Positions 1-36,517 of a stretch of DNA of 36,517 nucleotides are shown one piece after another. The notes beneath the pieces are model-generated. The model had not been told where the DNA came from and did not search any database. It saw nothing but the letters and a program-made list of their open reading frames with translations. Numbering within the stretch: position 1 is the first letter of the stretch; each line of letters begins with the position of its first letter. The position numbers and the translations under genes were made by a program. Origin of the DNA: Pseudomonadales bacterium (GTDB taxonomy: Bacteria; Pseudomonadota; Gammaproteobacteria; Pseudomonadales; Azotimanducaceae); the NCBI GenBank assembly GCA_022827905.1, contig JAJEIQ010000040.1, positions 1-36,517 of the forward strand. Reading direction: 5' to 3'.

Positions 1-185
1 CGGCCCCGCCGCGCCCGACGCCCTTGGCGGCGGCCGCCTCGGTGGCCCGAGCCGCCGGGCCTTACCGCCGCCCCCCTGCGGTCGCCCCGCCCCCTCCGGC
101 GGGCGGCGTAATGGCCCGGAACCCGGATCGGGGAACCGGACAGTTTATTTGTTCTAAAACCGGACATATCTATTTGTTGACGACA
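1..185 (+). mobile_element. Left IS terminus (3' end of insertion sequence, partial)
   Basis: Bases 113-186 are the exact reverse complement of 36267-36340. The outward tip reads TGTCGTCAACAAATAG, so the element ends at 185 with the TGT...ACA type end seen in several IS families. Bases 3-112 align without gaps to the right copy but with about 14 substitutions. The right copy encodes a transposase C-terminus with a TAG stop; the matching codon here (about 39-41) is TCG, so the frame reads on toward 227. The element runs off the window, its transposase facing inward. The family is not certain; the C-terminal peptide resembles IS481/ISNCY-type transposases. Confidence 0.8.
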
Positions 186-205
186 CATGGCGGCTTTTGT
201 ATTGG
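177..205 (+). promoter_or_regulatory. Possible hybrid promoter at the IS tip
   Basis: The IS terminus ends in an outward TTGACG (177-182), five of six matches to a sigma70 -35 box. Seventeen bases on, in chromosomal DNA, lies TATTGG (200-205), only three of six matches to a -10 box. It would read into the TonB receptor gene at 262. Hybrid IS/chromosome promoters of this kind are well known, but the weak -10 makes this tentative. Confidence 0.22.
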
Positions 206-261
206 CTTTCCCCGCACTTTTGCGTAAGGTGGCGCTGCACTTCATGGAGAGGATCTGATCG

Positions 262-2691
262 ATGCGCGACGAAAGCTCCCTAAACACTGCAGCCCCCCCC
301 CCTGGCCTGAAGCCCGTCGTTCGGGCCATTCGGCGTCAATCATTGGCTTCCGCCGGGGCGGTGGCCCTGGTTTCCGGTGTGGCGGCGGTGCCAATGGCCG
401 CTGCTCAGGAGGGTTTGGCCATTGAGGAGGTCATCGTCACCGCCCAGAAGCGCGACGAGAGCGTGCAGGACGTGCCGATCAGCATCGACGTGCTCGGCGC
501 GGGCGAATTGGAGGATCTCGGCGTCACCGACCTTGAGGACTTCGCGCAACTGCTGCCCTCGGTGAGCTACGTTGCCTTGGGGCCGGGCAGCGGCAGCATC
601 TACATACGCGGCATCTCCGGCGGTGGCGAGAACGTGCTTGGCTCGTCGCCCAACGTGGCCGTCTATCTTGATGAGCAGCCAATCACCGCAGTGGGCGGCT
701 ACCTCAACCCGCACATTTACGACATCGCCCGCATCGAGGCGCTGGCCGGTCCGCAGGGCACCCTGTTTGGGGCCAACTCCCAATCGGGCAGCATTCGCAT
801 CATCACCAACAAGCCCAATCCGGCGGGCTTTGAGGCCAGCTACGACTTGGAGGCCAGCTCCATAAAGGACGGCGACCTTGGTTACCTGTTCGAAGGCATG
901 ATGAACATTCCCTTGAGCGACCGCGCCGCCCTGCGGCTGGTGGGCTGGCACAAGGAAGATGCCGGCTTCATCGACAATGAACCCTACACCCACACCTTCA
1001 GCAACGCCAACATCCGCGCCGGGCTGACCGACCCCGCCCTCATCGCCAAGGCGGCGGACATCACCGTGGACAACGCGGAAGTGGTCGAGAACGACTTCAA
1101 CGAGGCCACCACCACAGGCGCCCGGGCGGCCTTGGGCATTGACCTTAACGACAACTGGACGGTGACCGCCAACGTCATGCGCCAAGAGCTGGAGGCCTCC
1201 GGCGTCTGGGACCATGACCCCGAGGAGGTGGGCGACCTCAAGGTGACCCGGCTGCTGCCGGATGAAAGCGATGATGAATGGACCCAGGTGTCCTTGGTGG
1301 TGGAGGGGGAGATATCCGGCTTTGAGCTGACTTACGCGGGCTCCTACTTGGACCGCAAGTCCTACGCGACGGTGGATTACTCCCTGTACACCGATTGGTA
1401 CATCAGCGGCGGTTTCGTGCAGGCGTTCTATTCCTGCTACGTCTCCTACTTCGGCGAATGCACCGACCCGCGGGAGCAATCCACCTACGACGACCACGTC
1501 AAGCGGGACAACCACGAAATCCGCATCGCCTCGCCGCAGGATCTGCGTTTCCGGGCATTGCTCGGCGCCTTCTACGAAGACAGCGAGCACGACTTCGACT
1601 GGGAATGGCACGTGCTGGGCCTAAACGGGCTGACCAGCGCTGCTGGGACGCCGGCCGCGGTGGAGCCGCCGGACATCTACTGGACCACCGACATGGTGCG
1701 GGGCAACGAGGAAACGGCCATCTTTGGCGAAGTGGCGTTCGACCTCGCGGACAACTTCACCGTCGCGGGCAGCTTCCGCAGCTTCGATTCCGAGGTCAGC
1801 CTGACGGGGTTTTACGGCACGGTCTGGTGGCCGTCTCGCTTTGGGGCCCGGACCCCGGATGAGCAGAACGCGAACTTGGTCACCAAAGATAAGGATACGG
1901 TCTTCAAGGGCAACCTATCCTGGCACGTCACCGACGACATGATGCTCTACGGAACCTATTCGGAGGGCTACCGGCCTGGTGGCTTGAACCGGGATCCGAC
2001 CACAGTGGCGGGCTTCGGTTACGACCCCGACTTCGTCGAGAGCTGGGAGGTGGGGGTCAAGGCCACTGGCATGGATGGCCGGGTGCGCTACAACTTGGCG
2101 GCGTTCACCATGGACTGGGACGATTTCCAACTCACCCGCATCGACAACTCGATCTCGCCTGCCACCCTGACCTACAACGTCGGCACCGCTCGCAGCCGTG
2201 GCATCGAAGGCGACATCGCCTATCTCTTGACGGAGAATTGGGACGTCACCATGGCCTTTTCGTTGATTGACGCAGAGCTCAGCGAAGACTACTGGATCAA
2301 CTCAGCCAACGAGGGCGATGGCAACCCTGATGCTCCGAAGGGCCGTTCGCTGCCCAGAGTGCCTGACTTCAAGGCTAACGTATCCACCCGCTACAGCTTC
2401 CAGTTGGCGGATTTCGACGGCTACGTGCAAGCCTACTGGGTGTACACCGGCTCTTCCTACAATGCCTTGGTTGGCACCAGCCAAGCAGTGCGGGGCCGCA
2501 AGAAGCAGCACGCCTACGACATCCTGAACGTGGCGGTCGGCATCGAGCGGGACAACTGGGGCGCGGAGCTGTTCATGCGCAACGTCACCGACGAGCGGGC
2601 GGAGGTGTTCAAGAACGCCGCCTCCTACGACAGCCGCATCACCACCAACCGGCCGAGGACCATCGGACTGCGCTGGCGGCAGAAGTTCTAG
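262..2691 (+). CDS. TonB-dependent outer-membrane receptor
   Basis: An outer-membrane active transporter that would import a large or scarce substrate using TonB/ExbBD energy. The 809 residues begin with a long signal sequence (Arg-rich segment, then a hydrophobic run, likely cut near AAAQ, about residue 49). A TonB-box-like EEVIVTAQKR follows near residue 55, then the plug domain (RGISGGG, GPQGTLFG) and a beta-barrel ending in an aromatic residue (RWRQKF), as outer-membrane barrels do. The GGAGAGG Shine-Dalgarno nine bases before the ATG fixes the start. It lies 76 bp from the IS end and 8 bp ahead of a DUF3604 gene, so it probably takes up that enzyme's substrate. The ligand is unknown; the AQKRDE-type N-terminus is common in the large family of receptors for complex organic compounds in Sphingomonads and marine gammaproteobacteria. 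Confidence 0.93.
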   Translation: MRDESSLNTAAPPPGLKPVVRAIRRQSLASAGAVALVSGVAAVPMAAAQEGLAIEEVIVTAQKRDESVQDVPISIDVLGAGELEDLGVTDLEDFAQLLPSVSYVALGPGSGSIYIRGISGGGENVLGSSPNVAVYLDEQPITAVGGYLNPHIYDIARIEALAGPQGTLFGANSQSGSIRIITNKPNPAGFEASYDLEASSIKDGDLGYLFEGMMNIPLSDRAALRLVGWHKEDAGFIDNEPYTHTFSNANIRAGLTDPALIAKAADITVDNAEVVENDFNEATTTGARAALGIDLNDNWTVTANVMRQELEASGVWDHDPEEVGDLKVTRLLPDESDDEWTQVSLVVEGEISGFELTYAGSYLDRKSYATVDYSLYTDWYISGGFVQAFYSCYVSYFGECTDPREQSTYDDHVKRDNHEIRIASPQDLRFRALLGAFYEDSEHDFDWEWHVLGLNGLTSAAGTPAAVEPPDIYWTTDMVRGNEETAIFGEVAFDLADNFTVAGSFRSFDSEVSLTGFYGTVWWPSRFGARTPDEQNANLVTKDKDTVFKGNLSWHVTDDMMLYGTYSEGYRPGGLNRDPTTVAGFGYDPDFVESWEVGVKATGMDGRVRYNLAAFTMDWDDFQLTRIDNSISPATLTYNVGTARSRGIEGDIAYLLTENWDVTMAFSLIDAELSEDYWINSANEGDGNPDAPKGRSLPRVPDFKANVSTRYSFQLADFDGYVQAYWVYTGSSYNALVGTSQAVRGRKKQHAYDILNVAVGIERDNWGAELFMRNVTDERAEVFKNAASYDSRITTNRPRTIGLRWRQKF

Positions 2692-2699
2692 GGATCGGC

Positions 2700-4538
2700 G
2701 TGAGCCGCTTGCCGCAGCTTTGCTTGGGCCTCGTGCTTGCGGGGGCGTGCGGGGTGGCCGCCGCCGCGCAGTATTCGGCGCCAGCCAGCCAAGACTACCC
2801 CAAGAACCTTTACTGGGGCGACACCCACCTGCACACCCGCAACTCGGCGGATGCCTATTCGCTGGGCAACATGAACCTAAGCCCTGCCGACGCCTTCCGT
2901 TACGCTAGGGGCGAGGCGCTCACCGCCCACAACGGCATGCGGGTGCAGCTGCGCCGTCCGCTGGACTTCCTAGTGGTCTCCGACCATGCCGAGTACCTGC
3001 AGGGCTTCTACCGCTTCTTCGTGGACGACCCCTTGGTGACCGGCACCGCAGCGGGCAAGCAGTGGCTCGAGTACCGGGATTCCGGGGACATGGTGAGCCT
3101 GTTCGGTGCCTTCGTCGCCAGCATGCAGGATCCCGAAAACCATCCGGCGTTCCCGGAGGACACCCGGCGCCTGATCTGGCAGGACGTCGCCCAGACCGCC
3201 GATGACCACAACCACCCCGGCACCTTCACCGCATTCATCGGCTACGAGTGGACCTCCATGATCGACGGCAACAACCTGCATCGGGTGGTCATCTACAAGG
3301 ACGGCGCCGAGACCGTCGGCCAGCTGCCGCCCTTCTCGGGCCAGGACAGCTTGGATCCGCGCGAGCTATGGAAGGCGCTGGCCCGATACGAGGAGCAGAC
3401 CGGCGGCGAGGTCCTGGCCGTGCCGCACAACGGCAACCTGTCCAACGGCATGATGTTCCCGTCCGAGACCGTGGATGGCGAGCCGATTGGCCCGGAGTAC
3501 GCGGGTCTCCGCGCCCGTTGGGAGCCGATTTACGAAGTCACCCAAGTCAAGGGCGATGGCGAGGCGCATCCGTTCCTGTCGCCGGACGACGAATTTGCCG
3601 ATTTCGAGAACTGGGATTGGGACAACATCGGCCGCAGCGCAGCCAAGGAAGACTGGATGCTGCAGCACGAGTACGGCCGCAGCGCCCTCAAGCTGGGGCT
3701 CGCCTACGAGGCGGAACTGGGCGTCAATCCCTTCAAGATCGGCCTGATCGGCAGCACCGACGGCCACAACAGCTTCTCCACCCCGGAGGAGGACAACTTC
3801 TTCGGCAAGTTTCCCGAATCCGAGCCGGGCACTGAGCGCATTGTGAACATCATGGCGGGGCGCCTGTGGCAGAACTGGAACATCGTCGCCTCGGGCTATG
3901 CGGCGGTCTGGGCCAAGGAGAACACCCGAGCGGCGCTGTTCGACGCCATGAAGCGGCGCGAGGTCTATGCCACCACCGGCTCCCGCATCCGGGTGCGCTT
4001 CTTTGGCGGTTGGGACTACGCCCCCGACCTCATGCATCAGCCCGCCTACTTGGATGCCGCCTACGGCAACGGCGTGCCCATGGGCGGCGACCTCGCTGAT
4101 GCCCCCGACGGCGGATCACCGTCCTTCATCTTGGTTGCGGCCAAGGATCCCGACGGGGCCAACCTCGATCGAACGCAGATCATCAAGGGTTGGCTGGACG
4201 GGGAGGGCGCCTTGCAGGAGAGAGTCTATGACGTGGCCTGGTCGGGTGAGCGCACGGCGGACCCGGACACCGGCAAGGTCGGCCCGGTCGGTTCAACCGT
4301 CAACCTGGCCGACGCCACCTTCGACAACAGCATCGGCGCGGCGGAACTGGCCGTGGTCTGGCGGGATCCGGACTTCGACCCGGACCAGCGGGCCTTCTAC
4401 TACGCCCGCGTCATTGAAATCCCCCGCCCGCGATGGACCACCAAGGATAGGGCTTGGTTCGGCGTTGAATTGCCGGACGACCTGCCGTTGACCATCCAGG
4501 ACCGGGCCTACACCTCGCCCATTTGGTACTCGCCTTGA
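2700..4538 (+). CDS. DUF3604 family PHP-like metal-dependent protein, exported
   Basis: A 612-residue protein of the DUF3604 family, which belongs to the PHP metallo-hydrolase superfamily; substrates are not established. An N-terminal signal peptide (hydrophobic to about residue 23, ending AAAAQ) suggests periplasmic location. Metal-site motifs are visible in order: WGDTHLHT near residue 39, VSDHAEYL near 84, PHNGN near 242 and STDGHN near 358. The start is GTG at 2700, 8 bp after the TonB receptor stop, so the two are co-transcribed. TonB receptor plus DUF3604 pairs are common in marine and soil proteobacteria, suggesting hydrolysis of an imported compound. The substrate cannot be told from sequence. 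Family assignment is firm, function is not. Confidence 0.88.
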   Translation: MSRLPQLCLGLVLAGACGVAAAAQYSAPASQDYPKNLYWGDTHLHTRNSADAYSLGNMNLSPADAFRYARGEALTAHNGMRVQLRRPLDFLVVSDHAEYLQGFYRFFVDDPLVTGTAAGKQWLEYRDSGDMVSLFGAFVASMQDPENHPAFPEDTRRLIWQDVAQTADDHNHPGTFTAFIGYEWTSMIDGNNLHRVVIYKDGAETVGQLPPFSGQDSLDPRELWKALARYEEQTGGEVLAVPHNGNLSNGMMFPSETVDGEPIGPEYAGLRARWEPIYEVTQVKGDGEAHPFLSPDDEFADFENWDWDNIGRSAAKEDWMLQHEYGRSALKLGLAYEAELGVNPFKIGLIGSTDGHNSFSTPEEDNFFGKFPESEPGTERIVNIMAGRLWQNWNIVASGYAAVWAKENTRAALFDAMKRREVYATTGSRIRVRFFGGWDYAPDLMHQPAYLDAAYGNGVPMGGDLADAPDGGSPSFILVAAKDPDGANLDRTQIIKGWLDGEGALQERVYDVAWSGERTADPDTGKVGPVGSTVNLADATFDNSIGAAELAVVWRDPDFDPDQRAFYYARVIEIPRPRWTTKDRAWFGVELPDDLPLTIQDRAYTSPIWYSP

Positions 4539-5608
4539 CGTCGATCGAGCTTTGGACCTCCCACCATGCCGCGCCCACCCGGGCGGCGGGTTTTGCCCGC
4601 CAAGCCGAGGCGCTCGGTTGGCACGGCATCACCACCGTAGACTCGCAGAATCTCTCCGGCGATCCCTATGTCTTCCTTGCGCTCGGCGCAACCACCACCC
4701 AAACGCTTGGCCTGCAAACCTCGGTCACCAATCCTGTCACCCGCCACCCGGCGGTGACCGCGACCTCAGCGCTTAGTGTCCAGAAGCTTTCCGGCGGCCG
4801 CATGATCCTAGGCATAGGACGCGGCGACAGCGCACTGGCGCACTTAGGCCGGGCCCCCGCGCGGCTGAAGTGGTTCGAGAACTATCTGATCAGCCTGCAA
4901 GCTTATCTGCGCGGCGACGAGGTGCCGTTCACTGCGTCAGGCATAGCCGACGAGGCGGCCCCGCCGGTCGAGAACCTCGGGCTGGCCGACGCACCGTCCT
5001 CAAGCCGCATCGGCTGGGCGAAGGACACCGAAAAAGTGCCGGTGGAGGTGGCCGCCACGGGCGCACGGGTGATTCGCATCGCGGCCCGGCACGCCGACCG
5101 CATCATGTTCGCCTTGGGCGCCGTGCCGGAGCGCCTCGCTTGGGGCATTGAAACGGCCCGTCAAGCGGCTGCCGAAGCCGGGCGGGACTTGGAGACCTTA
5201 AGCTTCGGCGCCTACGTCAATCTCGCATGCCACCAGGACCTTGGCGTGGCGCGGGAATTGGCGCGAACCGGCACGGGACTCTTCGCCCGCTTTTCGGTGA
5301 TGCACGGCGCGATTGCCGGACCCGCCGACGAGAGCCAAGCCGAGGTCTTCAGAAATCTCCACGCCAGCTACGACATGAACGCCCACGGACGCCAAGGCGG
5401 ACAGCAAACCGCCGCCCTGACCGATGAGTTCATGGACGGCTACGCCGTCATCGGCGACGCGGACCATTGCCTGCGCCGCCTGGAAGACGTGGCGGCCCTT
5501 GGCATCGACAAGATCGCCGTCACCGGCCCCAACTTCGCCGCTAGAGCGCCCGAGGCCCAGGAAGCGGCGGCTCGATTCACCGATTTGGTGATGCCACGGC
5601 TGGCATAG
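4535..5608 (+). CDS. LLM-class flavin-dependent oxidoreductase
   Basis: A luciferase-like (TIM-barrel) FMN- or F420-dependent oxidoreductase of about 357 residues. Family features include GDPYVFLALGATTTQT, TSVTNPVTRHPAVTA and GGRMILGIGRGDSALAHLG in the N-terminal half, as in methylenetetrahydromethanopterin-reductase-like members. I chose TTG at 4535, which overlaps the TGA of the DUF3604 gene as TTGA (4-bp overlap). A TTG at 4523 is also open but would add only four residues. No good Shine-Dalgarno precedes either, so translational coupling is likely. It is the last gene of the three-gene TonB/DUF3604/LLM unit and may oxidise or reduce the imported substrate. FMN versus F420 cannot be settled by eye. 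Confidence 0.85.
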   Translation: MTSIELWTSHHAAPTRAAGFARQAEALGWHGITTVDSQNLSGDPYVFLALGATTTQTLGLQTSVTNPVTRHPAVTATSALSVQKLSGGRMILGIGRGDSALAHLGRAPARLKWFENYLISLQAYLRGDEVPFTASGIADEAAPPVENLGLADAPSSSRIGWAKDTEKVPVEVAATGARVIRIAARHADRIMFALGAVPERLAWGIETARQAAAEAGRDLETLSFGAYVNLACHQDLGVARELARTGTGLFARFSVMHGAIAGPADESQAEVFRNLHASYDMNAHGRQGGQQTAALTDEFMDGYAVIGDADHCLRRLEDVAALGIDKIAVTGPNFAARAPEAQEAAARFTDLVMPRLA

Positions 5609-5623
5609 GCGCACTTTGCGCCT
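5607..5623 (+). terminator. Stem-loop at end of the TonB/DUF3604/LLM unit
   Basis: A perfect 7-bp stem (AGGCGCA / TGCGCCT, loop CTT) begins inside the stop codon of the LLM gene. There is no T-run after it, so it is at best a weak intrinsic terminator; it could simply protect the mRNA 3' end. Confidence 0.35.
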
Positions 5624-5662
5624 TCCCGGGAACGCTTTCGATGGTTGTCATTGGCTGACGTC

Positions 5663-5775
5663 GAGTGGGTGCGCGGTGCGGGCATCCGGCACGCCTGGCG
5701 GGGTTGTCGTGCTGGAGTTTGAGGGAATCGTGGGGAGCCTTAACTGTGCCGGATGCCCGCACCGCACACCCACTC
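5663..5775 (-). repeat. 113-bp palindromic mobile repeat, copy A (MITE/REP-like)
   Basis: The ends are near-perfect inverted repeats of about 30 bp (GAGTGGGTGCGCGGTGCGGG outward, one mismatch over the arms through ATCCGGCAC). The reverse complement matches 19849-19961 end to end, also 113 bp, including the unpaired middle (AAGGCTCCCC, CTCCAGCAC). No protein of its own; it sits in an intergenic gap. Equal length and shared core mark it as a mobile repeat rather than a chance hairpin. Confidence 0.85.
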
Positions 5776-5799
5776 TCATTCCGGGATTCAACCCTAGTT

Positions 5800-5825
5800 C
5801 GCATGCAATCCACGCATGCAATCCG
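5800..5825. repeat. Tandem 13-bp repeat upstream of tRNA promoter
   Basis: CGCATGCAATCCA is followed at once by CGCATGCAATCCG, a 12 of 13 match. It ends just before the TTGACA box at 5828, in the position where an activator site or UP-like element would lie. It may be a replication-slippage duplication; no function can be shown. Confidence 0.5.
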
Positions 5826-5827
5826 CG

Positions 5828-5856
5828 TTGACAGCAACAGAACCGCCCCGTAGCAT
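5828..5856 (+). promoter_or_regulatory. Sigma70-type promoter for tRNA-Ala (and probably the acyl-CoA dehydrogenase operon)
   Basis: A perfect -35 TTGACA (5828-5833), a 17-base spacer and TAGCAT (5851-5856, four of six) give the strongest promoter in the window. The predicted start near 5863 leaves a short leader before the tRNA at 5881. With only 14 bases between the tRNA and the next start codon, the same promoter probably also feeds the downstream operon. Confidence 0.7.
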
Positions 5857-5880
5857 TCCGTTCCTCCCGCTTCCTGCCGT

Positions 5881-5956
<76 letters not shown>

Positions 5957-5970
5957 CCTTCACAGCAAGC

Positions 5971-7146
5971 ATGCCGGACGTTCAGTTTCACTTCACCGAA
6001 GAGCAGCGCCAGTTCCGCGACGTGCTGCGGCGCTTCATGGCGGCAGTCTCGCCGACCACGGAAGTGCGCCGCCTGATGGACGACGAACGGGGATTCGATC
6101 CGGCAGTCTGGCGGCGCATGGCGGACGAACTGGGTCTGGCTGGGCTGATGGTCCCGGAACGCTATGGCGGCAGCGGCTTCGGCTTGGTCGAGGTGGGGCT
6201 GGCCATGGAGGAGATGGGCCGCGTTCTACTTTGCGCGCCCTACCTGGCTTCGGGGGTGCTTGCCGCCAACGCCCTGTGCCGGATCGGCAGCGAGGCGCAG
6301 AAGCAGCGTTGGCTGCCGGGCATCGCCAGCGGCGAGACCTTGGCGGCGCTGGCGTTCGCCGAACCAGGCGGTGAGCCGGGCGTGGAGTCCATCGCCATGC
6401 AGGCGGTTGCCTTGGATGGCGGCTACTCGCTGACCGGCTGCAAGGATTACGTCGTGGACGGCTGCAACGCCGACTTGCTGCTGGTCGCGGCCCGAACCGG
6501 GGCGGAGGGCGGATTGGCGGGGCTGTCGCTGTTCGCCGTTGCCGGGGAGGCGCCGGGCGTCAGCCGACGGCGCTTGCAGGCTCTGGACCCCACCCGGCAA
6601 TTGGCCCGCTTGGATTTCGATGGCGCGCCTGGGGAGTTGCTGGGGGAGTTGGGCGGTGCCGGGCCTGGCTTGGCACAGACCTTGGACGTCGGTGCCATCG
6701 CGCTTGCCAACGAAATGGCGGGCGGGGCGCAGCGGCTCTTGGAGGATACCCTGGAGTACATCAAGCTGCGCATGCAGTTCGGACGGGCCGTGGCCTCCTT
6801 TCAAGCCATTAAGCATCGCTGCGCCGAACTGCTGCTACAGGTCGAACTGATGAAATCGGCGGCCTATCACGCCGCCCAAGTGGCCGACGCCCATCCCGAG
6901 GAATTGGCTTATGAGGCCAGCTTGTCCAAGGCGGCTGCCAGCGAGGCCTACTTGCATGCCGCCACCGAGGCCATTCAACTGCACGGCGGCATTGGCTTCA
7001 CTTGGGATCAGGACACCCAGCTTTGGTACAAGCGCGCCAAGAGTTCGGAAGTGCTGCTCGGTGACCCCGCTTGGCATCGGGAGCGCATGATCCAAGTCCT
7101 TGAGCAGCGCGAATTTGGATCGGCATCAGCCGGGGCCGCGGCATGA
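5971..7146 (+). CDS. Acyl-CoA dehydrogenase, FadE27/ChsE5-like subunit
   Basis: A 391-residue acyl-CoA dehydrogenase. It opens with HFTEEQRQFRDVLRRFM, has VPERYGGSGFGLVEVG near residue 60, and ends with LHGGIGFTWDQDTQLWYKRA, a signature of the smaller subunit in heteromeric dehydrogenases of steroid side-chain beta-oxidation in actinobacteria. The Glu base of the canonical C-terminal YEGT loop is absent, and the FAD-contact loop is degenerate (FAEPGGEPGV). I infer it works only with its partner, the next gene, whose ATG overlaps its TGA by 4 bp. The start ATG lies 14 bases after tRNA-Ala and lacks a strong Shine-Dalgarno. The substrate is some branched or sterol-derived acyl-CoA, unproven. 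Confidence 0.88.
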   Translation: MPDVQFHFTEEQRQFRDVLRRFMAAVSPTTEVRRLMDDERGFDPAVWRRMADELGLAGLMVPERYGGSGFGLVEVGLAMEEMGRVLLCAPYLASGVLAANALCRIGSEAQKQRWLPGIASGETLAALAFAEPGGEPGVESIAMQAVALDGGYSLTGCKDYVVDGCNADLLLVAARTGAEGGLAGLSLFAVAGEAPGVSRRRLQALDPTRQLARLDFDGAPGELLGELGGAGPGLAQTLDVGAIALANEMAGGAQRLLEDTLEYIKLRMQFGRAVASFQAIKHRCAELLLQVELMKSAAYHAAQVADAHPEELAYEASLSKAAASEAYLHAATEAIQLHGGIGFTWDQDTQLWYKRAKSSEVLLGDPAWHRERMIQVLEQREFGSASAGAAA

Positions 7147-8411
7147 GCGCGCCCGCCGAGGTGTCCGTTCGCGACGAGGTCAGGGCTTGGCTGAATGACC
7201 ATTGGGACCCCAACGCCGGATTGGTCGAATGGCGCACCAAGCTGGTCGAGTCCGGTTGGGGCGCGCCGGATTGGCCGCCTGAATGGCACGGCCGGGGACT
7301 GTCTGCGGAGTTGACTCGGGTGGTGGAACAGGAGTTCGCCCGCATCGGCGCCGTCGGCGTGGCCACGGGGGGCATTCGGTTGCTGGCTGCGGCGACCCTG
7401 CTGGAGCACGGCAGCGCGGCCCAGAAGAGGCAGTTCCTGCGCCGAATCCTGACCGGCGAGGACGTTTGGTGCCAGTTGTTCAGCGAACCGGGCAGCGGCT
7501 CCGATCTGGCCGGCGCGCTCACCCGCGCGGAGTTTGATGGCGAATGCTGGACCATCAACGGCCAGAAGGTTTGGACCACTAGCGCCCACCACGCCGATTG
7601 GGGCTTGCTGCTGGCGCGCACGGATTGGGATGCGCCGAAGCACGAGGGTTTGAGCTACTTCGTCATCGACATGCGCCAGCCCGGGGTGGAGGTGCAGCCG
7701 CTCAAGCAGATGAACGGCTACGCGTCCTTCAACCAAGTGTTCTTCAGCGACGCCGAGGTTCAGGCCGAGCATCTGGTGGGCAAATTGGGCCAAGGCTGGT
7801 CCGTGGCCATGACCACCTTGGCCCACGAGCGCCGCCGCGCTGACGGCCTTCGCTCCGGGCGGGCCGACGTGGAGGATGCGGCGCCGCGGGAAGGGACCAT
7901 TTACGACGAGGAGGCCCAGGAATCAGCGACGGCGCTGGCGCCCTACAAGTGGTATCCGCAACGTGCCGGACGGGTCGATCTCACGCTGCCGAGAGCCTTG
8001 GCCAGCGGGCGCATCCGCAACCCCGCCGTGCGTCAGGAACTGGCGCGCCTGCTCATTCTCGCCAACAGCGCCGAATGGACCGCCCGCCGGGCCAGGGCAG
8101 CCCAGCAGCAAGGCCAACCCCAGGGCCCGGAAGGGTCGCTTGGCAAGCTTGCCGCGAGCCATGTGGCCCGCTTGGCGTCTCGGGTGCATACGATGATTGC
8201 CGGCGCCGATGCATTGCTGGCGGGTGAGGACGGGCCGGAGAATGGCCTGATCGCGGAGATATTGCTTTCCGTTCCGGCGGTCTCCATCGCCGGCGGCACC
8301 GACGAAATTCAGCGCAACATCATCGCCGAGCGGGTTCTCGGCATGCCCAAGGAGCCCCGATTCGACCGAGGCCCCTTCCGGGACGTCGCCCAGAACCGAA
8401 GTCCGGGTTGA
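7143..8411 (+). CDS. Acyl-CoA dehydrogenase, FadE26/ChsE4-like subunit
   Basis: A 422-residue acyl-CoA dehydrogenase that starts inside the stop of the previous gene (ATGA overlap). FAD- and substrate-binding motifs are intact: QLFSEPGSGSDLAG at 111-124 and GQKVWTTSAHHADWG near 140-154. The C-terminus has GGTDEIQRNIIAERVLGMP. The usual Glu of the YEGT loop is Gly here, but Glu229 in TLAHERR sits in the helix that supplies the base in isovaleryl-CoA dehydrogenase and in the larger subunits of mycobacterial heterotetramers. With its partner it probably forms an alpha2beta2 enzyme that desaturates a bulky acyl-CoA in the cytoplasm. The next gene follows after 3 bp. Confidence 0.9.
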   Translation: MSAPAEVSVRDEVRAWLNDHWDPNAGLVEWRTKLVESGWGAPDWPPEWHGRGLSAELTRVVEQEFARIGAVGVATGGIRLLAAATLLEHGSAAQKRQFLRRILTGEDVWCQLFSEPGSGSDLAGALTRAEFDGECWTINGQKVWTTSAHHADWGLLLARTDWDAPKHEGLSYFVIDMRQPGVEVQPLKQMNGYASFNQVFFSDAEVQAEHLVGKLGQGWSVAMTTLAHERRRADGLRSGRADVEDAAPREGTIYDEEAQESATALAPYKWYPQRAGRVDLTLPRALASGRIRNPAVRQELARLLILANSAEWTARRARAAQQQGQPQGPEGSLGKLAASHVARLASRVHTMIAGADALLAGEDGPENGLIAEILLSVPAVSIAGGTDEIQRNIIAERVLGMPKEPRFDRGPFRDVAQNRSPG

Positions 8412-8414
8412 CGA

Positions 8415-9527
8415 GTGCTGCATCCAACCAAGAAGTGGGCTTTGACCAGCGCGGACTTTGGGGGTGGGGCGTTCGCGTTGTTGGTTGCAGCCCTCCTTCT
8501 GGGTGGCTGCGGCAACGGCAGCGAGGAAGTGGTTTCGGAGCAGTTGGTGCGTCCGGCCAAGGTGATTCAGGTGCAGGTGCCTGGAGTCGTCACGGCCCAT
8601 GAATTCGTCGCGCGGGTGGAGGCAGCGCAGTCGATCGACGTGTCCTTTGAAGTCGATGGGGTCTTGGCGGAACTGCCGGTTCTGGAAGGTCAAACCATTG
8701 AGCGTGGCCAACTCGTCGCCGCGCTCGACCCGACCGACTTCCAGTTGGCCGTGCGTGAAGCGGAACTCGAGGTGGAGCTGGCGCGGCAGGATTGGGAGCG
8801 CAAGCGCCGCCTGCTGAACCAGAGCGGCATCGCCGCTTCGCTGGTGGAGGATGCCCGTTCCATGCACAAGCTGCAGCAGGTGCGGCTGGCACAGCGGCGG
8901 GAATCCCTGGCCAAGAGCCGGATCACAGCGCCCTTCGATGCCTATGTGGCGCGCCGCTATGTCGATAACTTCGTGCAGGTGGCTGCCACGGACAAGGTGA
9001 TGCGGCTCAACGACCTGCACGAGCTGCAAGTGGTGGCGGGCGTGCCGGAGCAGTTGCTGGTCACCGTGAGCACCGAACAGGTGGTCAGCATCGACGCCAT
9101 CTTCCCCTTCGCTCCGGAGCAGCGCTTTCCATTGATCCTGCGGGAAAACCGCGGTGAGGCGGATGCGGTGGCGCAGACCTACGAGGTCTCGTTCACCATG
9201 CAGCGGCCCGCCGAGTACAACATCCTGCCGGGCATGACCGCAGCCGTGCGCGTGGCCCTGCGCCCGGAGGCGGGCGCCTCGGCTGTGGCCCAGATTCCCG
9301 CCAGCGCCTTGGTCAGCGGGCCGCACAAGGGCTTCTTCGTCTGGCTCTACGATCCCGAGACCCAAGAAGTGCGCAAGCAGGCGGTGCAAGTCGGCCCGCC
9401 GACTGCCCATGGCGTGCCGGTCACGTCCGGGCTGCAAGGTGGGGAGCACGTGGTTTCGACGGGTGCCACCCAACTGCAGGAGGGCATGCGCATCCGCCCG
9501 ATGGACGACGGCTTCGGCGGTTTGTAA
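8415..9527 (+). CDS. RND efflux periplasmic adaptor (HlyD/AcrA family), lipoprotein
   Basis: A membrane-fusion protein of 370 residues linking an inner-membrane RND pump to an outer-membrane channel. The N-terminus has a hydrophobic stretch ending in a lipobox (LLGGC, Cys32), so it should be lipid-anchored. A lipoyl/barrel-sandwich half (FEVDGVLAELPVLEGQTIERG), a coiled-coil hairpin around residues 110-160, the second half ITAPFDAYVARRYVDNFVQV, then beta-barrel and membrane-proximal domains follow the AcrA order. GTG start at 8415, 3 bp after the dehydrogenase stop. Its stop overlaps the pump ATG by one base (TAATG). No TolC-type gene is nearby, so the channel must be encoded elsewhere. Confidence 0.92.
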   Translation: MLHPTKKWALTSADFGGGAFALLVAALLLGGCGNGSEEVVSEQLVRPAKVIQVQVPGVVTAHEFVARVEAAQSIDVSFEVDGVLAELPVLEGQTIERGQLVAALDPTDFQLAVREAELEVELARQDWERKRRLLNQSGIAASLVEDARSMHKLQQVRLAQRRESLAKSRITAPFDAYVARRYVDNFVQVAATDKVMRLNDLHELQVVAGVPEQLLVTVSTEQVVSIDAIFPFAPEQRFPLILRENRGEADAVAQTYEVSFTMQRPAEYNILPGMTAAVRVALRPEAGASAVAQIPASALVSGPHKGFFVWLYDPETQEVRKQAVQVGPPTAHGVPVTSGLQGGEHVVSTGATQLQEGMRIRPMDDGFGGL

Positions 9528-12500
9528 TGGCGGAAGAGGCCAGAGAGCCGCGCACGGGATGGAACATCGCCCGGTTCTCCATTGAGCGCCCGCTCTATCC
9601 CTGGTTGCTGATTGTCGGCTGTCTGTTCGGAGGGGCGTACGGCATCGACAGCGTGGGACGGCTGGAGGATCCAGCGTTTCCCATCAAGATCGCCTTGGTG
9701 CTGACCGAGTATCCCGGTGCGTCGGCGCGGGAAGTGGAGCAGGAAGTCACCGACGTGGTCGAAGCCGCCTTGCAGGAGCTGCCCTACATCGAGGAGTTGG
9801 TGTCGAAGTCGGTGGCCGGTCGATCCGAGGTTCAGGTCGAAATCAAGGAGGAGTACAGCTTCACCGAGGTGCAGCAGATTTACGATGAGCTGCGGCGCCG
9901 CGTAGGCGAAGCGGCAAGCCAGTTGCCGCCCGGCGCCGGTCCGCCCCTGGTCGAGGACGACTACAGTGACGTTTACGGCATCCTGTACGCCCTTTCCGCA
10001 CCGGGCTACGACACCGCGGACGTTCAGGACATCGCCCGGCGCATCGTCACGGTCTTAAAGTCGGTGCCCGGCGTCGCCAAGGTGCAGGCCGGGGGCGAGC
10101 CGGAGGAGGCGGTCTTCGTCGAAGTGGATCACGTTCGCTTGGGACGCCTCGGCCTGCCCATGGACGCCCTCTTTTCCGGAATTGGCGCGGAAAACGACAT
10201 CACCCCGGCCGGCTCCATCGCCTTTGAAGGCCGCCGGCTGCGCATTGCCCCGCAGATGGCCTTCGACAGCGCCGCGGCGGTGCGCGACATGCGGCTGGGA
10301 CGACCGGGCTCCAGCGAGATCGTGCGCTTGGTGGACATCGCCAACTTGCGCCGGGAGCCGGTCGAGGTGCCGGGGGAGATCATTCGCCACAACGGCGAGC
10401 CGGTGTTCATCGTGGGCGTCTCTGTAATCCCCGAGGAGAACGTCGTGGAGGTTGGGCAGGCCGTGGACGCACGGATGCGGGTGCTGCTGGATGAGCTGCC
10501 CCTGGGTGTCAGCGCATTGGTCATCTATGCCCAGCATCAGGTGGTGGATGATGCCATCAGCCTGTTTCTCAGGAACCTGGCGCTGTCGATCGCTACCGTT
10601 GTGCTGGCCCTATGCGTCTTCATGGGCTGGCGGGCAGGCGCCGTGGTTGGCGCCGTGCTGCTGCTGACGGTCCTCGGCACCCTCGGCATCATGGCGGCGC
10701 TTGGCATTGAACTGCAGCGCATTTCTTTGGGCGCGCTGATGATCGCCATGGGCATGCTGGTGGACAACGGCATCGTGGTGGCGGAGGGCATGGTGATCGG
10801 CGTGGGCAGGGGGCTCACCCCCGCCGAGGCAGCTTCCCGTTCGGCGAGCCGCACCCAGTGGACCCTGCTCGGCGCGACCGTCATCGGCATCGTGGCGTTC
10901 GGGCCGATCAGCCTGAGCGAAGACAGTGGCGGCCAGTTCCTGCGCTCCCTGTTCCATGTGGTCGCCATCGCCCTCACGCTCAGTTGGGTACTGGCCATGA
11001 CGGTAGTCCCGCTGCTCGGCAGCCGAATTCTCAAGGCGCGGCCCGAGCAATCGGAGGACGTTCTCTATTCCGGTTGGGCTTATCCGCCGTACCGGAGCCT
11101 CATCGCCTTTGGGCTGCGTCGCGCCTGGCTCGCCACGGCCGTCATCGTGGCCATTTTGGCCGCCTGCCTATGGGGCCTTCAGTTCGTCAAGCAGGGTTTC
11201 TTTCCGACCAGCAACACGCCGCTGTTCTACGTGGACTACCGGCTCGCGGAAGGCACCGACATCCTGGCCACGGCCCAGGACGTGGAGGGGCTCGAGCAGG
11301 CCCTGCTGGCTGAGGAGGACATCGTGGCGGTGACCAGCTTCATCGGCCGGGGGGCTCCGCGCTTCATTACGGTTATGAACCCGGAACAGCCCAATTCGGC
11401 CTATGCCCAGCTGGTGGTGCGGGTGCCTGACGTGCGTGGCATGGATGCCGTGATGGCCAAGACCCGAGATCGGCTGGGCGAACTGCGCCCCGATGCGGAG
11501 GTGCAGGTAACCCGGGCTGAGTTCACGCCCGGCGGCAGCGCCAAGATCGAAGCCCGCTTCTCCGGCCCTGATGCCGGGGTTCTGCGGGCGTTGGCTGACC
11601 AAGCGCTGGCGGTCTATCTGCGGCAAGGCCTCATCGAACGGCGCACCGACTGGCGCCAGCCCGCTCTGCAGATCACGCCCCGTTACGACGAGGCTCGGGC
11701 TCGACTGGCCGGCGTCTCCCGCCGCGACGTATCCGTGGCGCTGGCCTACGCCACCTTCGGGGTGCCCATCGGCCTGTACCGGGAGAACGAGAAGCTGATT
11801 CCCATCATCGCCCGGGCGCCCAAGGAGGAGCGCGCTGATGTCGCGGGCCTGCCGGACCGTTTGGTGTGGAGCCAGTCCCAGCAGCGCTACGTCCCCATGC
11901 GCCAAGTGGTTTCGTCCTTTGATCTCACCGCCGAGGACGCTGTGATCTTTCGCCGTGACCGCACCCGCACCATTCAGGCTCGGGCCAACGCGGTTCCGGG
12001 GCGGAATGTGAACCACGCCTTCAACTCGCTTCGTCCCCACGTTGAAGCCATTCCGCTGCCGCCCGGCTACGCGCTGGAGTGGGGGGGTGAATACGAATCC
12101 GACCAGGAAGCCTACGCCACCCTGCTGTCGAAAATACCCATGGCGCTCGCCGTGATGCTGCTGATTACGCTACTGATGTTTGGCCGCGTCAAGGAGACCC
12201 TGGTGATCTGGCTGTCGGTGCCCATGACGGTGTGCGGTGTCGTGCTTGGCCTGCTGGCCACCGATATCACCTTCACCTTTCCCGCTTTCTTAGGCTTCCT
12301 GAGCCTCTCCGGGATGCTGATCAAGAACTGCATCGTGCTGATCGATGAAATCGACAAGCGTCTGAAGGAGGGTGCGGCCACCTTGGAGACGATGGTGCAG
12401 GGTGCCGTCAGCCGCCTACGCCCGGTCATGCTGGCCACCGGAACCACCATCGCCGGCATGTCGCCGCTGTTGGCTGACCCGTTCTTCAAGGAGATGGCGG

Positions 12501-12616
12501 TCTGCATCATGAGCGGGCTCGCCTTCGCCACGCTGCTGACGCTGGTGGCGGTGCCGGTCTTCTATCGCATCGCCCTCGGCAAGCGCGTTGCGGACCGATC
12601 CGTTCAAGCGGCCTAA
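9527..12616 (+). CDS. RND family efflux permease (AcrB-type)
   Basis: A proton-driven inner-membrane pump of 1029 residues, the usual AcrB length. The N-terminus (SIERPLYPWLLIVGCLFGG) is the first membrane helix; two large periplasmic loops alternate with two six-helix bundles. Helix 4 carries GMLVDNGIVVAEG (Asp413-Asn414), where AcrB has two Asp residues; single-Asp versions are found in other RND branches. Translation is coupled to the adaptor gene through TAATG. Its 3' end overlaps the convergent MFS gene by 4 bp. Pairing with acyl-CoA dehydrogenase genes suggests export of a lipid-like or toxic acyl compound, which is inference only. Confidence 0.94.
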   Translation: MAEEAREPRTGWNIARFSIERPLYPWLLIVGCLFGGAYGIDSVGRLEDPAFPIKIALVLTEYPGASAREVEQEVTDVVEAALQELPYIEELVSKSVAGRSEVQVEIKEEYSFTEVQQIYDELRRRVGEAASQLPPGAGPPLVEDDYSDVYGILYALSAPGYDTADVQDIARRIVTVLKSVPGVAKVQAGGEPEEAVFVEVDHVRLGRLGLPMDALFSGIGAENDITPAGSIAFEGRRLRIAPQMAFDSAAAVRDMRLGRPGSSEIVRLVDIANLRREPVEVPGEIIRHNGEPVFIVGVSVIPEENVVEVGQAVDARMRVLLDELPLGVSALVIYAQHQVVDDAISLFLRNLALSIATVVLALCVFMGWRAGAVVGAVLLLTVLGTLGIMAALGIELQRISLGALMIAMGMLVDNGIVVAEGMVIGVGRGLTPAEAASRSASRTQWTLLGATVIGIVAFGPISLSEDSGGQFLRSLFHVVAIALTLSWVLAMTVVPLLGSRILKARPEQSEDVLYSGWAYPPYRSLIAFGLRRAWLATAVIVAILAACLWGLQFVKQGFFPTSNTPLFYVDYRLAEGTDILATAQDVEGLEQALLAEEDIVAVTSFIGRGAPRFITVMNPEQPNSAYAQLVVRVPDVRGMDAVMAKTRDRLGELRPDAEVQVTRAEFTPGGSAKIEARFSGPDAGVLRALADQALAVYLRQGLIERRTDWRQPALQITPRYDEARARLAGVSRRDVSVALAYATFGVPIGLYRENEKLIPIIARAPKEERADVAGLPDRLVWSQSQQRYVPMRQVVSSFDLTAEDAVIFRRDRTRTIQARANAVPGRNVNHAFNSLRPHVEAIPLPPGYALEWGGEYESDQEAYATLLSKIPMALAVMLLITLLMFGRVKETLVIWLSVPMTVCGVVLGLLATDITFTFPAFLGFLSLSGMLIKNCIVLIDEIDKRLKEGAATLETMVQGAVSRLRPVMLATGTTIAGMSPLLADPFFKEMAVCIMSGLAFATLLTLVAVPVFYRIALGKRVADRSVQAA

Positions 12617-13986
12617 CCCGACTCAGCGCGCACCGCCTGCAATTGGGCGCGGATCCCTTGGTGCTTCTCGCGGGTGAGCGGGTAGTTCCAGGCGATAAGC
12701 GCGCAGATCGCAAAGCCGATGGCCGGGCCGAAGGCGTAGAGCATGCGCAGGCCGAGGATTTCGCGCTCCGTGTTGGTCGCCCCTTCCGAAGGATCGTAGC
12801 CCACCCAGGCGAGCAGGGCGAAGGCCAGCGCCGGGCCGACGGACTGGCCGACCTTGACCACGAACGACCACACCGCGAAGTACCAAGCGGCGCGGTCTTC
12901 ACCGCTCTCCAGGGTGTCGAGGTCGGCGATGTCGGCCAGCATCGAAGCTGGCACCACGGAAAAAGATGCGCCCAGGAAACCGGTGCAGGCGGTGATCGGC
13001 AGCATCAGGTAGAAGTCGCCGGCGCCGAGCAGCATGTACACGCAATGAAAGCCAGCGAATCCGAACAGGCCGAAGCACCAGGCGTGGTGCTTGTCGATCC
13101 GGCGGGCCACACGCAGCCAGAAGGGCACGCCGCTCAAGTTGAATGTGAAGAAGACCAGCAGCATCAGCATGACGTGCTCCTTCTGGTCCAGCGCGTCCAG
13201 GATGAACAGCGCCACGGTCACCGTGGAGATGGCCGCGCCCAATTGATTGACGAACAAGGCCAGCACCAGCCGCTTGAATGGGCCATTGCGCCACATCACC
13301 TGCAATCCGGGCAGCAAGGGCAGGCGCGGCGGCAGGTAGTCGGTGCGCTCGGTGACGCCGAACAGGGTGCCGCCCACCGTCAGCGGCAGCAGCACCAGCA
13401 TCATGATGCCGATCAGCAGCAGGTTGTCGCCGATGGCGGCCATGCCTAGAAAGAACCCGGCCAACACCGGCACCAGCTTGCTGACCACGCTGGCACCCAG
13501 ACCGATGCCAGTGCGCCAGGCGGTGACCCGGGTGCGTTCGTTGTAGTCCGGGGTGATTTCCGCGCCCCAGGCGTAGTAGGGAATGAACAGCATGGTCCAG
13601 CCGAGCCAGAAGACCACCAGCCAAGTCAGCATGTAGAGGGCGTCCACCGGGCCGCTCGGCAGAAACAGCTTGTAGATGGCCAGCATGAAAACGGGCACCG
13701 AGGCGGCCATCCACAGGCGTCGGCGCCCGTATCGGGACTGCGTGCGGTCGCTCAACCAGCCGATCAGCGGATCCGTGACCGCATCGAACAGGCGCGACCC
13801 CAACAGCACGGCGCTGGCCGCGGCCACGCCAACGCCGAGGCTTGATGTGTAGTAGGCGGGCACCAGCGACAGCACCGGAATGGCCGCCATCTGGATGGGC
13901 ATGTCGGCCAGCCCGTAGCAGAACAGCGTTCGCCGCGGAACCGGCTCGACGGCCGGGGGCTGGTTCACGGGCGTGTCGGTGCCCAC
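12613..13986 (-). CDS. MFS transporter, GPH (MelB-like) cation symporter family
   Basis: A 457-residue, twelve-helix membrane transporter of the glycoside-pentoside-hexuronide:cation symporter type (MFS_2). Diagnostic features are DAVTDPLIGWLSDRT near residue 70, with RYGRRRLWM just after, and PYYAWGAEITPDYNERTRV near residue 140, which match the MelB loop region. GPH members import sugars or other small organics with Na+ or H+, and several marine relatives sit in catabolic clusters for non-sugar substrates. The GTG start at 13986 lies 3 bp after the epoxide hydrolase stop, so the two are one operon. The 3' end overlaps the RND gene by 4 bp in convergent orientation. The substrate is unknown. 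Confidence 0.9.
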   Translation of the reverse strand: MGTDTPVNQPPAVEPVPRRTLFCYGLADMPIQMAAIPVLSLVPAYYTSSLGVGVAAASAVLLGSRLFDAVTDPLIGWLSDRTQSRYGRRRLWMAASVPVFMLAIYKLFLPSGPVDALYMLTWLVVFWLGWTMLFIPYYAWGAEITPDYNERTRVTAWRTGIGLGASVVSKLVPVLAGFFLGMAAIGDNLLLIGIMMLVLLPLTVGGTLFGVTERTDYLPPRLPLLPGLQVMWRNGPFKRLVLALFVNQLGAAISTVTVALFILDALDQKEHVMLMLLVFFTFNLSGVPFWLRVARRIDKHHAWCFGLFGFAGFHCVYMLLGAGDFYLMLPITACTGFLGASFSVVPASMLADIADLDTLESGEDRAAWYFAVWSFVVKVGQSVGPALAFALLAWVGYDPSEGATNTEREILGLRMLYAFGPAIGFAICALIAWNYPLTREKHQGIRAQLQAVRAESG

Positions 13987-13989
13987 CGT

Positions 13990-15138
13990 TTAGCGCATCG
14001 CTCGGAAGGCGGTGCGCACCTCCTCGATGAACAGTTCCGGCTGCTCGAAGGCGGCGAAGTGGCCGCCGCGGCCAAGTTCGTTCCAATGGACGATGTTCGG
14101 GTAGCGGACCTCGGCCCAGGAACGGGGTGTCGGAATGATTTCCTTGGGAAAGATGCTGCAACCGGTGGGCACCGCCACGGTCTGATCGTTGCCGCCGGCG
14201 AAGGCCTGGCCGAAGCTCTCCCAGTAGAGGCGGGCGGAGGAGGCGCCGGCGCCGTTCAGCCAGTAGATCATGATGTTGTCGATCAGCTCATCGCGGCTGA
14301 TCGCGTTTTCCGGATGGCCGTCGCAATCCGTCCAAGCCCAAAACTTCTCCAAAATCCACATCGCCTGTCCGGTGGGGGAATCAACCAGACCGTAGCCCAG
14401 GGTTTGCGGCCGAGTGCTCTGTTGCTTTGAGTAGCCGGAATCCCACTCTTGATAGTAACTGGCGCCCTTCAAGGCTTGCTTGTCGCGATCGGTGGGATTG
14501 GCCAAAGCCTCGGCGGTGGGCGCTGCGAAGGGCATGTTGAGGTGAACGCCCGCGCAGCGGCCCAGGTTCTGGATGCCGATGTAGGTGGTGACCGCCGCCC
14601 CCCAGTCGCCGCCTTGGGCGAAGTAGCCGTCGTAGCCCAGGCGCGCCATCAGTTGGTCCCAAGCCGAGGCGATCTTCTCCACCCCCCAGCCGGTGGCTGC
14701 GGGTTTGCCGGAGAAGCCGTAGCCGGGCAGGGAGGGGCAGATGATGTGGAAGGCGTCGGCGGGGTCGCCGCCGTGGGCGCCGGGGTCCGCCAGCGGCTCG
14801 ATGACCTTGTGGAACTCCACCACCGATCCGGGCCAGCCGTGGGTGATCAGCAACGGCCTCGCTTGCGGCGACGGACTTCGATGGTGAATGAAGTGGATGC
14901 TCAAGTTTTCGATGGTGGTCCTGAACTGGGCGAAGCGGTTCATCAAGGCTTGGCGGGCGGACCAGTCGTAACGCTCTGCCCAGTAGCGACAGAATTCCTG
15001 GGCGTAGGCCAACGGAACGCCTTGGCTCCAGTCGTCCGGCGTCTCGGCTTCCGGCCAGCGAGTTTCGGCCAAGCGCCGTTTCAGGTCGTCGATGTCGGCG
15101 GTTGGCACGTCGATGGCGAAGGGTTCGATGGTGGTCAT
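13990..15138 (-). CDS. Epoxide hydrolase (EHN, microsomal type), alpha/beta hydrolase
   Basis: A 382-residue hydrolase that opens an epoxide to a diol through a covalent Asp ester. The N-terminal EHN domain (FAIDVPTADIDDLKRRL, TRWPEAE) precedes the alpha/beta core. HGWPGS at 100-105 is the oxyanion-hole motif, GGDWGA holds the nucleophile Asp178, and GRGGHFAAFEQPE near the end holds His360, all as in microsomal/juvenile-hormone epoxide hydrolases. I start at ATG 15138, preceded by AAAGGAG; upstream in-frame codons to 15204 look untranslated and match no family. It is the first gene of a two-gene operon with the MFS symporter, which may import its substrate. Confidence 0.9.
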   Translation of the reverse strand: MTTIEPFAIDVPTADIDDLKRRLAETRWPEAETPDDWSQGVPLAYAQEFCRYWAERYDWSARQALMNRFAQFRTTIENLSIHFIHHRSPSPQARPLLITHGWPGSVVEFHKVIEPLADPGAHGGDPADAFHIICPSLPGYGFSGKPAATGWGVEKIASAWDQLMARLGYDGYFAQGGDWGAAVTTYIGIQNLGRCAGVHLNMPFAAPTAEALANPTDRDKQALKGASYYQEWDSGYSKQQSTRPQTLGYGLVDSPTGQAMWILEKFWAWTDCDGHPENAISRDELIDNIMIYWLNGAGASSARLYWESFGQAFAGGNDQTVAVPTGCSIFPKEIIPTPRSWAEVRYPNIVHWNELGRGGHFAAFEQPELFIEEVRTAFRAMR

Positions 15139-15282
15139 GGGATCAAATGCTCCTTTATTGGACGAATCACGGTGAATTAGCCCCAAGTATGGCGAATGTC
15201 GCACAAGGTGTGCAGAGAAATCGACTTCCCGTGCCCATTTTCCTTTCGATAATGGCTCTAACTAGGCAACGGAGAGCCCGTT
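15139..15282. promoter_or_regulatory. Divergent control region with a 13-bp palindrome
   Basis: This 144-bp gap separates the epoxide hydrolase operon (-) from the small ORF (+), so it must hold promoters for both. GCACA-AGG-TGTGC at 15201-15213 is a perfect inverted repeat, a plausible operator half-site pair. GATAAT at 15248-15253 could be a -10 box for the + side, but no good -35 box precedes it. Confidence 0.4.
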
Positions 15283-15645
15283 ATGGACGCCCAGGAACTG
15301 ATGGAGCGGCACCGGCCGCAGCTCATCGAAACCCTTAGGAACGCCTCGCCTGCCGTGCAGGGCAATGCCGAAATCATGGAATTCCTCAGCAGGGTGCTTG
15401 ATGACGAGGAAAAAGTCGATGTCATGCCGCCGCGCCGCCCGGTGCTGCCGGGCGAAGACGTGTTCTGGTGGTGCGTGGAGCAGCTGTTGCTGCTCACCGA
15501 CATCGTCCGGCCCGCCACCGACCCCTACCTGCTCATGATTATTGAGGACCTGAAGTCCTTCGCCGGGCGCCTTGAGCGCAGTGAACCCCTGCCGCCCGGC
15601 TACCAAGTGGGGTGGCTGGATTTCGACGAGCCGATTGATGGCTAG
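15283..15645 (+). CDS. Small acidic protein of unknown function
   Basis: A 120-residue acidic protein I do not recognise. It is helix-rich (MDAQELMERHRPQLIETL, then a Trp-rich stretch VFWWCVEQLLLLTD near 67-80) and ends in an acidic tail (DFDEPIDG). No signal peptide is evident; the short hydrophobic part looks like a buried helix rather than a membrane span. ATG at 15283 is preceded by GGAG ten bases upstream. It stands first in the + strand group, 115 bp before a Baeyer-Villiger monooxygenase, and might be an accessory to it. Coding is supported by the Shine-Dalgarno and a composition unlike the antisense frames; function is not inferable. Confidence 0.65.
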   Translation: MDAQELMERHRPQLIETLRNASPAVQGNAEIMEFLSRVLDDEEKVDVMPPRRPVLPGEDVFWWCVEQLLLLTDIVRPATDPYLLMIIEDLKSFAGRLERSEPLPPGYQVGWLDFDEPIDG

Positions 15646-15760
15646 GAGCCTGCGCCATGGGAAGGCGATGCCTCAGACTGCCGAGTGGGCGGCGTACCGC
15701 CAAGCGGCCCGATTGCCTACAATAGGATGGCTCGCCGTTGACCTGAGTGAGGAGAAGCGA

Positions 15761-17695
15761 TTGCCACGATTTGAGATGCCGGGCACCGAGGCGCAGCTTG
15801 CGGGGGCGCTTGAGGACGTCAATCTGCCCACGCTGCTGATGACTTTGGCCCACCTGACCGGCGAAGGGTCCTGGCTGGCCGAGCGCTACGCCCCAGCGCC
15901 CATCGCGGTGCCGGAAGGCGGCCTGTTTCCCGATGACACCGGGGGCTACGATCCGGGTGTTGCTGCGGAGATACGGGGCGCTGCCGCTCAGACATTGTGC
16001 CGCCTGCGTCGCGAGCGCACGGAGCTGCCGCCGCCGCCAAGCGTTGCGCAAATGGCACGGATGATGACTTTCTCCTTGGTCGAGCCGATTGACGAAGCCT
16101 ACGCCGCCATGCTCCTGGAGGAGACCGCCTTCGTTGACCGCGATGCGCAGTGGCGGCGGCAGTTGGCGGCGTCCGGCGCGCGCTCGCGGTCCGATTTCAA
16201 CGTCGTCGTGGTCGGCGCCGGCATGTCCGGCATCTGCATGGGGGCCAAGCTCAAGGCGGCGGGCATCCCGTTCACCATTCTTGAGAAGAACGATGCGGTG
16301 GGCGGTACCTGGTACGAAAACACCTACCCGGATTGCGGCGTCGATACGCCCAATCACTTCTACTCCTACTCCTTCGAACGCAATCCCGATTGGTCGGGCT
16401 ACTTCTCCAAGCGCGATGAGCTTCACGCCTACTTCGAGCGCTGTGCGGACCGCTTCGGGCTGCGCCCGCACATTCGCCTGCAAACCGAAGTGACGGCGAT
16501 GGCCTATGACGAGTCCGGTGGCCGCTGGCGCATTGACGTCCAAAACTCCGCGGGCGGTGCAGAGACTCTCACCGCCAACGCCGTGGTCAGCGCCGTCGGC
16601 CAGTTGAATCGGCCAGCGATGCCGGACATCGAGGGCATCGACGCCTTTTCCGGGATCCTGTTCCACTCCGCGCAATGGCGTTCGGACGTCGATTTGGCAG
16701 GCAGAAAAGTGGCCATAATCGGCACCGGCTGCAGCGCCGTGCAATTGCTGCCGAAGACCGCGGCGGTGGCCGCCAAGGCAACCGTCTTCCAGCGAACGCC
16801 GCATTGGGTCACGCCCAACCAGGACTACTACCGGTCGGTGGAGAAGGGGCAGATCTGGGCGCTGAAGCACATTCCCGGGTACGCGCAGTGGCATCGCGCC
16901 CGCATGGTTTACGCCTACTCGGACCGCAACTGGGCGGCGGTGACGACAGATCCCGAATGGCCACGTCCGCAGGAGGCCATGAACGAGACCAACGATGCAA
17001 TGCGCGAGGCCCTGACCGGCTACATCGTCGATCAGTTGGGCGACCGTCGCGACCTCGCGCCGGCGTGCACGCCCGACTTCCCCGTGTTCGGCAAGCGGCT
17101 GATCATCGACAACAACTGGTACGGCACCTTGGCGCGGGACAACGTGGTCTTGGTGACCGAGCCCATAGCGCGAATCGACCCCGAAGGGATGCGCACCACC
17201 GATGGCGCGCTGCATGAAGCGGACGTGATCATCGCCGCCACCGGCTTCAAGACCAACGAGTTCCTTTGGCCGATGGCGGTGGCCGGGCGCTCCGGGGCCA
17301 GGCTGGACCGCCGCTGGGGCGACGCTCCCCAGGCCTTCAAGGGCACCACCGTGCCGGACTACCCCAATTTCTTCTGCCTCTACGGTCCCAACACCAACAT
17401 CGTGCACGGCGGCAGCATCATCTACCAAGTGGAGTGCCAAGTTCACTACATCATGCAGTGCCTCGCCCTCATGGTAACCCAAGGGGTTCGCTCAATGGAG
17501 GTGCTGGAGGCCGCGAACGACGCCTACAACGTCGAGGTCCAGGCGTTAAGCAAAAACTTGGCTTGGGGCCATCCCGGCGTCTCAAGTTGGTACAAGAACA
17601 GCCAAGGCCAGGTCGTGAACAATTCCCCGTTCAGCCTGCACGAATTCTGGCAGCGGCTGCACGACCTGGAGCCGGAGCACTACGCGCTTGTTTGA
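15761..17695 (+). CDS. Flavin Baeyer-Villiger monooxygenase, HAPMO-like
   Basis: A type I FAD/NADPH enzyme that inserts oxygen next to a ketone to give an ester or lactone. From TTG 15761 it has 644 residues, close to 4-hydroxyacetophenone monooxygenase (640). Like HAPMO it has an N-terminal extension of about 145 residues containing LPTLLMTLAHLTGEG. Next come VVGAGMSG (about 150-156, FAD), the family fingerprint FSGILFHSAQW (about 296-306), GTGCSA (about 320, NADPH) and a C-terminal EFWQRLHDLEPEHY. The TTG is chosen because AGGAG lies six bases before it and the product then lines up with HAPMO; the frame is open back to 15572, but those codons match nothing. The substrate may be an aryl or cyclic ketone. 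Confidence 0.92.
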   Translation: MPRFEMPGTEAQLAGALEDVNLPTLLMTLAHLTGEGSWLAERYAPAPIAVPEGGLFPDDTGGYDPGVAAEIRGAAAQTLCRLRRERTELPPPPSVAQMARMMTFSLVEPIDEAYAAMLLEETAFVDRDAQWRRQLAASGARSRSDFNVVVVGAGMSGICMGAKLKAAGIPFTILEKNDAVGGTWYENTYPDCGVDTPNHFYSYSFERNPDWSGYFSKRDELHAYFERCADRFGLRPHIRLQTEVTAMAYDESGGRWRIDVQNSAGGAETLTANAVVSAVGQLNRPAMPDIEGIDAFSGILFHSAQWRSDVDLAGRKVAIIGTGCSAVQLLPKTAAVAAKATVFQRTPHWVTPNQDYYRSVEKGQIWALKHIPGYAQWHRARMVYAYSDRNWAAVTTDPEWPRPQEAMNETNDAMREALTGYIVDQLGDRRDLAPACTPDFPVFGKRLIIDNNWYGTLARDNVVLVTEPIARIDPEGMRTTDGALHEADVIIAATGFKTNEFLWPMAVAGRSGARLDRRWGDAPQAFKGTTVPDYPNFFCLYGPNTNIVHGGSIIYQVECQVHYIMQCLALMVTQGVRSMEVLEAANDAYNVEVQALSKNLAWGHPGVSSWYKNSQGQVVNNSPFSLHEFWQRLHDLEPEHYALV

Positions 17696-17718
17696 TCGGG
17701 CGCAATTCAACCTATAAT
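17692..17718 (+). promoter_or_regulatory. Probable promoter of the GST/lipoprotein/DUF6152 unit
   Basis: A perfect TATAAT (17713-17718) follows TTGATC (17692-17697), four of six, with a rather short 15-base spacer; TTGTTT at 17688 with 19 bases is the alternative. It overlaps the monooxygenase stop codon and lies 35 bp before the GST start. Confidence 0.5.
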
Positions 17719-17753
17719 CCGGCCCTTCGAAATCTCCGATCAAGGATGAACTC

Positions 17754-18389
17754 ATGAAGCTCTACGACAGCAAGCTGGCCCCCAACCCGCGCCGCGTGCG
17801 CATGTTCATGGCGGAGAAGGGGATTGAATGCGAAACCGCTCAGGTCGATATCATCCAAGGCGAAAACTTGAGCGATGACTTCCTCGCCATCAATCCCCGG
17901 GGGGTGCTGCCCACCTTGGTGCTTGATGACGGGACGGTGCTCGACGAGTCCGTGGCCATTTGCCGCTACCTGGAGGAGATCCAGCCGCAGCCGGCGCTGA
18001 TGGGCACCGACCCGGTGAGCAAGGCGCACATCGAGGCGCGCCAGCGACACATGGAGTTCGATGGCCTGATGGGCGCGGCGGAAGCGTTTCGCAACAGCTT
18101 TCCGGGCTTCGCCAATCGGGGTTTGCCCGGCAACGCGGGGGCGGTGGATGCCGTGCCCGAGCTGGTGGAGCGCGGCAAGAACACGGTGCAACGCTTTTAT
18201 GAGCGATTGGACCAAGCCTTGGCGCAATCCGAGTTCGTGGCCGGCGATGCCTTCACCATCGCTGACATCACGGCGCTGTGCACCGTCGATTTTGCGGCCG
18301 GTGCTGCCCGGGTGCCGATCCCGGACGACTGCGAAAACCTCAAGCGTTGGCACGCGGCGGTGTCTGCGCGCACCAGCGCAGCGGCCTAA
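17754..18389 (+). CDS. Glutathione S-transferase
   Basis: A 211-residue cytosolic GST. The N-terminal thioredoxin-like domain begins MKLYDSKLAPNPRRVRMFMAEKGI and contains the cis-Pro loop GVLPTLVL and the glutathione gamma-Glu contact DESVAICRYL. A helical C-terminal domain follows, with FVAGDAFTIADI, the N-capping box motif. AAGGA seven bases before the ATG supports the start. It probably conjugates or isomerises electrophilic products made by the neighbouring monooxygenase or epoxide chemistry. The next gene starts 10 bp downstream. The exact class is not resolved. Confidence 0.92.
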   Translation: MKLYDSKLAPNPRRVRMFMAEKGIECETAQVDIIQGENLSDDFLAINPRGVLPTLVLDDGTVLDESVAICRYLEEIQPQPALMGTDPVSKAHIEARQRHMEFDGLMGAAEAFRNSFPGFANRGLPGNAGAVDAVPELVERGKNTVQRFYERLDQALAQSEFVAGDAFTIADITALCTVDFAAGAARVPIPDDCENLKRWHAAVSARTSAAA

Positions 18390-18399
18390 GGCGCTCGCC

Positions 18400-19269
18400 A
18401 TGCGCCCGCTTGCTGCCGCGCTTGCCCTGTTTATGGCGCTGACGGCCTGCGCCGCGCCGGAGGACGCCGCCGTGCCGGTCAGCGACGCCTGGAGGGCGCC
18501 GCGGGGGCCGGATGGGGTTCATCCGGACCTGAACGGCATCTGGCAGGCGCTCAATGAAGCCAACTACGACATTGAGCTGCACATGGCCCGCTCCTCCCTG
18601 CAGGAGCGCGAAGGGCCGCATGGGCCGCTGCCGGCGCCCAAAACGCTCTACCTTGGCGCGGTAGGAGCGGTGCCGCCGGGCATGGGCGTGGTTGACGGCG
18701 GCAAGATTCCGTACAAGCCGGAGGCCTTGGCGAAAAAGCTGGAAAACCAGGCCAACTGGATCGACCGGGATCCGGAGGTGAAGTGCTACCTGCCGGGCGT
18801 GCCGCGGGCCACCTACATGCCGCAGCCGTTGCAGATTTTTCAAAACGCCGATTCCATCTTCATCGCTTACCAGTATGCCGGTGCGGTGCGTGACATTTAC
18901 ATGGAAGATCCTGGGCCAGCGCCGATCGATTCCTGGATGGGCTGGTCCCACGGCCGCTGGGAAGGCGACACCTTGGTGGTGGAGGTCACCGGCCAGTTGG
19001 ATTCGACTTGGTTTGACCGGGCGGGCAACCACCACAGCGCCCAAATGAAGGTGACCGAGCGTTACACCCCGATGGGGCCCAACCATCTCCACTACGAGGC
19101 CACCATAGAGGACCCGGAAACCTTCACCGAACCTTGGACCCTGTCCATGCCCCTGTACCGGCGCATGGAGCCGGACGTCCGGCTGATGGAGTTTCGCTGC
19201 GTGGAGTTCGTGGAGGAATTGATGTACGGCGAGTGGCGGCGCAACCCGCTCCCCCGGTCGGTCCCCTGA
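18400..19269 (+). CDS. Putative lipoprotein of unknown function (DUF6152-linked family)
   Basis: A 289-residue protein with a lipoprotein signal (hydrophobic core, then LTAC; Cys17). The mature part has conserved-looking blocks: HPDLNGIWQALNEANYD, CYLPGVPRATYMP, FIAYQYAGAVRDIYM, GWSHGRWEGDTLVVEVTG and YRRMEPDVRLMEFRCVEF. Proteins with these blocks recur in marine proteobacteria beside DUF6152 genes, as here, but have no known activity. I start at ATG 18400, since the open frame back to 18148 lies inside the GST gene. It is 10 bp after GST and 73 bp before the DUF6152 gene. A role at the cell surface or in the periplasm is likely; binding versus catalysis is unknown. Confidence 0.82.
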   Translation: MRPLAAALALFMALTACAAPEDAAVPVSDAWRAPRGPDGVHPDLNGIWQALNEANYDIELHMARSSLQEREGPHGPLPAPKTLYLGAVGAVPPGMGVVDGGKIPYKPEALAKKLENQANWIDRDPEVKCYLPGVPRATYMPQPLQIFQNADSIFIAYQYAGAVRDIYMEDPGPAPIDSWMGWSHGRWEGDTLVVEVTGQLDSTWFDRAGNHHSAQMKVTERYTPMGPNHLHYEATIEDPETFTEPWTLSMPLYRRMEPDVRLMEFRCVEFVEELMYGEWRRNPLPRSVP

Positions 19270-19342
19270 CCGCTGGAAAGAGTCGATTCCCTGACGTGCC
19301 GGCAGGAGTGGCAACAACATTGGAAATCAGGAGGCCTGAACG

Positions 19343-19777
19343 ATGACGAAAATCCTCTATCGCTTGCTCTGCGCCGGCTTGGCCTGGGCCATGGCCCAGG
19401 GCGCTCAGGCGCACCACGCCTTCGGCGCCGAATTCGATCCCAACCGGCCATTGGTTCTGCGTGGCCCGGTGGTCAAGGTGGAGTGGGTGAATCCGCACGC
19501 CTGGATCCACATGGAGCACACCACCGAAGACGGGGAGAAGGAGGTTTGGATGGTGGAGGGCGGCACCCCGAACACCTTGCTGCGCCGTGGCCTGAACCGC
19601 AATTCGCTGCTGCCGGGCACGGAGATCGTCGTGGACGGCTACCAGAGCAAGGACCGCTCCAAGCGGGCCAATGGGCGTGACGTCACCTTCACCGACGGCC
19701 GCAAGATCTTTATGGGCTCCTCCGGCACCGGCGCCCCCCGCGACGGACGCGATCCGACGGAGCCCCCACCGGGTTAG
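19343..19777 (+). CDS. DUF6152 family secreted protein
   Basis: A 144-residue periplasmic or secreted protein. A signal peptide ends AQGAQA before HHAFGAEFD, the typical mature start of DUF6152. Later blocks, VKVEWVNPHAWIHMEH and VEGGTPNTLLRRGLNRNSL, also match the family, and GTEIVVDGYQSKDRS suggests an OB-like beta fold. The paired His residues and a further PHAW could bind a metal. AGGAGG eight bases before the ATG gives an excellent start. The partner lipoprotein lies just upstream. Function is unknown. Confidence 0.85.
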   Translation: MTKILYRLLCAGLAWAMAQGAQAHHAFGAEFDPNRPLVLRGPVVKVEWVNPHAWIHMEHTTEDGEKEVWMVEGGTPNTLLRRGLNRNSLLPGTEIVVDGYQSKDRSKRANGRDVTFTDGRKIFMGSSGTGAPRDGRDPTEPPPG

Positions 19778-19791
19778 ATCCTCTTATGCAG

Positions 19792-19821
19792 GTGGGTGCG
19801 CGGCGGGGGCATCCGGCACGC
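19792..19821 (+). repeat. Solo arm of the 113-bp palindromic repeat
   Basis: GTGGGTGCGCGGCGGGGGCA followed by TCCGGCACG matches one terminal arm of the repeat family (copies 5663-5775 and 19849-19961). It stands 27 bp before copy B in the same outward orientation as B's left arm, so it looks like a decayed or truncated third copy. Confidence 0.65.
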
Positions 19822-19848
19822 AGGGAGCATCGGTCGAACGCAAGGAGC

Positions 19849-19961
19849 GAGTGGTTGCGCGGCGCGGGCATCCGGCACGGATAAGGCTCCCCGCGATGCC
19901 CTCGAACTCCAGCACCACGCCCCCGCCTGGCGTGCCGGATGCCCGCGCCGCGCAACCACTC
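19849..19961 (+). repeat. 113-bp palindromic mobile repeat, copy B (MITE/REP-like)
   Basis: This matches the reverse complement of 5663-5775 along its entire 113 bp. The arms GAGTGGTTGCGCGGCGCGGG and the complementary CCGCGCCGCGCAACCACTC form a long imperfect stem; the core again reads AAGGCTCCCC and CTCCAGCAC. Arm changes are largely compensated on the other arm (for example both arms have GGTTG/CAACC where copy A has GGGTG/CACCC), so pairing is kept. It separates the 3' ends of the convergent DUF6152 and DUF5916 genes. Confidence 0.85.
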
Positions 19962-19993
19962 TCGGAGTTACCAATCGAACAGCCCGTTCAGCG

Positions 19994-22186
19994 TTACAGC
20001 AAATTGACGATGCGGCTGTACTTCAGCGTAATTTCGCGGCGGGGATCGCCGGCAAAGTCCCGGTCGTCGAACTCGTTGTACACGAGGTACAAGCCGGCGT
20101 TGGCGGTTTGCAGCCAGGCGAATCGCAGGTTGGTGGCGAGGACGTTTTCGCGGTCATCGTACTGAACGAGGGCCTGCAGGGACATGCGGGGGGTGAATGA
20201 GTAGGTGAGCCGCAAGCGGGCCACGTTTACGGTGAACTCCCCCCCAGGCAGCTCGAAGTCGTTGTAAATCCAAGACAGTTCCGAATTGAACTTCTCGCCG
20301 ATTCGCCAACGCAGGCTGCTGTCGAAGTTGATGCGGTCGCCGCCGAAGCGGCCTCCGATCCTGGAGCGGATGGAAAAGCTCAGCGGCGCCGCTTGATCGG
20401 TCCAGAACACGAGCTGGGCCTCCTTGTGGTCGTAGCCGCCCGGCGGAACCACCACGCCATCATGGATTTCAAAAGCCTCGCGCACGCCCTCGCGGGTGAA
20501 GTTGATGCCAGTGTGGATCTCTAGGCCCGACTTCCATTCCCAGTGGTTGTCGATGTGCAGGAAGTCCGACTCGTGGTAGCCGTCGCCGTAGCCCCAATAG
20601 CCGAAGTAGGCGATGTGCGGGCGCAGTTCGTGCAGCCCCCAAAGGTTGTTCGGGCGAATGCGCCGAAGTGTGCGTGCGCTTGCCTTGCGGTAGGCCCGCC
20701 GGGCAAGAAAGCCCACTTCGGGATTGAAGTTCGTCGCCACCTCGGTGTAGGAGACGGCGTTCGCCCAGTTTTCGGAGTTGTAGTCCGCACCGAGCTTGAA
20801 TGCTTGGTCGCTGCCGCTGAGATGGGGCGAGTCGGTTTTCGCGGCCCATCCGTTGATGGAGGCCACTTCGCCCAGGCCGAGACGTCCGTCGATGGCGTAG
20901 GTGCGGTTGGAGCCGCCACCGATGCCGTCCGCGCCATCTCGGTTGACGAACATGACGCCCAAGGCGGAGCGATTGGGCAGCTCCTGCTTGAGGCGTGCCA
21001 CCGAGTAGTCGTTGCGCGGCGCTACCCCGGTGACGGCATCTGAACGCATGTGCAAAAGGCCCACCTGGGTGTTGCCGCCCACCTTGCCGGATAGGCGCAG
21101 GCCGCCTTCGATGGGAATCTGGCCACCGTCCTCGCTGATGCCGATGCGTCGGCTGAAGAACAGTTCCGCCTGACCCGGATCGCCAACGGTGAACAAGCCC
21201 GCGTTCTCGAGGAAAAACGGGCGCTTCTCGGCGAAGAAGAGGCTGAAGCGGTCCAGATTGACCTGAATCTCGTCCGCCTCCACTTGGGCGAAGTCGGTGT
21301 TGTAGGTGGCATCCAAGGTCAGGCTGGGGGTCAGCGAGTACTTGATGTCCACGCCGAGTTCGGTATCCGTTTCGGTGCCATCGAGCGACGGTCCGCCCTT
21401 GTGGCCTCTAGCCAGGCCATAGGGCATGAACTGCAGGTTGCGTTGTGACGGCACCTGCAACCCGGTCATGGCGCCCGCCTGCGAAACCCGGAGCAGGTTG
21501 TGCTGGCGCGGCAAGGGTGCCCAAAAGGCTTGCTCGTTGTTGCGGCGGATGTTGCGCTGAAAGTTGATGCCCCAGGTCTGGACGGCGTCGCGGTCGTAGC
21601 GCAGGGAGGTGAAGGGGATCAAAAACTCGGCGCTCCAGCCGTAGTCGCCGATCCGGCTGGCCACGGTCCAGCTCGTGTCCCAGTTGAGGTTGAAGCCGCC
21701 GACGCCGCCGGAGCCGAAGCGGCGCCCAATGCCCTCCTGGGTGACTTGGCCGTCGTACTCCACGCCAGCCGGGTTGGTGCCGAAAATGAAACCGTTCTGG
21801 CCGTCCTGGTAGGTGTCCAAGAGAAGCTGAAAGCTGTCCGTTTCGTTCAGGTCGCTGTCCCGCCGGCTGTCGGCGACGATGATCCCGCTTGGCTCGCTGT
21901 CGTAGCACACCGCGCCGATGTAGAGGGCATCTTCGGTGAAACCGACCCACACTTCAGTGCGCTGGCTGGCCGGACGCCCTTCATCGGGCCGCGTTTGGGT
22001 GAAGCCGGTGGCCGCGGGAAGGGATCGCCAAGCCCGGTCGCCAAGCACGTCGCCATCGATGACGGGCGTCATTTCAAGGGCCGAGGCATGCAGAGCCGGT
22101 GCCGCCGCAACGCCGTTGGGGCACGCGGACAGCAGGCATAGCGTCAATGCTCCCGCTGATGTGAGTTTGTTGGCTGGATGGGACAC
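19994..22186 (-). CDS. DUF5916 outer-membrane protein with CBM9-like N-terminus
   Basis: A 730-residue exported protein. The signal peptide (GALTLCLLSACPNGVAAAP) is followed by a carbohydrate-binding family 9-like domain (MTPVIDGDVLGDRAWRSLP, VGFTEDALYIGAVCYDSEP) and a long DUF5916 region with alternating aromatic strands that should form a beta-barrel, ending ITLKYSRIVNLL. Such proteins are widespread in marine Bacteroidetes and gammaproteobacteria; their ligand is not established. The GTG start at 22186 shares its first base with the TAG of the DUF1801 gene, so translation is coupled. The 3' end lies 32 bp from copy B of the palindromic repeat. Membrane location is inferred from the strand pattern. 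Confidence 0.88.
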   Translation of the reverse strand: MSHPANKLTSAGALTLCLLSACPNGVAAAPALHASALEMTPVIDGDVLGDRAWRSLPAATGFTQTRPDEGRPASQRTEVWVGFTEDALYIGAVCYDSEPSGIIVADSRRDSDLNETDSFQLLLDTYQDGQNGFIFGTNPAGVEYDGQVTQEGIGRRFGSGGVGGFNLNWDTSWTVASRIGDYGWSAEFLIPFTSLRYDRDAVQTWGINFQRNIRRNNEQAFWAPLPRQHNLLRVSQAGAMTGLQVPSQRNLQFMPYGLARGHKGGPSLDGTETDTELGVDIKYSLTPSLTLDATYNTDFAQVEADEIQVNLDRFSLFFAEKRPFFLENAGLFTVGDPGQAELFFSRRIGISEDGGQIPIEGGLRLSGKVGGNTQVGLLHMRSDAVTGVAPRNDYSVARLKQELPNRSALGVMFVNRDGADGIGGGSNRTYAIDGRLGLGEVASINGWAAKTDSPHLSGSDQAFKLGADYNSENWANAVSYTEVATNFNPEVGFLARRAYRKASARTLRRIRPNNLWGLHELRPHIAYFGYWGYGDGYHESDFLHIDNHWEWKSGLEIHTGINFTREGVREAFEIHDGVVVPPGGYDHKEAQLVFWTDQAAPLSFSIRSRIGGRFGGDRINFDSSLRWRIGEKFNSELSWIYNDFELPGGEFTVNVARLRLTYSFTPRMSLQALVQYDDRENVLATNLRFAWLQTANAGLYLVYNEFDDRDFAGDPRREITLKYSRIVNLL

Positions 22187-22623
22187 TAGGACGCTTCGTG
22201 CTTGGCGCGCATGGCCCGCACCGACTCGCGAACCAGCTGGCGCAGCACGTCGTTGTCCACGTCGTCGAGCTTGTTGATGTAGAGGCAGGACTTGCCGGTT
22301 TTATGCTTGCCGAGCCTTTCCAGCAGTTCGGCGCAACCCTGGAAGCCGGGCATGATGTAGAGCACCAGGGATTGCTTGCGCGGGGAGACGCCAGTGAGCG
22401 GCATTTCGCCTTGCTGGCCGCTCGGGTAGGCGTAGCGGTAGCGGCCGAACCCAATGATGCTCGGCCCCCACATCTTGGGCGTCTCACCCGTTTCGGCCGC
22501 CATGAACGCCATAACAGCACGGCAATCGCGTCGCCGCACGGGGTTCTCCACCGCGTTCAGAAACTGCTCCACGCTGGCGCCGGTGGGGACGGTCTTGTTC
22601 TTGGCTTGTCTTGGCTGCGTCAC
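22186..22623 (-). CDS. DUF1801 domain protein
   Basis: A 145-residue cytosolic protein of the DUF1801 (YdhG-like) fold. Family traits are VPTGASVEQFLNAVENPVRRRDC near the N-terminus, MWGPSIIGFGRYRYAYPSG in the middle and CLYINKLDDVDNDVLRQLV near the end. I start at GTG 22623, which has GGAGGGAG eleven bases upstream; a TTG at 22644 is open too, but it lies inside that Shine-Dalgarno. It is the first gene of a pair with the DUF5916 gene, which begins on its stop codon. The family is small and of unknown function; the pairing with an outer-membrane protein is probably only transcriptional. Confidence 0.88.
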   Translation of the reverse strand: MTQPRQAKNKTVPTGASVEQFLNAVENPVRRRDCRAVMAFMAAETGETPKMWGPSIIGFGRYRYAYPSGQQGEMPLTGVSPRKQSLVLYIMPGFQGCAELLERLGKHKTGKSCLYINKLDDVDNDVLRQLVRESVRAMRAKHEAS

Positions 22624-22898
22624 GTTGAACTTGACTCCCTCCAAAATGTTTCAATAATGTGTTGTCTATGTTTCCATAGACGTAACAAAGAAAGCAGATT
22701 GAAAGTAGGTGATTCTCTGGATTTAGTTTACAATTCAACCCGCGTTCAGAATTCGCTGCCGGGTGGAACTCTGTGCTTGGGCGAAGGAATGAGGGTGAAC
22801 TGAGGGGCAACTAAAATCAATAATTTGGGCTAGGCGGGGTGGATTGGCGTTGGCTGCACTCCTTTGTCTCGGCTCAATTCTACAAGATTAAGTGAACA
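22624..22898. promoter_or_regulatory. AT-rich divergent control region
   Basis: This gap of 275 bases is plainly richer in A/T than the rest of the window and has no credible ORF. It divides DUF1801 (-) from the lipid operon (+). GTCTATG-TTTC-CATAGAC at 22664-22681 is a perfect hairpin or operator. TTGAAA (22699-22704), 17 bases, TTTAGT (22722-22727) is a fair sigma70 promoter toward the + strand, leaving a leader of about 165 bases. No riboswitch fold could be identified by eye. Confidence 0.5.
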
Positions 22899-24668
22899 TT
22901 GGCATACGTAGGCGCGACCCCGACGGGCAGTGGAATTCCACGTCCGGAGGGAGAATTCGAAGGGCTGGCTGACGCGCTGGACTTTGCGGCGCGGGGGCAA
23001 ACCGGCTACAACTTCTACAGCGGCTCCGGCGAGCTGGACGCCGCGGTGCCCTATGCCCAGCTCCGCCAACAAGCCGTCGCCACCGCCCGCCGTCTGGCCC
23101 ACCTCGACCTGCCGCGCCACTCCAGGGTGGCCATCATTGCGGACACGGATCCGCTGTTTCATCGCTTCTTCTTTGCCTGTCAGTACGCTGGCCTGATTCC
23201 CGTGCCCATGCCCGCCGCCTTGCAAATGGGCGGTGGCGACGCCTATGTGGGCCAGATTCAACGCATGATGGAACGCTGCGGGGCCGCAGTGGCCGTGGCG
23301 CCGGACAGCTTTGTCGACCTGCTGCAAACCGCCGCTAAGCCGTTGGGCTTGGCCTTTGTCGGTGGCGAAGCGGATTTCGATGCATTGCCGCAAGCCACCG
23401 AGGCGCTGTCTCCGATGCGCGGCGATGAGCCCGCCTATCTCCAGTACACGTCCGGCAGCACCCGGTTTCCGCGCGGGGTGGAGATGTCCCAACGCGCCGT
23501 GCTGTGCAATCTTCGCGAAATTGGGGAGGTCGGCGCCCAACTGCGCGATGACGACCGGGTGGCATCCTGGTTGCCGTTCTACCACGACATGGGCTTGGTG
23601 GGATGCGTTCTAGTCCCCTTGGTCTACGCCCTGTCCGTGGATTACTTAAGCCCGCGCACATTCGCCATGCGCCCGCGGCTGTGGCTGAAGCTGATTTCCG
23701 AGAACCGCTGCACGTCGTCGTCGAGCCCGCCGTCCGGGTACGGCCTGTGCGCAACCCGGCTGCGGCTCTCCGATCGGGAGAAGTACGATCTCTCGTCTTG
23801 GCGCATTGCCTGTGTTGGCGCGGAGCGCATCAATCCGCGCCTCCTTGAGCGATTCAGCCAGGTGCTGGGCCCCGCCGGGTTCGACCCCAAGGCCTTTGTC
23901 GCCTGCTACGGCATGGCTGAATGTGGGCTGGCCATCAGTTTCGCACCTCTGGACAATGGCCTTGATGTGGACGTGGTGGACAAGGAGTCGATTAGCGCTT
24001 CCGGCTTTGCGAAGCCCGCAGCAGGCGCAAGCGGCGTCCTGAAGCTGGCCGATTGCGGGGCCGTTATGCCGAGCTACGAGTTTCGAATTTGCGATGATGA
24101 AGGCCGTGAAGTGGCGGAGCGTCACTGCGGACACATTTTTGTGCGTGGCCCGAGCGTCATGCGCGGCTACTTCAATGACGCCGAGGCAACGGCAGAGGTG
24201 TTGGATGATTCGGGTTGGTTGGACACCGGCGACATCGGTTACCGCATGGGTCGCCATCTGGTCGTCACCGCCCGCAGCAAGGACGTCATTATCGTCAATG
24301 GCCGCAACATCTGGCCCCAGGATCTGGAGCAGTTGGCGGAAAGCTCCCCGGGCGTTCGCATTGGCACCACAACCGCTTTTGAAGCCACTCGGCCGAATGG
24401 GGATCCGCTGGTCGTTCTGGTGGTGGAGAGCAAGCGAGCTGAACCCGATCTGCCAAGGCGCATCGAGTCCCTGGTGCGCGAGCATTTCGGCGTCACGTGC
24501 TACGTAGAGATCGCGCCGCCGCGGACCCTGCCGCGCACCTCCTCGGGCAAGCTCTCCCGAGTGACCGCCCGTGCTGGTTTCCTTGACCGGACCCATTGGG
24601 ATGAGGCCGGCAATCCCGCGCCGATGGCCGCACCCGTCGTGGAGAGCGCCCGGCTCGCCAACGGCTGA
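22899..24668 (+). CDS. Fatty acyl-AMP ligase / acyl-ACP synthetase (AasR-like)
   Basis: A 589-residue adenylating enzyme that activates a fatty acid with ATP and loads it on an acyl carrier protein. Motifs are LQYTSGSTRFPRGV (181-194, ATP loop), SWLPFYHDMGLVG, ACYGMAECGL, WLDTGDIGYR and a C-terminal PRTSSGKLSR with the catalytic Lys. The FxPRGV/H-D-MGL pattern is that of fatty acyl-AMP ligases rather than CoA ligases. TTG at 22899 is the first start after an in-frame TGA and lacks a clear Shine-Dalgarno. It opens an operon with SDR, ACP and SPT-like genes, the same four functions as the Caulobacter ceramide locus, where this enzyme charges the dedicated ACP. Confidence 0.9.
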   Translation: MAYVGATPTGSGIPRPEGEFEGLADALDFAARGQTGYNFYSGSGELDAAVPYAQLRQQAVATARRLAHLDLPRHSRVAIIADTDPLFHRFFFACQYAGLIPVPMPAALQMGGGDAYVGQIQRMMERCGAAVAVAPDSFVDLLQTAAKPLGLAFVGGEADFDALPQATEALSPMRGDEPAYLQYTSGSTRFPRGVEMSQRAVLCNLREIGEVGAQLRDDDRVASWLPFYHDMGLVGCVLVPLVYALSVDYLSPRTFAMRPRLWLKLISENRCTSSSSPPSGYGLCATRLRLSDREKYDLSSWRIACVGAERINPRLLERFSQVLGPAGFDPKAFVACYGMAECGLAISFAPLDNGLDVDVVDKESISASGFAKPAAGASGVLKLADCGAVMPSYEFRICDDEGREVAERHCGHIFVRGPSVMRGYFNDAEATAEVLDDSGWLDTGDIGYRMGRHLVVTARSKDVIIVNGRNIWPQDLEQLAESSPGVRIGTTTAFEATRPNGDPLVVLVVESKRAEPDLPRRIESLVREHFGVTCYVEIAPPRTLPRTSSGKLSRVTARAGFLDRTHWDEAGNPAPMAAPVVESARLANG

Positions 24669-24690
24669 AAGCCCTTTTCATCTTAGCTAT

Positions 24691-25602
24691 TTGAAATCGC
24701 CCACTGTCGCCGTCACCGGCCTGACCGGATTCATCGGCAGGCGTCTGGCGGTCAAGCTTGTGGCCGCGTCCATCGAGACGCGGGCCATCATCAGGAAACC
24801 CGCCGCCGCGTTGGACGCCCCCATCTCACCTTGGGTCGCTGGCTTGGACGATGTGGATGCGTTGACCGATGCGTTGGCCGGGGTGGACGCCGTCGTGCAT
24901 CTGGCTGGCACGGTGCGCGGCGCGCGGCCCCGGGACTTTGCGGCCGCGAACAGCAAGGCGGTCAACCATTTATGCGCTGCGGCCCTGCGCCAAGCCAAGC
25001 CGCCGGCCATGTTGCTGGTTTCGTCGCTGGCCGCCACCGAGCCGCAGCTTTCCGACCACGCGGCCAGCAAGCGGGCCGGCGAGCAGGCGCTGGCGGCGCA
25101 TCCGCAAATCGATTCGACCGTCATTCGCCCGCCCGCCGTTTACGGTCCGGGAGACCGTGAACTCACGCCACTGTTCCGCCTGATGCGGCGTGGTTGGATC
25201 CTAGTGCCCGGCAATCCCACGCAAAGGCTGTCCTTCCTCTACGTCGATGATTTGGCCGACGCCATCCTTTGCTGGCTGCAGGCGCCTCGAAGCTGCCGGG
25301 GGCGGCAGTTCAGCATCGACGATGGCGCCGAAGACGGCTACGATTGGCCCGCCATAGCGGCGGCGGTGGGTGCCCGCAGGACTCGGATCCTAGTGATTCC
25401 CACGCCCCTGTTGCAAGGAGTGGCCCAGGTGAACGTCGGTCTTTCGCAGCTCCTTGGCCGTGCGCCGATGCTGACGCCGGGCAAGGTTCGGGAACTTGGC
25501 CATGGTCGTTGGGTGGGCGGCGGCGATGACTTCGGCGCCGCCACCGGTTGGCGGCCAAGACACGATCTGGCCAGCGGACTTGAATTGACATTCAACACTT
25601 AA
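24691..25602 (+). CDS. Extended SDR / NAD-dependent epimerase family (CerR-like)
   Basis: A 303-residue Rossmann protein. TGLTGFIG (9-16) binds NAD(P), VVHLAGTVRG and RPPAVYGPGDRE are typical of extended SDRs. By position in the operon it corresponds to the NAD-epimerase homologue that acts as ceramide reductase in bacterial sphingolipid synthesis. An oddity: the catalytic YxxxK reads HAASK, so His123 replaces Tyr while Lys127 and Ser112 stay; the codon is CAC, one base from TAC. I start at TTG 24691, 22 bp after the ligase stop, because earlier in-frame codons overlap the ligase and match no family. No good Shine-Dalgarno; coupling is likely. Reduction of a 3-keto group is inferred from context. 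Confidence 0.82.
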   Translation: MKSPTVAVTGLTGFIGRRLAVKLVAASIETRAIIRKPAAALDAPISPWVAGLDDVDALTDALAGVDAVVHLAGTVRGARPRDFAAANSKAVNHLCAAALRQAKPPAMLLVSSLAATEPQLSDHAASKRAGEQALAAHPQIDSTVIRPPAVYGPGDRELTPLFRLMRRGWILVPGNPTQRLSFLYVDDLADAILCWLQAPRSCRGRQFSIDDGAEDGYDWPAIAAAVGARRTRILVIPTPLLQGVAQVNVGLSQLLGRAPMLTPGKVRELGHGRWVGGGDDFGAATGWRPRHDLASGLELTFNT

Positions 25603-25615
25603 AGACGGGAACGCG

Positions 25616-25852
25616 ATGGATAGTCCTCTTGAACTGGAATTGCGCGAACTGCTAGCCGGCATCACCGCACTGCCCCCCGACTTCACTGCGGATACGGATT
25701 TGCTGGATGCGCTGGCCCTCGAATCGGCGCAGATCATGGAGTTCGTCATGGAAGTGGAGGACCGCTTCGACATCATCATCGACCAGCGGCAACTGGCCGA
25801 GGTGCGCAACATCGCCCATTTGGCGGCCGTGGTCGGCAAGGCCGTGGCATGA
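25616..25852 (+). CDS. Acyl carrier protein (dedicated, AcpR-like)
   Basis: A 78-residue, strongly acidic carrier protein that holds an acyl chain on 4'-phosphopantetheine. The attachment Ser is Ser37 in LLDALALESAQIMEF, where the usual DSL is LES; helix III carries IIDQRQLAEVRNI. The fold and length are typical, but the sequence is far from housekeeping AcpP, which suits a pathway-specific ACP. GGGAA precedes the ATG. Its stop overlaps the next ATG (ATGA), so the ACP and the SPT-like enzyme are made together. It probably receives acyl-AMP from the first gene and presents acyl-ACP to the next enzyme. Confidence 0.92.
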   Translation: MDSPLELELRELLAGITALPPDFTADTDLLDALALESAQIMEFVMEVEDRFDIIIDQRQLAEVRNIAHLAAVVGKAVA

Positions 25853-27036
25853 GCCTGCTGGCCAAGTTTGCGGCGGTGGAGGAAGCCCGGCGCGGGTTGG
25901 GTGAGGCCGACCCCACCCGTACGGTGATCGAGCGTCTGGAATCCCCCACATTGGGCGTAATTAACGGTGCCCCCACCATTTTGGCGGGCACCAACAACTA
26001 CTTGGGGATGACCTTTGACGCGCAAGCGGTTGCAGCGGGCCGCGACGCCTTGACCCAGGCCGGCACCGGCACCACGGGATCACGCATGGCCAACGGCACC
26101 TACGCGGCCCATGTGGCGCTCGAAGCGGAGCTTGCGGACTTTTACGGCTATCCGGCGGCGGTGGTGTTCTCCACTGGGTATGCGGCCAATCTGGGCGCCT
26201 TGTCGGCGCTGCTCGGTGCCGGTGACGCGGTGCTGCTCGATGCCGATGCCCACGCCAGCCTGTTCGATGGCTGCCGCCTTTGCCCCGCCGATGTCTACAC
26301 CTTCCGGCACAACGATCCAGAAAGCTTGGACAAGCGCTTGAGGCGTCTCGGAGCGCGGGCGCAAAACGCCTTGGTGGTTGTCGAGGGCCTTTACGGCGTT
26401 CTCGGCGACCGTGCGCCGTTGGCCGACATCGCGGCGGTCAAGGATCGCCATGGCGCCTGCCTGCTGGTCGATGAGGCCCACTCCCTCGGCGTGGTCGGTG
26501 CCGAAGGGCGGGGTGTTGTGGAGGAGGCCGGCATCATGGATCAGGTTGACTTCGTGGTGGGCACGTTCAGCAAGAGTTTGGGCACCATGGGCGGCTTCTG
26601 CGCCAGCCGCCACGAGGAAGTGGCGCTGTTCCCCTATGCCAGCCGGCCCTACATGTTCACCGCCTCGCCGTCCCCGGCCACCATTGCTTGCACGCGCGCC
26701 GCCCTGCGGACGCTGCGCACCCGCCCGGAGCTTAAAGCTCGCCTATGGCGCAACGCCAACCGCTTGCACCAAGGGCTCTCCCAGCTTGGGGTGGACTTGG
26801 GCGAGGCCGCAAGCCCGGTCATGTCCGTGCGCCTGCAGCGAAGGGAAGATGCCCTGGCAGCGTGGAACGGCTTGCTGGCCGAGGGCGTTTACGTCAATCT
26901 GTTCCTACCCCCTGCGGCGCCGGGCGGCGGCAGCATGCTGCGCATGAGCGTTAGCGCCGCCCACACCGACGACCAGCTCGACCGCATCGTTGCCGCCTTG
27001 GCCAAGGTGATGAGGGCGCTTGGCGCATTGGCTTGA
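25849..27036 (+). CDS. spt: Serine palmitoyltransferase-like alpha-oxoamine synthase
   Basis: A 395-residue PLP enzyme that condenses an amino acid with an acyl thioester and releases CO2. Lys242 in GTFSKSLGTMGGF is the Schiff-base Lys; this FSKS-xGxxGGF form is that of serine palmitoyltransferase, whereas AONS and KBL have LGKA-type motifs. LVDEAHSLG (Asp208, His211) contacts the cofactor and DADAHASLFDG gives the stacking His135. GTTGSRMANGTYAAH also fits SPT. The ATG overlaps the ACP stop by 4 bp. With acyl-ACP ligase, SDR and ACP beside it, 3-ketosphinganine synthesis is the best call. Another amino acid (such as Ala, Gly or cysteate) cannot be excluded without structure comparison. Confidence 0.82.
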   Translation: MSLLAKFAAVEEARRGLGEADPTRTVIERLESPTLGVINGAPTILAGTNNYLGMTFDAQAVAAGRDALTQAGTGTTGSRMANGTYAAHVALEAELADFYGYPAAVVFSTGYAANLGALSALLGAGDAVLLDADAHASLFDGCRLCPADVYTFRHNDPESLDKRLRRLGARAQNALVVVEGLYGVLGDRAPLADIAAVKDRHGACLLVDEAHSLGVVGAEGRGVVEEAGIMDQVDFVVGTFSKSLGTMGGFCASRHEEVALFPYASRPYMFTASPSPATIACTRAALRTLRTRPELKARLWRNANRLHQGLSQLGVDLGEAASPVMSVRLQRREDALAAWNGLLAEGVYVNLFLPPAAPGGGSMLRMSVSAAHTDDQLDRIVAALAKVMRALGALA

Positions 27037-29675
27037 GTCCCGCCATGTGGCTCCCCCTCGCTACCGACGACGCCCCTGATCCGACGGAGGTGGGTGGCAA
27101 GGCCGCGTCACTGATTCGCCTGCGCCAAGCGGGTTTTGCGGTGCCCGAGGGCGTAGTGCTGAGCGCCGGGTTCTTTGCCCCGTGGCGGGCCGGCATCCGT
27201 GCGTCCCGAGAGTGGCATGAATTTCTGACGCTGCTAGGTCGCACCCTATCCGGACGCTCTCTTTCCGGGCACTGGGGCGCCGAGTTCGCCCAAGCCTGTG
27301 AACGGGTCAAGTCCTTGGCCAGGGACCTGCCGTGGACCGCTGACCAAAGGGCGCAAATTGAGGCTGTTCGGGCTCAAATGGGTGCGGGCTTGTTGGCGGT
27401 GCGTTCGTCATCGCCCGAAGAGGACTTGGCGGGGGCCTCGTTTGCGGGCCTCTATGAGACCTTCCTGGACGTGGCGCCCGCCGATTTGCCGGAAGCGGTC
27501 CGCGCCTGCTTTGGCGCCTGCCTTGACCAGCGGGTGATGCTGTACAAGGCGCGCATGAACATTGAACGCATTGAACCCGCCATCGCGGTGGTGGTGCAGA
27601 GGCGCTTGGCCGCCGATGTGTCCGGAGTGGCGTTTTCGATCAATCCCAAGACCAACGACTTTGATGAACTGCTCATCAACGCCAATTGGGGGTCCGGCGA
27701 CGCCTTGGTTGGGGGCGCCGTCACGCCGGACGCCGTCCTAGTCGATAAGGTGACCGGCGAAGTGGTCGACTACCGGCTCGGCAGCAAGGGCGACGATCGG
27801 CCAGCGCAGCGGTGCTTGGCCGACCCGGAACTTGCTTCGCTGGCTGAGACAGTGCAGCGGGTCGAGGCGCTCTTCGACTGTCCGGTGGACGTGGAGTGGG
27901 CCTTCGCCGAGGGGCGGCTCCAGCTACTGCAGGCGCGGCCCGTCACTGCCTACGTGCCCCTGCATCCTTCTCTGCTCACCGCGCTAGGCGAGCCTCGGCG
28001 TCTCTACATGGACGGCTACCTCACCGACGGCATCACCATGAGCAACGCCACGACGCCGATGACCGATGACGTGTTCAATCTGCTGTACCGGCTGTTCTGG
28101 CAGTGGCTGCTGAAGGTGCCGGCGACGCAACGCGATCACTCGAGCATGGGCGTACACACGCAAACCGGACGGCTCTACATCGACCTGTCCCTGTACATGC
28201 CCCTGCTCGACCGGGTGAAGCGTTTCGCCAAGGCGGCGGATGCCATGAACCCCATCGTGGCCCGCGTGCTCAGGTCTCCCGCCATGGACCGCTACCGCCT
28301 TGACCGAGTGCCTCGCCAAGTCCGCCTGGTGCGGCTGCTGGGTCATTTGCCCGCCATTCTATGGCGGGGCAGGCGGGCCATCGCGGCGTTGTCGGCGCCG
28401 CTGTTGCGTCCCCGCCGCTTTGATGCGGACTACGAGCGCGCCATCGCCGAGTTCACCGAATGGATCGAACGGCCGATCGACTACTCGCGTTCCGTCTCGG
28501 ACAGCCTGCAGGAAGCCATGGCACGTGCCGCCCAGACGATACTGAAGTCTTCCTATCCGGCGTTCTTGCAGTTCTACTTCCTGTCGTTCCGCATCAAGGC
28601 GCTCGCGGGATCCAAGTCCGCGGAACGGCGCGCTTGGGCGAACGCGATTCTCGGCAGCCAAGGGGACGATCTCGTGTTGCGCATGGGGCTGGCGATCTAC
28701 GACCTGGCCCAATTGCTGCCGATTGCGGAGTTTGAGGACATCGACGGCTTGGCGGCGAAGCTTCGGCGGCGCGACCTGCCGCCTGCTTTCCTGGCGGGCT
28801 GGGACGACTTCGTGCGCCGCTTCGGATGCCGCGGGCCGCTCGAAATGGAGCTTGCCAACCCCAAGTTCGGGGAGGCCCCGGAACTGGCGCTGCGGCAAAT
28901 GGCTTCGCTGGTTAGGGGTGGCGAGGCCTTCAATCCCCATGACATGGTGCGCCGGCGAGCGGCGCAACGGGAGCAAGCCTACCGCAGCCTGATGGCGGCG
29001 CTGCCGCCGCGCAAGGCCCAGCGCTTGCGCAGATACTACGCCAAGGCCAGCCGCTACGCCGCCTCAAGGGAGCTGTTCAAGCACCACATCATGCAGGTGT
29101 ACGAGCGGGTGCGCCGGCTGCTGCTGCACCGCGCCGATGCCTTCGTTCAAGCCGGGCGGCTCGACCGCCCCGAGCAGATATTCGAGCTGTGGGTCGAGGA
29201 CGTGGACCGGGCGACCGTAGATCCGGCGTTTGACCTGCGCGATTGCGTTGAGGCGCGCGGCGCCTTTGCCCGCAAGCTCGCCGCCCACGTGCGTGCCTTT
29301 CCAATGTTCATCGACTCCCGAGGGCGCAGGGTCCATCCGCCCGTTGACGACCCACCGGGCGTTCTGACCGGAGCGCCGATTTCACCGGGCGTCGCCCGTG
29401 GGCCGGTGAAGCTGTTGGCCGACCCATCCGAGAAGCCGGTTTTGCCGGGCGATGTCCTGGTGGCGGTGACCACGGATCCCGGCTGGACGCCGGTGTTCAT
29501 CAACGCCGCTGCGGTCGTGCTCGAGGTTGGCGGCGAGCTGCAGCACGGCGCGTTGGTGGCCCGGGAGTACGGCAAGCCCTGCGTGAGCGGCATTGTGGAC
29601 GTGACCGCCCGGTTCCAGGACGGGCAGCAGGTGGAGGTGGACGGCGACACCGGCAGGGTCCGTCTGCTGAGTTAA
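27033..29675 (+). CDS. PEP synthase/rifampin phosphotransferase/PigC-like ATP-dependent enzyme
   Basis: An 880-residue three-part enzyme. The N-terminal ATP-grasp domain has VGGKAASLIRLRQAGFAVP, VRSSSPEEDLAGASFAG, NANWGSGDALVGG and VEWAFAEGRLQLLQARPVT (about 21-308). A variable middle domain (about 310-760) has no match I recognise. The C-terminal swivelling domain has TDPGWTPVFINAAAVVLEVG and His838 in GGELQHGALVARE, the phosphohistidine site. This is the layout of rifampin phosphotransferase (about 867 residues) and of PigC, which condenses pyrroles in prodigiosin synthesis. TTG at 27033 overlaps the SPT stop as TTGA; ATG 27045 is the alternative. Coupling to the sphingolipid-type genes suggests phosphorylation or ligation of their product, an undescribed role. 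Confidence 0.85.
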   Translation: MSPAMWLPLATDDAPDPTEVGGKAASLIRLRQAGFAVPEGVVLSAGFFAPWRAGIRASREWHEFLTLLGRTLSGRSLSGHWGAEFAQACERVKSLARDLPWTADQRAQIEAVRAQMGAGLLAVRSSSPEEDLAGASFAGLYETFLDVAPADLPEAVRACFGACLDQRVMLYKARMNIERIEPAIAVVVQRRLAADVSGVAFSINPKTNDFDELLINANWGSGDALVGGAVTPDAVLVDKVTGEVVDYRLGSKGDDRPAQRCLADPELASLAETVQRVEALFDCPVDVEWAFAEGRLQLLQARPVTAYVPLHPSLLTALGEPRRLYMDGYLTDGITMSNATTPMTDDVFNLLYRLFWQWLLKVPATQRDHSSMGVHTQTGRLYIDLSLYMPLLDRVKRFAKAADAMNPIVARVLRSPAMDRYRLDRVPRQVRLVRLLGHLPAILWRGRRAIAALSAPLLRPRRFDADYERAIAEFTEWIERPIDYSRSVSDSLQEAMARAAQTILKSSYPAFLQFYFLSFRIKALAGSKSAERRAWANAILGSQGDDLVLRMGLAIYDLAQLLPIAEFEDIDGLAAKLRRRDLPPAFLAGWDDFVRRFGCRGPLEMELANPKFGEAPELALRQMASLVRGGEAFNPHDMVRRRAAQREQAYRSLMAALPPRKAQRLRRYYAKASRYAASRELFKHHIMQVYERVRRLLLHRADAFVQAGRLDRPEQIFELWVEDVDRATVDPAFDLRDCVEARGAFARKLAAHVRAFPMFIDSRGRRVHPPVDDPPGVLTGAPISPGVARGPVKLLADPSEKPVLPGDVLVAVTTDPGWTPVFINAAAVVLEVGGELQHGALVAREYGKPCVSGIVDVTARFQDGQQVEVDGDTGRVRLLS

Positions 29676-29712
29676 ACTGCCCGCTTCATGTTTGCCGTTG
29701 GAATGCAAGCCG

Positions 29713-30585
29713 ATGCCGAAAAAGCGAGCCGCCTTCATTGGCCTGGGGGTAATGGGGTATCCAATGGCCGGGCACTTGGCCCGCGCCGGCTGGGGGATGC
29801 GGGTTTACAACCGTACTGCGGAGCGGGCTCGGCAGTGGGTGCAGGAACACGGCGGCGAATGCGCAAGCTCGCCCCAGGAGGCCGCTGCCGGGGCTGATTT
29901 GGCGTTCGTCTGCGTGGGCAATGACGATGACGTTCGCAGCGTTTGCCTGACCGAGACTGGTGCCTTGAGCGGCATGGCCTCAGGCAGCGTCCTAGTGGAT
30001 CACACCACCGTTTCCGCCGAAGTCGCACGGGAGCTGGCTACCGCCGCCAGCCGGCAGGGCGTCGGCTTCGTGGACGCCCCGGTGTCCGGTGGCCAAGCCG
30101 GGGCGGAGAACGGCCAACTCACCATCATGGCCGGCGGTGCCGCCGCCGACTACGAACGGGCCCTGCCGGCCATGGATTGCTACGCCCGCTTCGTTCGCCT
30201 GATGGGACCGGCGGGCGCCGGACAGCTCACCAAGATGGTGAATCAGATCTGCATCGCCGGCGTTCTGCAGGGCTTGAGCGAAGGCATCGACTTCGCCCAA
30301 CGGGCAGGGCTCGATGCCGGCGCCGTTGTGGAGGTCATCGCCAAGGGTGCCGCCCAGTCCTGGCAAATGGAGAACCGGGCGCACACCATGGCGGCGGGTG
30401 AGTTCGACTTCGGCTTTGCCGTGCAGTGGATGCGCAAGGACCTCGACATTGTGCTGCGCACCGGACGCGCCTTGGGTGCGAGACTGCCGCTAGCGGCCTT
30501 GGTTGACCAGTTCTACGCGGATGTGGAAGCCAAGGGCGGCAGCCGCTGGGACACCTCCAGCCTCATTGCACGGCTTAGGGACTGA
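29713..30585 (+). CDS. NAD(P)-dependent beta-hydroxyacid dehydrogenase (3-hydroxyisobutyrate dehydrogenase-like)
   Basis: A 290-residue enzyme of the beta-HAD family, which interconverts 3-hydroxyacids and semialdehydes. The N-terminal Rossmann motif FIGLGVMGYPMAGHLARAG, substrate-loop DAPVSGGQAGAENGQLTIM and catalytic Lys in GQLTKMVNQ are all present; WMRKDLDIVL near the end is also typical. I start at ATG 29713; seven codons upstream to TTG 29692 add nothing conserved. It lies 38 bp after the phospho-His enzyme on the same strand and may be read with it. 3-Hydroxyisobutyrate, tartronate semialdehyde and related substrates cannot be told apart by eye. A 20-bp inverted repeat follows the gene. 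Confidence 0.9.
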   Translation: MPKKRAAFIGLGVMGYPMAGHLARAGWGMRVYNRTAERARQWVQEHGGECASSPQEAAAGADLAFVCVGNDDDVRSVCLTETGALSGMASGSVLVDHTTVSAEVARELATAASRQGVGFVDAPVSGGQAGAENGQLTIMAGGAAADYERALPAMDCYARFVRLMGPAGAGQLTKMVNQICIAGVLQGLSEGIDFAQRAGLDAGAVVEVIAKGAAQSWQMENRAHTMAAGEFDFGFAVQWMRKDLDIVLRTGRALGARLPLAALVDQFYADVEAKGGSRWDTSSLIARLRD

Positions 30586-30615
30586 ATTGCGATCGACGGA
30601 TTTCCCCAACTCATT

Positions 30616-30688
30616 GCGAGGGCAGGATGCCCTCGCTCCGAAGGAAAAGCCTCGAACGAAGGTCGGCTCGAGGGCATCCTGCCCTCGC
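30616..30688. terminator. Long inverted repeat between convergent genes
   Basis: GCGAGGGCAGGATGCCCTCG (30616-30635) and its exact complement (30669-30688) form a 20-bp stem around a 33-base loop; each arm is itself partly palindromic (GAGGGCA/TGCCCTC). It lies between the convergent dehydrogenase and citrate synthase genes. It has no T-run, so it may act as a bidirectional terminator or mRNA-end stabiliser, or be a REP-type repeat, different from the 113-bp family. Confidence 0.6.
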
Positions 30689-30709
30689 TCCGGCGTTGGT
30701 TCGGGCCTT

Positions 30710-32002
30710 CTAGCGATTGCCCAAGGGCACGAAGTCGCGTTGCTGGTGGCCTTGGTAGAGCTGACGGGGCCGGCCGAGGCGGTAGCTGCCGCCGATCATC
30801 TCGTTCCAGTGGGCGATCCAGCCCGGCGTTCGGCCGGTGGCGAAGATCACCGTGAACATCTCCACCGGAATGCCGATGGCCTTGAGAATGATGCCTGAGT
30901 AGAAGTCCACGTTGGGATAGAGGCGCTTGTCGACGAAATAGCTATCCTCAAGCGCGATCTTCTCCAGGCGTTGCGCCATTCGCAGCGTTGGGTTGTCCTC
31001 CACCCCAAGCTCGTTGAGCACCTCGTGGCAGGTCTGCTGCATCACCTTGGCGCGCGGGTCGTAGCTCTTGTAAACCCGATGGCCGAAGCCCATCAGGCGG
31101 AAGGGGTCGTCCCGGTCCTTGGCTTTGGCGACGAACTTGTCGATGTTCTTCTCGTCGCCAATTTCGTCGAGCATGTTCAGCACCGCCTCGTTGGCGCCGC
31201 CGTGGGCGGGCCCCCAGAGGGCGGCGATGCCGGCGGCGACGCAAGCATAGGGGTTGGCGCCTGTGGAGCCGGCCATGCGCACGGTGGACGTGGAAGCGTT
31301 TTGCTCGTGGTCGGCATGGAGCAGCAGAATGCGGTCCATGGCCCGGGCGATGACGGGGCTGACTTCGTAGTCCTCGCAGGGGGTGGCGAACATCATGTGC
31401 AGGAAGTTCTCTGCGTAGCCTAGGTCGTTGCGCGGATAGACGAAGGGTTCGCCGCGGGCGTACTTGTAGCTCATGGCGGCCAAGGTGGGCATCTTGGCGA
31501 TTAGCCGCAATGCCGTTCGCCTCCGATGCTCCTCGTTATTGATGTCCAGCGAGTTGTGGTAGAAGGCCGACAGCGCCCCAACGATGCCGCACATGATGGC
31601 CATGGGATGGGCTTCGCGGCGAAAGCCCTCAATGAAGGTGCGCAGCTTTTCATGCACCATGGTGTGGCGCTTGACCGTGGTGTTGAACTGCTCCCGCTCA
31701 GCCGCGTTCGGCAGATCGCCATTCAGCAGCAGGTAGCAGAGTTCCAGGTAGTCGGATTGCTCGGCAAGCTGGTCGATGGGGTAGCCGCGGTGTAGCAGCA
31801 CCCCTGCGTCGCCGTCAATGTAAGTGATCTCGGAGTCGCAGGAGGCGGTGGAAACAAAGCCGGGATCGTAGGTGAAATAGCCTTGGCTAGTGAGCCTGCC
31901 GACGTCGATGACGTTCGGGCCTTCACTGCCCGCTAGCACCGGCAGATCGATTTCCTTGTCGTCAATGCTGAGCCGCGCAACCCTTTGACTTGCGTGCGCC
32001 AC
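30710..32002 (-). CDS. gltA: Citrate synthase (type I/II hexameric, GltA)
   Basis: Condenses oxaloacetate and acetyl-CoA at the entry to the TCA cycle. From GTG 32002 it has 430 residues, matching E. coli GltA (427). Catalytic residues are in place: His in [10 protein letters not shown], His in [14 protein letters not shown] and Asp in [21 protein letters not shown] is also fully conserved. The N-terminal beta domain ([25 protein letters not shown]) marks the hexameric, NADH-sensitive kind. GGGAGG precedes the GTG by four bases; an ATG further up (32065) would add 21 residues not found in the family. A good promoter lies just upstream at the end of the UDP-glucose dehydrogenase gene. Confidence 0.96.
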
Positions 32003-32073
32003 GAATCCTCCCGCAAATTGGCTTTTGCCGCACGCCTTGATGGGCGGGGCCATTCTCGATTTCAACGATCAAG

Positions 32074-32101
32074 CTTAAAGGCGAAGGCCCGCCATTGTCA
32101 A
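32074..32101 (-). promoter_or_regulatory. Probable gltA promoter
   Basis: On the minus strand a perfect TTGACA (32101-32096) overlaps the stop codon of the UDP-glucose dehydrogenase gene. Sixteen bases on lies TTTAAG (32079-32074), four of six. Transcription would start near 32067, giving a leader of about 65 bases before the GTG of citrate synthase, so gltA need not depend on the upstream genes. Confidence 0.6.
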
Positions 32102-33453
32102 TTTTCGCGCGCCGTATGGTTCGCAATTTGGCGTTCGGACGGGCGCCCGATGGCGTAGTAGTTGAAGCCGAGTTGGCCTAGGCGGCGCGGGTCGTAGAGG
32201 TTGCGGCCATCGAAAATCGTGGGTTCAAGAAGGTCGGTGCGCAATTGCTCAAAGTCGGGGCTGCGGAACTCGTTCCACTCGGTGAGGATGGCGAGGCCAT
32301 CGGCACCGGCCACGGTGTCCTGGCGGCGTTCGCAGACGGCGATTTGGTCGCCGTAGAGGCGCCTGGCCTCATCGCCCGCGACGGGATCGTAGGCCCGCAC
32401 CCGGGTGCCTGCGGCGAGCAGTTCGTCGATGACCGTGCGGCTTGGTGCTTCGCGCATGTCGTTGGTGTTGGGCTTGAAGGCCAGTCCCCAGAGCGCAATC
32501 GTGCGGCCGCTCAATCGGTCGCCGTAGTGGCTGCGCATTTTGCGCACCAACAGGCTCTTTTGCCATTCGTTCACGCGCTCCACCGACTTCATCAGGTGCG
32601 CCTCAACGCCCGCTTCGGCGGCGGTGTGAATGAGCGCCTTAATGTCCTTGGGGAAGCAGGCGCCCCCGTAGCCGGCACCGGCGTAAATGAAATGGGTGCC
32701 GATGCGGGGGTCGCGACCTACGCCTAAGCGCACCGCTTCGATGTCCGCGCCCACTTGGTCGGCCACGTTGGCGAGTTCGTTCATCAGGCTGATGCGGGTG
32801 GCGAGCATGACGTTGGCGGCGTACTTGCACAGTTCCGCCGAGCGCACGTCCATGTGCACGAACTTGTCGCGGTTGCGGCTGAAAGGTTCGTAGAGTTGCT
32901 CGAGACGGGCGCGGCTTAGGTCCCGGTTGGCGCCGATGATGATGCGATCGGGGCGCATGAAGTCGTTGACTGCAGCGCCTTCCTTGAGGAATTCCGGGTT
33001 GGAGACCACGTCAAAGTCGATGTTGGCGTCCCGACTGTTGAGTGCCGCGGCGATGATGCTGCGCACCTTGTCGGCGGTGCCCACGGGGACCGTGGACTTG
33101 TCAACGATGATCTTGGCAGCGTCCATGCGCCGGCCAATGCGCTCGGCGACTTGGAACACGGAGCGGAGGTCGGCTTGGCCATCGTCGCGTGCCGGAGTGC
33201 CCACGGCGATGAACAAGATCTCGCCGTGATCCACACCCTGGTCGGCATCCTCGGTGAAGCGCAGCCTGCCAGCGGCGGCATTGGCCGCGACGAGGGGTTC
33301 AAGCCCCGGTTCGTAGATTGGAACGCAGCTCGCCCGGAGTGCGTTGATGCGCTCCGCGTCCACGTCCACGCAAAGCACAGAGTTGCCCATTTCGGCGAAG
33401 CAGGTCCCGGTTACCAATCCGACATAGCCCGCCCCAAAGATGGTGACGTTCAC
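32098..33453 (-). CDS. ugd: UDP-glucose 6-dehydrogenase
   Basis: Oxidises UDP-glucose to UDP-glucuronate with two NAD+, for surface polysaccharide or glycolipid synthesis. Of its 451 residues, GAGYVG (7-12) binds NAD, FIAVGTP and DKSTVPVGTADKV lie in the cofactor domain, and GAGYGGACFPKD holds the catalytic Cys266 and nearby Lys. NPEFLKEGAAVNDF and the C-terminal domain (WGLAFKPNTNDMREAPS) are complete. The ATG overlaps the stop of the ThDP enzyme gene by 4 bp (ATGA). UDP-glucuronate could serve as a head-group donor for glycosphingolipids, but no glycosyltransferase lies in the window, so this is only a possibility. Confidence 0.95.
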   Translation of the reverse strand: MNVTIFGAGYVGLVTGTCFAEMGNSVLCVDVDAERINALRASCVPIYEPGLEPLVAANAAAGRLRFTEDADQGVDHGEILFIAVGTPARDDGQADLRSVFQVAERIGRRMDAAKIIVDKSTVPVGTADKVRSIIAAALNSRDANIDFDVVSNPEFLKEGAAVNDFMRPDRIIIGANRDLSRARLEQLYEPFSRNRDKFVHMDVRSAELCKYAANVMLATRISLMNELANVADQVGADIEAVRLGVGRDPRIGTHFIYAGAGYGGACFPKDIKALIHTAAEAGVEAHLMKSVERVNEWQKSLLVRKMRSHYGDRLSGRTIALWGLAFKPNTNDMREAPSRTVIDELLAAGTRVRAYDPVAGDEARRLYGDQIAVCERRQDTVAGADGLAILTEWNEFRSPDFEQLRTDLLEPTIFDGRNLYDPRRLGQLGFNYYAIGRPSERQIANHTAREN

Positions 33454-35003
33454 GCAGGCGCCATAACGGCTTCAATCAGGAACGGGCCAGGGCTGGCAAA
33501 GCTCTCGGCAAGCGCTGCGGACAAGGCCTCGGCGCTGTCGGCGCGGCGTCCCGGCACGCCCATGCCCGCCGCCAATGCCACCCAATCGAGGTCGGGACGG
33601 TCGAGCTGCAGCATGTCCATGGCCTTGGGCCCGGGGTTGTGGGCGCCCACCCGCATGAACTCAACTTGCAGTATGGCGTACTTGCGATTGGAGAAGATGA
33701 CGGTGGTCACATCCAGGCCCTCCCGGGCCTGGGTCCACAGCGCCTGCACGGTGTACATGCCGCTGCCGTCTGCCTCCAGGTTCAGCACCCGCCGGTCGGG
33801 GCAGGCGATGGCGGCGCCGATGGCCACGGGAATGCCCATGCCGATGGCACCGCCGGTGAGGTCGAGCACATCATGCGGCGGCGCGCCTGCGGTCATCGCT
33901 GGAATCGCGAAGCCAGAGGTGGCCGCCTCGTTAACGATGATGGCGTCTTCCGGCAGCAGCGCCGCCACGGCCACCGCGGCGGATTCCGGGGTGAGCGGGC
34001 CGTCCGGCGGATCGATCTTCCGCAATGCGCCGACCCGGGGCGGCAGGCGACCGGCATCCAAGGCTTCAGCCGCCTCCGTCAAGGCGGCCAACGCGTCTTC
34101 GCCGCGTTCGCTAAGCGTGTGAACGGCGCATCCCGATGGCGTCAGTTCGCTGGCCCGGCCCGGATAGGCGAAGAAGCTGACCGGCGCCTTGGTGTCCACC
34201 AGGATCAGGTGCCGAATGCCCGCCAACGCCTCTTCCGCCTGTTCGGCGAAGTAGGGCAGGCGGGGCAACTCCACTCGCCCGGCGCCGCGAGGGATCCGTG
34301 CCAGGAAGGTATCGCCCAGCAGTTTGGCGCCCGACGCCTGTCGAATGCGGCTGGCGGCACGCAAGGCTTCCTCACTGACGCCTTCGCCGTTCATCAGCAG
34401 GGCGCAGGGTTCGCCGCTGCGCAGCGCAGCCACTGCCGCATCGACCCGCTTCGGGTCCGGGGGCTGCAGCGCGGAGGGGGGCAATGGCGAGGCTGGCCCC
34501 TCTGCGTCGTTCCAAGCGGTGTCTGCGGGCAGGATCAGGGTGGCGACGCAGCCTGGCGGGCCCTGAGCGGCTTGAACGGCTTCGGCGGCGTCGGTGGCCA
34601 CGCCTTCGGCGCTTTCAGCCAGGCGGATCCAGCCGGATACCGGACCCGCGAAACCGGCGATGTCGGAGGTGAGCGGCGCGTCGAGTGCCCGGTGGTAGGT
34701 GGCGTGCTCGCCGACCACGTTGACGACCGGCGAGAAGGCGCGCCGGGCGTTGTGCAGATTGGCTAAGCCGTTGGCGAGGCCGGGACCCAAGTGCAGCAGC
34801 GTGCAGGCTGGCTTGCCCGCCATGCGGGCGTAGCCGTCGGCCGCCCCAGTGACTGCGCCTTCAAACAGGCCAAGCACGCCACGCATGCCCTCCTGCAGGT
34901 CCAAGGCTGCCACGAAGTGCATTTCCGAGGTGCCCGGATTGGTGAAGCAGACTTCGACGCCCCCGTCAACGAGGGTCTGCAATAGCGATTGAGCGCCATT
35001 CAT
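33450..35003 (-). CDS. Thiamin-diphosphate enzyme, acetolactate synthase large-subunit-like
   Basis: A 517-residue ThDP-dependent decarboxylase or carboligase. The N-terminal PYR domain has FTNPGTSEMHFVAALD and the activating Glu48 in GLFEGAVTGAADGYAR; the C-terminal domain has the ThDP/Mg site EADGSGMYTVQALW...FSNRKYAIL, ending with the Asn typical of the GDG-N motif. The middle is a reduced FAD-type domain. Similar proteins are often labelled acetolactate synthase, but the lack of a small subunit and the shorter length suggest another 2-keto acid substrate (as in benzoylformate decarboxylase relatives). I start at ATG 35003; a TTG at 35024 adds seven residues. Its 3' end is coupled to ugd by a 4-bp overlap. 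Confidence 0.85.
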   Translation of the reverse strand: MNGAQSLLQTLVDGGVEVCFTNPGTSEMHFVAALDLQEGMRGVLGLFEGAVTGAADGYARMAGKPACTLLHLGPGLANGLANLHNARRAFSPVVNVVGEHATYHRALDAPLTSDIAGFAGPVSGWIRLAESAEGVATDAAEAVQAAQGPPGCVATLILPADTAWNDAEGPASPLPPSALQPPDPKRVDAAVAALRSGEPCALLMNGEGVSEEALRAASRIRQASGAKLLGDTFLARIPRGAGRVELPRLPYFAEQAEEALAGIRHLILVDTKAPVSFFAYPGRASELTPSGCAVHTLSERGEDALAALTEAAEALDAGRLPPRVGALRKIDPPDGPLTPESAAVAVAALLPEDAIIVNEAATSGFAIPAMTAGAPPHDVLDLTGGAIGMGIPVAIGAAIACPDRRVLNLEADGSGMYTVQALWTQAREGLDVTTVIFSNRKYAILQVEFMRVGAHNPGPKAMDMLQLDRPDLDWVALAAGMGVPGRRADSAEALSAALAESFASPGPFLIEAVMAPA

Positions 35004-35192
35004 TGGGAATCCATCGGCAAGCAAAGAGTCAGTTTAGCGGAATTCCCGTCCGCAGGGTCATTGCGCTGGACTGCATCAACGACTTTAACTGGCGGATCGA
35101 AGGAAACGACGGGATTCGGCGTCATCCCCTGAGCCGATACCCGCATGGGTGGTTTGCCGTCGCGCGCTCGGATGAGGTGCCTGCCGGAGCGG

Positions 35193-36184
35193 CTACGCGG
35201 GCTTGCGCCCATGGACCAGGAAGCTCGGCGTGAAGATGCCGAGTCGCCGCCCTCAACCAGTGCGTCCGCCGCGGTGTTTAGGAGCCGGGCCGCTTCGCTG
35301 GCCCCTTCGGGTGCGACGCGCAAGCGTTCGAGCCAACGCGTCGCGGCCGCCGTCCAAGAGCGGCCGAGCGGGGTTCGCGCAAGGGAGGAGAACGAGAAAT
35401 CACGTCCCTGCAGCGACCGGTACCACGGCGTTTCCGGATCGCTCGTAGCCGCCTGGTCGGTGGCCTGCAGCACTTCGAATCCGGCGGCCTCGGCGGCATC
35501 CACCTGCTGGCTGGTCGTGAGGAGGTCCGGGGTTGCGTTGCCGAACTCGATGCGTTCCCGGACATCGCGGTGGCGGCTGTCACCCGCGTCGAAGCGGTCC
35601 GTCAGACACCAGTCAACGGCGGCGATCTCCCCGCCCGGCCGTAGCAGGCGAAAGATCTCGCAAAACAGTTGACCGGTGTCCGGTGCGTGGCACATCGCCT
35701 CGAAGGAGTAGGCTGCGTCGAAGTGGCCGTCGGGCAGCGGCACCTGCATGAAGTCCGCAAACAGGAATCCACAGTGCCCGTCGAGGCCCGCCTTGCGCAG
35801 CATGCTCTCGCCCCGGGCGATCTGCTGGGCATTGTTGTTGGGCCCGGTGATGCTCGCGCCGGTCGCTCGGGCGATGGTTGTGAGGGGCCCGCCCACGCCG
35901 CAGCCGATGTCCGCCACGCGCACGCCGGGCCGCAAGCCGAGCAGATGCCCCACGCCCTCCTCGTGTCGGCGGTGCGCTTCGGGCAGGCGCTCGCCAACGT
36001 GGCCGGGGGAGAAATGGAACGAAGTTCCCCACCCGAGTTCGTAGAACGGCGTGACGACATCGTAGTAGCGGCTCACCAACGCCGAATGCGAACGGGCGTT
36101 GGGCGCTCCGCCGGAGGAAGTCTTCGGCTGCCGCAGTTCGCGGTAGTCGTCAAGCGCGCCGACTAGATCCTTTCGGCTGTTCAT
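35193..36184 (-). CDS. Sterol 24-C-methyltransferase homologue (frameshifted near the 3' end)
   Basis: A SAM-dependent methyltransferase with the signatures of sterol C-24 methyltransferases (Erg6/SMT). Region I YELGWGTSFHF (48-58), SAM motif DIGCGVGGP (92-100), NNNAQQIARG, FEAMCHAP (161-168) and DWCLTD (191-196) are in order, followed by a Sterol_MT_C-like tail (PWYRSLQGRDFSFSSL, RVAPEGASEAA). ATG 36184 has a GAGG upstream. After VEGGDS the frame is lost: a +2 shift gives IFTPSFLVHGRKPA and a stop at 35193, the normal SMT ending. One missing G near 35239-35240 would restore 330 residues. Otherwise the frame runs wrongly to 35000, over the next gene's start. Real mutation or sequencing error is undecided. 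Confidence 0.88.
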
Positions 36185-36267
36185 GGTCTTGAGCCTCGCC
36201 GAGTTGTTCCATGAGCGAAGATCATAGTGTCGGGCGGGGGAAAGCGCTAGATCGCTGGCCTGCATAG

Positions 36268-36517
36268 TGTCGTCAACAAATAGATATGTCCGGTTTTAGA
36301 ACAAATAAACTGTCCGGTTCCCCGATCCGGGTTCCGGGCCTTCCCGCCGCCCTCCGGCGGGAGCGGCGCGACCGCCGGGGGGCGGCGGAAAGGCCCGGCG
36401 GCTCGGCCCACCTAGGCGGCCTCCGCCAAGGGCTTCGGGCGCGGCGTGCCGTCCGCTTCGTAGCGCCGCAGCAGCCGCGGCCCGTGCCACACCGAGAGGC
36501 TGCCGTCCATGTGCCGG
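36268..36517 (-). mobile_element. Right IS terminus (inverted copy, partial)
   Basis: The tip TGTCGTCAACAAATAG begins at 36268, and 36267-36340 is the exact complement of 113-186. Two direct-repeat iterons are visible: AACAAATAGATATGTCCGGTT at 36275-36295 and AACAAATAAACTGTCCGGTT at 36300-36319, probably transposase-binding sites. The transposase end lies just inside at 36412. The element runs off the window and points inward, opposite to the left copy, with its tip 83 bp from the SMT start. Confidence 0.85.
36412..36516 (-). CDS. Transposase, C-terminal 34 residues only
   Basis: An open frame entering from the window edge reads RHMDGSLSVWHGPRLLRRY and ends PKPLAEAA before a TAG at 36412. 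The D-G-S-L-x-V-W/x pattern followed by a short basic, Pro-rich tail is common at the ends of IS481/ISNCY-type transposases. The reading frame differs from a longer overlapping open frame that runs through the IS end and is probably spurious. Family assignment needs the rest of the gene. Confidence 0.65.
   Translation of the reverse strand, partial: RHMDGSLSVWHGPRLLRRYEADGTPRPKPLAEAA

Follow-up and report, generated by a model that had tools for sequence, protein, structure and literature searches.

A predicted small-molecule dikinase gene follows the ceramide core genes in a single clade of Azotimanducaceae

Background

In Caulobacter crescentus, the genes for the fatty acyl ligase, CerR, the acyl carrier protein (ACP) and serine palmitoyltransferase (SPT) lie together in the region CC_1152-CC_1168 (excerpts of PMC11324152), and the same four lie together in the stretch analysed here, a contig of 36,517 nt (JAJEIQ010000040.1) from the Pseudomonadales bacterium assembly GCA_022827905.1 (Azotimanducaceae), henceforth called the window. 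Candidates for the ceramide synthase (CerS), the lipid kinase, the NTP transferases, a flippase-like protein and LptF2/G2 of the Caulobacter region (as excerpted in PMC11324152) are also present in the window genome. In contrast to the Caulobacter region, the window genome splits these genes over three loci, and SPT is followed by a dikinase and a reductase gene.

PigC and RedH are prodigiosin ligases, and to our knowledge no lipid substrate is known for the superfamily of the RPH (rifampin phosphotransferase) type. Compared through NCBIfam models only, PigC and RedH have their domain order in common with the dikinase of the window, but the dikinase reaches about one sixth of their cut-offs and no partner-forming genes were recognised. 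With RPH (structures 5fbs and 5hv1; PMC4844700, in part) it agrees in domain order, ATP-site residues, the R-E-x-x-K phosphotransfer residues and the catalytic His, but it scores 268 bits against a family cut-off of 999, the first half of its middle domain is unmatched, and Q instead of T precedes the catalytic His. The phenolic dikinases HpeHI, CreHI and PpsAB (PMC12167813, in part), likened here by description, belong to the same superfamily and convert ATP to AMP on small hydroxylated substrates; they are two-component enzymes, whereas the dikinase of the window is a single chain.

Results

Genes of the unit

The genes of the unit are as follows (genomes, contigs and loci other than the window are given by running labels G, C and L, the window genome being G000).

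22899..24668, + strand, fatty acyl-AMP ligase / acyl-ACP synthetase (AasR-like); PF00501; NF006624 680 bits, above the cut-off of 600
24571..25602 (open reading frame as listed), + strand, CerR-like SDR of the NAD-epimerase type; PF01370 at 1e-23, residues 46-248
25616..25852, + strand, dedicated ACP (AcpR-like); PF00550; 4-nt overlap with the SPT gene
25849..27036, + strand, SPT; NF047599 569 bits, above the curated NCBI cut-off of 500
27045..29675, + strand, predicted RPH/PigC-type small-molecule dikinase, 876 aa; PF01326 and PF00391; ATP-grasp domain, acceptor-binding middle domain, C-terminal phospho-His swivel domain
29692..30585 (start uncertain), + strand, beta-hydroxyacid dehydrogenase (HIBADH / tartronate-semialdehyde-reductase-like); PF03446 and PF14833; last gene of the unit

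The original prediction had described a five-gene unit in which a Caulobacter-type ceramide core, in collinear order, is joined to the dikinase. All five open reading frames are real and lie where it had placed them, their identities being backed by Pfam and NCBIfam matches; the sixth gene, the reductase at 29692-30585, was missing from that account. For the CerR-like SDR, whose best NCBIfam model is OleD-like at a score far below cut-off, translation probably starts beyond the end of the ligase gene at 24668, as the SDR domain begins near 24700. The collinearity of the core was borne out in the class, where a search of 369 genomes at E <= 1e-100 gave 21 with an SPT match, the window's included: ligase, CerR, ACP and SPT are contiguous in this order at 16 of the 20 other loci, the remaining four being cut by a contig end (1), interrupted (1) or limited to ACP-SPT (2). 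Caulobacter has the same gene set (PMC11324152, in part). Judged by gene content and order, the aasR-cerR-acpR-spt genes of the window are an ordinary proteobacterial ceramide core.

A second type of SPT locus was observed at L143, L145, L081 and L085, with ACP-SPT next to ELM1-like and LptF/G genes; the stretches contain neither ligase nor CerR, and an ABC transporter accompanies SPT at L143, L145 and L081.

Junction between SPT and dikinase

The proposed fusion of the two genes by a TTGA overlap did not hold, the TTG at 27033 being merely the first in-frame start and the conserved ATG at 27045 lying past the SPT stop. Since ATGTGGCT is kept at the corresponding place in all four species with the dikinase gene, the start was taken as ATG 27045, which likely gives a protein of 876 aa (880 aa if counted from TTG 27033). 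The ATG follows the SPT stop after 8 nt in the window and after 17 nt in G007 and G008, so by these predicted ends the gene is close to SPT without overlap. In G002, the two genes are on separate contigs, SPT ending 76 nt short of one contig end and the dikinase starting at base 93 of the other contig. Because the same 23 nt recur as inverted repeats at both contig ends (end of L075 and start of L035; C61 and C157), an inserted element likely separates the two genes in this genome.

Architecture and family of the dikinase

In 880-aa numbering, the PF01326 ATP-binding domain covers residues 19-306 and the PF00391 His domain residues 805-874, with nothing after it. This is the layout of RPH, in which the His domain is C-terminal, and not that of PEP synthase and PPDK, in which the pyruvate-binding domain takes this place (PMC4844700, in part). 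The protein aligns with the RPH structures 5fbs and 5hv1 at both ends (E 9e-60 with the single sequence, 6e-108 with a profile), and all eight RPH functional residues checked are identical in the alignment: K22, R117, T136, E297, R666, E667, K670 and H825 of RPH correspond to K19, R120, T139, E284, R675, E676, K679 and H834 of the dikinase (876-aa numbering; roles of the residues and swivel mechanism of the His domain according to PMC4844700, in part). Across a 10-sequence alignment of the family, six of the eight are invariant and E676 nearly so; T139, the counterpart of the T136 that RPH requires for transfer to rifampin (same source), is replaced by serine in G008 and G002. Taken together, the residues suggest that the dikinase is likely active.

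Family models led to the same type of enzyme without assigning it to a named family. One of the PRK06241 models, which carry the name phosphoenolpyruvate synthase, is matched end to end (17-879 to 16-889 of 891), and the His domain comes at the end, the order seen in RPH. The whole protein scored 267.6 bits with the rph equivalog NF041857 (cut-off 999) and 175 with a second RPH model, 229.9 and 231.1 bits with the PigC and RedH models NF052631 and NF052632 (cut-offs 1300 and 1350), and 226 bits with the PEP synthase model TIGR01418 (cut-off 740). Because it thus stays below the cut-offs of RPH, PigC, RedH and PEP synthase, the dikinase is, on sequence grounds, best regarded as an as yet unnamed subfamily within the superfamily of small-molecule dikinases.

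The middle domain alone, searched against NCBIfam at E up to 1, matched models of PRK06241 (58.8 bits at best), RPH (33.8 and 16.8), RedH (26.1) and PigC (18.6), plus three more weakly; TIGR01418 and NF005057, the canonical PpsA models that the whole protein matches, were absent at this threshold. Its second half is matched by RPH, RedH and PigC, and one PRK06241 model spans most of it; no solved structure was matched by the middle domain at E < 0.1. The comparison of this domain had been set beforehand as a check, with a PEP-synthase-type domain named as counter-evidence; what was found were matches of the RPH type and none to the canonical PpsA models. Domain order, residues and family models thus agree with the original prediction of an ATP-grasp/phospho-His enzyme of the RPH/PigC type, and a canonical PEP synthase was rejected on the C-terminal His domain, the TIGR01418 score and the middle-domain matches.

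Distribution and co-occurrence with SPT

The SPT-linked dikinase was found in one clade of four species (the window genome, G002, G007 and G008). SPT, ligase and CerR are present and the dikinase is absent in G001, G006 and G005; there was no dikinase match at E <= 1e-3 in G001 and G006, and G005 carries more distant dikinase-like genes elsewhere in its genome. Among 206 genomes of the family (one per species, many incomplete), the dikinase subfamily occurs in 37 (E <= 1e-90) and SPT in 36 (E <= 1e-100); both occur together in 5, as compared to 6.5 expected (Fisher p 0.63, with thresholds chosen by the analyst and genomes that are not independent). Four of these five form the single clade, and the fifth, G012, has the genes on different contigs. 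Neighbourhoods were retrieved for 28 of the 37 genomes, with a called dikinase gene at 28 of 29 loci (G938 was not returned) and several loci shortened by contig ends; SPT lies within 8.5 kb of the dikinase at 3 of these 28 loci, and the nine dikinase genomes outside the survey had no SPT match at E <= 1e-100. No partner gene common to the dikinase relatives was found at the family loci examined, the neighbours including an EF-G-like gene behind glutamate synthase (by eye), a His-phosphatase, PhyH, an aldehyde dehydrogenase, an AMP-binding enzyme and a nitroreductase.

Beyond the family, no PPDK-like match at E <= 1e-6 was obtained at the other 20 SPT loci of the class, in stretches of up to 20 kb. 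With two candidates scored per genome, 2 of 390 genomes were retrieved in the order (E <= 1e-90) and 1 of 398 in a profile search of the phylum (E <= 1e-100), each count including the window's. Plasmid records matching the dikinase numbered 311, with identities all under 60% among the 30 matches listed. A literature search, with subscription titles mostly outside it, gave no relevant paper that pairs these genes among those listed; a diatom proteomics paper mentions both terms. The conserved neighbourhood with SPT that the original prediction had named as a check is therefore confined to one four-species clade, and linkage to SPT or co-occurrence beyond this clade, taken as the test of pathway membership, was not found in the 206 family genomes and the 20 class loci. 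As far as the sequences tell, SPT and the dikinase are genuinely paired, but in this clade alone and with no broader support.

Two further arrangements were observed. In G003, G025 and G816 (L038:10106-13356, L039:2892-6191, L163:3238-3828), a dikinase of 51-52% identity is encoded behind the gene for a histidine-phosphatase-like protein of about 196-198 aa (Pfam was run on that of G003 only), a possible kinase/phosphatase pair. At L083:539-6923 in another family of the order (G044:C13), a different PPDK-like protein of 827 aa scores 309 and 307 bits with the RedH and PigC models and 252 with RPH, all below cut-off. Its gene comes after an FMO-like gene and precedes those of a DAGK-type kinase, c8 and an ELM1-like protein, with SPT some 13 kb away. 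In the dikinase tree the protein forms the outgroup, distant from the dikinase of the window; it may be an independently arisen link between an enzyme of this kind and a sphingolipid region.

Selection on and origin of the dikinase

Three comparisons among three species gave dN/dS of 0.16-0.21 for the dikinase at dS 0.5-0.7, and 0.07-0.16 for ligase, CerR, ACP and SPT. The dikinase is under purifying selection, as expected of a useful operon member. In the SPT and ligase trees, the four carriers form one clade (100/99) with G001 and G006 as sister, and G005 falls outside both with weaker support (88/91 and 81/81). As the carriers are one clade and the sister pair and G005 are without the gene, it was probably gained once, in the ancestor of the four species, a simpler history than one with at least two losses. 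The dikinase tree, from which G002 (82% identical to the window's protein) was left out, places G345 and G926, members of another genus, nearest to the carriers (93/91, a fork without a star) and groups the copy of the congener G003 with G012, G025 and G816 (100/100). The gene was likely acquired by transfer within the family, given that its nearest copies are those of the other genus and not that of the congener.

Downstream reductase

The best NCBIfam model of the reductase is tartronate semialdehyde reductase (TIGR01505, 218 bits, below the cut-off of 341). Dikinase and reductase are adjacent in all four carriers. The dikinase is placed between SPT and the reductase; in G001, where the dikinase is absent, the reductase comes immediately after SPT, and G006 has neither gene at SPT. 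The reductase, which thus stays next to SPT in G001, could conceivably supply glycerate specifically for head groups.

Other sphingolipid loci of the genome

Candidates for the rest of a Caulobacter-type phosphosphingolipid pathway were found at two further loci of the window genome.

Locus B (G000:C65), flippase-like protein (weak Pfam match, below cut-off), c8 (no Pfam match), CDP-alcohol phosphatidyltransferase, metallophosphoesterase-like protein, second LptF/LptG pair, LptA-like protein
Locus C (G000:C64), GNAT protein, two NTP transferases, DAGK-type kinase, Asp/Arg hydroxylase-type protein, GMC oxidoreductase

The GNAT protein (PF00583, 29.4 bits, cut-off 20.7) belongs to a family present at 17 of the 32 sphingolipid-related loci examined and located beside an NTP transferase in the four inspected; this recurrence and neighbourhood make it a ceramide synthase candidate. 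Two genes away lies the DAGK-type kinase, which matches above the Pfam cut-off in the window genome, G001, G002, G004, G006, G007 and G008, at locus C in all but G002. G005, without the dikinase, has a sole PF00781 match below cut-off and no DAGK gene in its sphingolipid cluster, so that by these matches the kinase is not universal among these genomes. Many parts of loci B and C are clustered with SPT in G005, a genome of the same genus, and G001 and G006 keep both further loci. A G005 gene, X292, was discarded as a sphingolipid gene, being antisense to a metallophosphoesterase gene. LptF/G genes number four in the window genome and two in its SPT-less congener G003, but four also in G004 without detected SPT and only two in the SPT genomes G018, G021 and G023. 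In the congener G004 (L127, L128), loci B and C are present and an SPT match is absent from the assembly. A replacement of the ceramide kinase by the dikinase was weakened as an idea by the DAGK-type kinase in these seven genomes; by its family match, a lipid-kinase candidate exists in the window genome besides the dikinase.

Discussion

Gene identities, conserved catalytic residues, purifying selection and distribution are read directly from the sequences; from these, catalysis, substrate class, co-transcription, a single gain and transfer may be proposed. In the core, the acyl-AMP ligase would load a fatty acid onto the dedicated ACP, SPT would condense the ACP-bound fatty acid with serine to 3-ketosphinganine, and CerR would reduce the ketone, in the Caulobacter model once acylation has taken place (step order as in PMC11087976, in part). 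The two other loci, with candidate genes for ceramide synthase, lipid kinase, head groups and LptF2/G2 export, would supply the later steps. In the dikinase, the C-terminal His would take phosphate from ATP in the ATP-grasp domain, swivel, and pass it to a hydroxyl (or enol/phenol) in the middle domain, leaving AMP and Pi. We hold with about even confidence that this enzyme was gained once by an otherwise ordinary operon and that its substrate lies most likely outside the core sphingolipid pathway. The substrate would be a hydroxylated small molecule and its conversion not a core sphingolipid step; as it is taken to lie outside that pathway, co-transcription with SPT would be mainly positional. 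Against an independent substrate stand the 8-17 nt between SPT and the dikinase in three species, the purifying selection and the place of the gene inside the unit, between SPT and the reductase. Weighing on the same side, none of the varied neighbours in other genomes hints at a substrate, and the T139 position holds serine in G008 and G002.

The short spacing and the purifying selection, together with the retained phosphotransfer residues and an alcohol acceptor that suits RPH chemistry (PMC4844700, in part), favour recruitment of the dikinase, which would phosphorylate sphingoid bases or ceramide, or a hydroxyl group carried by these, to give a lineage-specific phosphosphingolipid besides the standard ones. 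We consider this less likely than not: the window genome already has a DAGK-type kinase gene two genes away from that of its putative ceramide synthase, the congeners G001 and G006 have the same sphingolipid genes without the dikinase, SPT co-occurrence in the family shows no excess, and the genes of G002 are on different contigs with a 23-nt inverted repeat at the ends that suggests an insertion between them. Of the original placement of the dikinase in the sphingolipid route, the pairing stood, and a wider linkage did not, with a single clade and a DAGK-type kinase already present. Spelled out as a phospho-His dikinase recruited to a sphingolipid operon, phosphorylating with conversion of ATP to AMP and Pi, unrelated to the DAGK type and adding an extra phosphosphingolipid in one clade, the proposal is likewise less likely than not.

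A two-step branch of reductase and dikinase, from tartronate semialdehyde over glycerate to 2-phosphoglycerate for a CpgD-type cytidylyltransferase and a ceramide phosphoglycerate head group, appears improbable. It would account for the adjacency of both genes in all four carriers, the best model of the reductase and the two NTP transferases at locus C, and CpgD prefers D-2-phosphoglycerate in vitro, with a dedicated phosphoglycerate source left open in the excerpts of PMC12275187; but the reductase stays at 218 bits against 341, G001 has SPT-reductase without dikinase and G006 neither gene there, and glycolysis already yields 2-phosphoglycerate. Even less credit is due to a PigC-type enzyme condensing the long-chain aminoketone with a partner, an idea of the original prediction that gained no specific support. 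The domain order is that of the PigC/RedH models, and a fatty-acid-activating ligase, an ACP and a PLP enzyme are alongside, but the scores of 230 and 231 bits face cut-offs of 1300 and 1350, next to 268 and 175 for the RPH models, and no partner-forming genes were recognised among the six genes of the unit; for the middle domain, the bits are 33.8 and 16.8 with RPH, 26.1 with RedH and 18.6 with PigC, the RPH-RedH difference being small. Hardly any weight falls on a true PEP synthase supplying PEP, for which several matched NCBIfam models are named, given a C-terminal His domain with nothing after it (layout in PMC4844700, in part) and 226 of 740 bits for TIGR01418.

Should the dikinase act on sphingolipids, it would represent a second, unrelated bacterial route to phosphosphingolipids. 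If it does not, the case is a warning, as judging by operon position alone would have given a lipid role to a gene whose family shows no association with genes for sphingolipids. In addition, a Caulobacter-type phosphosphingolipid gene set, spread over three loci, has come to light in a gammaproteobacterial family.
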